Assembly: GCF_003060965.1 (NCBI RefSeq)
Contig: NZ_QAII01000052.1
Location: 1-53,889 of the forward strand
Length of the DNA stretch: 53,889 nucleotides
DNA from: Caulobacter sp. HMWF025
GTDB taxonomy: Bacteria; Pseudomonadota; Alphaproteobacteria; Caulobacterales; Caulobacteraceae
Direction: 5' to 3'
Positions 1 to 53,889 of this stretch are shown here, piece by piece. Every line of letters starts with the position of its first letter. The first letter of the stretch is position 1. The notes beneath the pieces were generated by a model, which ran no database searches, was not told the DNA's origin, and saw nothing but the letters and a program-made list of their open reading frames with translations. Both the position numbers and the translations under genes were made by a program.

Positions 1-218
1 GGACGCGAATCCCGATGTCTCCCGCGAGGGTTGGGGCTCAATGCTGGAGGGGGGCGCGGGAGTCAAGCGCGGGGCCGGATTTGCGGTCCAAAGCCAGGCC
101 GTGTTGCCGTCAGAGGCCCCGCCGCTACGCCCCCCTGAGACAGATGGCCGCAGGGCAGGTTTCAGGCCCGTTAATCCTGTTTCCTTGAACTGCGAATTCC
201 AGAGCTGCGGATTCGGCC

Positions 219-2018
219 ATGAAACTCAGACTTCGAGATGCCTTGAATCTCTTTGCGGGTGCCTTGCTGCTGGGCTTTATCCTGGCCTCAGCAACTGCCG
301 TATTCTCGCTGCTGGAGCTCCGGGTCGGTGGGCCGTTGTCGAAGAAGCAGGCCCACGCCTATGAGCTGCTGGCCGACATTCTGCCACCGCCGCTCTATCT
401 GGTTGAGGCCATGCTGTCCGTGCACCATGGGGTCGAGGACCTTGGTCAGGCCAAGGTGACCCTGGACACCCTGGCTACCCTCAAGGCCCAGGATGAGCAG
501 CGGCGGGACTATTGGCAGACGGTGGGTTTGCCGAAGGAAATCCTGGCGACGCTTGAACAATCCCAGGCTGAAGCCGACGCGTTCTGGAGCGTCGTGGATC
601 AGAAGTACGCGCCGGCCCTGAAATCCGGCGACATAATTGCCGCCAACAGGTCCATTTCCGAACTCGAGCCGATCTATGTCCGGCACCGCAAGATCATCGA
701 CGGCCTCGCCATCATGGCCAACAAGGCCGCAGCCGATTCCGTTCTCGAAGCTGAACGCACCACGAAGATCGCCTTTGCTCTCCTGGCGGCGACGACCCTG
801 ATGATGCTGGTCCTCGTCGTGGCGGGCTCCAATGCCCTGCGCAATTTCGTTGTGATCCCTCTGTCGAAGGTGTCCGCCTATATGGGCCAGCTGGCTGCGG
901 GGGACTTCAGCCAGGAAGTCCCGATGCAGGGGCGCGCCGACGAGGTGGGCGAAATGGCTAGATCGGTTGCAAACTTCAGAACGGCCTCGCTGGAACGCCA
1001 GGCCGCCAAACAGGCCGAGCAGTTGAAGCAGTTCCAGGATCAGGACTGGGCGGCCGAAATGGCCAGAACCGAGGAGCGCAACCTGCGTCAACAGGTCGTC
1101 AAACTCCTGGGGGGCGGGCTCCAGCAATTGGCAGAAGGCAATCTGACTCAGCGGATAACCGCAAAATTTCCTCGAGAATTCGAATGTTTGCGCGACGACT
1201 TCAACAGCTCGCTGGAAATACTTGAAGAGACGATGGGGCGGGTCCTGGACAGCACCAGCGCTGTTGACAGCGGCTCACGCGAGATTTCCTCGGCGTCTGA
1301 TGATCTGGCCCGACGCACAGAGCAACAGGCCGCCAGCCTTGAGGAAACTGCCGCAGCACTGGACCAGGTCACCGCCACCGTCAGGCAGACCGCTGAAAAC
1401 GCGGCTGAGGCCCAGAAGGCTACCTCAGTCAGTCGCACCATGGTCGGCAAGTCCAGCGCTGTCGCCAATGAGGCCATGACTGCGATGGAGCGGATCGATG
1501 CCTCTTCACGCCAGATCGGCCAGATCATCACCGTGATCGATGAGATCGCGTTCCAGACCAATCTTCTGGCGCTTAATGCCGGGGTCGAAGCCGCCCGGGC
1601 CGGTGAGGCGGGCCGCGGCTTTGCGGTCGTCGCCCAGGAAGTGCGCGCCCTGGCCCAGCGCTCGGCGGATGCGGCCAAGGAGATCAAGACCCTGGTCACC
1701 GAGTCCTCGGACAGTGTCCAGAGCGGCGTCGGGCTGGTGGTCCGGGTCGGCGAGGAACTCTCCGGGGTCGTCGATCATTTCGGACGGATCGAGGATCTGG
1801 TGAACACCATCGCTTCGGCCGCTCGGCACCAGGCGGTCGGCCTGGCCGAAATCAACAATGCTGTCGGCCAGATGGACCAGGTTACCCAGCAGAATGCCGC
1901 GATGGTCGAGCAAACGACCGCCGCCAGCCACAACCTCACCCGTGAAGCCAGTGAGCTCGGGGCCCTGATCCAGCGGTTCACGGTCAGCGACAGTGCCACT
2001 CATGACCGGGCAGCCTGA
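219..2018 (+). CDS. Methyl-accepting chemotaxis protein (chemoreceptor)
   Basis: Inner-membrane chemoreceptor of 599 residues that would signal to a CheA/CheW array. TM1 is at about residues 11-33, followed by a periplasmic helical sensor of roughly 150 residues and TM2 at about 183-204. A HAMP domain follows (about 205-260), then a second HAMP-like linker and the cytoplasmic coiled-coil signalling domain. The conserved hairpin tip ([20 protein letters not shown]) begins near residue 444. The sensor opens with RVGGPL (35-40) and ADILPPPLY (52-60), which recur at the same positions in the second chemoreceptor of this window. What the sensor binds cannot be told. The gene stands alone and is convergent with argS. 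The 218 bases before it hold no supported gene, and no clear Shine-Dalgarno precedes the ATG. Confidence 0.95.
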
Positions 2019-2069
2019 CAGGTCTTCGACCCTGAGCGGCTTAGGCGCGGCCTGGCTGGCGTCTGCCGG

Positions 2070-3872
2070 CTACATCCGTTCCGGTGCCTCGATCCCCAGC
2101 AGGTCGAGGACCTGCTCGAGCTGCCGCAGCGTCGTCTGGGCAAGGTTCAGGCGCGAGGCGCGCATGGCCTCATCGTCGGCCCCCATGATCGGGCAGGCCG
2201 CATAGAACTTTGAGAAGGTCTGGGCCAGCTTGTAGGCGTGCTCGGCCAGGAAGTTGGGAGCCTTCTTGTCATAGGCCTCCGACAGCGCGCCTTCGAAGGC
2301 GTCCAGTAGCATGGCCAGATCCCGCTCGGCGGGTTCGCCGATGACGATCCGCCCGGCCTGTACCCCGGCCTCGGCCGCCCGGCGCAGGACGCTTTTGATG
2401 CGCACCGACTGGTACAGCAGATAGGGGCCCGTCTTGCCCTCGAAGCTGGTGAAGCGGTCGAGATCGAAGACATAGGAGGTGCCACGGAAGTTCTGCAGAT
2501 CCGCAAACTTAAGCGCCGCGACCCCCACCTTGTGGGCGGTGTCCTCGAAGGCCTCCACCGACAGCTCTGTGCCGAGACCGGCTTCGCGCAGGCGCTCGCG
2601 GGCCTTTTCGCGGGCCATCTCGATGAGATCGTGCAGCTTCAGAACGCCGCCGGCGCGGGTTTTGAACGGCTTTCCGTCACTGCCGTTCATGGTGCCGAAG
2701 CCGATATGCTCCAGGCTGCCTGGCGTGGCATAGTCGGCCAGATAGGCGGCGCGGAACACCGTTTCGAAGTGATCGGCCTGGCGCTGGTCAACGCAGTACA
2801 GGATCAGGTGCGGGTCGAACGAACTGCGGCGATCCAGGATGGTCGCCAGATCGGTCGTGCCATACATGGCCGAGCCTTCCGACGAGACGACGAGCAGCGG
2901 CAGGACATCGCGTTTGTCATCTTCGCGGGCCACGCGGACGATCCGGGCACCCTGGTCCTCGACCAGCAGGCCCTTGGCCTCCAGCTGGTAGACCATCGGC
3001 GCAATCAGGTCCTGCACGTCGCTCTCGCCCTTCCAGAGGTCGAAATCGACGCCGAGGGCATGGAATTCGCGCTCGAGGGCCACCCGGCTGATGTTCACGA
3101 AGTGACGCCAAAGCAGGCGGTAGCCGAACCGGCCGTTCTGGAGTTCCGCCGTGGCCTTGCGAGCCCGTTCCTTGAACTCGGGGTCTTCCTTCTGCCGGGC
3201 CGAGGCTATCGGATAGATTCGGTCGAGGTCGGCCAGGCTTACCCGCTGGCCGAACTCGGCCATGACCTTGGCCTCGTCGGCCGTCGAGAAACCGCGCGGG
3301 GCTTCGATCAGGCGATCCAGCAGGGCACCGATGAAGGCGTCTTCTTCCATGATGGCACTGATCAGCAGGCCCATCTGAAAGCCCCAGTCACCGAAGTGGG
3401 CGTCGCCCACCACGTCGTCACCCCGGAAGCGATAGAGGCGCTTGATCGACTCGCCGATGATCGAAGCCCGCAGGTGGCCCACATGCATGGGCTTGGCCAC
3501 ATTGGGGCCGGCATAGTCGATCAGCACGCGGCGCGGCTCGTCGAGAAGCACCGCACCGGTGCGGGGATCGGCGGCGATTTCCCGCGTTCGGGCCGACAGG
3601 GCCTCGGCGCTGACACGCATGTTGATGAAGCCGACGCCGGCAATATCGACCGATGCCAGGCGCGGGTCGCCCTTCAGGTGCTCGACCACCTGGACAGCGA
3701 TCTCGCGGGGATTGCGCTTGGCGCTCTTGGCGGCTGCAAGCGCCCCATTGCACTGGAAATCAGCCAGATCAGGCCGGTCGGACGCCGTCACGCGCCCGAA
3801 CTCGGGAGACAGTCCGGCGGCCTGGAAAGCGGCCGCGGCCGCTTCACTCAGGGACCGCTTCAAATCGCTCAT
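2070..3872 (-). CDS. argS: Arginyl-tRNA synthetase
   Basis: Class Ia aminoacyl-tRNA synthetase of 600 residues that charges tRNA-Arg with arginine using ATP. An N-terminal Add-1-type domain covers about residues 1-90. The HIGH signature appears as HVGH inside [17 protein letters not shown]. The KMSKS loop is the degenerate DGKPFKTR form usual in bacterial ArgRS. The C-terminal DALR anticodon-binding domain covers about the last 120 residues. The start codon overlaps the stop of the upstream gene (ATGA), so the two are probably translationally coupled. Length and motifs are normal for the family. Confidence 0.97.
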
Positions 3873-4579
3873 TGCTTGGTGGTAGTCCCTGGTTGGCCGG
3901 CCTGGGCGGTCTGGCCGGCGTTGACGCGGAAGCGCTTGCCGTCGCGATTGAAGGCCGCCATTTCCGGCGTCACGTCAAAGCCGACGAGCACTTCGAAATT
4001 GCCGCCGCTGACCTTGGCGTCGGCGCGCGGAATGGTGATGGTGTTGAGGACCTCGGTCGCGAAGACGCGGTCCTGACCGGCCGGAAAGGTGATCGGCAGG
4101 TCGAAATACTCCTTGGCGATCACGGCCTGGTTCCGCTCGGTCACTGCGACCCAGTAGCGGTAGGTGCGGTGGCTGTCGGTGGCCTGCGGACCCCGGCCCA
4201 GCTGGAACAGGATTTCCATGCGCATGCTGATCGGGTCGTCGCTCTTGTAGGCGCAGCCCGAGGAGATGCCCTGGATCTCGCCCGTATAGCCGACGGTCGT
4301 CGGGCTCTCGCGGCCGTCCTTGAATTCGACATAGCGGCTGGCGTCGTACAGCACCTTTACATAGGGGCAGGGGCCGGCATTGCGCAGTTGGGGCAGCGGA
4401 GCCTTGGGCTGGTTCCACTCTTCGTCGCGCTTCTTCTTCTTGCCAGCCTGTTCCTCATCCCCGCCGGCACCGCCGCCCTGGTCGCCGCGACCGCGCGATT
4501 GGGCATTGGCGCTCATCGCCGTTGCGGCGAGCGAGACGGCCATCAGGGCGCTGAGGGCAAGCGTGAGATTACGGCGCAT
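3869..4579 (-). CDS. Exported hypothetical protein upstream of argS
   Basis: A 236-residue protein of unknown function. The N-terminus ([26 protein letters not shown]) is a classical signal peptide with probable cleavage near residue 26. A low-complexity G/E/K-rich stretch follows (about 28-55), and then a compact domain with two cysteines, one at CPY near residue 72 and one at GCAY near residue 108, which could form a periplasmic disulfide. I do not recognise a named family. The gene overlaps argS by four bases and lies divergent to ispH across 151 bases. Pairing an exported protein with a housekeeping synthetase is probably only shared transcription. Confidence 0.85.
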
Positions 4580-4707
4580 GAAACGTCCGGTCAGAAAATG
4601 AAGAGCCAGTCGGGGCGCGTGCCCCAGGCGGCGTCATGCAGCCTGATAAAGGCATATGCGTGACGTCGCAATGTACAGACTGGGCGCGCTGACTCTGGCG
4701 CAGCGAT

Positions 4708-4730
4708 CCCCGAACGCCTAGGTTCGGCCC
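4708..4730 (+). promoter_or_regulatory. Inverted repeat abutting the ispH start codon
   Basis: CCGAAC (4710-4715) and GTTCGG (4722-4727) form perfect 6-bp arms around GCCTAG, ending three bases before the ATG. No Shine-Dalgarno sequence is visible. The CTAGGTTC stretch resembles the extended -10 element of Caulobacter housekeeping promoters, which would start a leaderless or nearly leaderless message. The repeat could instead be an operator or a 5' hairpin. The repeat is seen directly; its role is inferred. Confidence 0.4.
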
Positions 4731-5690
4731 ATGAACGCTCCCGCTCCGGTCCGTCCCGCCCTCACCATCCTGCTGGCCAGCCCTCGAGGCTTCTGTGCCG
4801 GCGTGGATCGCGCCATCCAGATCGTCGAGCGCGCCATCGAAAAATTCGGTGCGCCGGTCTATGTGCGGCACGAGATCGTCCATAACCGCCATGTGGTTGA
4901 CCGGCTGAAGGCCCTGGGCGCGATCTTCATCGAGGAGCTCAGCGAAGCCCCCGACGACCGCCCCATCGTCTTTTCAGCCCACGGCGTGCCCAAGTCGGTG
5001 CCGGCCGAGGCCAAGGCCCGGCAGATGATCTATCTGGATGCCACCTGCCCGCTGGTCTCCAAGGTGCATGTCGAGGCCCAGAAGCATTTCGACGCGGGGC
5101 GCGAGATTGTGCTGATCGGCCATGAGGGCCACCCGGAGGTCGTCGGCACCATGGGCCAGCTGCCGGAGGGGTCGGTGACTCTGATCGAGGACATTGACGA
5201 TGCCCGCGTCTGGCAGCCGAAGGACGCCGCCAATGTGGCCTTCCTGACCCAGACCACCCTTTCGGTCGATGATACCGCCGAGATGGTCGATACCTTGAAG
5301 GCCCGCTTCCCCGGCATCGCCGCGCCGCATAAGGAAGACATCTGCTACGCCACGACCAACCGCCAGGACGCGGTCAAGAGCCTGGCCCGGGCTTCCGAGC
5401 TGGTGCTGGTGGTGGGTTCGCGCAACTCGTCCAACTCGGTGCGCCTGGCCGAGGTCGGCCTGAAGGCCGGGGCCCGCGACGCCCGCCTGATCGACGATGC
5501 GACCGGGCTGGACTGGTCTTGGTTTGAAGGCGTCTCCCGGGTCGGTCTGACCGCCGGGGCCTCGGCCCCCGAGGATCTGGTGCAAGGCGTCATCGACGCC
5601 ATCGCCGCGCGGTTCGACGTCACGGTCGTGGACCTCGTCGAGGCCCGTGAGACCGTGACCTTCAAGCTGCCGAGGCTGCTGACGGCCTAG
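4731..5690 (+). CDS. ispH: 4-hydroxy-3-methylbut-2-enyl diphosphate reductase
   Basis: Last enzyme of the MEP isoprenoid pathway, an iron-sulfur enzyme converting HMBPP to IPP and DMAPP in the cytoplasm. The protein has 319 residues. The three cluster-binding cysteines sit in [21 protein letters not shown] and [10 protein letters not shown]. The catalytic Glu region and the SSNS motif (RNSSNSVRL) are present. In many relatives thrB and rnhA follow directly; here a GbsR/SRPBCC pair lies between them. Transcription appears monocistronic, with a GC-rich hairpin just downstream. Confidence 0.97.
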
Positions 5691-5702
5691 GACCTTCAGT
5701 GC

Positions 5703-5729
5703 CCTGCCTCGCCCCTGGTCAGAGGCAGG
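5703..5729 (+). terminator. Hairpin downstream of ispH
   Basis: CCTGCCTC (5703-5710) pairs perfectly with GAGGCAGG (5722-5729) across an 11-base loop, 13 bases after the ispH stop. There is no U-tract, so it may protect or define the 3' end rather than act as a strong intrinsic terminator. Confidence 0.4.
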
Positions 5730-5777
5730 AGCGAACGGTGGGCTGCAGCGCTTGACTTTCTTCCAAATCGGTCGCTT

Positions 5778-5797
5778 ATTTCCGTCATGACAGAAAT
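5778..5797. promoter_or_regulatory. 20-bp palindrome over the GbsR/MarR start codon (operator 1)
   Basis: ATTTCCGTCATGACAGAAAT is a palindrome with 9 of 10 positions matching in each half. Its centre lies on the ATG of the regulator at 5787. A weaker version with the same length and the same ATTTC...GAAAT ends occurs at 6371-6390, before the SRPBCC gene. Autorepression by the GbsR/MarR-type regulator is the simplest reading (inference). Confidence 0.6.
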
Positions 5798-6356
5798 TAC
5801 TGACAGGTCTCTGCCTCTTGCGGTCGAGCAGATTGTCCTCCGCTGGGGAGACCTCGGCGGTCAATGGGGAGTCAATCGCTCGGTCGCCCAGATCCAGGCG
5901 CTGCTGTTTCTGAGCGAGAAGCCGCTCACGGCCGAGGATATTGCCACGACCCTGGGACTGGCCCGCTCCAATGTCTCGAACAGCCTCAAGGAATTGCTGG
6001 CCTGGAAACTGATCCACAGGGTTCCGGTCCTGGGCGACCGCCGGGATCACTATGAGGCGGAGACGGATCTCTGGCAGATGGCCTCAAGGGTCGCGCAAGG
6101 TCGCAAGGCCCGTGAAATCGACCCCATGGTGGCTGCCATCAACGACGCCGTGGCAGGCGTCGATGCGCAAGGCCCGGCGATCAGCCCTGAGGTCAAGGCG
6201 CGACTGAAGCGGATGCATGCCTTCGTCAACACGGTCGACCATTGGTACGAGCAGATGCTTGACGTCCCGCCTGAGACGCTGATGCGACTGATCCGGATGG
6301 GCTCAAAGGTCGTTGGCCTGCTGAAGTTTGTGAGCGGCAAGGACCGCAGCGACTAA
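5787..6356 (+). CDS. GbsR/MarR-family transcriptional regulator
   Basis: A DNA-binding regulator of 189 residues. The winged helix-turn-helix covers about residues 30-95, with the recognition helix in AEDIATTLGLARSNVSNSLKEL, followed by a basic wing (GDRRDHYEAETDLW). The C-terminal half is helical and would dimerise or sense a ligand, as in GbsR-type proteins. It is followed after 60 bases by a membrane SRPBCC gene on the same strand. The start codon lies inside a 20-bp palindrome, and a related site precedes the next gene, so it probably represses both. The inducing signal is unknown. The pair separates ispH from thrB-rnhA and may be a later insertion. Confidence 0.88.
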   Translation: MTEITDRSLPLAVEQIVLRWGDLGGQWGVNRSVAQIQALLFLSEKPLTAEDIATTLGLARSNVSNSLKELLAWKLIHRVPVLGDRRDHYEAETDLWQMASRVAQGRKAREIDPMVAAINDAVAGVDAQGPAISPEVKARLKRMHAFVNTVDHWYEQMLDVPPETLMRLIRMGSKVVGLLKFVSGKDRSD

Positions 6357-6374
6357 AAATTTGTCCGCAAATTT
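6357..6374. repeat. Perfect inverted repeat after the regulator gene
   Basis: AAATTTG (6357-6363) and CAAATTT (6368-6374) form 7-bp arms around TCCG, starting just after the regulator's stop codon. It is AT-rich, unlike the surrounding DNA, and directly precedes the second operator-like 20-mer. It could be a weak hairpin in the message or an additional protein-binding site. Confidence 0.5.
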
Positions 6375-6390
6375 CTTTCAATACGGAAAT
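6371..6390. promoter_or_regulatory. Second operator-like 20-mer before the SRPBCC gene
   Basis: ATTTCTTTCAATACGGAAAT keeps the ATTTC...GAAAT ends and exact length of the site at 5778-5797 but is less symmetric inside. The adjoining ACGGAAATAACTGACGGA (6383-6400) matches 14 of 18 bases of 5790-5807, so the two regions share more than the palindrome ends. Co-regulation of this gene by the upstream regulator is inferred. Confidence 0.5.
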
Positions 6391-6416
6391 AACTGACGGA
6401 AACGAAGGAGTGCTGG

Positions 6417-7415
6417 GTGAAGTCGCAATCGCCATGGGCCGAAAGGCCTCGCAAACGTCTCAAGCACCGGGTTCTGTCCGGGTTTGCCCTCGCGCTCATC
6501 ATCGCCTTGAGTGCCTTCCTGCTGCTCTCAGCCTCCCACGCCGGGTCTGTCTGGTTTGCCAGTCTCTGGTTCCTCGCCCTGCTGCCGGCTGTGCTTTGCG
6601 CCCTGATCTGCTACATCGGTGACCCGGACCAGACGCGTTCAGCGACCTTCTACTGGAATGTCCCCCTCGTCCTTTGCGCCCTGGTCTGTGTAGCCTCTGT
6701 TTTCGTCCTGCATGAGGGCGTCATCTGCCTCGTGATGCTCTCGCCGGTCTGGCTGGGCAGCGGCTGGGCAGGTGCATTTGTAATGCGTGCCCAACGGGGG
6801 CGCCGGGTCCGAGCGCTTGAGTCCAGCTTTTTGATCATTCCGCTGGTCGCGGCCATGGTCGAGGCGCAGATTCCCTTTCCACATGAGACGGTTACGCTCA
6901 CCCGCAGCGTCCTGATCAACGCGCCGCCCGAGGCGATCTGGCCCTACGCCGTCTCCAGTCGCGACATCGATGTTCATGAAGGGCGCTGGACGGTTACGCA
7001 TAACCTCATCGGCATGCCGAGGCCGCGGGAGTCCGTGATGGCTGGCACCGGTGTAGGGGCTGTGCGGACGGCCTACTGGGGCGAGCACGTCAATTTCCAG
7101 GAACGCATTGTCGCCTGGGAGCCGGGTCAGAAGCTGGGCTGGCGTTTCAACTTCACCAACAGCTCTGTCCAGGAATACACCGACAAGCATATCTCGCCGG
7201 ACGGCCAGTTCCTGACGGTCGATTCCGGCGACTATCGCCTTCGTCCCGTCAATGCCGGTACGACTGAACTCACCCTGACGACCCGGTACATCGCCAAGAC
7301 CCACGTCAATCCCTACGCCAAGCTGTGGGGTGAACTGATGATGGGCGACGTGCAGGAGAACGTGCTGACGATCATCAAGGACCGGGCAGAGCGTGCTTCG
7401 GAGGGGCAAACCTAG
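6417..7415 (+). CDS. Membrane-anchored SRPBCC (polyketide cyclase/START-like) protein
   Basis: The protein has 332 residues. About four membrane segments fill residues 15-145, and a soluble SRPBCC domain follows from about residue 155 (TLTRSVLINAPPEAIWPYAV). Such domains form a deep pocket for hydrophobic ligands. The GTG start is chosen because GAAGGAG (6404-6410) sits six bases before it. The gene follows a GbsR/MarR-type regulator and operator-like sequences, so expression is probably switched by that regulator. A guess is a stress- or lipid-responsive envelope protein; no substrate can be named. Confidence 0.82.
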   Translation: MKSQSPWAERPRKRLKHRVLSGFALALIIALSAFLLLSASHAGSVWFASLWFLALLPAVLCALICYIGDPDQTRSATFYWNVPLVLCALVCVASVFVLHEGVICLVMLSPVWLGSGWAGAFVMRAQRGRRVRALESSFLIIPLVAAMVEAQIPFPHETVTLTRSVLINAPPEAIWPYAVSSRDIDVHEGRWTVTHNLIGMPRPRESVMAGTGVGAVRTAYWGEHVNFQERIVAWEPGQKLGWRFNFTNSSVQEYTDKHISPDGQFLTVDSGDYRLRPVNAGTTELTLTTRYIAKTHVNPYAKLWGELMMGDVQENVLTIIKDRAERASEGQT

Positions 7416-7482
7416 CCTCGCTCGCGGCTCCCGTCGCCCTCACCCTCTTGACCGCCAGCGCCCGCTCCCGCATCCCCCGGGC

Positions 7483-8436
7483 ATGGCCGTCTATACCGAC
7501 ATCACCGACGAAGAACTGTCCGCCTTCCTGGCCGATTTCGACCTGGGGCAGGCGCTGGCGTTCAAGGGCATTGCCGAGGGGGTGGAGAACTCCAACTTCC
7601 TGCTGGAGACCGAGGGCGGCCGGTTCATCCTGACGGTCTATGAAAAGCGCGCCCGGCCCGAGGATCTGCCCTATTTCCTCAATCTGATGACCTGGCTGGC
7701 CCAGCGCGGCTATCCCAGCGCCCGGGCGATCGCCGACCGCAAGGGGGCGACCCTGAAGACCATTCGCGGCAAGCCCGCCGCCCTGGTCGAGTTCTTGCCC
7801 GGTCTGTCGATCCGCAAGCCCACCGCCGCCCATTGCCGCGAAGCCGGTGAGGGCCTGGCGCATCTGCATCTGGCCGGCGAAGGCTATGCGGGGCGCAGGG
7901 CCAACGACCTGGGCCAGGCGGCCTGGTCGCCGCTGTTTGCCAAACATCGTCAGGCCGCCGAGGGGCTAAAGCCCGGCCTTGCTGCCACAATCGACAAGGA
8001 TCTGGCGCAACTGGCCCTGATGTGGCCGCGCAACCTGCCGTCGGGCACGATCCACGCCGACTATTTTCCCGACAATGTCTTCTTCAGGCCAGACGGCAAG
8101 TTCGCCGCCGCGATCGACTTCTATTTCGCCTGCGACGACGCCTATGCCTATGACATCGCGGTGATGCTGAATGCCTGGTGCTTCGAGACCGACGGCAGTT
8201 TCAACGTCACGGCCGCCCAGGCCCTGCTGGCCGGCTACCAGCGCCGTCGGCCGCTCAGCCCGGCCGAGAAGGACGCGCTGCCGATCCTGGCGCGGGGCGC
8301 GGCGATGCGCTTCTTCCTGACCCGTCTAGCGGACTGGGGCGCGACCCCGGCCGGTGCGCTGGTCAAGCCGAAGGATCCGCTGGAGTACGAGCGCAAGCTG
8401 GCCGTGCACCGTGAGGGCCTGGTGCTGTTCGCATGA
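7483..8436 (+). CDS. thrB: Homoserine kinase (ChoK-like type)
   Basis: Phosphorylates homoserine in threonine biosynthesis. The protein has 317 residues with the aminoglycoside-phosphotransferase/choline-kinase fold typical of alphaproteobacterial ThrB, not the GHMP-kinase type of E. coli. The N-terminus [12 protein letters not shown] matches the family start, so this ATG is preferred over an in-frame upstream GTG at 7393 that lies inside the previous gene. The catalytic motif is [11 protein letters not shown] (Brenner-type HxDxxxxN), and the metal-binding aspartate lies in AAIDFYFA. The stop overlaps the rnhA start (ATGA), indicating a two-gene operon. Confidence 0.95.
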
Positions 8437-8882
8437 CGCCCAAGGTGACGGTCTTCACCGACGGGGCCTGCAAGGGCAATCCCGGCCCAGGTGGCTGGGG
8501 CGCGATCCTGATGTATGGCGACAAGAGCAAGGAAATCTGTGGCGGCGAAGGCCACACGACCAATAACCGCATGGAACTGATGGGGGCCATCATGGCCCTT
8601 GAGGCTCTGACCAAGCCCTGCAAGGTCGAGCTGCACACCGACAGCCAGTATGTGATGAAGGGCGTCACCCAGTGGATCCATGGCTGGAAGGACCGGGGCT
8701 GGAGAACCGCTGACAAGAGCCCCGTCAAGAATGACGACCTCTGGAAGCGTCTGGACACCGCCCGCAACCGGCACGAGGTCGACTGGCGCTGGGTCAAGGG
8801 CCATGCCGGTCACCCTCTTAATGAACGTGCCGACGAACTGGCCAACAAGGGCCTGCGCGACGCCAATTCAGGGACGCGCTGA
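8433..8882 (+). CDS. rnhA: Ribonuclease HI
   Basis: Degrades the RNA strand of RNA-DNA hybrids in replication and R-loop removal. The protein has 149 residues, normal for type HI. The DEDD active site is complete: D10 in [12 protein letters not shown] in NRMELMGA, D in TDSQYV and D in NERADELA. It is coupled to thrB by a four-base overlap. Its last 15 bases overlap the convergent HxlR regulator gene. Confidence 0.97.
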
Positions 8883-9311
8883 GCTTTCCGGCCTGTCGCT
8901 ATCCGGCGCTACAGGGGACTCCCAGTGCTGCAGGATCCGGTCGAGGCTGACCTCGATCCAGTCGGCCAGGCTACGGACCTTGGCGGCGACCTCAATCCCC
9001 AGCGGCGTCAGGCTGTACTCGACATGTGGCGGCACCACCTGGAAGGCGACGCGGCGGACAAAGCCGTCGCCTTCGAGTTGCTGCAGGGTCTGGGCCAGCA
9101 TCCGCTCGCTGACCCCTGCGATACGCCGACGCAGAACGCTGAAGCGACAGGTGCCGCTCTCGAGCGTCATCAGCACCAGCACGCCCCAGCGGCTGGTCAC
9201 ATGATTCAGGACCTGCCGCGACGGGCAGGCGGCCGACATCAGATCCCCACGCGCCAGCTTGGACGACAACGGAACGGCCTCGGTCAGGGCAGGATTGGGA
9301 GAATTCTTCAT
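8868..9311 (-). CDS. HxlR-family transcriptional regulator
   Basis: A winged-helix regulator of 147 residues. The conserved Cys (C29, in [10 protein letters not shown]) sits at the position used for redox or electrophile sensing in several HxlR proteins. The signature [24 protein letters not shown] stretch and [17 protein letters not shown] follow. It is divergent from a QorB-type reductase, an arrangement also known in E. coli (ytfH/ytfG), so it likely controls that gene and itself. Small inverted repeats lie in the 77-base gap. The sensing signal is inferred to be quinone or electrophile stress. Confidence 0.92.
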
Positions 9312-9344
9312 ACTTACATTTATGTACGTACTTACTAAAAGTAA
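9311..9344. promoter_or_regulatory. Repeats between hxlR-type gene and qorB (candidate operators)
   Basis: Three elements share this AT-rich stretch. TACAT/ATGTA arms flank TT (9315-9326). TACTTAC occurs twice in direct orientation (9311-9317 and 9329-9335). TTACT/AGTAA arms flank AAA (9332-9344). YodB-type HxlR regulators bind TACT...AGTA sites, so the last is the best operator candidate. Which gene's promoter is covered cannot be decided by eye. Confidence 0.5.
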
Positions 9345-9388
9345 TCAATAGGCCCAGATGTCCTCCGTCACACTCACGGAGATCAAAC

Positions 9389-10234
9389 ATGACCATCGCC
9401 ATTACCGGGGCCACCGGCCACCTGGGCCGCCGCGTCGTTGAGCATCTGAAGGCCCTGGTTCCCGCGGACCAGATCATTGCCCTGGTCCGGGACCCGGCCA
9501 AGGCGACCGACCTTGGCGTTGCCGTCCGCGCGGCGGACTATGGTCAGGCAGGCACGCTTCCGGCCGCCCTGGCCGGGGTTGAGACCCTGCTGCTGATCTC
9601 GGGCAGCGAGGTGGGGCAGCGCCTGCCGCAGCATCGCAATGTCATCGAGGCCGCCAAGGCCGCCGGTGTCGCCCGCATCGTCTATACGAGCATCCTGCGA
9701 GCCGACACCACGCCACTGATCCTCGGCGAAGAGCACCGCGCGACCGAGGCCCTGATCAAGGCCTCGGGCCTGACCTACACCCTACTGCGCAACGGCTGGT
9801 ACACCGAGAACTATACGGCTTCGATCCCGGCCGCTCTCGGGGCCGGTGCCTTGATCGGCAGCGCCGGCGAAGGCCGAATTTCTGCCGCCACCCGGGATGA
9901 CTATGCCGAGGCCGCTGCCCGGGTCGTTGCCAGCCCGGGGCATGAGAACCGGACCTATGAACTGGCCGGCGACGTTGCCTTCACCCTGGCCGACCTGGCC
10001 GCCGAGGTATCCCGCCAGACCGGCAAGGCGGTCCCCTATCAGAACCTGCCGGAGGCCGACTATGCCGGCATCCTGGCCGGCTTTGGCCTGCCCGCGGCCT
10101 TCGCCGATATCCTGGCCCAGTCTGATCTCTGCGCTTCGCGGGGCGCGCTGTTTGATGACGGCCGTCAACTGGCTGCCCTGATCGGCCGCCCGACGACGCC
10201 GCTGGCCCAGGCCGTGGCGGCGGCGCTCGCCTAG
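9389..10234 (+). CDS. NAD(P)H:quinone oxidoreductase-like NmrA-family protein
   Basis: A 281-residue atypical short-chain dehydrogenase. The Rossmann motif is GATGHLGRRV (residues 7-16). Later motifs (YTSILRADTTP, TLLRNGWYTENY, AATRDDYAEAAA) are those of the QorB/QOR2 group, which reduces quinones with NADPH. There is no classical YxxxK, as expected for NmrA-like members. It is divergent from an HxlR regulator. The call as a quinone reductase rests on family resemblance and neighbourhood; the true substrate is not shown. Confidence 0.88.
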   Translation: MTIAITGATGHLGRRVVEHLKALVPADQIIALVRDPAKATDLGVAVRAADYGQAGTLPAALAGVETLLLISGSEVGQRLPQHRNVIEAAKAAGVARIVYTSILRADTTPLILGEEHRATEALIKASGLTYTLLRNGWYTENYTASIPAALGAGALIGSAGEGRISAATRDDYAEAAARVVASPGHENRTYELAGDVAFTLADLAAEVSRQTGKAVPYQNLPEADYAGILAGFGLPAAFADILAQSDLCASRGALFDDGRQLAALIGRPTTPLAQAVAAALA

Positions 10235-10241
10235 CGGGGGA

Positions 10242-10266
10242 GCCGCCCCACGAAGTTGTGGGCGGC
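10242..10266 (+). terminator. Hairpin after the qorB-type gene
   Basis: GCCGCCCCAC (10242-10251) pairs with GTGGGCGGC (10258-10266), nine pairs with one bulged C and a six-base loop. It begins eight bases after the stop codon. No U-tract follows, so termination strength is doubtful. Confidence 0.4.
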
Positions 10267-10294
10267 CGACCGGCGCGCGTGAAAACTGCTCGCC

Positions 10295-10309
10295 AACCGG
10301 TGACCGGTT
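10295..10309. promoter_or_regulatory. 15-bp perfect palindrome before the recombinase-like gene
   Basis: AACCGGT-G-ACCGGTT is perfectly symmetric and ends 14 bases before the ATG at 10324. Its position suits a repressor operator or a small recombinase-type binding site. No Shine-Dalgarno is visible between it and the start. Confidence 0.5.
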
Positions 10310-10323
10310 TGCAAAGTGGCCCG

Positions 10324-10812
10324 ATGAACTTTGTCGGCTACTACCGCCTGCCGCCCGTGCGCGGGGTCTTCTTCAGTCCGGCCCAGGAGGAGCGTCTGCT
10401 GCTCCTGGGCTGTCAGGAGGTCTTCAGCGACCGGTGCCTGGCCGGCGGCGTCGTCCGCAGCGGTCTCGACCGGGCGCTGACGGCGCTCGAGCCAGGCGGG
10501 GTGCTGGCCGTGCCCAGCCTGCACGCCCTGGCGGGGGCGATGGTCGATCTGCTTGACGTGGTCCGGAGGCTGAGGGCGCTGAACCTCGATCTCGTCGTCG
10601 TACAACCGCCAATCGACACCCGCAGCGACGCCGGCTTCTTCGAGGCCTGTCAGATCCTGGCGACCTTCAACGGCGAGCGCAGTCTCGTACGCAACGCCGA
10701 GGCCACGATGATCGCCCGGGGTGCGCCCCGGGAAGAGCGCCGGGCGGTGGCGAACTCCGGCGAGACGGTCGCCGAGCCTGACCTCAGCTCTTCAGACGAT
10801 AGCCTGTCCTGA
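10324..10812 (+). CDS. Serine-recombinase-like protein lacking the catalytic serine
   Basis: A 162-residue protein that follows the resolvase catalytic-domain pattern: GYYRLPP for YxRVST, then [31 protein letters not shown], a long helix, [19 protein letters not shown] and a C-terminal [16 protein letters not shown]. The residues of gamma-delta resolvase line up by number. R8 and R45 are kept, but S10 is P10, D67 is H67, R68 is A68 and R71 is G71. Cleavage activity is therefore not expected. No DNA-binding helix-turn-helix tail is evident; the last 25 residues are acidic and Ser-rich. Its end overlaps the convergent ABC permease by 29 bases. The ATG is chosen because the fold starts there; an in-frame GTG exists at 10258. 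It may be a domesticated or structural relic. Confidence 0.7.
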
Positions 10813-11541
10813 AGATCCACCACACCGCCGTCAGACAGAGGGCCAGGAACAGGGCCGTCATGCCCAGGCTGATGCCGACTCCGACGTCGGAGACGCCGTA
10901 GAAGCTCCAGCGGAAACCGCTGACCAGATAGACCACCGGGTTGAACAGGGTGATCTTCTGCCAGATCGGCGGCAGCATGTTGATCGAATAGAAGCTGCCG
11001 CCCAGGAAGGTCAGGGGCGTGATGATCAGGGCCGGTACGATCTGCAGCTTCTGGAAGTTGTCGGCCCAGACCCCGATCACGAAGCCGAACAGGCTGAAGG
11101 ACACCGCCGTCAGGACGAGGAACAGCGCCATCACGAACGGGTGGGCGATCTCGAACGGCACGAAGATCCGCGCCGTGGCCAGGATCAGCAGGCCCAGCAG
11201 CACCGACTTGGTGGCCGCGGCTCCGACATAGCCGATCACGGTCTCGATCCACGAGACCGGCGCGCTGAGCAGCTCATAGATCGTGCCGGCCCATTTGGGC
11301 ATGTAGATGCCGAACGCGGCGTTGGAGATGCTCTCGCTCAGCAGGGACAGCATCACCAGACCCGGAATGATGAAGGCCCCGTAGCTGACGCCGTCGATGG
11401 CCTGCATGCGCGAGCCGATGGCCGAGCCGAACACGACGAAATAGAGCGAGGTCGAGATTACCGGGGCCAGGATGCTCTGGGCCAGGGTCCGGAACCAGCG
11501 GGCCAGCTCGAACCGGTAGATGGCGGAAATGGCATAGAGGT

Positions 11542-11545
<4 letters not shown>
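10784..11545 (-). CDS. ABC-2 type transporter permease
   Basis: A membrane component of 253 residues with about six transmembrane segments, beginning with a cytoplasmic amphipathic stretch ([20 protein letters not shown]). The ABC-2 signature region includes [21 protein letters not shown] and [13 protein letters not shown]. It pairs with the ATPase encoded just upstream, whose stop overlaps this start (ATGA). Together they form a probable homodimeric exporter of the DrrAB/YadGH type. Substrate unknown; drug or polysaccharide/lipid export are both possible. Confidence 0.93.
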
Positions 11546-12468
<923 letters not shown>

Positions 12469-12551
12469 GAAGCCCCCTCGCATCGCCGCAGGCGAGTGAC
12501 GCACGGCGTTCGCAGCCAATAGGCTCCTGGCGCTTGCAGCGCCAGTGACCT

Positions 12552-13007
12552 TCAGCAGGCGCGGACTGTCACGGTGGTACCGTCCAGAGCGGTCACGGCG
12601 ATCCGCTGCCCCGGTGATGGTGGCGGGCCCTCGAGCCGGGCCTGCCATTCCTTACCGTCGACGAACACCCGGCCCCGATCGCCCTCGAAGGGAGCCAGGA
12701 GCTCACCCTCGCGGCCGATCAACTGGGCCAGGGGGTCATTGAGGTCCGGCGTGCCGCTGTCGAGCACCGGCTTCAGGAAGCGTCGGCTGAGCACGGTACT
12801 GGCGATGGTGCTGAGGGCAAACAGGATCACCTCGACCGGCGCGCCCATGGGCAGGAGCAGGGTCAGGACCCCGACCACGGCTGCGCAGGCTGCGGGCCAG
12901 AGCAGCCAGCCGCTGCCCGTGGCCAGCTCGATCGCCAGCAGGCCGGCTGCGATGATCAGCCAGACCCAGAAGGGATGGCTGGCATGGAACATCGCGAGGC
13001 TGTCCAC
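12552..13007 (-). CDS. NfeD-family membrane protein
   Basis: A 151-residue partner of an SPFH protein. Two to three hydrophobic segments cover about residues 10-65, and a C-terminal OB-fold domain runs from about 90 to 150 ([23 protein letters not shown]). The GTG start is preferred because GGGAG lies eight bases upstream. It begins three bases after the stop of the stomatin-like gene, so the two are cotranscribed. NfeD/SPFH pairs organise membrane microdomains and influence proteolysis; the specific role here is unknown. Confidence 0.9.
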
Positions 13008-13010
13008 CGT

Positions 13011-13988
13011 CTAGGCTCCCTTTGTGCCGCCGGTCGGCGTGTTGGTTCGCGCCGGAGTAGCGGGCTTGGGCTTCTCGGAGTCGGTGCCCAGGGTCTTGAT
13101 CAGCTGGGCAACCCCGGCGACCGTCCCCGTCAGGCCGGCGAAATCGGCCGGGACAATCACGGTCTTGGCGTTGGGCGAGCGCGCGAGGTCGCCGAAGGCT
13201 TCGACGTACTTCTGGGCGATGAAATAGTTGATGGCGTTGACGTCGCCCTTTGAAATGGCTTCCGACACGAAGGCGGTGGCCTTCGCCTCGGCCTCGGCTT
13301 CGCGTTCGCGAGCCTCAGCGTCCCTGAAGGCGGCTTCCCGACGGCCTTCGGCCTGAAGGATGGCCGACTGCTTCTGACCTTCCGCCCGCGCGATTTGCGA
13401 CTGCTTTTCGCCTTCGGCTTCAGTGATGACCGCACGCTTCTCGCGTTCGGCCTTCATCTGCCGGGCCATGGCATTGGTGATGTCCGGCGGCGGCGTCAGA
13501 TCCTTGATCTCGATGCGGGCGACCTTCACGCCCCACGGGCCGGTCGCGTGATCGATGGTCGACAGCAGGCGGGTATTGATCGCGTCACGCTGGCTGAGCA
13601 CCTCGTCCAGTTCCATCGAGCCGACGACGGTGCGCAGGTTGGTCTGGGCCAGCTGGGTGATGGCGTACATCAGGTTGTCGACCTTGTAGGCCGCCTGGGC
13701 GGCGTCCATCACCTGGATGAAGACGATGGCATCGACCTTCACCGACACGTTGTCCTTGGTGATGACCTCCTGCTGGGGCACGTCGAGGACCTGCTCCATC
13801 ATATTCACCCGCCGACCGATGGCCTCGACAAAGGGCGTCAGGACGCTGATGCCCGGCTTCAGGGTGCGCGTGTAGCGACCGAAGCGCTCGACGGTGAATT
13901 CCCGGCCCTGCGGCACGATCTTGATGACGCTGATGACGAGAAAGCCCGCCAGGACCAGCAGGGCCAGCGGCACGAAAAACGAGGTCAA
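13011..13988 (-). CDS. SPFH/Band 7 protein (stomatin/QmcA-like)
   Basis: A membrane scaffold protein of 325 residues. One N-terminal anchor lies at about residues 3-24. The Band 7 domain runs from about 25 to 190 ([22 protein letters not shown]; the typical [15 protein letters not shown] ends it). An Ala/Glu/Lys-rich coiled coil follows (about 185-245), which mediates oligomerisation. It heads a two-gene operon with nfeD. Family members form large cages associated with FtsH-type or other membrane proteases; that link is not shown here. Confidence 0.95.
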
Positions 13989-14071
13989 GAGACAGCTCCC
14001 TGTACAACCAACAAGCGCAGCCTAGTGCATAATGCCACCCGGCTGAAAGGGCTATCGGACAGGGGGCTGCC

Positions 14072-14484
14072 TCAGTGCGGGTCGGGTGACTCCGGAGGCG
14101 GGACGGCCGGAGTCGTCGGGCGCATCGAACGCGACAGGGTCAGCGCCAGGGCCTGTCCCTTGCGGGCCGCCACCTGTTCGGCCTTGCGGCTGGCGGCGTC
14201 GCAGACCGGGAACTCGCCCTGGCCCGCCGCAAAGCCGACATTGAAGCGGTCGCGCAGGAGAACATCGAAGGCCTGTTCGGCTTGCTCGACATCGGTCAGC
14301 CGGACCATACGCGAGCGCCAGAACTGGTCATCCGGGCCGCGGCAGGCCTGACGCAGGGCGTGGCTCTCGCCGAGTGTATAGGCCAGGTCCAGCAGCCGCT
14401 GACGGTCGTCCGGTGCGCGGTCCTGGGCCAGGACCGGCGTGACCGAGCAGGCAAGGATCAGAGAGAGGGCAACCAGGCGAAACA
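14072..14484 (-). CDS. TIGR02301-type exported hypothetical protein
   Basis: About 137 residues with a signal peptide (MFRLVALSLILACSVTPVLA) and a helical domain containing LLDLAYTLGESHALRQAC and WRSRMVRLTDVEQAE. This pattern resembles the alphaproteobacterial TIGR02301 family of unknown function. A proline-rich tail ends it. The start is uncertain. A strong CTCCGCAGGAG lies directly against an ATG at 14496 (too close), and 12 bases before the ATG at 14484, which I prefer. The long open frame further upstream is not supported. Confidence 0.75.
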
Positions 14485-14625
14485 TGGACCTGATCATCTC
14501 CTGCGGAGCACAGCTTGTCACGGCTTCGCGCGTCGAACGCGAAATCCAGGCGGCACCAGGGCCTGTTTCGCCTTGTGATCGCCCCCGATCGGCGCAAGGG
14601 TGGTGGTGTTGCAAGGAGGTCGATC

Positions 14626-14835
14626 ATGACTGAAGTGCATTATGGCGTCGTTCGTTTCGGCGATCACTGGTCGATCGTCGGCGACAATCTCCGCTTTGGC
14701 CACTACGCCACCCGCTTTGAAGCCAGCGATGCGGCCCTGCGGCTGGCCGAACAATCCACTGGTATGGGCGTTCCCGTGCGGCTGCACGTGCAGGAGGACG
14801 ATTTCATCCTGCCCAGCCCTACACTGCTCTACTGA
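14626..14835 (+). CDS. Small DUF2188-like protein
   Basis: A 69-residue cytosolic protein. The ATG at 14626 is well supported by GGAGG nine bases before it. The pattern VVRFGDHWSIVGDN, then a helix with ASDAALRLAEQ, then PVRLHVQEDD resembles DUF2188, a small beta-alpha-beta fold of unknown function. It is a single gene convergent with the nitronate monooxygenase gene. Confidence 0.72.
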   Translation: MTEVHYGVVRFGDHWSIVGDNLRFGHYATRFEASDAALRLAEQSTGMGVPVRLHVQEDDFILPSPTLLY

Positions 14836-14871
14836 CCGGCACAGACCGCGCGCCTGTGCCGGTGCGAGACT

Positions 14872-15837
14872 TCAGTGATCGAGGGCTGCCATTCGACGGA
14901 TCGAGACCTGGGCCTCGCTGACCAGCCGCGCGACGATCTCGGCGGCGGGAAGGACTTCATGGATGCCGCCGGCGCTCTGGCCCATGGCGAAGCAGGACTT
15001 GTCATTGTCCAGGCCCTCGATCTGGCCGCCGATGCCGCCCATCGCCCCGTTACGGATCGAGACCATGGCCTGCTGCGGGAACGACTGGATGTCGGAGGGA
15101 CGGGATTCCCAGTCCTCGACATAGGGGTTCTTTTTCACGCGCATCGGCTTGCCCGAATAGCAGCGGGTACGGACGGTATCTTCGTCGGCCGCCGCGACCA
15201 CGGCCTGGCGATAGAGGTCGCCGGCATGGGCCTCGTGGCTGGCGATGAAGCGGGTACCCATCCAGACGCCCTGAGCCCCGAGCGCCAGGGCGGCGGCGAG
15301 GCCGCGTCCGTCATGCAGGCCACCGGCCGCAACGACCGGGATCTTCACCGCCTCAACGGCCTGGGCCACCAGCGGCAGCGTGCCGACCAGCCCTGTATGG
15401 CCGCCGCCTTCGCCGCCCTGGCAGATCACGGCATCGCAGCCGGCCTGCTCGGCCTTGACCGCATGCTTTACGGCACCGCAGACCACCATGACCTTCAGGC
15501 CTGCGGCCTTGAGGCGGGCGATGATGGGCATGGGAACGCCGAGTCCGGCGATGAAGGCGCTGGCCCCCTCGGCGATGATGACCTCGACACTGTCGGTCAG
15601 GGCGTCGGGCGTGGCTGCCAGCAGGTCGACACCGAAGGGTCGGTCGGTCAGGGCCCGGACCTGACGCATCTGGTCGCGGATGAAGTCCGGCGTGGTGCCG
15701 GCCATGCCCAGCACGCCATAACCGCCGGCGTTAGAGACGGCGGCGGCCAGCGGCGCATAGGAGACCCCGCCCATACCGGCCAGCAGGATCGGATGCTCGA
15801 TGTTCAGTAGATCGCAAAGCGGCGTATGCAGCGCCAT
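14872..15837 (-). CDS. Nitronate monooxygenase family protein
   Basis: An FMN-dependent TIM-barrel enzyme of 321 residues, oxidising nitronates such as propionate-3-nitronate with O2. Seen are IEHPILLAGMGGVSYAPLA at the N-terminus, the phosphate-binding loop region QGGEGGGHTG, and VVAAGGLHDGRGLAAALALGAQGVWMGTRF. The family also includes FabK-like enoyl reductases, but the GGHTG motif favours the nitronate monooxygenase branch. Monocistronic, with a 5' region shared with nothing obvious. Confidence 0.9.
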   Translation of the reverse strand: MALHTPLCDLLNIEHPILLAGMGGVSYAPLAAAVSNAGGYGVLGMAGTTPDFIRDQMRQVRALTDRPFGVDLLAATPDALTDSVEVIIAEGASAFIAGLGVPMPIIARLKAAGLKVMVVCGAVKHAVKAEQAGCDAVICQGGEGGGHTGLVGTLPLVAQAVEAVKIPVVAAGGLHDGRGLAAALALGAQGVWMGTRFIASHEAHAGDLYRQAVVAAADEDTVRTRCYSGKPMRVKKNPYVEDWESRPSDIQSFPQQAMVSIRNGAMGGIGGQIEGLDNDKSCFAMGQSAGGIHEVLPAAEIVARLVSEAQVSIRRMAALDH

Positions 15838-15917
15838 GGAACCGTCCTCCCGTTATTTTTCAGGAGGTTGTGCGTCGGGCCCGGCGGCTGGCAAGCGTGC
15901 CGCGAGGGCAGGGGCGC

Positions 15918-16055
15918 TCAGACCCGGTCTGTGCGGACCGCCTCGGTGGTCGCTTCGGTCGTGAAGAAGCAGGCGGCCATAGCCGTCAGCATCATGGCGA
16001 TCAGCGCCAGCATGCCGCGGGGGGGAGTCAGGCTGACGACGTCTTGCGGGGTCAT
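15918..16055 (-). CDS. 45-residue membrane peptide
   Basis: A short open frame starting MTPQDVVSLTPPRGM, with one hydrophobic segment of about 16 residues (MLALIAMMLTAMAACFF) and a charged tail ending RTDRV. AGGAAACG lies upstream at acceptable spacing for the ATG. It occupies a 368-base interval otherwise without a gene. No homologue is recognised. The topology (one helix, short ends) fits regulatory or stress-type small membrane proteins, but a chance open frame cannot be excluded in GC-rich DNA. Confidence 0.45.
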   Translation of the reverse strand: MTPQDVVSLTPPRGMLALIAMMLTAMAACFFTTEATTEAVRTDRV

Positions 16056-16205
16056 CGGGTTCGTTTCCTCGAGAGGTGCCCGGATCTGACGTCCAGGCTA
16101 CCTTCGAGGAAAGCTTCTCACCGGCCCTGCAAATGCGCAAGGCCCTTATTTCAATAGGGTTTTCTTCGACGATTGAGTCCAGAAATCAATCCGGACCCGT
16201 CGCGC
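16056..16205. other. Intergenic stretch with weak inverted repeats
   Basis: No gene is supported. GATTGA...TCAATC arms occur around 16170-16195, and an imperfect CCCTTATT/AATAGGG arm lies around 16142-16158 followed on the plus strand by TTTTCTTC. Both neighbouring genes are on the minus strand, so neither hairpin is placed as an obvious terminator. Confidence 0.35.
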
Positions 16206-16988
16206 CTAGAAGATCGAGTAGCCGCCGTCGATGACGATCGTGGTGCCCGAGTGATAGCTGGAGGCGTCCGAGGCCAGATAGACGGCCATGCCCCCAAAAT
16301 CAGCGGGCTCGCCCCACCGCCGGGCTGGAACCCGCGGGATAACCTTCTCGGCAAAGGCCGAGTTGCCCTGGGCCCCGGCCGTCATGTCGGTGGCGATCCA
16401 GCCGGGCAGGATGGCGTTGGCCCGTACGCCGTAGCGGGCATGCTCGACCGCCACCGACTTGATCATCGAGATCACCGCGCCCTTGGTCGCCGCATAGGCC
16501 TCGTTGCGCGCTGCGCCCTCGATGGCGGCCAGCGACGCCACGCCGACCAGCGAGCCGCCCGGATCGCCGCTTTTGGCGCGATCGACCATGTGGCGGCAGG
16601 CTTCGCGCAGGGTGAAGAACACGCCGTCGAGATTGACCGCCAGAACCTTGCGGTAGGTTTCGGTGCTCATGTCGACGAACGAGGGCGAGCCGAAGCCGAC
16701 GCCGGCATTGGCGAACACGCTGTCGACCCGCCCCATGGCGGCGACGGCCTCCTCCATGCCCTCGCGGACCTGGGCCTCGTCTGAGACGTCGACGGTCTGG
16801 GCCTTCACGCGAACGCCCAGGGCGGTCAGTTCGCCCTCTGCAGCCAGGTTGCGCTCGGGATTGGAGCCCCAGATGACGATGTCGGCCCCGGCCTGCGCCA
16901 TCGCCTTGGCCATGCCCAGGCCGATGCCGCGATTGCCGCCGGTGACCAGGGCCACCTTGCCGGCCAGATTGAAGGGCGCGAATGCCAT
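16206..16988 (-). CDS. Short-chain dehydrogenase/reductase
   Basis: A classical SDR of 260 residues. The NAD(P)-binding motif is TGGNRGIGLG, the NAG motif is NAGVGF, and the catalytic Ser lies in GVASLAA with YAATK as the YxxxK pair. The C-terminal PGWIATDM and VIDGGYSIF fit FabG/gluconate-5-dehydrogenase-like members. The aspartate typical of NAD preference is not obvious, so cofactor and substrate stay open. The gene appears monocistronic. Confidence 0.9.
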   Translation of the reverse strand: MAFAPFNLAGKVALVTGGNRGIGLGMAKAMAQAGADIVIWGSNPERNLAAEGELTALGVRVKAQTVDVSDEAQVREGMEEAVAAMGRVDSVFANAGVGFGSPSFVDMSTETYRKVLAVNLDGVFFTLREACRHMVDRAKSGDPGGSLVGVASLAAIEGAARNEAYAATKGAVISMIKSVAVEHARYGVRANAILPGWIATDMTAGAQGNSAFAEKVIPRVPARRWGEPADFGGMAVYLASDASSYHSGTTIVIDGGYSIF

Positions 16989-17065
16989 GACGTGTCTCCC
17001 CTGGACTTTGAACGCTTGTTTGAAGGAGAGGCGGTCAGGCGCGGAAGGTCAAGGGCGCCCGTGCG

Positions 17066-17827
17066 TCACTTCCAGAAGTGGAAGCTGGCCCAACCGGCCT
17101 GCATGGCATCCGGAGACACGCCCAGCAGGGCGGCAATCAGGGCGGCGAGGCCGAAGATCACATCGCTGACCCCTGGCACGAAGAAGATCACTCCAAACAG
17201 AACCAGGAAGCTGATGGCCTCGAACTTGGCCAGGCGCTCGGCAAGGGCGGTGGGCAGGAAAGGCCGGATCACGCCGTAGCCGTCGAGACCCGGAACCGGC
17301 AGAAGGTTCAGGACCAGGGCGCTGGCCTGCAGGAAGGCCAGCAGCGCGAGGGCCTGGTGCAGGGCCGGGGCGCCGGCCGTGAGCGGCATCAGGACCGCAA
17401 TCGCGATCAGGACGACGAGGGTGCCCGCCGGCCCTGCCAGCGAGGCCAGGGCGCGCCAGCCTGGACTGCGCATCAGATCATTTCGCAGATAGACCGCGCC
17501 GCCCGGAAAGCCGATTCCCCCGAGCGCCAGAGCGACTAGCGGCAGGATCAGGGTCGTCGACAGGTCGGTGTATTTCAGGGGATCGAGGGTCAGGTAGCCC
17601 TTGTCGATGATCGTCGTATCTCCGGCCTTCCAGGCGACAAAGGCATGGCCAAATTCATGGATCCCGACGCTGAGCACCCAGGCGAGAGCCACAAAGGCGA
17701 AGGTCAGAAAGCCCGTCAGGCCGGTTGGGATGGTCAGTGTCCCGCCGAGGGCAATGACGGCCCCGATCAGGATCATGGCGTTGGGGCTGAGGCCCGCGCG
17801 GGGCTTGGGGGTGTCGAGTAGGGTCAT
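17066..17827 (-). CDS. Site-2 protease family (M50) membrane metalloprotease
   Basis: A polytopic protein of 253 residues with about six membrane segments. The zinc motif is H57-E58-F-G-H61 inside a membrane helix, and the second ligand region is [10 protein letters not shown]. Unlike RseP it has no PDZ domain, so it belongs to the short Rv0359/YwhC-like group with unknown substrates. Its start overlaps the stop of the NUDIX gene (ATGA), making a two-gene operon. Confidence 0.9.
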
Positions 17828-18294
17828 GCGGCGAACCGGTCATAGGCTTGCTGGATCATCCGGCGGGTCTCGTCCCAGTCGACTAGGGCCATGGCCTCGT
17901 CGCGCGTCACGAAGCGGGCCTCGGCGGCATCGTCTCCGGCCACGGGGTCGCCCGAGATCCACCGGGCCGCATAGTCGATCAGCACGTAATGGCGGGTGAT
18001 CTCGCCGGGCTTGCCATCCGGACCCGGGCGGGCTGGAAAAATGCCGTCGATCACGTCCAGCAGTCCGAGGAGTTCGGCCTCGACCCCGGTCTCTTCTTTC
18101 AGCTCTCGCAGGGCTGCGGCCGCGGTGGTTTCGCCCCATTCCATGCGGCCGCCCGGCAGGCTCCATTGCCCCAGTCGCGGCGGTGTTCCGCGCTTGATTA
18201 GTAGCACCTCGTCGCCGCGCAGGCAGACGACACCAACGGTCGGCACGGGAACGGGTGGGTTCGGGATAACCGGAGCAGCGAGCGTTTGGATCAT
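17824..18294 (-). CDS. NUDIX hydrolase
   Basis: The protein has 156 residues with a complete NUDIX box ([24 protein letters not shown]; box residues G, E, RELKEE and TG all present). The preceding [10 protein letters not shown] is typical of ADP-ribose-type pyrophosphatases. Such enzymes hydrolyse nucleoside diphosphates linked to another moiety; the substrate is not predicted. It is translationally coupled to the downstream membrane protease. Confidence 0.93.
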
Positions 18295-18320
18295 GCCCCC
18301 AGATACCCTGAGGCCAAGGG

Positions 18321-19379
18321 TCAGGGGAAGCCGACCTTGAGATCAAGGGAGGATTTGACGCCGACGCTGTCGCCGCAATCGGCCAGCCAGGCCTCCGCCG
18401 CCTTGCGGCCCCGGTCCTTGAGGTCGGACAGAAAGCTCCACTCGGTATTGAACTTGCTCGACAGCGATAGATCGGCCAACGGCCCGTCGGCGGTGATGGC
18501 GTGCACCAGCATCCGGCGATACCGGCCCTTGGCGTTGTCCTTCAGGAGGCCCTCGTCGAGCAATTTCTGGACAAAGCCGATCGCCCGCAGTTCCGAGGCG
18601 AGGGAGGCGTTGAAGGTGATTTCGTTGAGCCGGTCCATGATCTCGCCCGGCGATTTGGGCGTTTCGTCCCGGACGAACGGATTGAGGCTGACCACGAGAA
18701 TGTCGTCGGGGGTGTCGTCATAAAACAGGGGCCACAGGGGCGGATTGGCGAGAAAGCCGCCGTCCCAGTAGGGCTCGCCGTCGATCTCTACCGCCTGAAA
18801 CACTTGCGGCAGGCAGGCTGAGGCCATGATGTGCTTTGCGGTCAGCTCGGTCTCGCGGAAGATCCTGGCCTTGCTCAGCCGGACCGCCGTGGCCGCGATA
18901 TAGAGTTTCACCGGCGAGCGTTTACGGATGGCCGCAAAGTCTACAGTCGCCTCCAGGACGTCATGCAGGGGGTTCAGGTTGAACGGATTGAACTCGTAGG
19001 GGCTGAGGCTCATGGCCAGGGTCTCGGCCATCCGCCAGCCGGGTGTATTCTTCAGCCAGTCAGGGCCGGCGAAGGCCTTGGTCCAAATGCCGGAATCGCC
19101 GAACACATTCTGGCCGCCTGCCTGGTTTGTGGCACGCCAGAAGTCGTCCAGCGCCTTGCGCGCGCCGTCCCGACCGCCCTCAATCAGGCCATGGGCCAGG
19201 CAGACGGCGTTCATCGCGCCGGCCGAAGCGGCCGTGACGGCCTTGATCTCGAGGCTTTCGTCCTCCAGAAGCCGGTCGAGAATGCCCCATTCGAACGCGC
19301 CGTGAGCACCGCCGCCCTGCAAGGCGAGGCTGATGCCGCGCGGGCCGGCGGGCTTCTTCTTCAACGGGCCGATGGGCAT
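18321..19379 (-). CDS. Patatin-like phospholipase
   Basis: The protein has 352 residues. The oxyanion loop is [12 protein letters not shown] (residues 21-32), the nucleophile is Ser52 in AASAGAMNA, and the dyad aspartate is in [10 protein letters not shown]. The first position of the usual GxSxG elbow is Ala, not Gly. MPIGPLKKK at 19379 is taken as the start because the patatin core begins there and GGGAG lies upstream; a long in-frame extension overlaps the bdhA gene and is not supported. It lies 14 bases after bdhA, so cotranscription with the 3-hydroxybutyrate enzyme is plausible. Possible roles are lipid or polyhydroxyalkanoate-granule turnover. Confidence 0.9.
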
Positions 19380-19393
19380 GACCCGCTCCCTGG

Positions 19394-20191
19394 TTACTGG
19401 GCGGTCCAGCCGCCGTCGACCTGGAAGGCCGAGCCGTTGGCCGAGGCCCCGGCGTCGGAAACCAGATAGAGCAACAGTCCCGAAAGCTGGTCGAAGGTCA
19501 CGAACTGCTTGGTCGGCTGGCTGGCCAGGATGACGTCCTTCATCACGGCTTCCTCGCTGATGCCGCGGGCCTTGGCCTGGTCGGCGATCTGGGCCTCGAC
19601 CAGCGGCGTCTTCACGAAGCCCGGGCAGATGGCGTTGCAGGTGATGCCATGCTGGGCGACCTCGAGGGCCACGGTCTTGGTCAGGCCCAGAACGCCGTGC
19701 TTGGCGGCGACATAGGCGGACTTGAACGGCGAGGCGACCAGGGCATGGGCCGAGGCGATGTTGACGATCCGTCCCCGTCCCTGTGCCTTCATGATCGGCA
19801 CGGCGGCCTTGGTGGCATGGAAGGCCGAGGTCAGGTTGATGGCGATGATCTGGTCCCACTTGTCGGTGGGAAAGTCCTCGATCGGCGCGACATGCTGGAT
19901 GCCGGCATTATTGATCAGGATGTCCAGTTCACCGAACTCGGCCTTCGCGGCCAGGACCATGGCAGCGATCTGGTCCGGCTTGGTCATGTCGGCCCCGTTG
20001 TACAGGACCTCTACGCCGTGCTTCTCGGCCAGTTCGGAGCGAGTCCGCTCGATGGCGGTCATTTCGCCGAGGCCGTTCAGGACGATATTGACGCCCTGGG
20101 CCGCGAGCGCGTCGGCGAGGGCATGACCGATCCCGCTGGTCGAGCCCGTCACAATGGCAACCTGCCCCTGCAAACCGAAATCCACGGCCAT
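19394..20191 (-). CDS. bdhA: 3-hydroxybutyrate dehydrogenase
   Basis: An SDR of 265 residues that interconverts 3-hydroxybutyrate and acetoacetate with NAD+, in polyhydroxybutyrate turnover. Motifs are TGSTSGIGHA, NNAGIQHVAPIEDFP (characteristic of bacterial HBDH), the catalytic Ser in IASAHALVASPFKSAYVAAKHG with YVAAK, and ICPGFVKTPLVEAQI. The substrate-binding Gln, His and Lys typical of HBDH are present in these stretches. Upstream there is a perfect AATTCATC inverted repeat and a PhaR-like TTGC-N3-GCAG element. Confidence 0.92.
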   Translation of the reverse strand: MAVDFGLQGQVAIVTGSTSGIGHALADALAAQGVNIVLNGLGEMTAIERTRSELAEKHGVEVLYNGADMTKPDQIAAMVLAAKAEFGELDILINNAGIQHVAPIEDFPTDKWDQIIAINLTSAFHATKAAVPIMKAQGRGRIVNIASAHALVASPFKSAYVAAKHGVLGLTKTVALEVAQHGITCNAICPGFVKTPLVEAQIADQAKARGISEEAVMKDVILASQPTKQFVTFDQLSGLLLYLVSDAGASANGSAFQVDGGWTAQ

Positions 20192-20226
20192 GCGGCACGC
20201 TCCCTGATGATCCGACCCTGTCGATG

Positions 20227-20237
20227 CTGCAATGCAA
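20227..20237. promoter_or_regulatory. PhaR-like element upstream of bdhA
   Basis: CTGC-AAT-GCAA lies about 36 bases upstream of the bdhA start. PhaR of alphaproteobacteria recognises CTGC-N3/4-GCAG, so seven of eight fixed bases fit. PhaR control of a PHB-turnover gene would make sense, but the site is short and the assignment is inferred. Confidence 0.35.
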
Positions 20238-20273
20238 CATACAGCCCGCTCCGACGAAGGGCGAGCTTTTATA

Positions 20274-20293
20274 AATTCATCGATAGATGAATT
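20274..20293. promoter_or_regulatory. AATTCATC inverted repeat between yaaA and bdhA
   Basis: AATTCATC (20274-20281) and GATGAATT (20286-20293) are perfect 8-bp arms around GATA. The repeat touches the yaaA stop codon and lies about 80 bases before bdhA. It may be an operator for bdhA or a hairpin ending the yaaA message. It is AT-rich against its surroundings. Confidence 0.5.
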
Positions 20294-21060
20294 CAGGGTT
20301 GCGGGCGAGCGAAAACCCAGTCGCTGCCCGTCGAGAGCTCGGGTCGGAACCGGTATCCGTCCAGATCGAAGCTCTTCATGTCTCCGGACCGCTCAAGCCG
20401 GTTGTCGATGATGAAGCGGGCCATGCGGCCGCGGGCCTTCTTGGCGAAGAAGCCCAGCACCTTGAGTGCACCGGCCTTCTCCTCCTTGAAGTGGCAGGTG
20501 ATGACCGGAAGCTTCAGGGCCCGGGCGTCGACCGCGCCGAAATACTCCTGGCTCGCCAGGTTGATCAGGGCAGGATCGGCATGACCTTCGGCTGCGGCGT
20601 TCAGGGTCTTGGCGATGGTCTCGCCCCAGAAGTCATAGAGGTTGGCTCCGCGCTTGGTCTTGAGGCGCGTACCCATCTCCAGACGGTAAGGCTGCATCGC
20701 ATCCAGGGGGCGCAGGACGCCATAGAGGCCCGAAAGGATCCGCAGGTGGTCTTGGGCCCAGTCCAGGGCGGGCCGGTCCAGTTCACGGGCCGCAAGCCCG
20801 GCATAGACGTCGCCATTGAAGGCGATGACGGCCTGCAGGCCTTCTTCCACTTCGGGGTCGAAGTGCTGGAACCGCTCCCGGTTCAGGACCGCCAGCTTCT
20901 CCGAGATGTGCATCAACCGGCGCAAATCGGCGACCGTCAGCTTGTGCGTCACCTTGGCCAGCTCGGCGATCCGGCCCTTGAGCTCCGGCGTCGTCAGCGG
21001 CAGCACCTGTTCGGGCGCGGTGAAGTCCAGAGACTTGGCGGGGGAGATGACCATCAGCAT
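20293..21060 (-). CDS. yaaA: Peroxide stress protein YaaA (DUF328)
   Basis: The protein has 255 residues with the family start MLMVISPAKSLDF. Other signatures are FNGDVYAGL, LRILSGLYGVLRPLD and YDFWG. In E. coli YaaA lowers free iron and limits oxidative DNA damage; it binds DNA. No regulatory OxyR-type site was identified. It is upstream of bdhA on the same strand with about 100 bases between, so separate transcription is possible. Confidence 0.95.
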   Translation of the reverse strand: MLMVISPAKSLDFTAPEQVLPLTTPELKGRIAELAKVTHKLTVADLRRLMHISEKLAVLNRERFQHFDPEVEEGLQAVIAFNGDVYAGLAARELDRPALDWAQDHLRILSGLYGVLRPLDAMQPYRLEMGTRLKTKRGANLYDFWGETIAKTLNAAAEGHADPALINLASQEYFGAVDARALKLPVITCHFKEEKAGALKVLGFFAKKARGRMARFIIDNRLERSGDMKSFDLDGYRFRPELSTGSDWVFARPQP

Positions 21061-21135
21061 GGTCGGGGAGATAGAGCCTCGCGCGGGGCTTCGCCAGTGC
21101 GGGCGTCGCGAAACCCGCCCTCGCGGCCCCTGGGA

Positions 21136-21843
21136 TCAGGCCTGCTCCAGGAAGCGGCCGATCCAGCCGGCGACGCGGTGACGGTCATTGGGGGCCTGCA
21201 GGCTGGCGATCGCGGCATCGGCCTGCGGATCGGTGTAGCGGCTCCCGCGCCGGGCCTCGATCAGGGCAGCGGCATAGGCCGGATCGAATTCGGGATGAAC
21301 CTGCATGGAAATCGCGGCAGCCTGCCCGGCCGGAGCGTCATAGGCCAGAACCCCGAAAGGCGTGAAATCACTTCCGGCCAGCACGCGGGCCCCGGCCGGG
21401 AGCGCGACCACCTGGTCCTGGTGCGAAGCAGGAATGGCGATCGACCGATTGTCGTCCATCCAGGGGGCGGTCGTTGCGATGTCATATTGGTGCAGACCTA
21501 CACCCCAGCCCTTGTCAGACTTGACCACCTGGCCGCCGAACGCCTGGGCCATGATCTGGTGTCCGAAACAGACCCCGACCAGCGGAACCCGCCCGCAGGC
21601 TGCGCGCAGAAGATCTGAAAGGGGCTCGATCCAGGGCAGGGGGTCATAGACCCCCGCCGAGGAGCCGGTGATGATCCAGGCGTCCTGCTCGCCGGGTGAT
21701 TGCGGAAGCTGGCCGGCCTGGACGTCATAGGTGGCATAGGCATGGCCGGGACCCAGCAGGGTCTGGAACATGCCGCCGTAGCGGCCGAATTCGGGCTGCA
21801 GGGCGACGGGCGGTTCGCCGGTCTCGAGAAGGCCGATCCGCAT
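21136..21843 (-). CDS. Type 1 glutamine amidotransferase-like protein
   Basis: The protein has 235 residues with a class I GATase fold. The nucleophile lies in VGVCFGHQIMAQAFGG and the His-Glu pair in MQVHPEF. An early GSSAGVYDPLPWI loop is typical of GuaA-like stand-alone members. The start at MRIGLLETG is taken; it lies two bases after the stop of the CCA-adding enzyme gene, and the longer frame overlaps that gene. Substrate unknown. Stand-alone members hydrolyse glutamine or gamma-glutamyl compounds. Confidence 0.9.
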   Translation of the reverse strand: MRIGLLETGEPPVALQPEFGRYGGMFQTLLGPGHAYATYDVQAGQLPQSPGEQDAWIITGSSAGVYDPLPWIEPLSDLLRAACGRVPLVGVCFGHQIMAQAFGGQVVKSDKGWGVGLHQYDIATTAPWMDDNRSIAIPASHQDQVVALPAGARVLAGSDFTPFGVLAYDAPAGQAAAISMQVHPEFDPAYAAALIEARRGSRYTDPQADAAIASLQAPNDRHRVAGWIGRFLEQA

Positions 21844-21845
21844 TC

Positions 21846-23105
21846 CTAGTAGACCATGCCCTGGGCGACAGCCTTGAGGCGCTCGATAGCGCTGAACTTG
21901 TCCATGATGAAGTCCTGGTCGATCCACCAGATCTCGATCTCGCGCATCACCTCGCCAACCAGAGGACCCTTGGGCACACCGGCCTTCATCACTTCTTCGC
22001 CGGTCAGCGGGAAGGCCGGCGGCGTCCAGGTCTCGGCCTGGGCCAATAGAGCCCGCCATTGCGGCGCGGTCACAGGCCGACCCGAGCCGGCCCAGGCCAG
22101 CTTCACGCGGTCGCAGAAGGTCCGCAGACCCAGGGCGTAGACAGCCCGGCGGGCCTCGCGCGGGCTCATCCAGCTGACGATCCGGGGTGATGAGCCGACG
22201 GCATCCACCAGGCGGTCGCGGACATTGTTGGGCAGGCGCAGGCGCTCGGCCATCTGGCCGGCGACGGCCGGGTCAGCCGGGATCAGAGCTGCCAGCCGCA
22301 AGTCGGGATCGCTCTCGAAAAGCTGTTCGGTTTCGATGCCGACCAGACTGTCGAAACAGGCGAGCGACTTAACAAAGGGCAGGGCTGAGCCGAGCACGCC
22401 CGTGGCGGCCATCAGCCGCAGGGCAGGGCGGGGATCTTCGGCCGCCAGCAGCTTCATCAGCTCTTTCTGGGTGCGCTCGGCGGCACGCCCCGCGACCATG
22501 CCCTTCAGTGCCTTGCACGCTGTAAGGGCCTTCTGGTCGGGTTCGCCCCGGCCATACCAGGCATAGAAGCGGAAGAAGCGCAGTATCCGCAGATAGTCCT
22601 CACGAATCCGCGTCATCGGATCGCCGACGAAGACCACCCGCCCGGCCCGCGCGTCGGCCAGGCCCTCGCCGGTCGGATCATAGATCCGGCCTTCGGGGTC
22701 GGCATAGAGTGCGTTGAAACGGAAGTCGCGGCGCTGGGCGTCCTGTTCCCAGTCCTGGCTGAAGGCTACGACCGCCCGGCGTCCATCTGTCGACACGTCG
22801 CGTCGCAGCGTGGTGATCTCGTAGGGCTTGCCGCCGGCCAGGGCGGTTACCGTTCCGTGATCCACGCCGGTGGGGATCGCGCGCAGCCCGGCTTTCGACA
22901 GGGCGTCAATTACGGCGTCGGGCGTGAGGGTCGTCGCGATGTCGATATCGTCGATCGGCTTGCCCATGATGGTATTGCGCACACAGCCCCCCACAAAGCG
23001 GGCACAGCCGGGAAAGCCCTGGGCTTCGAGGGCGGCGATCACGGCTCGGGTTTCGGGCCACGCCATCCAGGGCGTCACGCCGATCGACTCACCCTGCAAC
23101 GTCAA
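21846..23105 (-). CDS. cca: CCA tRNA nucleotidyltransferase
   Basis: Adds or repairs the 3'-CCA of tRNA. The protein has 419 residues of the class II polymerase-beta type. The head has RFVGGCVRNTIMGKPIDDIDIATTL with the metal-binding DxD. RRDFRFNALYAD and RIREDYLRILRFFRFYAWYG form the conserved neck. The TTG start is chosen because GGGGGTGA, close to the perfect anti-anti-SD GGAGGTGA, sits six bases before it; an in-frame GTG at 23078 is the alternative. The gene follows a CoA pyrophosphatase and DUF1285 on the same strand, an alphaproteobacterial cluster, but here after a 171-base leader with hairpins. Confidence 0.93.
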   Translation of the reverse strand: MTLQGESIGVTPWMAWPETRAVIAALEAQGFPGCARFVGGCVRNTIMGKPIDDIDIATTLTPDAVIDALSKAGLRAIPTGVDHGTVTALAGGKPYEITTLRRDVSTDGRRAVVAFSQDWEQDAQRRDFRFNALYADPEGRIYDPTGEGLADARAGRVVFVGDPMTRIREDYLRILRFFRFYAWYGRGEPDQKALTACKALKGMVAGRAAERTQKELMKLLAAEDPRPALRLMAATGVLGSALPFVKSLACFDSLVGIETEQLFESDPDLRLAALIPADPAVAGQMAERLRLPNNVRDRLVDAVGSSPRIVSWMSPREARRAVYALGLRTFCDRVKLAWAGSGRPVTAPQWRALLAQAETWTPPAFPLTGEEVMKAGVPKGPLVGEVMREIEIWWIDQDFIMDKFSAIERLKAVAQGMVY

Positions 23106-23119
23106 GCTTCACCCCCGGA

Positions 23120-23145
23120 ACCGACCGCCCCGCAGGGCGGTCGGT
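23120..23145 (-). promoter_or_regulatory. Leader hairpin of the CCA-adding enzyme gene
   Basis: ACCGACCGCCC (23120-23130) and GGGCGGTCGGT (23135-23145) form a perfect 11-bp stem with a CGCA loop. In the minus-strand message it sits just 5' of the Shine-Dalgarno of cca. No U-tract follows in that direction, so it is unlikely to be a terminator for cca. On the plus strand it is followed by ATTGTT, but no plus-strand gene ends there. It may affect translation or message stability. Confidence 0.55.
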
Positions 23146-23197
23146 ATTGTTAGGCCATGATCAAGCCCTGTCGCCAGCCTCTTTTAAAGTCTTGTTC

Positions 23198-23212
23198 CCC
23201 CCTGATTGGGGG
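23198..23212. repeat. CCCCC/GGGGG hairpin in the cca leader
   Basis: CCCCC (23198-23202) and GGGGG (23208-23212) flank TGATT. It is a second short hairpin in the same 171-base interval. It lacks a U-tract in either direction. Confidence 0.4.
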
Positions 23213-23276
23213 CTTGCGACACTGTCGAGCGTAGTACCGCTAGCATCATTCCCTTCCCTGGCCGGCGACCGGGAGG

Positions 23277-23915
23277 TCAGGATGCGGGGGCCGGATGAAG
23301 GCGGTCGTAGAGGGCCCGCAGCATGCCGGCCGTAGCCCCCCAGATGAAGCGGTCGTTCCAGGGCATGGCATAGAAATGCCGGCGCTCGCCGCTGGGCGTG
23401 TCCCTGTGCTGGCGCTGGTGATTCTGCGGGTTCATCAGGAAATCGAAAGGCGTCTCGAACACGTCGGCGACTTCTTCCGGACTGGGGACCAGGCTTGCCG
23501 CAGGATCGATGAAGCCCACCACCGGCGTCACGTGAAACCCGGTCACCGTCTGGTAGCCCTGTAACAGGCCCGCCAGGCTGACGAAGCCGGGATCCAGTCC
23601 GACCTCTTCCTCAGCCTCGCGCAGGGCGGTCACCCAGGGGGTCTCTCCCGGATCGCAGCGCCCGCCCGGAAAGGCGATCTGGCCGGTGTGGCTGCGCAGG
23701 GTGTCCGCACGACGGGTGAGCAGCACCGTCAGGCCTTCCTCCCGCTCGACCAGGCCCACCAGAACGGCGGCCGGTCGCAGGGCGTGGGGGTTCTCCATTC
23801 TGAGGCCCGGATTGAGGTCGAAGTCGGAGCGCACCGGGTCAGCGAGGCTCGGGTCATAGAGGTCGATCGGATCAAGCCGAGCCGTAATCCAGTCCCGGCG
23901 CGCCTGCGGGGTCAC
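23277..23915 (-). CDS. CoA pyrophosphatase-type NUDIX hydrolase
   Basis: The protein has 212 residues. The UPF0035-type signature RSHTGQIAFPGG precedes the NUDIX box (GGRCDPGETPWVTALREAEEEVGL). Such enzymes hydrolyse CoA or acyl-CoA to 3',5'-ADP and phosphopantetheine. The N-terminus lies in a GTGA overlap with the DUF1285 stop, so it is coupled to that gene. NPQNHQRQHRDTPSGERRHFYAMPW is a typical late segment. Confidence 0.92.
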   Translation of the reverse strand: MTPQARRDWITARLDPIDLYDPSLADPVRSDFDLNPGLRMENPHALRPAAVLVGLVEREEGLTVLLTRRADTLRSHTGQIAFPGGRCDPGETPWVTALREAEEEVGLDPGFVSLAGLLQGYQTVTGFHVTPVVGFIDPAASLVPSPEEVADVFETPFDFLMNPQNHQRQHRDTPSGERRHFYAMPWNDRFIWGATAGMLRALYDRLHPAPAS

Positions 23916-24535
23916 GCGACGACGGCCCCGGCTTCGGCGACGGGAAACCAGACGCCGTGCGAACTGACGCCGAATTCCTCGCCGGACGCCGTCTGGCGCG
24001 GCTCGGCCATTTCGACCAGCTCATAGAAGACCGGGCGGGCGATCAAGGCTTCGAGGCCCCGGCGGACATGCACATAGGGCCGCGGCTCGCCGGTCACCGG
24101 GTCGGTCTCGACCCGGATCCGGTCGTCCGGCCCCGCCTCGACCTCGTCACCGACATTGGTCGTGAAGCGCAGGACATCGCCGTCCCGATCCACCCGCACG
24201 GCGATGAACGGGGCATCCTCGACGCTGATCTTCATCTTCTCGACGGGTGTGACCAGGTGATAGCCGTCTGGGTCAAGCCGCAGCACGGTCGAGAACAGCC
24301 GCACCAGGGCCTCGCGGCCGATCGGTGAGCCTTCATGGAGCCAGACCCCGTCCTTGCGGATGCGGATGTCGATCTCGCCGCAATGGGGCGGGTTCCACAG
24401 ATGTACCGGCGGCAGGCCACGCGCGCCGGCCACCCTGGCGGCGGCCATGACGCCATCCAGCCCGCTACGTGCGGAGTCTGAAATGGATGGATCTGCCTTG
24501 GGGGGAACGGCGGTCATGGCCTTCAGGTAGGCCAT
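23912..24535 (-). CDS. DUF1285 domain protein
   Basis: The protein has 207 residues of unknown function. The family pattern is clear: PVHLWNPPHCGEIDIRIRKD, GSPIGREALVRLFSTVLRLD, YHLVTPVEKMKISVEDAPF. DUF1285 is regularly adjacent to a CoA pyrophosphatase and the CCA-adding enzyme in alphaproteobacteria, as here. A second in-frame ATG at 24517 (MTAVPPKAD) is an alternative start. No catalytic residues are known to me. Confidence 0.88.
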   Translation of the reverse strand: MAYLKAMTAVPPKADPSISDSARSGLDGVMAAARVAGARGLPPVHLWNPPHCGEIDIRIRKDGVWLHEGSPIGREALVRLFSTVLRLDPDGYHLVTPVEKMKISVEDAPFIAVRVDRDGDVLRFTTNVGDEVEAGPDDRIRVETDPVTGEPRPYVHVRRGLEALIARPVFYELVEMAEPRQTASGEEFGVSSHGVWFPVAEAGAVVA

Positions 24536-24565
24536 GCCACCGCCCTACTCAAGGCACCGATCGCC

Positions 24566-25090
24566 TCAGGGGATAGCGACCAGGCCCGAAAGGCCAAGGT
24601 CGCCGCCCTCGACGAGCGGCTTCAGCAGCACCCGGCGCGGGTCGACCGGTCCGGGCATCGTCACGCCTGCCGTGTGGGCGGCGGAAAAGCCGGCGCGGGT
24701 GAAATAGGGCGCATCACCGACCAGCAGCACGGCCTTCCAGCCCTCGGCATGGGCGGCGGCACAAGCGCTTTCCACCAGGGTCTGGCCGAGGCCCGCGCTG
24801 CGCTCATCAGGATCGACGGCCAGGGGGCCGAGGAAGGCTACAGGCGTGCCGCCGACCGTCACGGGCCACAGACGCACGCAGCCGACCGGGCGGCTCTCGC
24901 GCATGGCGACAAAAGAGCAGTCGTCAAGCAGGGTGTTGCCCTCGCGCAGGCGCTCGGAAACCTTGGCGAAGCGACCGGGACCGAAGACCCGGTCGATCAG
25001 GGTGGTGACGGCCCGCTCCATGGCCGGGGTCTCAAGGACCAGCACGGGCGCAGATAGGGGCAGGGCGGAGAGTCTGGAACTGGAGGTCAT
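24566..25090 (-). CDS. GNAT N-acetyltransferase (YhbS-like)
   Basis: The protein has 174 residues. The acetyl-CoA pyrophosphate loop is DERSAGLGQTLVESA, preceded by the strand VAFLGPLAVDP. YFTRAGFSAA is the C-terminal YhbS-like signature. The acceptor substrate is unknown. The gene is monocistronic and divergent from an MFS transporter across about 200 bases. Confidence 0.9.
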   Translation of the reverse strand: MTSSSRLSALPLSAPVLVLETPAMERAVTTLIDRVFGPGRFAKVSERLREGNTLLDDCSFVAMRESRPVGCVRLWPVTVGGTPVAFLGPLAVDPDERSAGLGQTLVESACAAAHAEGWKAVLLVGDAPYFTRAGFSAAHTAGVTMPGPVDPRRVLLKPLVEGGDLGLSGLVAIP

Positions 25091-25289
25091 CGGCCTTCGG
25101 AGTGCGAAAGGGCATCGGGGGCTCCCGACGCGAAGGCGCGGGAGAGCGTCAGATCGTGGCGCGTTCGCGCGTCATTCGTCGTTGGCGTCGCATCGCCGAA
25201 CCTCCAGAAGCTCGCGGGCCCTGTAGGGCCAAGGCTTGAAGAGGTCAACACCGTTGCGCACGCGGGACTGGTCTCTATGGTGCGACGCA
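25091..25289. other. Divergent promoter region with GGCCCT inverted repeat
   Basis: No gene is supported. GGCCCT/AGGGCC arms flank GT at 25217-25230. CTATGGTGCGACGCA immediately precedes the MFS start with no Shine-Dalgarno, resembling a -10 element placed for a leaderless message. Both genes flanking the region point away from it. Confidence 0.4.
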
Positions 25290-26558
25290 ATGTCTGATCT
25301 CCCCACAACGCCCGCCGAGCCCGTCCCGGACACCTCTAGCCGCGCCCTGTTGCGGGAGCGTGACTTCGTGCTGTTCTGGATCGAGCGGTTTGTCTCGACA
25401 CTCGGAGTCCAGATCCAGTCGGTAGCGCTGGGCTGGCAGGTCTATGCCATCGCCCGGTTGACCCATTCGGTCGGCGAGTCGGCTTTCCTGGTCAGCATGA
25501 TCGGTCTGGCCCAGTTCCTGCCGATGCTGCTTCTGACCCTGGTAGCCGGCGAGACGGCCGACCGCCGCAGCCGCAAGATCATCGTGGCGGTGACGTTGAT
25601 CCTTGATGCAGTATGCGCCGGCGTGCTGCTGACCCTGGCCCTGACAGGATCTCATGCCCTGTGGCCGGTCTTTGCCGTCTCGGTGCTGTTCGGGGCCAGT
25701 CGGGCGTTCCTGTCGCCGGCCAGCAGCGCGATGGGTCCGATGCTGGTGCCGAGGGCCCTGCTGCCGCGGGCCATCGCCTGGAACTCCCTGTCCTGGCAGA
25801 CCGGTTCGATCATCGGCCCGGCGATCGGCGGTCTGCTGCTGATCCATTCGCCGGGCCTGGCCTTCGGCGTATCGGCCGTGCTGTTCCTGGCAGCGGCCGT
25901 GATGGCCCTGGCCATCCGTCACTCCACCCGTCCCGAAACCCAGCCGGGTTCACGCCTCGAACTGATCCGCGAGGGCCTGGCCTATGTCTGGAACAACAAG
26001 ATCGTCTTCGGCTCGATCTCGCTGGACCTGTTTGCCGTGATCCTCGGCGGGGCCACCGCCCTGCTGCCGGTCTTTGCCAAGGACGTGCTGCATGTTGGAC
26101 CGGCGGGGTTCGGCATCCTGCGCGCCGCGCCGGCCGTCGGAGCCAGTCTGGTGGCTCTTTATCTGGCGGCTAATCCGATCCGCCGTCATGCCGGGCGGGT
26201 CATGTTCTTGGGGGTGGCAGCCTTCGGCGCAGCGACGGTAGTGTTCGGACTCTCGCAACTGATGTGGTTGTCGGTGGGGGCCCTGGCCCTGCTCGGCGGG
26301 GCCGACATGCTGAGTGTCTATGTCCGCCAGACCCTGGTCCAGATCGTCACGCCGGATGCCATGCGGGGGCGCGTCTCGGCCGTTTCCGGCGTCTTTATCA
26401 GCGCGTCCAACGAACTGGGCGAGGCCGAAAGTGGGGTGGCGGCCTGGTTCCTCGGTCCCGTCGGGGCCGTGGTGTTCGGCGGCATCGGCGCGCTCGGGGT
26501 CACCGGCCTGTGGGCCTGGCTGTTCCCCGAACTGCGCAAGGCGGACCGGCTGGACTAG
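25290..26558 (+). CDS. MFS transporter (MFS_3/EntS-like)
   Basis: A 422-residue integral membrane exporter with about 12 segments. The loop signature GETADRRSRKIIV (between helices 2 and 3) and LLPRAIAWNSLSWQTGSIIGPAIGGLLL identify the MFS_3 group. The ATG at 25290 is preferred; the upstream in-frame codon at 25236 adds no recognisable sequence. Substrate unknown (siderophore and drug exporters occur in the group). The stop codon shares the palindrome CTAG with the stop of the convergent GNAT gene. Confidence 0.93.
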   Translation: MSDLPTTPAEPVPDTSSRALLRERDFVLFWIERFVSTLGVQIQSVALGWQVYAIARLTHSVGESAFLVSMIGLAQFLPMLLLTLVAGETADRRSRKIIVAVTLILDAVCAGVLLTLALTGSHALWPVFAVSVLFGASRAFLSPASSAMGPMLVPRALLPRAIAWNSLSWQTGSIIGPAIGGLLLIHSPGLAFGVSAVLFLAAAVMALAIRHSTRPETQPGSRLELIREGLAYVWNNKIVFGSISLDLFAVILGGATALLPVFAKDVLHVGPAGFGILRAAPAVGASLVALYLAANPIRRHAGRVMFLGVAAFGAATVVFGLSQLMWLSVGALALLGGADMLSVYVRQTLVQIVTPDAMRGRVSAVSGVFISASNELGEAESGVAAWFLGPVGAVVFGGIGALGVTGLWAWLFPELRKADRLD

Positions 26559-27034
26559 AGGCTGGCCAGCCGCCGCAGGGGCTTGCCCGTCATCCGCCGG
26601 ATGATCCACTCGTCCATCGCAGCGGCACCGAGGCTGTCATAGAAGGCGATGGACGGGGCATTCCAGTCCAGCACGCTCCATTCCAGCCGGCCCAGATTCT
26701 CGTCGATGCAGCGCCTTGCCAGGGCGGCCAGCAGGGCCTTGCCGGCCCCGGCACCCCGCGCCGACGGCCGAACAAACAGGTCTTCCAGATAGATGCCGTG
26801 GCGTCCCACAAAGGTGGAGTAGTTGTAGAACCACAGGGCAAATCCGACCGGCTCGCCGTCCAGTTCGGCGATATCGGCAAAGGCGCGCGGAGACTCGCCA
26901 AATAGCGCCGTCGCCAGATCCGCCTCGGTCGCCTCCACACTGTCGAGCAGCTTTTCATACTCGGCCAGATCGCGGATGAACTGGTAGACGAGGCCGGCGT
27001 CGGACGGCGTGGCAGGACGGACGGTGACGGACAT
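26555..27034 (-). CDS. GNAT N-acetyltransferase (diamine/spermidine type-like)
   Basis: The protein has 159 residues. Signatures are GFALWFYNYSTFVGRHGIYLEDLFV, RPSARGAGAGKALLAALA and WSVLDWNAPSIAFYDSLGA, all of the SSAT-like family that acetylates polyamines or related amines. The substrate is not proven by this. Its start codon (CAT on plus strand 27032-27034) overlaps the ATG of the divergent tfoX-type gene by two bases, and its stop overlaps the MFS stop, so it is packed against genes on both sides. Confidence 0.92.
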   Translation of the reverse strand: MSVTVRPATPSDAGLVYQFIRDLAEYEKLLDSVEATEADLATALFGESPRAFADIAELDGEPVGFALWFYNYSTFVGRHGIYLEDLFVRPSARGAGAGKALLAALARRCIDENLGRLEWSVLDWNAPSIAFYDSLGAAAMDEWIIRRMTGKPLRRLASL

Positions 27035-27386
27035 GGCGGTCTCTGCGGACTATCGGGACTTTGTTCTGGAGCAACTGGCCCCGCTGGGCCAGATCACCGC
27101 CCGCCGTATGTTCGGGGGAGTCGGGGTCTATGCGAACGGCCTTTTCTTCGCGCTGATCGACGACGACATGCTCTACCTGAAGGGGGATGAGACCCTGAAG
27201 CCCCTGTTCGAGGCGGCCGGGTCCCAGGCCTTCGACCCGGCAGGCGCGGGCAAGCCCATGGCCTACTGGTCAGCCCCGGTCGAGGCGCTGGATGACCAGG
27301 ATAGCCTGCTGGAGTGGGCCCGCCGGGCGCTGGAGGTTGCGGCCCGGGCAAGCTCCGGCAAGAGGGCCGGACCCCGCCCGGGCTGA
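27033..27386 (+). CDS. TfoX N-terminal domain protein
   Basis: The protein has 117 residues. The TfoX/Sxy N-terminal domain pattern is RRMFGGVGVYANGLFFALIDDDMLYLKGDE followed by PMAYWSAP. The C-terminal TfoX domain is absent. Such short members are common and not known to control competence. The start is set at MAVSADYRDFV; it overlaps the start codon of the divergent GNAT gene, so transcription must begin inside the neighbour. Confidence 0.9.
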   Translation: MAVSADYRDFVLEQLAPLGQITARRMFGGVGVYANGLFFALIDDDMLYLKGDETLKPLFEAAGSQAFDPAGAGKPMAYWSAPVEALDDQDSLLEWARRALEVAARASSGKRAGPRPG

Positions 27387-27391
27387 CGCGC

Positions 27392-28249
27392 TCAGCCGAT
27401 GGTCACGCCGGGCGGCGGCACGCTGTCGGCGGGAACGAAGAAGTCGGGCATCAGGGTCGCGTCCGGATCGACCTTGTACTGATCGAAGTCGCGAACGCCT
27501 TCGCCGTATAGGAAGGTGTCGTCGATCAGGAAGTTGCCGGAAAAGCTGCGCGCGGGCTTTTCGAAGATCGCATGGGCCGCATCGGCCATGATCTCTACCG
27601 TCCGGCAGTGGCGCAGGCCTTCCTCGCCGGCCAGGGCGAACTGGATGGCGGCTGTGGCGATGCCGGTGCGCGGCCACAGGGCGTTGAAGGCGATGCCGTC
27701 GGCCTTGAATTCCTCGGCCATGCCCAGCACGCACATCGACATGCCGAACTTGGCCATGGTGTAGGCCACGTGCGAGCCGAACCAGTGCGGCTTCATGTCC
27801 AGGGGCGGCGACAGCATCAGGACGTGCGGGTTCTCCGCCTGCTTCAGGTGCGGGATGCAGGCCTTGGACGTCAGGAAGGTGCCGCGCGTATTGATCTGGT
27901 GCATCAGGTCGTAGCGCTTCATGTCGGTCGAAAGCGTGCCAGTCAGCGAGATGGCCGAGGCATTGTTCACGCAGATATCGATGCCGCCGAAGGTGGCGAC
28001 GGCCTTTTCGACCGCCTCATGGACGCTGGCCTCCTCGCGCACGTCGACGACCAAGGGCAGGGCCTTGCCGCCGGCGGCCTCGATCTCGGCGGCAGCCGAA
28101 TAGATGGTACCGGGCAGTTTGGGATGGGCCTCGGCGGTCTTGGCCGCGATCACCACATTGGCTCCGTCACGCGCAGCCCGCAGGGCGATGGCCAGGCCGA
28201 TGCCGCGCGAGGCACCGGTGACGAACAGGGTCTTGTTCTTGAGGCTCAC
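27392..28249 (-). CDS. SDR oxidoreductase (HSDL2-like)
   Basis: The protein has 285 residues. TGASRGIGLAIALRAARDGA, then VVIAAKTAEAHPKLPGTIYS, are characteristic of the hydroxysteroid-dehydrogenase-like 2 group. NNASAISLTGT, the catalytic Ser in MLSPPLDM and YTMAK follow. HSDL2-type proteins act on lipid or acyl substrates; here the SCP2 tail found in the human protein is missing. The GTG start overlaps the upstream stop (GTGA). It is the last gene of a run likely concerned with acyl-CoA metabolism. Confidence 0.9.
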   Translation of the reverse strand: MSLKNKTLFVTGASRGIGLAIALRAARDGANVVIAAKTAEAHPKLPGTIYSAAAEIEAAGGKALPLVVDVREEASVHEAVEKAVATFGGIDICVNNASAISLTGTLSTDMKRYDLMHQINTRGTFLTSKACIPHLKQAENPHVLMLSPPLDMKPHWFGSHVAYTMAKFGMSMCVLGMAEEFKADGIAFNALWPRTGIATAAIQFALAGEEGLRHCRTVEIMADAAHAIFEKPARSFSGNFLIDDTFLYGEGVRDFDQYKVDPDATLMPDFFVPADSVPPPGVTIG

Positions 28250-28773
28250 GGATTGTCTCCCGGAATGGAACGGCCCTGGCGGACGAGCTGGACGCCCAGG
28301 GCGATCCAGGCGAGGGCGAAGCAGCTGGTGGCCAAGCGGTGTGCCAGACCCTGCTCTTTCAGGATCAGACCCGCAAGGCCGATGCCGAGGGCGGCGATCC
28401 AAAGGAAAGCCGGCGTGCGAAAGGGAGCCCTGGAGAGAAGAAGGCAAGCAGACATCATGACCATCCCAGCCGACCAGAGGCTTGCGGCGATCAAGTAGGT
28501 CTGCGGACCCAGAAACTGGGTCGCCGACGAGCGCACCAGCAACACAGCCGTAACCGCCACCACGAAGCCCGCAAGCCCTGGCCAGCCAAGTTGCCGCCCG
28601 GCCGCCGACTGCAGGCCCAGCAGGCCAAACAGCAGCAGCACGTCGATCAGGACATAGACGCCCTGCCGGGCCGGTTCGACCAGATGCGGATAGAGCAGCG
28701 GACCGACCAGATCGATCAGTCCGCCGACCACGGCCGCGATCCCCGCCAGGACCCAGAGCGTCTGGCGCGACAT
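28246..28773 (-). CDS. Hypothetical six-helix membrane protein
   Basis: The protein has 175 residues, nearly all hydrophobic, with about six membrane segments (starting TLWVLAGIAAVVGGLIDLVGP). No family is recognised. The ATG at 28773 is chosen because it overlaps the upstream stop (TGATG), and the next gene overlaps this one by GTGA. It is therefore a translationally coupled middle gene between two SDR dehydrogenases, and may be their membrane partner or a lipid-related transporter-like protein. Confidence 0.8.
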   Translation of the reverse strand: MSRQTLWVLAGIAAVVGGLIDLVGPLLYPHLVEPARQGVYVLIDVLLLFGLLGLQSAAGRQLGWPGLAGFVVAVTAVLLVRSSATQFLGPQTYLIAASLWSAGMVMMSACLLLSRAPFRTPAFLWIAALGIGLAGLILKEQGLAHRLATSCFALAWIALGVQLVRQGRSIPGDNP

Positions 28774-29738
28774 CAGGCCCCCGTCGTCTCGACGGACAGG
28801 GCCCAAAGGCGTTCGGCGGCTTCCGGATCCAGGGCATGAGGCATCACCCCGCTCCAGGGCTTGTCCTTGGTCCAGGGTTCGGCCTGGGCGAGATCTTCGA
28901 GATAGAGACCGCCGACCCCTTCCAGCTCGTCACCGACGGCGGCCCAGACGCTGGTCGAGGCCCCTTCTTCCGTCGTCTTGAAGCCGTCGCGAACCTTACC
29001 GTTCTCGTCGATCCAGCCCATGGCCCGCTGTTCGTCGAGGCTCATGTGGCGCTGCAGCGGCGTCATGATCCCGCCCGGCATCACGGCGTTGGCGAACACG
29101 CCCTGGTCCTTGAAGCGCGCATTGAAGCCGACGGCGAACAGGGCGTTGGCGGACTTGGCCTGACCGTAGCTTTCCCACTTGTCGTAGTCGCGGGCCCGGT
29201 AATGCGGGTCCTCGAAGTTTACCCCGGCGCGGCGATGGCCGATCGAGGACAGCGACACCAGCCGCGAGCTCTTGCCTGAGGCCTTGGCACCGGCGACCAG
29301 GCTGGGGGCCAGCAGGACCGACAGCAGGTAGTGGCCGAAATGGTTGGTGCCGATCTGCATCTCCAGCCCGTCCTCGGTATAGGCGAGCGGGCAGGCCATG
29401 ACGCCGGCATTGTTGATCAGGATATTCAGGGGGCGATTGGCCCAGCGCTCGGCAAAGGCCCGGATGGAGCTGAAGCTGGACAGGTCCAGCATCGACCATG
29501 AGGCCTTGGCTCCTTTGGCGGTCTTGTTGACCTCGACCACGGCCGCGTCACCGAGATCGGGCTTGCGCACGGCGATGATCACCTCGGCCCCGGCTTCCGC
29601 GAGCGCCCTGGCGGTCTCGATGCCGATCCCGGTCGCAGCCCCGGTGACGATGGCGACCTTGCCGGTCAGGTCATGGCCGGCGACCACGTCGCGGGCCGGA
29701 GTCATCGGCTTGAAGCCGGAGGTGATGCGGTCAGTCAT
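28773..29738 (-). CDS. SDR oxidoreductase (retinol dehydrogenase/WWOX-like)
   Basis: The protein has 321 residues. TGAATGIGIETARALAEAGA, LINNAGVMACPLAYTEDGLEMQIGTNHFGHYLL and the catalytic YGQAK with a preceding SLSSIGHR place it with the retinol-dehydrogenase-type SDRs. Bacterial members reduce varied ketones or lipid-like alcohols. It is preceded by a 114-base gap with a hairpin after the enoyl-CoA hydratase gene. Confidence 0.9.
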   Translation of the reverse strand: MTDRITSGFKPMTPARDVVAGHDLTGKVAIVTGAATGIGIETARALAEAGAEVIIAVRKPDLGDAAVVEVNKTAKGAKASWSMLDLSSFSSIRAFAERWANRPLNILINNAGVMACPLAYTEDGLEMQIGTNHFGHYLLSVLLAPSLVAGAKASGKSSRLVSLSSIGHRRAGVNFEDPHYRARDYDKWESYGQAKSANALFAVGFNARFKDQGVFANAVMPGGIMTPLQRHMSLDEQRAMGWIDENGKVRDGFKTTEEGASTSVWAAVGDELEGVGGLYLEDLAQAEPWTKDKPWSGVMPHALDPEAAERLWALSVETTGA

Positions 29739-29802
29739 GGCGTTTCTCCCGATGTTTTTGTTATGTATTCAAGGTTTTACGCAACGCGAACAGCGACAGT
29801 CC

Positions 29803-29835
29803 TTCCGGATGCCTCGCAAGCGGAGGCGTCCGGAA
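29803..29835 (-). terminator. Long hairpin between the hydratase and SDR genes
   Basis: TTCCGGATGCCTC (29803-29815) and GAGGCGTCCGGAA (29823-29835) form a 13-bp stem with one G-U pair and a seven-base loop, beginning 17 bases after the hydratase stop in the minus direction. It lacks a U-tract. It may stabilise the 3' end or set the ratio of upstream to downstream genes. Confidence 0.5.
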
Positions 29836-29852
29836 TGAGCGGCCGGGCAGGT

Positions 29853-30623
29853 CTAGCCCACCTTGCTGAAGTCGGCCGGACGCCGCTCGGCGAAGGCCAT
29901 GAAGGCTTCGCGGGCCTCGGCGGTCTGCAGGCGCTCGGCGAACAGGGCCCCTTCGGTATCCATCAGGGCAGCGATCTTTTCGGCATCGCGCATCAGGGTC
30001 TTGGTGACGGTCAGGGCCCCCAGCGGTCGCCGGGCCAACTGGTCGGCGGCGGATCGTGCACGGGTGCGCAGCTCGTCCAGCGGAACAACGGCGTTTGAGA
30101 GGCCCCAGGCCGCTGCAGTCGTGCCATCGACGGCTTCGCCCAGGGCGAACATGGCATAGGCGCGGGCATGGCCGATCCGGGCCGGCAGCAGCCAGCTGGA
30201 GGCCGCTTCAGGGACCAGGGCCAGGTTGACGAACGGCGTGGTCAGGCGCGCGTCGGGGCTGGTGAACACCAGGTCACAATGCAGCAGCATGGTTGTTCCC
30301 ACGCCCACCGCCTGGCCGTGCACGGCGGCGATCAGCGGCCGCGTGGCGTTGGCCAGCGCCTTGAGGAACCGGGTCACATGGCGTTCACCCGAGAAGGCCC
30401 CGGTCGCCTGGGCCGTAAAGTCACCCAGATCGTTGCCGGCCGTGAAGCTGTCGCCGTCGGCCTGGAAGACGATCACCCGGATCGACGGATCCTTTTCGGC
30501 CGCTTCCATGCTGTCGGCCAGCACACCGTACATGGCGTTGGACAAGGCATTCTTCTTCTCGGGCCGGGCCAGGGTGATTGTCATCACGCCGGCGTCGATC
30601 GCGACCTTCACGTGGTCGGTCAT
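29853..30623 (-). CDS. Enoyl-CoA hydratase/isomerase family protein
   Basis: A crotonase-fold protein of 256 residues. FTAGNDLGDFTAQ holds the CoA oxyanion region. The second conserved glutamate is kept in VPEAASSWLLP, but the first (the usual GGGCE) is replaced in GVGTTML. Together with the PExxSSxxLP motif this fits delta3-delta2-enoyl-CoA isomerase better than hydratase. The start overlaps the MarR stop (ATGA). It sits in a run with MarR, MBL hydrolase and SDR genes. Confidence 0.9.
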   Translation of the reverse strand: MTDHVKVAIDAGVMTITLARPEKKNALSNAMYGVLADSMEAAEKDPSIRVIVFQADGDSFTAGNDLGDFTAQATGAFSGERHVTRFLKALANATRPLIAAVHGQAVGVGTTMLLHCDLVFTSPDARLTTPFVNLALVPEAASSWLLPARIGHARAYAMFALGEAVDGTTAAAWGLSNAVVPLDELRTRARSAADQLARRPLGALTVTKTLMRDAEKIAALMDTEGALFAERLQTAEAREAFMAFAERRPADFSKVG

Positions 30624-31063
30624 GCGGGGTCTCCTTTGGGGAACTTGGTCTGCAGGCTGAGCAGCCAGCGGGCGACCACGGCAATCTCCTGCTCAGAGAA
30701 GCCGTCGGTCAGATTGGCGTTGATGCCGTCGAGGCCGCCCTTGGCGTAGTCGCGGGCGGCGCGGCCCTTGTCGGTCAGATAGAGGCGCATGGCCCGACCG
30801 TCAGCCGGATCGGCGCGCCGTTCGACGAGGTCCACCCGGGTCATGCGGTCGATGAGGCCGGTCATGGCCGACGGAGCCAGATCAAGGGCTTCGGCGGCCT
30901 CGCCGATCAGGGCCCCGTCACGCTGGCCGAGGAAAAACAGCACGCCGGACTGGGCCGACGTCAGGCCGCCCTTGGCCGCCATGGCCGCCTCGATCCAGCG
31001 CTGGACGCGCCGGTTGCCGGCGTTCAGCAGGAAGACAAGGCGGCGATCGGGCGGGACGGACAT
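30620..31063 (-). CDS. MarR-family transcriptional regulator
   Basis: The protein has 147 residues. The winged helix covers about 35-105: SAQSGVLFFLGQRDGALIGEAAEALDLAPSAMTGLIDRMTRVDLVERRADPADGRAMRLYLTDKG. DxRxxR-type wing residues are present. It overlaps the start of the enoyl-CoA hydratase gene and follows the MBL hydrolase by 31 bases. It probably senses an acyl-CoA or aromatic ligand and controls this run. No clear operator is identified. Confidence 0.92.
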   Translation of the reverse strand: MSVPPDRRLVFLLNAGNRRVQRWIEAAMAAKGGLTSAQSGVLFFLGQRDGALIGEAAEALDLAPSAMTGLIDRMTRVDLVERRADPADGRAMRLYLTDKGRAARDYAKGGLDGINANLTDGFSEQEIAVVARWLLSLQTKFPKGDPA

Positions 31064-31094
31064 CGCCTGACGCTAATACTTCGCGCACGAAATA

Positions 31095-32186
31095 TCAAAC
31101 GGATGTTTCGGCGTTCGTCCCTGCGCGGTACCAAGCGACGCCTGTGTCATCCACATGCCGCGAGATCCTGCCCCGACCGATCAGGCAGTTGAGATGCGAC
31201 AGGGCCTCGCCCGTGGCCATGCCCAGCAGGTCGGGTCCGATGGGCCGGGCAAACAGCGCGCCGAACGTGTCGATGACCCGCTTGGGCTCGGCCAGCTTCT
31301 CTTCCAGACGCGAAAGACCCCGCTCATGGCCGGCGATCAGGTTGTCGATCCGCGAATGCAGGCCGTGGAACGGATCATTGTGCGCCGGCAGGACCAGCAC
31401 GCTGTCGGGCACGACCGACTTGACCTTGGCCAGGGAGGTCAGCCAGTCGCTCAGGGGATCGGCTTCGGGCTCGGTCGGGAATACCGAGACATTGGATGAA
31501 ATGCGCGGCAGCACCTGGTCGCCACTGATCAGCAGGCCGAGCTCGGGGCACCACAGGCAGGCGTGGTCGGGTGAGTGGCCCTGGCCGGTAACGACCCGCC
31601 AGGTCTTGCCGCCGATGTCGAAGTCCTCGCCGTCGGACAGCCGCCGGTAGCTGTCGGGCAGGGCATAGATCGCCTTGCCGAAGCCGCCGAAGCGGGCCTT
31701 GTAGTTCTCGATGGCATCCTCGTCCCAGCCGGCGGCCGTGAAGAAGCGCACGCCGTCTTCCGGGGCCTCCCGGCCGGTGTCGGCCACCAGCATCCTGCAC
31801 TGGAAGTACTCCAGTCGCGTCATCCACAGCCGGCAATCGAACTTGCGCACGATCCAGCCGGCCAGGCCGACATGGTCGGGATGCAGGTGGGTGCAGATCA
31901 CCCGGGTGATCGGCTTGCCCTCCAGGGCACCGGCGAAGGCGGCCCGCCAGGCCTGGCTCGTTTCCTTGGTCTGGACGCCGGTATCGACGATCGCCCAGCC
32001 CTCGCCGTCGGCGATGGCCCAGACATTGATAAACTGAAGTGAGCCCCCGAGCGGCTGGCGCAGCCACAGAACACCCGGGGCAACCTCGACCGCTTCGCCG
32101 GTGCCCTGCTCCGGTACGGTTTCAAAAGGATAGATCAGCTTGGGGCGGCGGGGTTCCGGTGCCTCGTCTTCGATACCGTCTCGCAT
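31095..32186 (-). CDS. Metallo-beta-lactamase fold hydrolase
   Basis: The protein has 363 residues. The dinuclear metal motif is THLHPDHVG; a further His lies in GHSPDHACLW. The C-terminal 100 residues hold a helical domain seen in the LACTB2/hydroxyacyl-type members (LVLPAHNDPFHGL, with another metal His). Function could be thioester or phosphodiester hydrolysis. It is first in the minus-strand run and divergent from the five-repeat exported protein. Confidence 0.9.
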   Translation of the reverse strand: MRDGIEDEAPEPRRPKLIYPFETVPEQGTGEAVEVAPGVLWLRQPLGGSLQFINVWAIADGEGWAIVDTGVQTKETSQAWRAAFAGALEGKPITRVICTHLHPDHVGLAGWIVRKFDCRLWMTRLEYFQCRMLVADTGREAPEDGVRFFTAAGWDEDAIENYKARFGGFGKAIYALPDSYRRLSDGEDFDIGGKTWRVVTGQGHSPDHACLWCPELGLLISGDQVLPRISSNVSVFPTEPEADPLSDWLTSLAKVKSVVPDSVLVLPAHNDPFHGLHSRIDNLIAGHERGLSRLEEKLAEPKRVIDTFGALFARPIGPDLLGMATGEALSHLNCLIGRGRISRHVDDTGVAWYRAGTNAETSV

Positions 32187-32243
32187 GGACTGGCTCCCTT
32201 CGTTCAGGCTGTCGCCATGTTTTCGCTCATCTCGGAGGACATC

Positions 32244-32273
32244 TTGACCCCTAACGCAAGGGCGCGCTTATGT
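32244..32273 (+). promoter_or_regulatory. Candidate promoter of the five-repeat protein gene
   Basis: TTGACC (32244-32249) and TTATGT (32268-32273) are spaced by 18 bases, consistent with a housekeeping-type promoter about 35-60 bases upstream of the start. Seen by eye only; not tested. Confidence 0.35.
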
Positions 32274-32306
32274 CCGCGCGAGGAATCGACCCAGGAGATG
32301 TTTCCC

Positions 32307-33647
32307 ATGAGGCCACTCGCGATCGGCTTGGCCGCCGCCCTCGCGCTCGGCGCGCTTATCCCTGCCGCCGTCATTTCGGCGCCGAAGGAGGACAAGGCGA
32401 AGGCTGCCATTGACGCCAAGGCCCGCACGGCGGGCATGGCGGCCGCCCCGGCTTTGATGCAAAGCCTGAACGCCGGTTGCACCGTTTCTGACGCCCGCCT
32501 GATCGGCGAGGACAAGAAGACGGCGACCGGCTATTACGAGGTAGCTTGTGCCGAAGGGATGGGCTTTGCGCTCATCGCCAAGAAAGACACTCCGCCGCAG
32601 GCCTTCAGCTGCCTGGAATCGAGCCAGCCGGCTGCTGACGGCAAGCCCAGCGCCCTGGCCTGTATCCTGCCCGGCAATGCCGACCAGAAGGCCATGCTGA
32701 AGCCCTTCATGGCCAAGGCCGGAACGGCCTGTGACATCATCAACGCCCGCGCAATCGGCTCGGGGGCCAAGAATTCCTACTTCGAAGTGGCCTGCGGCAA
32801 TGCCGGCTACATCGTCCAGACCACCAACCCGGCCAACCCGGCCGCCGAGGTCGTGGCCAACAACTGTCTTCTGTACGAAGAGGGTGCCAACATCAGCTGC
32901 AAGCTGACCGACAAGGCCACCCAGCTGGCCGTCGTCGATACCCTGACCGCCGCCTCGGGCAAGAACTGCACGGTCAAGGACAAGCGCTACATTCTCAGCA
33001 CCAAGGTCGACAACTATTTCGAAGTCGCCTGCGCTGACGGCAAGGGCTACGTCTTGCAGCAAGCAGCCGCTGGCGGAGCCCTGACCCGCACCATCGACTG
33101 CGCCCAGGCCGGCTTCGTCGGCGGTGGTTGTACCCTCACCGATGCGGTTGCGGCCCAGACCGAACAGGCCGGCCTCTACACCAAGCTGGCCACCAAGGGC
33201 GGCTTTGACTGCCAGGTGGAAAAGTACGGCATGCTGCCGACCGACGACAACCGCAAGGAAGTCGTCGAGCTGAAGTGCAAGAACCGTCCGGACGGCGCCA
33301 TCGCGATCTTCTCGACGGGCCCGGCGGTGATCTATGACTGCCTGACCTCGGAGATTAACGGCTATCGCTGCAGCTTCTCCAAGTCGGACACCTCGTTCCC
33401 GCGCCTGTCGGCCGACCTGAAGGCCTATGGCAAGGGCTCGTGCGAAGTGTCGGGCGTTCGCCTGGTGGGTCGCAACGACACCGAGGGCTATGTGGAAGTC
33501 GCTTGCGCTGACGGCCTGCCGGGCTGGGTGATGAGCTATCCGGTCAACACCCCGAACCCGAAGTCGAAGGAAATCCTGTCCTGCGCTCAGGCCAAGGGGA
33601 TCGGTGGCGGTTGCAAGCTTCCGACCAACGCCTCCAAGAAGAGCTGA
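32307..33647 (+). CDS. Exported protein of five tandem four-cysteine repeats
   Basis: A 446-residue protein with a signal peptide (cleavage near residue 25) and no recognised family. Five consecutive units of about 77-84 residues each hold exactly four cysteines: 58/81/102/119, 142/163/187/198, 221/242/265/275, 302/324/345/355 and 379/400/426/436. All 20 cysteines lie in the repeats. Each unit opens with C-x-V/I and then the strand Y(Y/F)EVAC or a variant, followed by a hydrophobic strand, and closes with a paired CxxxxxxxxxC. Unit 4 is the most divergent (VVELKC). Two disulfides per unit in the periplasm are likely. The ATG at 32307 is nine bases after AGGAG. A strong terminator follows, so it is monocistronic. 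Function unknown. Confidence 0.9.
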   Translation: MRPLAIGLAAALALGALIPAAVISAPKEDKAKAAIDAKARTAGMAAAPALMQSLNAGCTVSDARLIGEDKKTATGYYEVACAEGMGFALIAKKDTPPQAFSCLESSQPAADGKPSALACILPGNADQKAMLKPFMAKAGTACDIINARAIGSGAKNSYFEVACGNAGYIVQTTNPANPAAEVVANNCLLYEEGANISCKLTDKATQLAVVDTLTAASGKNCTVKDKRYILSTKVDNYFEVACADGKGYVLQQAAAGGALTRTIDCAQAGFVGGGCTLTDAVAAQTEQAGLYTKLATKGGFDCQVEKYGMLPTDDNRKEVVELKCKNRPDGAIAIFSTGPAVIYDCLTSEINGYRCSFSKSDTSFPRLSADLKAYGKGSCEVSGVRLVGRNDTEGYVEVACADGLPGWVMSYPVNTPNPKSKEILSCAQAKGIGGGCKLPTNASKKS

Positions 33648-33671
33648 TCTGGCCTTCAGGCTGAAACAGCA

Positions 33672-33704
33672 AGCCCGCCGGGAGGGATCCCGGCGGGCTT
33701 TTTT
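33672..33704 (+). terminator. Intrinsic terminator after the five-repeat protein
   Basis: AGCCCGCCGGG and CCCGGCGGGCT form a perfect 11-bp stem around AGGGAT, followed by six T residues. This is the strongest intrinsic terminator seen in the window. Confidence 0.95.
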
Positions 33705-33729
33705 GTCGCCGAAGGTCAGGCTGAGCCGC

Positions 33730-34407
33730 TCAGCGTAGGCTCATGACCTCGTTGAGGGGCAGTTTGCGCTTGGCGTGGGCCGGGACGGTGGCGTCCTGCG
33801 CCGGGTGGCCAACCACCAGCAGGATATAGGGTTTTTCGTGGTCCGGCCGCCCGAGGGCCGTGTTGAGAAAGCCCATCGGGCTCGGCGTATGGGTCAGGGT
33901 CGCCAGGCCCGCCTCGTTGAGCGCCGCGATCAGGAACCCCGTCGCAATGCCGACCGATTCGGGCACGTAGTAGTGTTTGATCTTGTCGCCTTCGGCATCG
34001 AAGCCATGTCGCTGGCCAAAGATGGCGATCAGCCAGGGGGCGGTTTCCAGGAAGGGCTTGTCGGCGTCGGTGCCCAGGGGCGCGAGCGCGTCGAGCCAGG
34101 CTTCTCCGGCCCGGCCGGCGTAGAATTCCCGCTCTTCGGCCTCGGCCGCGGCCCGAAGTTCTGTCCGCAAGGGGCCAGGGCCGATCAGCACAAATCGCCA
34201 GGGCTGCTGGTTGGCCCCGCTGGGGGCTGTTGCCGCTGCCTCGATACAGCGCTCCACCACCGCCTGGGGCACCGGCCGGTCGCTGAAGTCGCGAATGGTA
34301 TGTCGGCGGCGAAGGCGGGCCAGGGCTGCCTCTGCACGCTCCAGCATCTGCTCGTCGGTCAGATCCCAGCGATCCGGCAGGGGCAGATGGGAGGGCTCGC
34401 TCGACAT
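33730..34407 (-). CDS. Nitroreductase family protein (iodotyrosine deiodinase-like)
   Basis: An FMN-dependent oxidoreductase of 225 residues. The N-terminal [20 protein letters not shown] and [20 protein letters not shown] are canonical. The lid region [32 protein letters not shown] resembles the iodotyrosine deiodinase branch, which reductively dehalogenates aromatic rings. The start lies 11 bases after the stop of the TPP enzyme gene. It may process aromatic compounds together with its neighbours. Confidence 0.88.
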
Positions 34408-34418
34408 GGTGGGGCCCG

Positions 34419-35960
34419 CTATCGCATCGCCGCTTCAATGAAATGCGGCCCTGGCGTCGTCATGGCCCGTTCCATGGCCGCGTCGAAGGCTTCTGCCGTA
34501 TCGACCCGCTCGGCGGGCATGCCCAGGCCGGTGGCCAGGGCGACCCAGTCGATCTTTGGGTCGCCGAGATCCAGCAGTCGAGAGGCCTTGGGTCCAGGCT
34601 CGCCACCGCCCGTGCGCCCCATCTCAATGCCGAGGATGCGATAGGCCCCGTTGGCGAAGATGACGACGGTGACGTCCAGCTTTTCACGAACAATCGTCCA
34701 GAGGCCCTGCACGGTATACATGCCTGCGCCGTCGCCGTTCAGGCTGAGGACCTTGCGGCCTGGGCAGGCCACGGCCGCGCCGATGGCGACTGGGATGCCC
34801 TGGCCGATGGCTCCGCCGGTCAGGCTCAGCCAGTCATGGGCCCGGGCGTTGCGGGTCTGGGTGAAGATCGGCAGGCCGGCGGTCACCGCGTCGTCCGAAA
34901 TGATCGCGTCCGTCGGCATATGGCGGGCAATCGAAGCCCCCATGGCCCAGGCGTCGAACTTCCCGGCTGGTGAAGCCGGCGGCGCATAGGCCTCGACGGT
35001 GCCGTTGGCCGGAGCGCCCAGGGCATCGGCCAGGGCGTTCAGGGCTGCCGGGGCATCGATCTCGCGACCGCACAGCGTCGCCGTCGCGCAGCCCTCCGGA
35101 ACCAGGACGCTGGGCCGGTCCGGATAGGCGAAGAAGGCCACAGGCTGGCTCGTACCGGCCAGGACGATCAGATCAACGCCGGCCAGATCCTTCAGGGCCT
35201 GTTCGCCGAAATACATCATCTTGTCAGGCCGGAACCGGCCTTCGCCTCGTGACTGGCGAGCGGTGAAGGTGTCGGTCAGCACCCGCACACCTACGGCAGC
35301 GAGGCGGCCGGCTGCGGCGATGCCTGCCTCGCAGCAGCCGCTGGAGCCCAGTAGAATCGTGGGCTTGACGGCAGTCTTGATCGCAGTAGCAACGGCGGCG
35401 ACCGCCGCAGCGTCGGGCGCGGTGGGCCGCGGAATCTCGATCACTGGTCCAGCGGTATTGGTCTCGTTCCAGGCGCTGTCAGCCGGCAGGATCAGGCAGG
35501 CATTGCCGCCGGGTGCGCCATAGCTGGCGGCCACGGCCTCGGCGGTCAGCGGGCCGACCGTATCGGCGCTGTCCGCAGACTTGACCCAGATCGAGTTGGG
35601 CGCAGCCAGGGCGGCGATGTCGGAATTGAGCGGCGCGTCATACTGGCGGTGGTCGGTGGCATGGTCACCGATCACATTGACCACCGGCGTATAGGCCCGA
35701 CGCGCATTGTGCAGGTTGGCTGCGCCGTTCGCATAGCCGGGGCCCAGGTGCAGCAGGGTACAGGCGGGCTTGCCGGCCATCCGGCCATATCCGTCGGCCG
35801 CGCCGGTCGCCACGCCTTCGAACAGGCACAGGACGCTGCGCATCCGGGGCTCGCGGTCCAGGGCGGCGACGAACTGCATCTCGCTGGTGCCGGGGTTGGC
35901 GAAACAGGCAGTGACGCCGTTGTCGGCCAGGGTCGTGATCAGGGCGTCGGCGCCGTTCAT
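34419..35960 (-). CDS. TPP-dependent enzyme (acetolactate synthase large subunit/benzoylformate decarboxylase-like)
   Basis: The protein has 513 residues. The TPP-activating Glu lies in [16 protein letters not shown], and the TPP-binding GDG motif is [15 protein letters not shown]...FANGAY. No FAD or small-subunit signature is visible. The group includes acetolactate synthases and aromatic 2-oxoacid decarboxylases, and stand-alone copies next to CoA ligases are common. The ATG at 35960 ([15 protein letters not shown]) fits the family N-terminus. Its position between a feruloyl-CoA-type ligase and a nitroreductase suggests aromatic catabolism rather than branched-chain amino acid synthesis. 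Confidence 0.88.
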
Positions 35961-36038
35961 TCTGCTGTCTTTCCCTACTGTCCTGTTGTTCCGGGCGCGT
36001 GCCGGCAACTCCGGTTCGGTGCCCCGGATTGTATGGTC

Positions 36039-37820
36039 TCAGAAAACGAGGATGTCCCCGTCCGGAGCCTCGGCGAACAGTCGCGCCAGTTCACGGGGAC
36101 GTCGCTCCCGGGCCAGGGCCTGGTTGATATAGCCCTTGTCCGTCAGTTCGCCGCTGGCTGCGTCCGGCAGACCGTCGAGGATCAGCGCCCGGGTCACCCG
36201 ACCACCACCCTTGGCCGTAATGTTCATGCGTGTAAGGCCGTCGACAACGGCAGCTCGCACGGCGGATGCGTCCCCCAGTCGCGTCGCAGCAGTAGGATCA
36301 ATGAACAGCATCAGGCCGACCCCGTCCTCGCCCTCGCCACAGACCACGGCGTCAGAGACTACCCCGCCGATGGCCGAAACGGCCGCCACGCGCAGGGCCC
36401 CGGCGGCCACGAAGGTGCCGCTGGCCAGCTTGAAGTTCTCGACGAGACGCCCGTCGAAGACCAGGCCCGCGGTCGGGTCCTCGGAGTCGGCCAGTCGTGC
36501 CGCATCGCCCAAGCGGTAGAAGCCGTCTTCGTCAAAGGCGTCGCGGGTGGCGTCGGGCTGGTCGAGATAGCCGGGCGAGACCTGAGGACCCCTGACCCGG
36601 ATCTCGAACTTGTCGCCCGCCGGAACCAGTTTAACTGCGGTGCCGGGGGTCGGCAGGCCGACCATCCCTGAGCGGGCGTTCAGCCAGTGGATGTTGCAGG
36701 CGGTCGGCCCGGTCTCGGTGGCCCCATAGCCGGCGGCGAAGGTCACCCGCTCGCCGATGGTGCGCACGGCTACGGCCTGGACGCGGTCAAGGATCGACTG
36801 GGCCATGGAGGCACCGCCGTACTGCAGTACCCGCACCTTTTCGAAGAAGGTCCGGGCCAGGGCCTCGTCGCGCTCCAGTTCGCCGATCAGCAGGCCCCAG
36901 CCGGCCGGGACCATGTTGTGATAGGTCGGCGAAACCTCGCGCAGGTTGCGGATCGTCTCGGCAAAGCGGGCCGGAGTCGGCTGGCCGGCGTCGATATAGA
37001 GGGTGCCGCCCCGGTGCAGCACCATGTGCAGGATGGCATTGGCCCCCAGGCTGTGGCTCCAGGGCGCAGAATTGACCAGCACCGGCGGCTCGGGATCGGC
37101 GTAGCAGGCTTCGATCTGGGCGGCATTGAGCGCGATATTGGCGTGGGTGCAGATCACCGCCTTGGGCTTGCCGGTCGAGCCCGAGGTCAGCAACAGCTTT
37201 GCCACGTCGCCGGGTTCGCAAAGTGGCGCGACCGGTGGTGCGTCGAGCAACTCGCTGAAGGTGAGGTCGCCGTCCCGGGCGTTGTGGCTGACGATCACCG
37301 GCAGGCCGGCCAGGAAAGGCGCGGCCAGGGCTCCGGCGAATGCTGCCGCGTCGTCGACATAGACGGCCGCCGGCTTCAGACGCTGAACAGCAAAGTCCAG
37401 TCGCGACAGGTCTGCGCCCGCGAGACCGTATTGCGGCGAGACCGGTGAGATCGGTGCGCCCAGGCTCATGGCTGCATAGCCGATCAGGGCATGATCGATG
37501 GTGTTGCGCGCCAGGATCAACAGAGGCCTGCCAGGGCCCAGGTCGAGTGCCTTAAGCCCCCCGGCCAGGGCCTCGATCCGGATCCGCGCTTCGGCAAAGC
37601 TGACGGTTCGCCAGCCGTCACCGTTTCGCTCGGCCAACCAGATACGGTCCGGGGCCTCGACGGCCCAGCGGGCCAGTGGCGCGGTCACAGTCTGGACAGC
37701 GTCGGAATAGGGCATGGGATTGCGCAGGATCAGCGCGTCTCCACGCTGTTCGACCTCGAGGGCGCGAGGCGCGTAGCGGGCGTCGCGGAAGGGCGCGGGG
37801 CTGCGGGTTGATCCGTCCAT
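36039..37820 (-). CDS. Feruloyl-CoA synthetase-like AMP-binding ligase
   Basis: An acyl-adenylate-forming enzyme of 593 residues. Core motifs are LLLTSGSTGKPKAVICTH (P-loop), GYGATETGP, and YRLGDAARLADSEDPTAGLVFDGRLVENFKLASGTFV. The last, with FKLxxGTFV, is characteristic of feruloyl-CoA synthetases rather than long-chain acyl-CoA ligases. It would activate a hydroxycinnamate with CoA and ATP. It lies 30 bases after the ECF sigma gene and 78 before the TPP enzyme. The start has AAGGGGG just upstream. The terminal lysine region (SGELTDKGYINQ) carries the expected catalytic Lys. Confidence 0.92.
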   Translation of the reverse strand: MDGSTRSPAPFRDARYAPRALEVEQRGDALILRNPMPYSDAVQTVTAPLARWAVEAPDRIWLAERNGDGWRTVSFAEARIRIEALAGGLKALDLGPGRPLLILARNTIDHALIGYAAMSLGAPISPVSPQYGLAGADLSRLDFAVQRLKPAAVYVDDAAAFAGALAAPFLAGLPVIVSHNARDGDLTFSELLDAPPVAPLCEPGDVAKLLLTSGSTGKPKAVICTHANIALNAAQIEACYADPEPPVLVNSAPWSHSLGANAILHMVLHRGGTLYIDAGQPTPARFAETIRNLREVSPTYHNMVPAGWGLLIGELERDEALARTFFEKVRVLQYGGASMAQSILDRVQAVAVRTIGERVTFAAGYGATETGPTACNIHWLNARSGMVGLPTPGTAVKLVPAGDKFEIRVRGPQVSPGYLDQPDATRDAFDEDGFYRLGDAARLADSEDPTAGLVFDGRLVENFKLASGTFVAAGALRVAAVSAIGGVVSDAVVCGEGEDGVGLMLFIDPTAATRLGDASAVRAAVVDGLTRMNITAKGGGRVTRALILDGLPDAASGELTDKGYINQALARERRPRELARLFAEAPDGDILVF

Positions 37821-37850
37821 GCCCCCTTATCCCGCGCCTCATACGGTTGT

Positions 37851-39083
37851 TCAATCCGTAGCGAGTGATGTTCTTTGGCGCTCCAGCCACATCCGCTCGG
37901 CGGGGCCGGGGTCCAGGGCCAGGGCACAATCATACGCCGCGTGGGCCTCGCCGGTCCGCCCCAGCCGCGCCAGCAGGTCGGCGCGGACCGCATGGAAGGG
38001 CGCGAACCCCGTCAGACCGGCCGGTTCGAGCCCTTCGACCTGGGCCAGGGCCGCCTGCGGCCCGGCCACCTCGGCGAGGGCGACCGCCCTGTTCAGTCGC
38101 ACCACCGCATCGTCGCGCCAGACCAGAAGGGCGTCATAGAGGGCCAGTACCGCTCCCCAGCGCGGCGGCTCGGCCAGGCACTTTCGACCGCACCAGACCG
38201 CATGGATCGCTGCATGCAGCTGGCGCGGGCCGGGCCGGCCCAGGTCGGCGGCGCGGCGCAGCAGCCGCTCGGCCTCGGCGATCAGGGGCCTGCGCCACAG
38301 GTCGGGATCCTGCTCCGACAGGGGAACCATGGCCCCGGTCTCGTCCAGCCGGGCTGGACGTCGCGCCTCGGCGTAGCGGACCAGTGACGCAAAGGCGAGG
38401 CCCTCGGGCTCGTCCGGCAAGAGGGCGACCAGCACCGCCGTCAGGTCGAGCATCTCACGGGCGAAGCTGGCATGGGCCCCCGCCCCGGCCGCATCCTCAT
38501 GGGCCTTGCCATAGGCCACTTCCAGGGTCGAGAGCACCGCCGAGACCCGCTCGCCCCAGGCCTCGGGGCCGGGGATCTCGAATGGCTCGCCGGACTGGGC
38601 GATCCTGCGCTTGGCGCGGGTCAGGCGCTGGAACATGGCCGGCTCGGCCACCAGGAAGGCGCGGGCGATCTCGCGCACGCTGAGCCCGCAGACCAGCCGC
38701 AGGGTCAGGGGCGCACGGGCCTCGACCGGCACGACCGGGTGGCAGCAGACGAAGATCAGCCGCAGCCGCTCGTCTGGGATCAGGGCCTCATCGGAGGTCA
38801 TGGCCTCCTCCACGCTCGGCGGCAGGTCGGGCGGCTCGGGTGCGTGGCGCTGCCGCACGCCGCGCCGCCGCACGGCGTCCAGGGCCGCGCGGCGGGCCGT
38901 GGCGTACAGCCAGGCGGCTGGGTCGGTCGGCGGGCGCGACGGCCAGACGGCTGCCGCGCGGGCGCAGGCCTCGGCAAAGGCCTCCTCGGCCAGATCCAGG
39001 TCGCGGAAGCTGGCCGCCAGGGCGGCGATGATCCGGCCGCTGTTTTCGCGAGCGGCCCGGTCGAGGAGGCCCGGCTCCGGCAT
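37851..39083 (-). CDS. ECF42-group RNA polymerase sigma factor with DUF6596/TPR extension
   Basis: The protein has 410 residues. Region 2 covers about 20-85 (LAEEAFAEACARAAAVWP). Region 4 covers about 110-165 (LRLVCGLSVREIARAFLVAEPAMFQRLTRAKRRI). A long C-terminal extension of about 230 residues follows with TPR-like repeats (AIHAVWCG, WGAVLALYDALLVWR, AAYDCALALDPGPAE). ECF42 sigma factors typically carry this extension and sit beside DGPF/YciI proteins, as here. They lack a classical anti-sigma factor, and the extension itself is needed for activity. Targets may include this operon. Confidence 0.93.
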   Translation of the reverse strand: MPEPGLLDRAARENSGRIIAALAASFRDLDLAEEAFAEACARAAAVWPSRPPTDPAAWLYATARRAALDAVRRRGVRQRHAPEPPDLPPSVEEAMTSDEALIPDERLRLIFVCCHPVVPVEARAPLTLRLVCGLSVREIARAFLVAEPAMFQRLTRAKRRIAQSGEPFEIPGPEAWGERVSAVLSTLEVAYGKAHEDAAGAGAHASFAREMLDLTAVLVALLPDEPEGLAFASLVRYAEARRPARLDETGAMVPLSEQDPDLWRRPLIAEAERLLRRAADLGRPGPRQLHAAIHAVWCGRKCLAEPPRWGAVLALYDALLVWRDDAVVRLNRAVALAEVAGPQAALAQVEGLEPAGLTGFAPFHAVRADLLARLGRTGEAHAAYDCALALDPGPAERMWLERQRTSLATD

Positions 39084-39089
39084 CAGCGC

Positions 39090-39434
39090 CTAGCCGTGGC
39101 CACCGGTCGGTCGGATCTCGACCTTGCCGCCGGGCGAGAGGGGAATCTTGCGCGCCCAGGCGATGGCCGCCTCGCGGTCCGGAACCTCGACCATGTAGTA
39201 GCCGCCGAGTTGCTCGTGGGTCTCGGCAAACGGGCCGTCATGGACGATGCCGTCCTTGGAGATGGTCGCCGCCGTGAAGGTCGGGGCCAGCTCCGAGCCG
39301 CTCCAGCCAATCCCGGATGCCGCAAGCTCGGCCCCCAGTTTCATGTGCTGGGCGATGATGTCGGCCAGCAGCTTTTCGCCCGCCTCGCCCGCATAGTTGG
39401 TCTCGTTCTCGTAGATCAGCAGCATGTACTTCAC
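39090..39434 (-). CDS. YciI-like DGPF-domain protein
   Basis: The protein has 114 residues of the YCII-related fold: MKYMLLIYENE at the start, the DGPF motif in IVHDGPFAETHEQLGGYYMVEV, and AAIAWARKIPL. Such proteins are the standard neighbours of ECF42 sigma factors. The GTG at 39434 is chosen because GGGAG lies seven bases before it. The gene precedes the sigma gene by six bases. Confidence 0.93.
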   Translation of the reverse strand: MKYMLLIYENETNYAGEAGEKLLADIIAQHMKLGAELAASGIGWSGSELAPTFTAATISKDGIVHDGPFAETHEQLGGYYMVEVPDREAAIAWARKIPLSPGGKVEIRPTGGHG

Positions 39435-39660
39435 GGCAGGTCTCCCATCCGGCTGGCGCACGCCGCGCCGCCTTCAAGGCAGAGACGCGCGAGGTCGACC
39501 GGATTCGACAGTCAGACCGGAAAAAAGTCGAGGGGCTACCGACGAGACGTGTTCGGGTCACATCTTCAGGGCCTGCTCCGAGGTCCCATCTGCCTTCGGT
39601 CGCGAACTCGCCCTCGTAGGTCTGGACCGGCTATGCCGCTTTAAAGCTCTCCCGACCAGA
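39435..39660. promoter_or_regulatory. 226-base upstream region of the YciI-ECF42 run
   Basis: No gene is supported. This interval separates the yciI start from the GT9 glycosyltransferase stop. It must hold the promoter of the yciI-sigma unit. I cannot name a specific ECF42 box by eye. Confidence 0.4.
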
Positions 39661-40866
39661 CTAGCTCCGGTCGTCGCTTTGACTGACGTCGCCAACAGGG
39701 TCCAGTGGAGATGCGGTTGAGCGCGCGGTGGTTTCGGGATCAGCCAGGGCTTCCGGTTCGGAGGTGTCCCTTTCAGAGTCGATGTCCGGCCTTGCGGTGG
39801 GAAGGATGATCTCCGGCCCTGCGGCTTCGGCGTCAGTTTCGCCTGCGGGCACTGCTTCTGGCAGGGGAGGCGCTGCCAGGGCTATACGCACGTCTGCCAG
39901 CAAGCTCTTGGCCGCCCTGACCACGGTCGTCACAGGCAGGTCGCTCATGTGGCGAATGGCCTGCGAGAAGTCGGGATCGACCTCCCGGAACTGTTCCAGT
40001 GAGCGCGGGCCGCGCACGGCGCGGGTCAGAGGACCCCAAGGGGCGTAACGTCGCTCGTCCGAGGGGCCGAACAGGCCGACCGTCGGGGTGCCGGCAGCGG
40101 CGGCGATGTGCATCAGGCCGCTGTCATTGCCGATGAACAGGTCGGCGCGCTTCAGACAGGCATAGGCGGTCAGCAGATCAACCTTGCCTGTGAGGTCGAT
40201 GCAACGGCCGCGCGCGCTGGCCATGCGGAGCTCCTCGACCATGCGGCTGTCGCCCGGGCCGCCCAGAATCAGCAGACGGCCGCCGGCCATCGGGCCGTCA
40301 GGCCCCAAAAGCTGACCGGCCGTCTGGGCGAAACGCTCGATCGGCCAGACCTTGCCGACCCAGTTGGCGGCCGGGCCCATGGCCAGTAGCGGACCGGCGG
40401 TCTCGCCCTTCTTCGGGGCCAGCATCTGGTCAGCCAGGGCCTGGACCTCGGGCGTGATATAGAGGTGCGGCGAAGGCGGATCGCCGTCCAGCTGCAACAC
40501 CCGCGCCGCCTCGATGACCTTGTGGGTGATCTCGCCCGGCGTCTTCTTCCAGATGGCCCGGCGATCGCGTCGCAGGAAATAGGCCGTGGCGCTGCCGCGC
40601 AGGTCGACAACCAGGCCCCATTTCTGATGCCGTACCTGGTTCCACAGCCGGAACCAGTGACCCTTGCCCTTGCCCTTCTCCATGACAATGACCCGTTCAA
40701 GTCCGGGTACATGGGCAAACAGGGGCGCGGCGAGGGGGCCGGCTACGATGGTGAAGCGCGCGTTGGGGATTTCGTCGGCCAGCATATGGATCAGGCCGGA
40801 CGAGAGCACGGCATCGCCGATCCGCGTGGCGGTGATGAAAAGAATCGGGAAGGCCCGCTGTGTCAT
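39661..40866 (-). CDS. Glycosyltransferase family 9 (heptosyltransferase-like)
   Basis: The protein has 401 residues. FITATRIGDAVLSSGLIHML at the N-terminus and LFIGNDSGLMHIAAAAGTPTVGLFG are the GT9 signatures, with PSDERRYAPWG after them. GT9 enzymes add heptose or similar sugars to lipopolysaccharide core. The last 50 residues are an acidic, low-complexity tail not needed by the family. MTQRAFPILF is taken as the start, preceded by AAGGACGG; CTATACAA just upstream resembles a -10 element. Divergent from the ygfZ gene. Confidence 0.92.
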   Translation of the reverse strand: MTQRAFPILFITATRIGDAVLSSGLIHMLADEIPNARFTIVAGPLAAPLFAHVPGLERVIVMEKGKGKGHWFRLWNQVRHQKWGLVVDLRGSATAYFLRRDRRAIWKKTPGEITHKVIEAARVLQLDGDPPSPHLYITPEVQALADQMLAPKKGETAGPLLAMGPAANWVGKVWPIERFAQTAGQLLGPDGPMAGGRLLILGGPGDSRMVEELRMASARGRCIDLTGKVDLLTAYACLKRADLFIGNDSGLMHIAAAAGTPTVGLFGPSDERRYAPWGPLTRAVRGPRSLEQFREVDPDFSQAIRHMSDLPVTTVVRAAKSLLADVRIALAAPPLPEAVPAGETDAEAAGPEIILPTARPDIDSERDTSEPEALADPETTARSTASPLDPVGDVSQSDDRS

Positions 40867-40975
40867 CCGTCCTTGTATAGGGCAGGTGTCCGGTCGGCGC
40901 ATCCCACGATGACTGCTCAAGTTTCCGTAAACTTCCCCTCTGGCGCGACACGCTGTCGCACGCCACATGTAACGC

Positions 40976-41785
40976 ATGAGCCAGACCCAGTTCGCCCCGC
41001 TGAAAAGTCGCGCCGTGATCACCGTCGGCGGGCCCGACTGGCGGTCCTTCCTGCAGGGCCTGATCACCCAGGACGTTGAGACCCTGGCGGTGGGCGAGCT
41101 GCGCCTGGGTGCGATCCTCACGCCCCAGGGGCGGCTGCTCTATGACCTGTTCATCGCCGGGATCGAGGGCGGGGCCTTGCTCGATGTCGAGGCGGCGCAT
41201 CGCGAGGCCATCCTGGCGCGGCTGACCATGTATCGGCTGCGGGCCAAGGTTGACCTGGCCATCAGCGACCTGTCGGTCACCGCTGCCTTTCCCGCAGGAG
41301 AGGCGCTCAAGATCAGCGAGGGCTTTTTGCGCGATCCCCGCCTCCCGGCGCTGGGTGCGCGGGCTTATGGCCTGGTGGATGTTACGACCGCCGACGAAGA
41401 CGCCTATGACGCGCATCGTCTGGCGCTGGGCGTGCCGGGCCCGTCGGACTGGCTCAGCGACAAGACCTATCCGATCGAAGCCGATTTCGATCTGCTGAAC
41501 GGCATCGACTTCAAGAAGGGCTGCTTTGTCGGCCAGGAAACCACCAGCCGCATGAAGCGGCGCGGCACGATCAAGAACCGCATGCTGCCGGTCACCTTCG
41601 ATGGTCGGCCGCCGCCCTTCGGATCCGAGATCCTGACGGGTGAGCTTCGGGCCGGCGAGGTGCTGTCGGGCCGCGACGGCCGCGCCATGGCGATGCTGCG
41701 GCTGGACCGGATCGAGGGCGCGGCACTGACGGTCGAGGGCCGGCCGGTCGCCGTTGAACGGCCGGACTGGCTGGACGTTTCTTAG
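40976..41785 (+). CDS. ygfZ: Folate-binding protein YgfZ/CAF17-like
   Basis: The protein has 269 residues of the GcvT-like fold, acting in the maintenance of certain [4Fe-4S] enzymes. The family motif KGCFVGQETTSRMKRRG is complete with its conserved Cys. RDFLQGLIT-like FLQGLITQDV and PQGRLLYDLFI near the N-terminus are canonical. Monocistronic, followed after 84 bases by an alpha/beta hydrolase. Confidence 0.95.
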   Translation: MSQTQFAPLKSRAVITVGGPDWRSFLQGLITQDVETLAVGELRLGAILTPQGRLLYDLFIAGIEGGALLDVEAAHREAILARLTMYRLRAKVDLAISDLSVTAAFPAGEALKISEGFLRDPRLPALGARAYGLVDVTTADEDAYDAHRLALGVPGPSDWLSDKTYPIEADFDLLNGIDFKKGCFVGQETTSRMKRRGTIKNRMLPVTFDGRPPPFGSEILTGELRAGEVLSGRDGRAMAMLRLDRIEGAALTVEGRPVAVERPDWLDVS

Positions 41786-41799
41786 GCATTGCCAAGGCC

Positions 41800-41830
41800 T
41801 CAAAGTTCAATGTACTTTGATAAACAAAGT
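41800..41830. promoter_or_regulatory. Overlapping CAAAGT inverted repeats before the hydrolase
   Basis: TCAAAGT (41800-41806) and ACTTTGA (41814-41820) form perfect 7-bp arms with a 7-base spacer. ACTTTG (41814-41819) also pairs with CAAAGT (41825-41830) over 5 bases. The three hexamers lie 40-70 bases upstream of the start. This ABA layout suits a TetR/LacI-type repressor operator. No regulator gene is adjacent. Confidence 0.55.
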
Positions 41831-41869
41831 CGATGATCGGATCGACGGGCTTTGGGGACACTTCTGCGC

Positions 41870-42760
41870 ATGAACCGACGTCAGATTCTGGGTTACGGGG
41901 CGGGCCTGGCCGCCCTGATCACCGCCGGTCCCGTCTTTGCCGCCGCCGCGCCGGAGGCCGAACGCTTCACCGTTGAGACACGGGGCAAGGGTCGGGACGT
42001 CATCCTGATTCCGGGTCTGTCGTCCTCGCGCGCCATCTGGGAGCCGACGGCCAAGGCGCTGGAAGGCCGATATCGCGTTCACCTCGTGCAGGTGGCCGGC
42101 TTTGCCGGCGCGCCGGTGGCCGGCAATGCCGCAGGTGCCGTGGTCGCCGGCGTCACCGAGGGTCTGGCCGGTTATATCCAGGCCAAGGGCCTGAAGGCCC
42201 CGGCCGTGATCGGCCACTCGATGGGGGGAACGATCGGCATGGAACTGGCCGCCCGTCATCCGGACCGGGTCGGTCGGCTGATGGTGGTCGACATGTTCCC
42301 CAAGCTGGCCGTGGCCTTCTTCGGCCCGACCGTGACGGCGGAGCAGATCGCCAAGAACGCCGCAATGATCCGCGACGGCATGGTCAACACCTCCGCCGAG
42401 CAGGCCGCCGCCCAGCAGCGCCAGACCATTGCCGGCATGGTCAAGACCGAAAGCGCCCGCGAGGCCATCACCCAGCAGGCCCTGGCCAGCGATCGCGACG
42501 TCTCGGGCCGGGCCATGGAAGAACTGCTGCTGACCGACCTAACGCCGGAGCTGGGCAGGATCACGGCCCCGACTACCGTGCTGCACGCCTTCGACAAGGC
42601 CGGCCCCTTCCCGGCCGCGACCGTGGATGGCTGGTACGCCGGTGCCTATGCTCCGCTGAAGGGGGCCAAGCTGATCCGTATTGATGACACAGCCCACTTC
42701 ATCATGGTCGATCAGCCGGACAGGTTCCAGGCCGAGGTCGAGGCGTTCCTGAAGGGCTAG
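41870..42760 (+). CDS. Exported alpha/beta hydrolase
   Basis: The protein has 296 residues with a Tat-like twin-arginine start (MNRRQILGYGAGLAALITAG). The fold shows LIPGLSSSRAIW (oxyanion strand), the nucleophile in IGHSMGGTIGMELA, and the catalytic His in DDTAHFIMVDQP. Export to the periplasm by Tat is inferred from RRQ and the hydrophobic stretch. The substrate is unknown. The ATG at 41870 is preferred over an upstream TTG. It stands behind a strong palindromic cluster. Confidence 0.9.
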   Translation: MNRRQILGYGAGLAALITAGPVFAAAAPEAERFTVETRGKGRDVILIPGLSSSRAIWEPTAKALEGRYRVHLVQVAGFAGAPVAGNAAGAVVAGVTEGLAGYIQAKGLKAPAVIGHSMGGTIGMELAARHPDRVGRLMVVDMFPKLAVAFFGPTVTAEQIAKNAAMIRDGMVNTSAEQAAAQQRQTIAGMVKTESAREAITQQALASDRDVSGRAMEELLLTDLTPELGRITAPTTVLHAFDKAGPFPAATVDGWYAGAYAPLKGAKLIRIDDTAHFIMVDQPDRFQAEVEAFLKG

Positions 42761-42782
42761 GGCAGGCTCCGGAGAGGGCCAT

Positions 42783-42797
42783 GTTCACGAAAAGTTC
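42783..42797 (+). promoter_or_regulatory. LexA (SOS) box before tag
   Basis: GTTC-ACGAAAA-GTTC is a perfect match to the alphaproteobacterial LexA direct repeat GTTC-N7-GTTC, ending 36 bases upstream of the tag start. SOS control of a DNA-repair glycosylase is expected biologically, and this is the only such box I found beside a gene. Confidence 0.8.
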
Positions 42798-42833
42798 TGG
42801 AAATCGCCGCGCTTTTCAGTCAAGCTTGCGGTC

Positions 42834-43427
42834 ATGAACGAGATCCAACGTTGCACCTGGCGGGGCATGGCGGGTGACCCCGTCTATGAGGCCTATCACG
42901 ACACCGAATGGGGCGTGCCGGAGTACGACTCGCGCGCGCTGTGGGAAAAGCTGGTGCTGGACGGTTTCCAGGCCGGCCTGTCGTGGATCACCATCCTGCG
43001 CAAGCGCGACGGCTTCCGGGCAGCCTTTGCCGATTTCGATCCCGAGAAAGTCGCCCGCTTCGACGAGGCCGACCGCGCCCGGCTGATGGCCGATGCCGGC
43101 ATCATCCGCTCGAACGGCAAGATCGACGCGGCCATCAACGGGGCGCGGATCTATCTGGACATGCGCGAGCGCGGCGAGGATTTCGCCACCCTGCTCTGGG
43201 ACATGGTCGGCGGCGCACCCATCCAGAATCAGTGGGAGGTGGGCGCCCAGGTCCCGGCCCAGACGCCGCTTGCCGTCGACATGGCCAAGGCCCTGAAGGC
43301 CCGGGGCTTCAAGTTCTGCGGCCCGGTGATCGTCTATGCCTTCATGCAGGCCACCGGCTTCGTCAACGACCACCTGACAACCTGTTTCAGGCACGAAGCC
43401 TGCCGGGCCATGGCGGCGAGGGCTTAG
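42834..43427 (+). CDS. tag: DNA-3-methyladenine glycosylase I
   Basis: Removes 3-methyladenine from alkylated DNA. The protein has 197 residues. Zinc ligands are in CTW near the start and DHLTTCFRH near the end; YHDTEWG, WEKLVLDGFQAGLSW and FADFDPEKVA are Tag signatures. It is preceded by a perfect LexA-type direct repeat, so induction by DNA damage is likely. Convergent with the next gene, with seven bases between. Confidence 0.95.
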   Translation: MNEIQRCTWRGMAGDPVYEAYHDTEWGVPEYDSRALWEKLVLDGFQAGLSWITILRKRDGFRAAFADFDPEKVARFDEADRARLMADAGIIRSNGKIDAAINGARIYLDMRERGEDFATLLWDMVGGAPIQNQWEVGAQVPAQTPLAVDMAKALKARGFKFCGPVIVYAFMQATGFVNDHLTTCFRHEACRAMAARA

Positions 43428-43434
43428 AGACAGC

Positions 43435-43845
43435 TCAGGGCAGATCGACCTTGGGCAGACTGTCGCGGGTCTCGCAGGCCAGCTTCCCGGCCCCGCCGAC
43501 CGCACCGCTGATGTCCTCGATCTTCTCCTCGTTGCGCCAGTTCCTGCCGAGGCCCTTGTCGCCGGTGAAGTCCATGCCCAGGTCCATCCAGCGATTGGCG
43601 GCACAGTCCAGGGCGAAGATCATGATTGGGCCCTTGCTGGCGGGCCACCCCCTGTAGGGGCCGTTGGGCTTGCCTTCGGCGATACGCAAAACTACCAGGC
43701 CGGACTTGGTGTCCATCCGCAGGAAGTCCGCGTCATAGAAGGTCTTGGCTTCGCCCGGGGCGGGCTTCCAGTCTTCGGCCCGGACGGCAGACGCCGTCGC
43801 TAAGGCCGCTACGCTAAGCACACACAGCACGAGTCGATGGATCAT
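43435..43845 (-). CDS. Exported hypothetical protein (surface-adhesin E-like)
   Basis: The protein has 136 residues with a signal peptide (MIHRLVLCVLSVAALATASAVRA). The domain EDWKPAPGEAKTFYDADFLRMDTKSGLVVLRIAEG, with two later cysteines (DCAANRW and ACETRD), resembles the surface-adhesin protein E family of small periplasmic proteins. That call is tentative. No operon partner. Confidence 0.8.
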   Translation of the reverse strand: MIHRLVLCVLSVAALATASAVRAEDWKPAPGEAKTFYDADFLRMDTKSGLVVLRIAEGKPNGPYRGWPASKGPIMIFALDCAANRWMDLGMDFTGDKGLGRNWRNEEKIEDISGAVGGAGKLACETRDSLPKVDLP

Positions 43846-43914
43846 CGCGTCGCCTCCCGTCTCTTATCGTTAGGGCGACGCTATGCCCGTCCCGACGGGC
43901 TCGCAACAGGCGAC

Positions 43915-44565
43915 TTAGCCTGCCCGGGCGGCCAGGCCTGAGGCGATGGCGGCATTCAGTTCGGCCACCGCCGCGTCGGGTCCCTGCGGATGGGCCCAGA
44001 CCCCGGCCGAGACGGCGATGAAGTCGGCACCGGCCGTCACCAGGGGTGCAGCGTTGGCGGACGTGATTCCGCCGATGGCAACCGACGGGATCTCCATCGT
44101 CTCCTGCCAGATCGACAGGATCTCCGGATCGGCGGTGGTCGGGGCATCCTTGGTCGTGGTCGGGAAGAAGGCCCCGAAGGCCACATAGTCGGCTCCGGCC
44201 TCTGCGGCCTCCATGGCGAGGTGGCGGCTGTCATGGCAGGTGACGCCGATCATCCGGTCCTTGCCCATCAGCTTGCGGGCCGCCGCGCAGGCCATGTCGC
44301 CCTGGCCGACATGGACGCCGTCGCAGTCGAGGCGGGCGGCGAGATCGGGGCGGTCATTGAGGATCAGCGCCACGTCACGCGCTCGCGCAACGGGGGCCAG
44401 GGCGGTGACAGCGGCGGCGATGGCGTCATCGGACACGTCCTTGAGCCGAACCTGCAGCGCCGCCACATCACCGCCCGCGAGGGCGCGGCTCAGGGTGGCG
44501 ACGAAGGCGTCGAGGTCGCCCAGGACCGGCGGGGTGATCAGATAGAGACGGCATTCGAGTGTCAT
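43915..44565 (-). CDS. thiE: Thiamine-phosphate synthase
   Basis: A TIM-barrel enzyme of 216 residues joining hydroxymethylpyrimidine diphosphate and thiazole phosphate. Motifs are [61 protein letters not shown] and [41 protein letters not shown] at 44565 is taken as the start. The gene faces away from bfd. A TenI-like relative is possible, but the full pyrophosphate motifs favour ThiE. Confidence 0.9.
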
Positions 44566-44627
44566 GACCCCGGCCTTACGCCAATTTCCCGATCTGCCCA
44601 AGCGGGGGCGATCCCGTCCGCGCTAAC

Positions 44628-44646
44628 CATAATGAGAGTCAGTTGC
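44628..44646. promoter_or_regulatory. Fur-box-like site upstream of bfd
   Basis: CATAATGAGAGTCAGTTGC matches the GAGAATCATT-type Fur element at about eight of ten core positions. It lies 60-80 bases before bfd. Together with the next site it suggests Fur control of bfd in the divergent thiE-bfd region. Confidence 0.45.
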
Positions 44647-44673
44647 AAAAGGTGCCGACTTCGGGTTAGATGC

Positions 44674-44688
44674 GAATGACACTCATTC
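44674..44688. promoter_or_regulatory. GAATGA-N3-TCATTC palindrome (Fur-like) before bfd
   Basis: GAATGACACTCATTC has perfect 6-bp arms over a CAC centre and ends 17 bases before the bfd start, overlapping the expected promoter. Alphaproteobacterial Fur sites share the GAATGA/TCATTC arms. Iron-responsive repression of bfd is inferred. Confidence 0.55.
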
Positions 44689-44705
44689 ATTGAGGGCGTG
44701 ACCTC

Positions 44706-44891
44706 GTGTACGTCTGTAACTGCAACGGTATCCGCGAGCGCGAGGTTCGTGCGGCCATCGAGGCCGGTGCCCGCCGGCCGGCCGATGTCTTCCGCCACAA
44801 GGGCTGTCAGGCCCAGTGCGCCAAGTGCGTGTGCGAGATGCGCGAGATGATCATCGAGCGTCGCCAGGCCCTGGCCTACGCGGCAGAGTAG
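44706..44891 (+). CDS. bfd: Bacterioferritin-associated ferredoxin
   Basis: A 61-residue [2Fe-2S] protein that delivers electrons to bacterioferritin to release stored iron. C4 and C6 (VCNCNG) and C38 and C41 (QCAKC) are the cluster ligands. The GTG start has GAGG about nine bases upstream. Two Fur-like sites lie in front, and bacterioferritin follows after 122 bases, so an iron-starvation unit is likely. Confidence 0.95.
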   Translation: MYVCNCNGIREREVRAAIEAGARRPADVFRHKGCQAQCAKCVCEMREMIIERRQALAYAAE

Positions 44892-45013
44892 CTGTCGCTC
44901 CCACGGAGCGATCCGGTTTTCCGCGCCTGTAGTGCCAGGCCGCTGACATTGCGGTTGAAGCGATCACGGCCTTGCCGCACGGTCGGGCGACTCAGTTTTC
45001 CAGGAGGCGCGCC

Positions 45014-45499
45014 ATGAAAGGCGATCCGGGTATCGTTCGGCTGCTGAATGCGGTGCTCACCAACGAGCTGACCGCCGTGAACCAGTATTTCCTTCATGCG
45101 CGGATGTACGACAACTGGGGCTTCAAGCGGCTCGGCAAGATCACTTATGACGAGTCGATCGGCGAGATGAAGCACGCCGACAAGCTGATCAACCGCATCC
45201 TGTTCCTGGAAGGCCTGCCCAACCTGCAGGACCTGCACAAGTTGAAGATCGGCGAGACGGTGCCGGAATGCCTGGGCAGCGACCTTGCCGTTGAGCTGGG
45301 CGGACGCGAAGCCCTTATTCCGGGCATCATCCAGTGCGAGCAGGCGCGCGACTTCGTCAGCCGTGAACTGCTGCGCGAGATCCTCAGCGATACCGAGTCG
45401 CATATCGACTTCCTCGAAATGCAGATCGGTCTGGTCAAGTCGCTGGGCGAGCAGAACTACCTGCAGAGCGCCATGGGCGAACTGCCGGCCGGAGCGTGA
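45014..45499 (+). CDS. bfr: Bacterioferritin
   Basis: An iron-storage haem ferritin of 161 residues. Ferroxidase ligands are E18, E51, H54 in IGEMKHAD, E in CEQARDF, and E and H in DTESHIDF. M52 is the haem ligand, so this is the haem-containing type. The ATG at 45014 follows AGGAGG; the in-frame upstream codon is not supported. It follows bfd and is convergent with the second chemoreceptor. Confidence 0.97.
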
Positions 45500-45503
45500 C
45501 CGC

Positions 45504-47318
45504 TCAGGCGGCTGCCCGTCCCGGCCGGTTCTGATTTGTCAGGGTGAACTGGCCGACCAGTTGAGCCAGGCGACCGGCCTCGCTCTTCAGTGAGTGAGCG
45601 GCGGCGGTCGTTTCTTCAACCATGGCCGCATTCTGCTGGGTCATCTGATCCATATGGTTGACGGCAGTATTGACCTCGTTGAGGCCTGTGGACTGTTCCT
45701 GGGCCGAGGCCGAGATGTCTGATACCAGGGCGGCGATCTCGTTGACCCGCTCGAGGATGCTACCGAGCGCATGGCCGGTCTGGCCGACCAGGCCCACGCC
45801 TTCGCTGACCTTGCCGGAGGCCGCACCGATCAGGATCTTGATCTCCTTGGCCGCGTCGGCCGAGCGTTGGGCCAGGGCCCGGACTTCCTGGGCGACGACG
45901 GCGAAGCCGCGACCGGCCTCACCGGCCCGGGCCGCTTCAACCCCGGCGTTCAAGGCCAGAAGATTGGTCTGGAAGGCGATTTCGTCAATGACGCCGATGA
46001 TCTGGCTGATCTGGGCCGAGGAGGTCTCGATCTCGCCGACGGCGCGTACCGCCTTGCCGACGGCGGTCTCGGTGGCCTGGGCCTGACGCCGGGTGTCGGC
46101 CACGATTTCGTTGGCCTTGCGCGCGCCCTCGGCGGTCTGGCGCACGGTACTGGTGATCTCGTCCAGGGCAGCAGCGGTTTCTTCCAGGCTGGCGGCCTGC
46201 TGCTCGGTCCGGCGTGACAGGTCGTCCGCAGCCTGGGCGATCTGGATCGCACCAGCCCCGACGCCACCGGACGACTGCTCGATGAGGCCGAGCGTGCGGG
46301 TCAATTTTTCAGCGGCCCCGTTGAAGTCGCCGCGCAGGCGCTCGTATTCCGGCGCGAAGGCGGACTCCAGACGGAAGGCCACGTCGCCTGATGACAGGTG
46401 GTCCAGGGCTTCGGCCAGGCTGCGCATGGCGTGATCACGCTTCTGCTCGGCTGTCCGCCGTTCGGCTTCGTTGGATTCCCGTTCGGCTTCGGTTTCCCAC
46501 CGTGCCGCTTCCTGTGCTTCGCGCAGGGTGCGGCGTTCAAGCACGCCTTCGCGGAACACGGCGACCGACTTGGCCATCTCGCCCAGTTCGTCATGGCGGC
46601 CAGCAAACGGAACCGCCTTCTCGTAGTCGCCAGCGGCCAGATTGCCCATATAGCGGGTGATGGCCTCGATCGGCCGGACCACGGAGCGGCGCAGCATGAA
46701 CATGCCGCCGCCGATGACCATGCCCAGCAAACCACAGACAATGGCCATCAGGCTGAGTTGCGTGACCTCCTTCGCCTGGGCTTCGGCCTCGATCGTGGCA
46801 TTGTCGGCGGCGATCAGGGGAACGATTTTCTCGATCGCGGCGCGGTGGGTCTCGAAGGCCACCGTCATGCGCTGTTCCTGCGTTGCGGCGGTGGCCAGGT
46901 CGCCGCTCTCCATCGCGGCCAGCATGGCCTCGGCCGAACTCCAGAAGATCTTGGCCTGGGTGTCGGACTCGCCCAGCAGCACCGATTTCACCTCGGGATC
47001 AAAATCGATTGCTCGCCAGAACGCTGCCCGCGTCTCATATTCGGCGTGATGCTTTTCCAGTTCGGCGCGGGCATACTTGATGTCGGCTGTGGCTCCCTTG
47101 GCGAAGGCGAGCTTGGCGTCCAGATAGCCATCGATCACATAGAGGGGGGGCGGCAGGATATCGGCGGTCAGATCCTTGCCGGAGACGATCTTGCCGTAAA
47201 GCGGGCCGCCGATGCGGACAGTCTGTATCGCTGACCAGGAGACGGCAGCCAGCACGAGAAGGCCGCCGGCCAGCAGGGTACCAAAAAGATTCATGGCACC
47301 GGACAACCGCAAACGCAT
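45504..47318 (-). CDS. Methyl-accepting chemotaxis protein (second chemoreceptor)
   Basis: A 604-residue receptor with TM1 near residues 9-29, a periplasmic sensor, TM2 near 186-209, HAMP and a signalling domain with hairpin tip [24 protein letters not shown] (37-40) and ADILPPPLY (52-60) are at exactly the same positions as in the first receptor, so the two are paralogues with the same kind of sensor. Divergent from an HTH regulator; the 138-base gap holds a perfect 17-bp palindrome and a CtrA-like element. Confidence 0.95.
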
Positions 47319-47366
47319 TTCTACTCCCCACCCTATGCAAGAGCAGATAGCTTGCGCCGAGAAGTA

Positions 47367-47381
47367 TCAACGGCAGTTTAA
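47367..47381 (-). promoter_or_regulatory. CtrA-like TTAA-N7-TTGA element before the chemoreceptor
   Basis: On the minus strand the sequence reads TTAA-ACTGCCG-TTGA, one mismatch from the CtrA site TTAA-N7-TTAA, about 50-65 bases upstream of the chemoreceptor start. Caulobacter chemotaxis genes are often cell-cycle controlled, so CtrA binding is plausible. The consensus is short, so chance is not excluded. Confidence 0.35.
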
Positions 47382-47396
47382 CCAGTCCGATGCCGA

Positions 47397-47413
47397 CTGC
47401 CCAAATTGGGCAG
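47397..47413. promoter_or_regulatory. Perfect 17-bp palindrome between chemoreceptor and HTH gene
   Basis: CTGCCCAA-A-TTGGGCAG has 8-bp arms with no mismatch. It lies 43 bases before the HTH gene and about 80 before the chemoreceptor. It is a strong operator candidate for the HTH protein. Confidence 0.65.
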
Positions 47414-47456
47414 GCTATGTCTTGAGAATGTTGATGAACTCGCAACTTAAAAGCGC

Positions 47457-47909
47457 ATGAAGCGTCGGAAAACGCCTTTCATTGCGCGACACCACCTGAA
47501 TCTTGGTGCCGACTACGCCCTAAGGCTGATCCGGGTGTTCACGGATCTGTTCGACGGCGATGTCGGGCTGGCTCTGGTGTTCATTGCCGCAGCCCAGGCG
47601 GGCACGGAACACCTTCGTCAGAGTGCTGATTATCTGGAAAGTTTTGCGGGCGAATTCTTCCCCGACGACTTGCGTCGCCCGATCAGCGTTTCAGCCCTGG
47701 CCCGGTCCCTGGGCCTGCCTGTCGAAACCACCCGCCGGCACGTGGTCAAGCTGGCGGCAGGGGGCTATGTGCGGCGCACAACCAACGGCGGCGTGATCAT
47801 CACCTCGGACATTCTGGTTCGCGACGATATCCAGAAGGTCGCCGGCCTCAACGCCAGCAACATGGAACGCCTGATCGACGGCCTCATGCGAGCACCGAAG
47901 GGTCGGTAA
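47457..47909 (+). CDS. Winged-helix/HTH transcriptional regulator
   Basis: The protein has 150 residues. A helical N-terminal part of about 75 residues precedes a helix-turn-helix (ISVSALARSLGLPVETTRRHVVKLAAGGYVRR), followed by a short wing (TTNGGVIITSDILV). The subfamily is not recognised; it resembles MarR/IclR-type winged helices. It is divergent from the second chemoreceptor, and a perfect 17-bp palindrome lies between. It may control the receptor, itself, or both. No Shine-Dalgarno is obvious. Confidence 0.8.
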   Translation: MKRRKTPFIARHHLNLGADYALRLIRVFTDLFDGDVGLALVFIAAAQAGTEHLRQSADYLESFAGEFFPDDLRRPISVSALARSLGLPVETTRRHVVKLAAGGYVRRTTNGGVIITSDILVRDDIQKVAGLNASNMERLIDGLMRAPKGR

Positions 47910-48061
47910 CCCCAAAGGGACCTGCCGGATTCGGCTGGCCTGGCCATTGATCTGCATGGCGTGGCTGGCAAGAATGTCACCACTTTGCGCTTGTTCACAG
48001 GTGAGCCGGAACCAAGGCCACCTGGATCGGTTTGAAGCCTGACGTCCAATGGAGTCCAGCC

Positions 48062-48637
48062 ATGTCCCTGCTAAACGGCAGACAGCGTGCCCCGGCAAAG
48101 CCCGGTCGGGAGGCTTTCGAAGCCGACGACTGTGCGGAACTGCATCCCGCCAGCCAGATTGCTCTGGGGGTCCTGCTGGCCGGTGGAGCCATTCTGGCCT
48201 CCATGGCCATGGGTCGGCGCCATGAGGCCCTCCTGGATGATGCCATGTACGCGGCGGATTTCGCCGAGATGCATGAGCCGGTTGCGCATCAGCCCAAACC
48301 GCTGACCAGCCTCATCCTGCCGCCCCTGTTCATCGCCATGACCCTGTCGGGCCTGAGGACGTGGAACGCGCCCGCCAGTCCGGCCCGGACCCGCGCCCTG
48401 ACGCTTTGGAGCCTGACCCAGGGTTTCAACGCACTCTGGCTGGGACTGGGAGCTCGCCGTCTTGGCGGACAGGCCGCTGCCGCCACCGCCTCGCTCGCAG
48501 CCTCAACGGCCTATGCGGTCGAGGCGGGCAGGGTGGGCGGTGGAAAGGGCCCGGACCTGGGCTGGCTGGGTGTGGCCAATGCGCTCACCGCCCAACTCTG
48601 GAGGCGACCCCCTGGACCGGCCCAGACCCTTCACTAG
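48062..48637 (+). CDS. Hypothetical membrane protein, TspO-like in outline
   Basis: The protein has 191 residues. Hydrophobic segments start after about residue 30 (ASQIALGVLLAGGAILASMAM). Further segments contain LILPPLFIAMTLSGLRTWNA, WSLTQGFNALWLGLGARR and LGWLGVANALTAQLW. The spacing of an N-A-L-W motif and a final ANALTAQLW segment resembles TspO/MBR proteins, which bind porphyrins, but the resemblance is partial. Function is not assigned. Confidence 0.75.
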   Translation: MSLLNGRQRAPAKPGREAFEADDCAELHPASQIALGVLLAGGAILASMAMGRRHEALLDDAMYAADFAEMHEPVAHQPKPLTSLILPPLFIAMTLSGLRTWNAPASPARTRALTLWSLTQGFNALWLGLGARRLGGQAAAATASLAASTAYAVEAGRVGGGKGPDLGWLGVANALTAQLWRRPPGPAQTLH

Positions 48638-48756
48638 TCCCGTCGTTCGGGGTTCCAGAGGGGCCTGCGGGCCTTTTCGGCGCTCCAGGCCATGTTCATC
48701 GACCATTCAGGCGGCCAAGGCTTAGCTCCAGGCAAGGTTCTGGAGGGTTTTCTGTG

Positions 48757-49392
48757 ATGCGGTCGTTCCTGTTGATTCCTCTTGTCGCCGGCGGCCTTGC
48801 CCTGGCGGGCTGCGCCACCATCAGCCAGGAGGCCTGCCTGCAGGGCGACTGGACCGGCATCGGATTCAAGGATGGTCAGGCCGGCTATCCGCAGAGTCGT
48901 CTGGACGACCATGCCAAGGCTTGTGCCAAGAGCGGTGTGTCGCCTGACCCCGCGCCCTATTTCGCCGCGAGGGCCCAGGGCCTGAGGCTCTACTGCACGC
49001 CGGACCGGGGATTTCAGGAAGGTCGCCTGGGTCACAGCTATGCCGGGGTTTGCCCTGAGCCTGCGGCCGGCGACTTCGTTGTGGCCTATGCTGACGGCCG
49101 CCTGCTCCATGATGCCGAGTCCCGGTTGCGGCAGGCAGAGTCGGATCGGGCGAGCGCGGACCGCCGCGCCGAAAAGCGGGATCGCGAGGCGCGCGGCGTC
49201 GAGGACGAGTTGCGTAATCCAGCGCTGAACGATGAGCAGAAGCGGGAACTGCGCGACCGTCTGAACCGGCTGCGTAGCGAACGGCGTGACGCCATTGAGG
49301 ACGGTCGACGGGCCGACTGGGCCATGCGTGACGCCGAGCGTGAGGTCAGCACCCTCGAGTACCGGTTCCGGCCCATCTATCGCGGCTGGTGA
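48757..49392 (+). CDS. DUF2799 lipoprotein
   Basis: The protein has 211 residues with a lipobox signal peptide (LVAGGLALAGCATIS; lipidated Cys at about residue 18). The DUF2799 domain CLQGDWTGIGFKDGQAGYPQSRLDDHAKAC follows. A charged coiled coil fills about residues 120-195. GGAGGG nine bases before the ATG at 48757 supports this start. It probably sits in the outer or inner membrane; the role is unknown. Confidence 0.88.
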   Translation: MRSFLLIPLVAGGLALAGCATISQEACLQGDWTGIGFKDGQAGYPQSRLDDHAKACAKSGVSPDPAPYFAARAQGLRLYCTPDRGFQEGRLGHSYAGVCPEPAAGDFVVAYADGRLLHDAESRLRQAESDRASADRRAEKRDREARGVEDELRNPALNDEQKRELRDRLNRLRSERRDAIEDGRRADWAMRDAEREVSTLEYRFRPIYRGW

Positions 49393-49422
49393 CGCCAGTC
49401 GCGTCCCGACCGGGAGGGTCGA

Positions 49423-49851
49423 CTAGCCAAGCCCCTGGACCTTGCGGGCGGCGAGTCGATCCAGGCCGGCCAGCAGTTGGGCGATGTCCTGGGTCCCGGC
49501 CCTGGTCCGGATCAAGCGCAGGGCGGCGATGTGCACGTCAATGGTGGTCTGTTCCCAGGCCCGCGAGACGACCATGCCGCGCACCGTCTCGCAGAGGCGC
49601 TTGGCGGCATGGGTCACACCGTCTTCACCAAACATGCCTGCAAGCGCGGCTATACTGTCAGCGAGCCGTTCGATTTCTTCATGGGGCGCTGATGCCGCAC
49701 CTTCTGCAAGATCGGCAATGGCCTTGTCGACCAGGGCCAGGGCGGTCTCCCGGTAGGCTTCCAGATTTGCATCTGCCGCTGCGAGCGCCTGGGCCGGGTT
49801 AATGCCGTCAGGCCGACCCATGAACGGGGTCAGACGACTTGCCGCACTCAT
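49423..49851 (-). CDS. Hypothetical all-helical protein coupled to a response regulator
   Basis: The protein has 142 residues, helical throughout, with several heptad-like stretches and no membrane segment. It overlaps the response regulator stop by four bases (ATGA). Its size and helical content would fit a phosphotransfer or regulator-binding partner; one His lies in DGVTHAAKRLCETVRGM, where a phosphotransfer residue could be. I do not recognise the family. Confidence 0.75.
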   Translation of the reverse strand: MSAASRLTPFMGRPDGINPAQALAAADANLEAYRETALALVDKAIADLAEGAASAPHEEIERLADSIAALAGMFGEDGVTHAAKRLCETVRGMVVSRAWEQTTIDVHIAALRLIRTRAGTQDIAQLLAGLDRLAARKVQGLG

Positions 49852-50336
49852 TGCAGAAGGGCCGAGGCTGCGGCGGCGAGGGGATCGCGCACGGGTGTCT
49901 CACCCGGAGCTTCCTTGGTCGTACCGGTGCTCCAGAGGATGCGATCCAGCAGGGTGGCCGGCGAGAAGGGCTTGGCGACCACATAGTTGGCTCCGACATC
50001 CCTTGCCTTCTGGATCAGTTCGCGGGGCGTATGACCGGTCATGATGATGACGACCCTCGGCGCTGATCCGGGGGCCTGTCGCGCCCTCAGGTCCTGGATC
50101 AGGGTCAGCCCGTCGTCAGCCCGGGGGAAGGGATCCACCAGAATGAGGTCCGCTTCGTGGGACTGGGCGAAAGTCTTGCTTTCGCTCAGTCGGTTGCAGC
50201 GATGGAACTTCCGGAAGCCGAAACCGGAGAGCATCTGGGTGGCGATGTCCATGAAGCCGTTGTTCTCATCGACGATGAGAACGCTGGCCTCGCCAAAGTT
50301 GAACGACTGGTCCGTCTCGATACACAAGTCCGCCAT
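49848..50336 (-). CDS. CheY-like single-domain response regulator
   Basis: The protein has 162 residues. The acidic pair lies in VLIVDENNG, the phospho-acceptor Asp in ADLILVDPFP, the Thr in IIMTGHTP, and the Lys in VAKPFSP, so the receiver site is complete. The tail of about 30 residues carries no DNA-binding domain. It is coupled to a helical hypothetical gene. No sensor kinase is beside it. A CtrA-like site lies 54-68 bases upstream. Confidence 0.92.
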   Translation of the reverse strand: MADLCIETDQSFNFGEASVLIVDENNGFMDIATQMLSGFGFRKFHRCNRLSESKTFAQSHEADLILVDPFPRADDGLTLIQDLRARQAPGSAPRVVIIMTGHTPRELIQKARDVGANYVVAKPFSPATLLDRILWSTGTTKEAPGETPVRDPLAAAASALLQ

Positions 50337-50389
50337 TTCAGAGCGCCTCGATCCGTTGAACGTCGGTATCGGACGCTCCCACGCGCACG

Positions 50390-50404
50390 ATAAGACAAGT
50401 TTAA
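50390..50404 (-). promoter_or_regulatory. CtrA-like site before the response regulator
   Basis: On the minus strand TTAA-ACTTGTC-TTAT fits TTAA-N7-TTAA with one mismatch. Position agrees with a CtrA-controlled promoter, but the evidence is only the short pattern. Confidence 0.4.
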
Positions 50405-50465
50405 CGTGAGTTGTTCGCTTCTGTTATCGCGTGAGACGTATTGTCGCAGAACGACGGTTTCAGCC

Positions 50466-50909
50466 TCAGGGAATCTTCAGCATGCGGTCGAGGCTGAAAC
50501 GGCCACCGCCCTTGGCGAGGATCAGCAGCAGCAGTCCGGCCCAGGATAGATGGGTGCTCCAGGCGTCAGGATAGACGAAGATCTCGATGACCAGGGTCAT
50601 GCCCAGGAAGGCCAGGGCGGATAGCCGGGTGAACAGGCCGAGGACGAGCAGGACCGAGAAGAGGTGCTCGCTGTAGGTGGCCAGATGGGCGGCTATGTCC
50701 GACGGGACCAGCGGCAGGGCATACTCGTCGGCAAATAGAGAATAGGTGCTGTCGGTGATGTGCAGCAGGCCGTCGACCTTGGTGCGCCCAGACAGGAAGA
50801 ATACCCCTGCCACGCCGAGACGGGCCACGAGACTGAGCACGTCGTCGGTAAGAACCTTTCCCGAGACATCGGCGAGGCGAGCGAAGGGTTTCAGGAGCAG
50901 GGCGGTCAT
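50466..50909 (-). CDS. DoxX family membrane protein of the bufferin operon
   Basis: The protein has 147 residues with four membrane segments. [21 protein letters not shown] at the N-terminus is the DoxX signature. As the last gene after bufABC-type genes it corresponds to the DoxX member of the SigF-controlled bufferin operon of Caulobacter. Its ATG overlaps the stop of the DUF2063 gene. The role in copper tolerance is inferred from the operon. Confidence 0.9.
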
Positions 50910-51673
50910 GTCGGGGTTCCGTTGTCGAGTGGCCTGAACACACCGTCGGCGATCAGGGTGGCGAAGAGGGTTTGCAGGTCGGCTGCCGGATCGGCCTCCG
51001 CAGCAAGGCCTATGGCCTCTGCGAGCGGCAGTCCGGCCCGACAGGCGGTGAGGAAGGCGGCATCGGCCGGTCCGATCACGCGGAACGCGACCGAGCTCCC
51101 GGGGCGGCAAAGCAGCAGGCCTTCGGGAGAGCCGGAAAGCTCAAGGGATTCGCTGCCGCGTCGGGCGGCGACCCAGAGGCTGGGCAGCCCAGCCTCGAAG
51201 ACGGCGACTCTTACGGCGGGATGCAGGGTCACCCGGGTACCGGCGAGATCTTCAGGCGACAGGGCGGTGAAGGCACCTGCCACCAGCACAGGAGCCTCGG
51301 CTTCAAACAGGGCCTCGGTCCAGAGGCGATCCAGATGGGCCACGCCGGCCAGATAGGGCAGGTCGTGAGCCGGCGGGAAGCGATCCAGCCAGGCGGGGAA
51401 ATCCTCACCATAGTCCAGCAGCGCCGCCTGGGTCGGCGGCACCTCACGGGCAAAACGGGCGGCGGCGGCCCGGAACCAGTCCTCGCCGACCAGGCTGAGG
51501 ACCGTCGGGAAATTGGCGGCGAGCGCGTCAACGCAGCCCCGGGCGATGGTGTTGCGGTAGACGGTCAGCCCCGCCAGGCCATCGGGTTCTTGGGCAAGCC
51601 ACGGCGACAGTCTCGAGCCATCGCCCGCCATGGCCGCGACAAAGGCGTCCTGGAAATCCAGCAGCTCAGACAT
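50906..51673 (-). CDS. bufC: DUF2063/BufC-type protein
   Basis: The protein has 255 residues with the DUF2063 start ([15 protein letters not shown]...[32 protein letters not shown]). In bufferin systems this protein partners the DUF692 (MNIO) enzyme in modifying the precursor peptide. It overlaps bufB by eight bases and the DoxX gene by four. Confidence 0.93.
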
Positions 51674-52496
51674 GGATCGCCTCGCAGGCCATGAGTAACG
51701 CCTGGGCACGATTGCGCTCGACCATCAGTACGCTGAAGGCCGGAATGGAGTCGTCCCGTTCGATCAGGGTCGGACGGGGCCCAATGCGGTCGATCAGGCG
51801 CTGGTACAGCGCCCAGACCGGTTCGGCCACGGGGGCGGCATGGGTGTCGATCAGCAGGCCGGATCCGCCGTCATCGGGGCTGTGGCCGGCCAGATGGATC
51901 TCTCCGATCGCCCGGGCGGGCAGGGCGTCCAGATAGGCCTCGGCCGCATAGCCGAGGTTGAAAGCGCTGATATGGACATTGTTGACGTCGACCAGCAGGC
52001 CGCATCCGGTCCGCGCGACAAGGGCGGCCAGGAAGTCGGTCTCGTCGAATGCGTGACCGGTCAGCGGCAAGTAGAGCGAGGGATTCTCGATCAGGACGGT
52101 ACGGCCCAGGGCGTCCTGCATCCGGGCGATATTGCCGGCAATGCGGTCGAGGGCGGTGCGGGTGCGGGGGAAGGGCAGGAGGTCTGGCTGGTGAAGACCC
52201 CGATGGGTCGACCAGGCCAGATGTTCTGACACCACGAACGGCTCGAAGCGGTCGACCAATCCCTTCAGGGCGTCCAGATGGGTGGGGTCAGGATCAGTAT
52301 CGGCCGCCAGGGACAGGCCGACGCCGTGCAGGGATAGCGGACGCCGTTCCCGTACAGCCGTCAGGGCGGCCAGCCGGGGCCCGCCGGCCGACATGTAGTT
52401 CTCGGGGTGCACTTCGAACCAGAGACCGGCGGCCGACTCGGCCAGGGCCTCTGCGAGATGATCGAGTTTCAGGCCGAGGCCGGCGGTCGGAGACAT
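51666..52496 (-). CDS. bufB: MNIO (DUF692) peptide-modifying enzyme BufB
   Basis: A multinuclear non-haem iron oxygenase of 276 residues, which converts cysteines of the bufferin precursor to thiooxazole-type rings. DUF692 motifs are WFEVHPENYM, LSLHGVGLSLA, SEHLAWSTH, VLIENPSLY, LLVDVNNVHISAFN and EIHLAGHS; the His/Glu/Asp residues of the iron centre lie in these. It stands between the precursor and bufC. Confidence 0.95.
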   Translation of the reverse strand: MSPTAGLGLKLDHLAEALAESAAGLWFEVHPENYMSAGGPRLAALTAVRERRPLSLHGVGLSLAADTDPDPTHLDALKGLVDRFEPFVVSEHLAWSTHRGLHQPDLLPFPRTRTALDRIAGNIARMQDALGRTVLIENPSLYLPLTGHAFDETDFLAALVARTGCGLLVDVNNVHISAFNLGYAAEAYLDALPARAIGEIHLAGHSPDDGGSGLLIDTHAAPVAEPVWALYQRLIDRIGPRPTLIERDDSIPAFSVLMVERNRAQALLMACEAIHV

Positions 52497-52570
52497 GGGG
52501 CGTTCCTGGGATCAGTGACATCCCGGCCCGGTGCCGCAAGGCACCTGACCGGGATGGCCGAGCAGATGAA

Positions 52571-52849
52571 TTACATCGTCTTCGGCGTCAGCGAGCCCAT
52601 GCCCTTGGGGGTCTTGACGGTGACGCAGCTGCCCTTGGCGACGTGCTTCCAGGCATCGCCCTGGTAGTCGACCTTCGAAGTGCCGGCGCACGAGGTGCCT
52701 GCGCCGGCCTTGCAGTCATTCTGGCCGGCCTTGGAGATGCCGTAGCACTTTTCCATCTCGGCCTTCTTGCCGTGCATGTCGTCAGCGAGGGCGGCACCGG
52801 CCGAAAGGGCGAAGATGGCGGCGAGGGCGGCGGAAGCGGTGCGGTTCAT
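52571..52849 (-). CDS. bufA: Bufferin precursor peptide (DUF2282)
   Basis: A 92-residue exported RiPP precursor. The signal peptide ends near residue 22 (AALA-DD). Four cysteines at 35, 46, 54 and 75 in [22 protein letters not shown] and GSCVTV follow the DUF2282 pattern. In bufferins two core cysteines are oxidised to copper-binding rings and the others are disulfide-linked; by position C46 and C54 would be the modified pair. This is inference. A SigF-type promoter precedes the gene. Confidence 0.93.
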
Positions 52850-52906
52850 GGTGTGGCTCCTTGGGTGTGTCTGGCGACCGGCCCGCTCGGCTCGGTCAGG
52901 GGGGAA

Positions 52907-52932
52907 TACGGGCCGCCGCAGGCAAAGGTTAC
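52907..52932 (-). promoter_or_regulatory. SigF-type promoter of the bufferin operon
   Basis: On the minus strand GTAACC is followed after 16 bases by CGTA, about 58-84 bases upstream of bufA. The same GTAACCTTTG block precedes sigF. From memory, the SigF element of Caulobacter is GTAACC-N16-CGAA. Confidence 0.75.
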
Positions 52933-52996
52933 ATCGGTCGCCGAACAAAATTTTCGCTGCGGTACCGGTGAAGGTTCCGACGCACGGGCGGGCCGT

Positions 52997-53022
52997 GTAA
53001 CCTTTGTCGGCTGACGCGCGAA
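52997..53022 (+). promoter_or_regulatory. SigF-type promoter of sigF
   Basis: GTAACC-N16-CGAA is an exact fit, 12-37 bases before the sigF start. It is divergent from the bufA promoter with about 65 bases between the two -35 elements. Autoregulation of SigF is implied. Confidence 0.8.
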
Positions 53023-53033
53023 TAGGGGGCTGC

Positions 53034-53573
53034 GTGACGGACACCGAGACCCGCATGAAGGCGCTGATGCTGCGCGGCCTGGAGGGCGATGCCCCGGCCT
53101 ACCGCGAGTGTCTGGCTCTGCTCGGAGTCCGGTTGCGCGCCTATTTCGCGCGCCGGATGTCCGGCGCGCCTGGAGATGTGGAGGATCTTGTGCAGGAGAC
53201 GCTACTGGCCGTGCATATCAAGCGGGCGACCTGGGATACCACCCAGCCGTTCACCGCATGGGCGCATGCCGTGGCGAGGTACAAGCTCATCGACCACTGG
53301 CGACGCTGCAAGATTCGTCAGACCCTGCCGATCGAGGATCACGAGGCGTTTCTGGCGGCCGAGGAACATGATCCCGGCGTCGGTCTGGAACTGGATCGCG
53401 CCCTCGCCAGCCTGCCCGACCGTCAGCGGATCCTCGTCAGCGACGTAAAGCTGGCAGGCCTGAGTCTCGCCGAGGCCGGGGCCCGGGCGGGGATTTCCGA
53501 GGGGGCGGCCAAGGTCGCCCTGCACCGGGCGCTTAAGCTGCTGGCGGAAAGGATGCGCCATGCAGACCGATGA
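53034..53573 (+). CDS. sigF: ECF sigma factor SigF
   Basis: An ECF RNA polymerase sigma factor of 179 residues. Region 2 contains [44 protein letters not shown]. Region 4 contains [44 protein letters not shown]. The GTG at 53034 is preferred (AGGGGG just upstream); an in-frame TTG at 53004 lies inside the promoter. It overlaps nrsF by 14 bases. In Caulobacter SigF responds to heavy metals and turns on the bufferin operon. Confidence 0.93.
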
Positions 53574-53889
53574 CCTGATTGCGACCCTCGCCGCTGATGC
53601 AGGACGGGCACCTGGTCAAACGCCTCCGCAACGCCTCGCCCTGCTGGTGCCGGTCGGCGTGGTTGTCGCCCTGGCCGGCGTCCTGGTCTGGCTGAAGATC
53701 CGTCCGGATCTCGCCCAGGCGGCCTCGGGCGGCTTTTTCTGGATCAAGGCCGCCTATACGGCGGCCCTCGGCCTGGGCGGCTATCTGGCCGCCGAGCGCC
53801 TGTCGCGACCGGCCGCATCGCCTCGCCGCGGCCTGATCCTCGGCGGCGCGGTCCTGGGCCTGTTCCTGCTGGCGGGGCTGGTTCAGCTG
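53560..53889 (+). CDS. nrsF: NrsF-type (DUF1109) anti-sigma factor, partial
   Basis: The start of a polytopic anti-sigma factor; 110 residues are visible before the window ends. [15 protein letters not shown] is the DUF1109 opening. Membrane segments near 26-45, 55-75 and 85-110 (GLILGGAVLGLFLLAGLVQL) can be seen. The full protein has six helices and metal-sensing cysteines that lie beyond the window. It overlaps sigF by 14 bases. Confidence 0.9.
   Translation, partial: MQTDDLIATLAADAGRAPGQTPPQRLALLVPVGVVVALAGVLVWLKIRPDLAQAASGGFFWIKAAYTAALGLGGYLAAERLSRPAASPRRGLILGGAVLGLFLLAGLVQL

Follow-up and report, generated by a model that had tools for sequence, protein, structure and literature searches.

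A putative exported protein of five tandem four-cysteine units, near-universal in the Caulobacteraceae

What kind of protein is encoded by a gene of Caulobacter sp. HMWF025 whose product concentrates its cysteines in five successive units, and what could such a chain of units do in the cell envelope? The gene was analysed within a stretch of 53,889 nucleotides, here called the window. The features of the locus are collected in Table 1.

Table 1. Features of the locus, in positions of the window
Feature	Position	Strand	Basis or remark
Divergent neighbour, metallo-beta-lactamase-fold (MBL-fold) hydrolase (named by inspection)	31095..32186	-	locus marker
Promoter-like element, TTGACC - 18 nt - TTATGT	32244..32273	+	second hexamer assigned by eye
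Ribosome binding site, CCAGGAG	32291..32297	+	identical in 25/25 aligned upstream regions
Gene, 446-aa protein with five four-Cys units	32307..33647	+	ORF translation
Sec-type signal peptide, about residues 1-25	32307..32381	+	read by eye
Unit 1, residues 43-123	32433..32675	+	unit HMM score 66.3
Unit 2, residues 127-202	32685..32912	+	unit HMM score 65.3
Unit 3, residues 206-279	32922..33143	+	unit HMM score 81.8
Unit 4, residues 286-358, divergent (ELKC for EVAC, ExxC kept)	33162..33380	+	unit HMM score 55.4
Unit 5, residues 365-440	33399..33626	+	unit HMM score 70.2
Intrinsic terminator, 13-pair stem, T run after it	33671..33700	+	terminator scan

The first-pass annotation had placed 20 cysteines in five units, and this layout was reproduced exactly (58/81/102/119, 142/163/187/198, 221/242/265/275, 302/324/345/355 and 379/400/426/436), without any further cysteine in the protein, with repeat periods of 84, 79, 81 and 77 residues and with the expected distance of 21-23 residues between the first and second cysteine (23, 21, 21, 22 and 21 for units 1-5). 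The regularity of this spacing was matched by none of 200,000 residue shuffles of the mature protein. The EVAC motif is indeed absent from unit 4, which reads VELKC and retains ExxC. The export-type N-terminus that had been proposed is likewise supported by the Sec-type signal read by eye at about residues 1-25, and residues 1-31 have a pLDDT below 50 in the full structure model.

Whether the units are true repeats was addressed with unit profiles built from 53 five-unit sequences, namely the window protein and 52 of the 73 loci obtained by a genome-contig scan. Profile-profile comparison of single units linked all ten pairs (E 2e-5 to 2.3e-17), with unit 4 as the weakest partner, and so bore out the tandem repeat. 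The units of the window protein are 17-35% identical to each other, which points to an old duplication. For all 265 units of the 53 sequences, the nearest relative was the same-numbered unit of another sequence (265/265), indicating that the five-unit lineages sampled here diverged after the number and order of the units had become fixed and that no homogenisation of units has taken place since that split. The best conserved stretch of 15 residues begins at residue 277, at the joint of units 3 and 4.

Residue conservation was counted in 900 unit matches across the collected loci, which reduced to 538 distinct sequences. A glutamate three positions before the second cysteine occurred in 538/538 of them, the cysteines, where the residue was present, in 536/536 (C1), 538/538 (C2), 537/537 (C3) and 522/522 (C4), and one glycine in 525/538, figures that are biased upward by a search model seeded on units with four cysteines and the glutamate and by the omission of weak matches. 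At the positions present, every collected unit carries the four cysteines and the glutamate.

The upstream region was aligned for the window and 24 of the 73 loci. The sequence CTTGACC was identical in all 25 regions, and TTGAC starts 60-66 bases upstream of the start codon in 24 of them; in the exception (L073), the distance refers to a match start within the gene. Conservation of the ribosome binding site favours the ATG at 32307 as the start over 32217. The claim that the gene has a promoter of its own was sustained by the conserved CTTGACC, whereas a generic sigma-70 scan detected no promoter. The terminator was recovered at 33671-33700, although 1.6 sites of this kind would turn up by chance in the scanned region. 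Since the neighbours on both sides lie on the opposite strand, the gene stands alone, in agreement with the monocistronic unit described earlier. Its codon adaptation of 0.66 (reference: 21 ribosomal protein genes) ranks fifth among 55 ORFs of the window, a set picked by a rule itself biased to high values.

The surroundings of the gene are partly conserved. In 52 of the 67 loci whose upstream DNA extends for 1.5 kb or more, the MBL-fold gene lies divergent and upstream; in the other 15 it is missing. An enoyl-CoA hydratase and an SDR gene were found in 39 and 40, respectively, of the 53 loci with at least 5 kb upstream, and an acyl-CoA ligase and a thiamine-diphosphate enzyme in 42 and 37 of the 57 loci that extend 4 kb or more downstream (all named by inspection). 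The nitroreductase-like gene immediately downstream in the window recurs in only 2 of these 57. The conserved neighbours belong to lipid or acid metabolism, and no functional tie to the exported protein is evident. An RNA polymerase sigma-factor-like gene (by inspection) is located at 37851-39083 (minus strand) of the window, and its strand varies between relatives.

Almost all of the 73 loci carry the label Caulobacter, Phenylobacterium, Caulobacteraceae or Caulobacterales; the label is Brevundimonas for one and no more specific than Alphaproteobacteria or Proteobacteria for five. A search with the window protein gave a match in 23 of 24 other genomes of the genus and in 0/16 genomes from other families of the order; the one genome of the genus without a match (G004, 99% complete, 590 contigs) counts against universality. 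With the unit profile, 146/149 Caulobacteraceae genomes matched, covering 22/22 genera and 133/133 good genomes (at least 90% complete and at most 5% contaminated), while the three genomes without a match are 63, 85 and 71% complete. Across the Caulobacterales, where the distribution had been proposed as a check, the 51 matching genomes of a sample of 249 were all Caulobacteraceae, as were the 11 of 398 in a phylum sample. A more diverse unit profile matched 6/385 genomes of a class sample, two of them outside the family (G365, E 2.3e-16; G247, E 2.4e-4), and a search with a single-unit relative matched 1/337 class genomes (G343, of another family). No phage or plasmid copy was found by tblastn of the window protein, PHROG gave one weak match (E 0.052) and PADLOC no match to a defence system.

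Among the relatives, the number of units ranges from one to five, five being the commonest count in the survey of 149 Caulobacteraceae genomes. A two-unit relative (L202) is encoded in the window protein's own genome, four-unit relatives were found as well (L195 and L196), and one genome of genus g298 carries three diverged five-unit paralogs (L184 860-2518 and 10396-11820; L185). Three-unit proteins are present in genus g11; in one g11 genome, two such paralogs (L154:2458-3417 and 4686-5684, minus strand) flank an ortholog of the MBL-fold gene, 58% identical to the divergent one of the window, which indicates the same locus with a changed unit number. A protein from another genus of Caulobacteraceae (L193:458-2086, minus strand) consists of three four-cysteine units followed by a C-terminal TonB_C domain (PF03544, E 1.8e-8). 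Three envelope-type proteins of one unit each, in which a membrane-spanning or signal stretch was read by eye, come from the Caulobacteraceae (L197) and from two further families of the Alphaproteobacteria (L213, L235). Their four cysteines are in register with those of the window units, and together they matched the unit alignment with a profile probability of 96.5 (E 7.1e-10), whereas they possess one unit only and lack the glutamate before the second cysteine; no significant Pfam match was obtained for them. A further relative (L153:206-1267), whose first unit contains a Gly-rich insertion, comes from a genome outside the Caulobacteraceae (family f19). Its contig also carries genes of hopanoid type (squalene-hopene cyclase-like, by eye), and the presence of the relative in this genome may reflect either transfer or misbinning.

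Variable unit number would suit a beads-on-a-string rod connecting envelope layers such as peptidoglycan and outer membrane or holding them apart, with a length set by the number of units, and so would the N-terminal membrane-spanning stretch of the single-unit L197 (by eye) and the TonB_C at the end of one relative. We consider this spacer or tether somewhat unlikely, as the fixed number and order of distinct units (265/265, 53 sequences) exceed the needs of a simple spacer and inspection by eye and the Pfam search revealed neither a lipobox nor an anchor or peptidoglycan-binding motif in the window protein.

Structure prediction was performed for one repeat and for the whole protein, and repeated domains were present in the models, as the repeat description had implied. 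The region of unit 3 modelled alone (residues 201-280) reached a pLDDT of 91.6 and a pTM of 0.83. DSSP assigned a helix followed by four strands to this isolated unit and to each of the five units of the full model, with a short last helix only in units 1, 3 and 4 of the latter. The four strands would form an antiparallel sheet, to judge from the short turns.

The earlier view that the family could not be recognised holds, since searches of Pfam, NCBIfam and PDB sequences gave no well-studied family; by these sequence comparisons, the four-cysteine unit is a domain without a name in the searched libraries. Weak Pfam matches concerned 19 families, each in 1-10 of 53 members (best E 0.0026). The best of them, DUF5061 (PF16587), appeared in 10/53 orthologs; on the window protein it covers 45 residues and scores 15.6 bits, short of the curated cut-off of 23.6 bits, and it is likely a chance match. 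DUF5061, Inhibitor_I69, MORF, LysM and others were set aside as chance because the matches scored low and disagreed with one another, as were the low-scoring PDB sequence matches to MORF2 (5YDG, E 0.91) and ribosomal S27 (E 0.25). In NCBIfam, 13 families each matched one of 64 units (best E 0.025). The titles and abstract openings covered by literature searches contained no description of such a protein, and passages of the signature-protein paper PMC2241609 yielded no link to it.

The predicted unit shares the topology described for PepSY/BLIP-like domains, one helix and four antiparallel strands; this superfamily comprises PepSY, BLIP, DUF2874 and SmpA/OmlA, with YpeB (5BOI) and CopD/TseB as examples. 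In contrast to PepSY, the window family has four invariant cysteines and the ExxC glutamate in each of its five units; the unit fold score is under the level that would prove kinship, and the PepSY Pfam model gave no match in 53 members (hmmscan, E up to 1; 19 families listed). The cystatin/monellin fold (Affimer binders, cystatin A2), in which the cystatin inhibitory loop is QxVxG, showed no sequence match to the units, and the window protein differs in its presumed disulfide layout and tandem five-unit form. Among the 50 fold matches listed for the unit, 28 were kinases, 14 monellin and three binder or inhibitor proteins. The suggested binding or inhibitor scaffold was therefore retained in part only: the predicted topology allows it, but the fold matches score low and binders are a minority among them. 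The full-length model gave 51 Foldseek matches at E up to 0.001, for the most part beta-propeller proteins. With an rmsd of about 19-27 and a TM of at most 0.18 among the 50 matches listed, a beta-propeller was rejected and the matches were read as scattered strand meanders. A closed five-bladed ring is disfavoured by the existence of two-, three- and four-unit relatives.

Two disulfides per unit, as first proposed, are plausible on the basis of the even cysteine count and of the homologs of DsbB (one match) and DsbA (eight matches, seven above the cut-off) encoded in the genome. No unit with a lost cysteine pair, sought to infer the pairing, was found. A disulfide isomerase of C. crescentus is the subject of PMC8900818. 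The invariant and very high cysteine content (4.8% of the mature protein) could also point to a thiol redox buffer or a metal-binding protein acting through its 20 cysteines. In the unit 3 model, however, the cysteines are placed at or beside strand ends, as staples would be, residues 26-446 contain no histidine, DsbA/DsbB homologs serve the exported compartment, and the matches to Metallothio_Pro (E 0.31, 2/53 members) and Mms6 (E 0.025, 1/64 units) are weak. A metal or redox role is unlikely, and this explanation is regarded as very improbable.

The invariant glutamate of every unit looks functional and, together with the fusion of one relative to TonB_C, could indicate a periplasmic carrier of a small molecule, lipid or cofactor, with the ligand held near the glutamate and maybe passed to TonB-dependent or other transport. 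Counting from the turn in the unit 3 model places R27 of strand 1 opposite E39 of strand 2, and arginine is the majority residue (0.69) at the former position, so that a cross-strand ion pair is likely in the units, which would make the glutamate structural. Moreover, the fold lists contain no standout carrier family and the glutamate is absent from L197, L213 and L235; a carrier function is hence judged improbable. Disulfide-rich repeat proteins are often extracellular, which would fit a cell-surface or secreted protein such as an adhesion, S-layer or matrix component. This is thought quite improbable, given that no secretion or sorting signal besides Sec was seen in the window protein (by eye), that the units occur in all 22 sampled genera of a family whose genera differ in stalk and S-layer, and that the TonB_C fusion suggests the periplasm.

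The reading that we tentatively prefer, while holding it short of probable, is a soluble, well-expressed periplasmic protein in which a chain of five disulfide-locked domains offers binding beads to envelope proteins. In each small domain, a helix would precede an antiparallel sheet of four strands, with the invariant glutamate on the second strand and two disulfides probably locking the domain. The modules would most likely act as rigid beads that bind other envelope proteins, possibly inhibiting or stabilising a hydrolase, protease or assembly factor of the envelope, in the way suggested for tandem PepSY/BLIP-like proteins. In this picture, the export-type N-terminus (by eye), the five homologous units with their invariant cysteines and glutamate, the fixed unit order, the near-universal presence in the family and the gene's own transcription signals come from observation, and the unit fold is predicted. 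The disulfides, the residence in the periplasm, the level of expression, the binding role and any partner are inferred. An evolutionary extension is offered as an unlikely speculation: an unregistered domain of one helix and four strands, stapled by disulfides, may have arisen as a single-unit envelope protein of the Alphaproteobacteria, been multiplied in the ancestor of the Caulobacteraceae and become a lineage-defining, near-essential regulator or chaperone of envelope machinery there, with each module gripping a different partner.

Compared with the first-pass annotation, the analysis adds, at the level of sequence, the invariant glutamate, the homology and fixed order of the units and their near-universal presence in the Caulobacteraceae. 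It also shows that the number of units varies, that relatives with TonB_C or with a single unit exist, and that the start and the promoter region are conserved. The four-cysteine unit merits an entry of its own in domain libraries. A near-universal protein family of the Caulobacteraceae without a named domain represents a gap in a group whose type genus models bacterial cell biology, and as the gene is open to direct deletion and tagging in laboratory Caulobacter, the question of its role can be tested at once.
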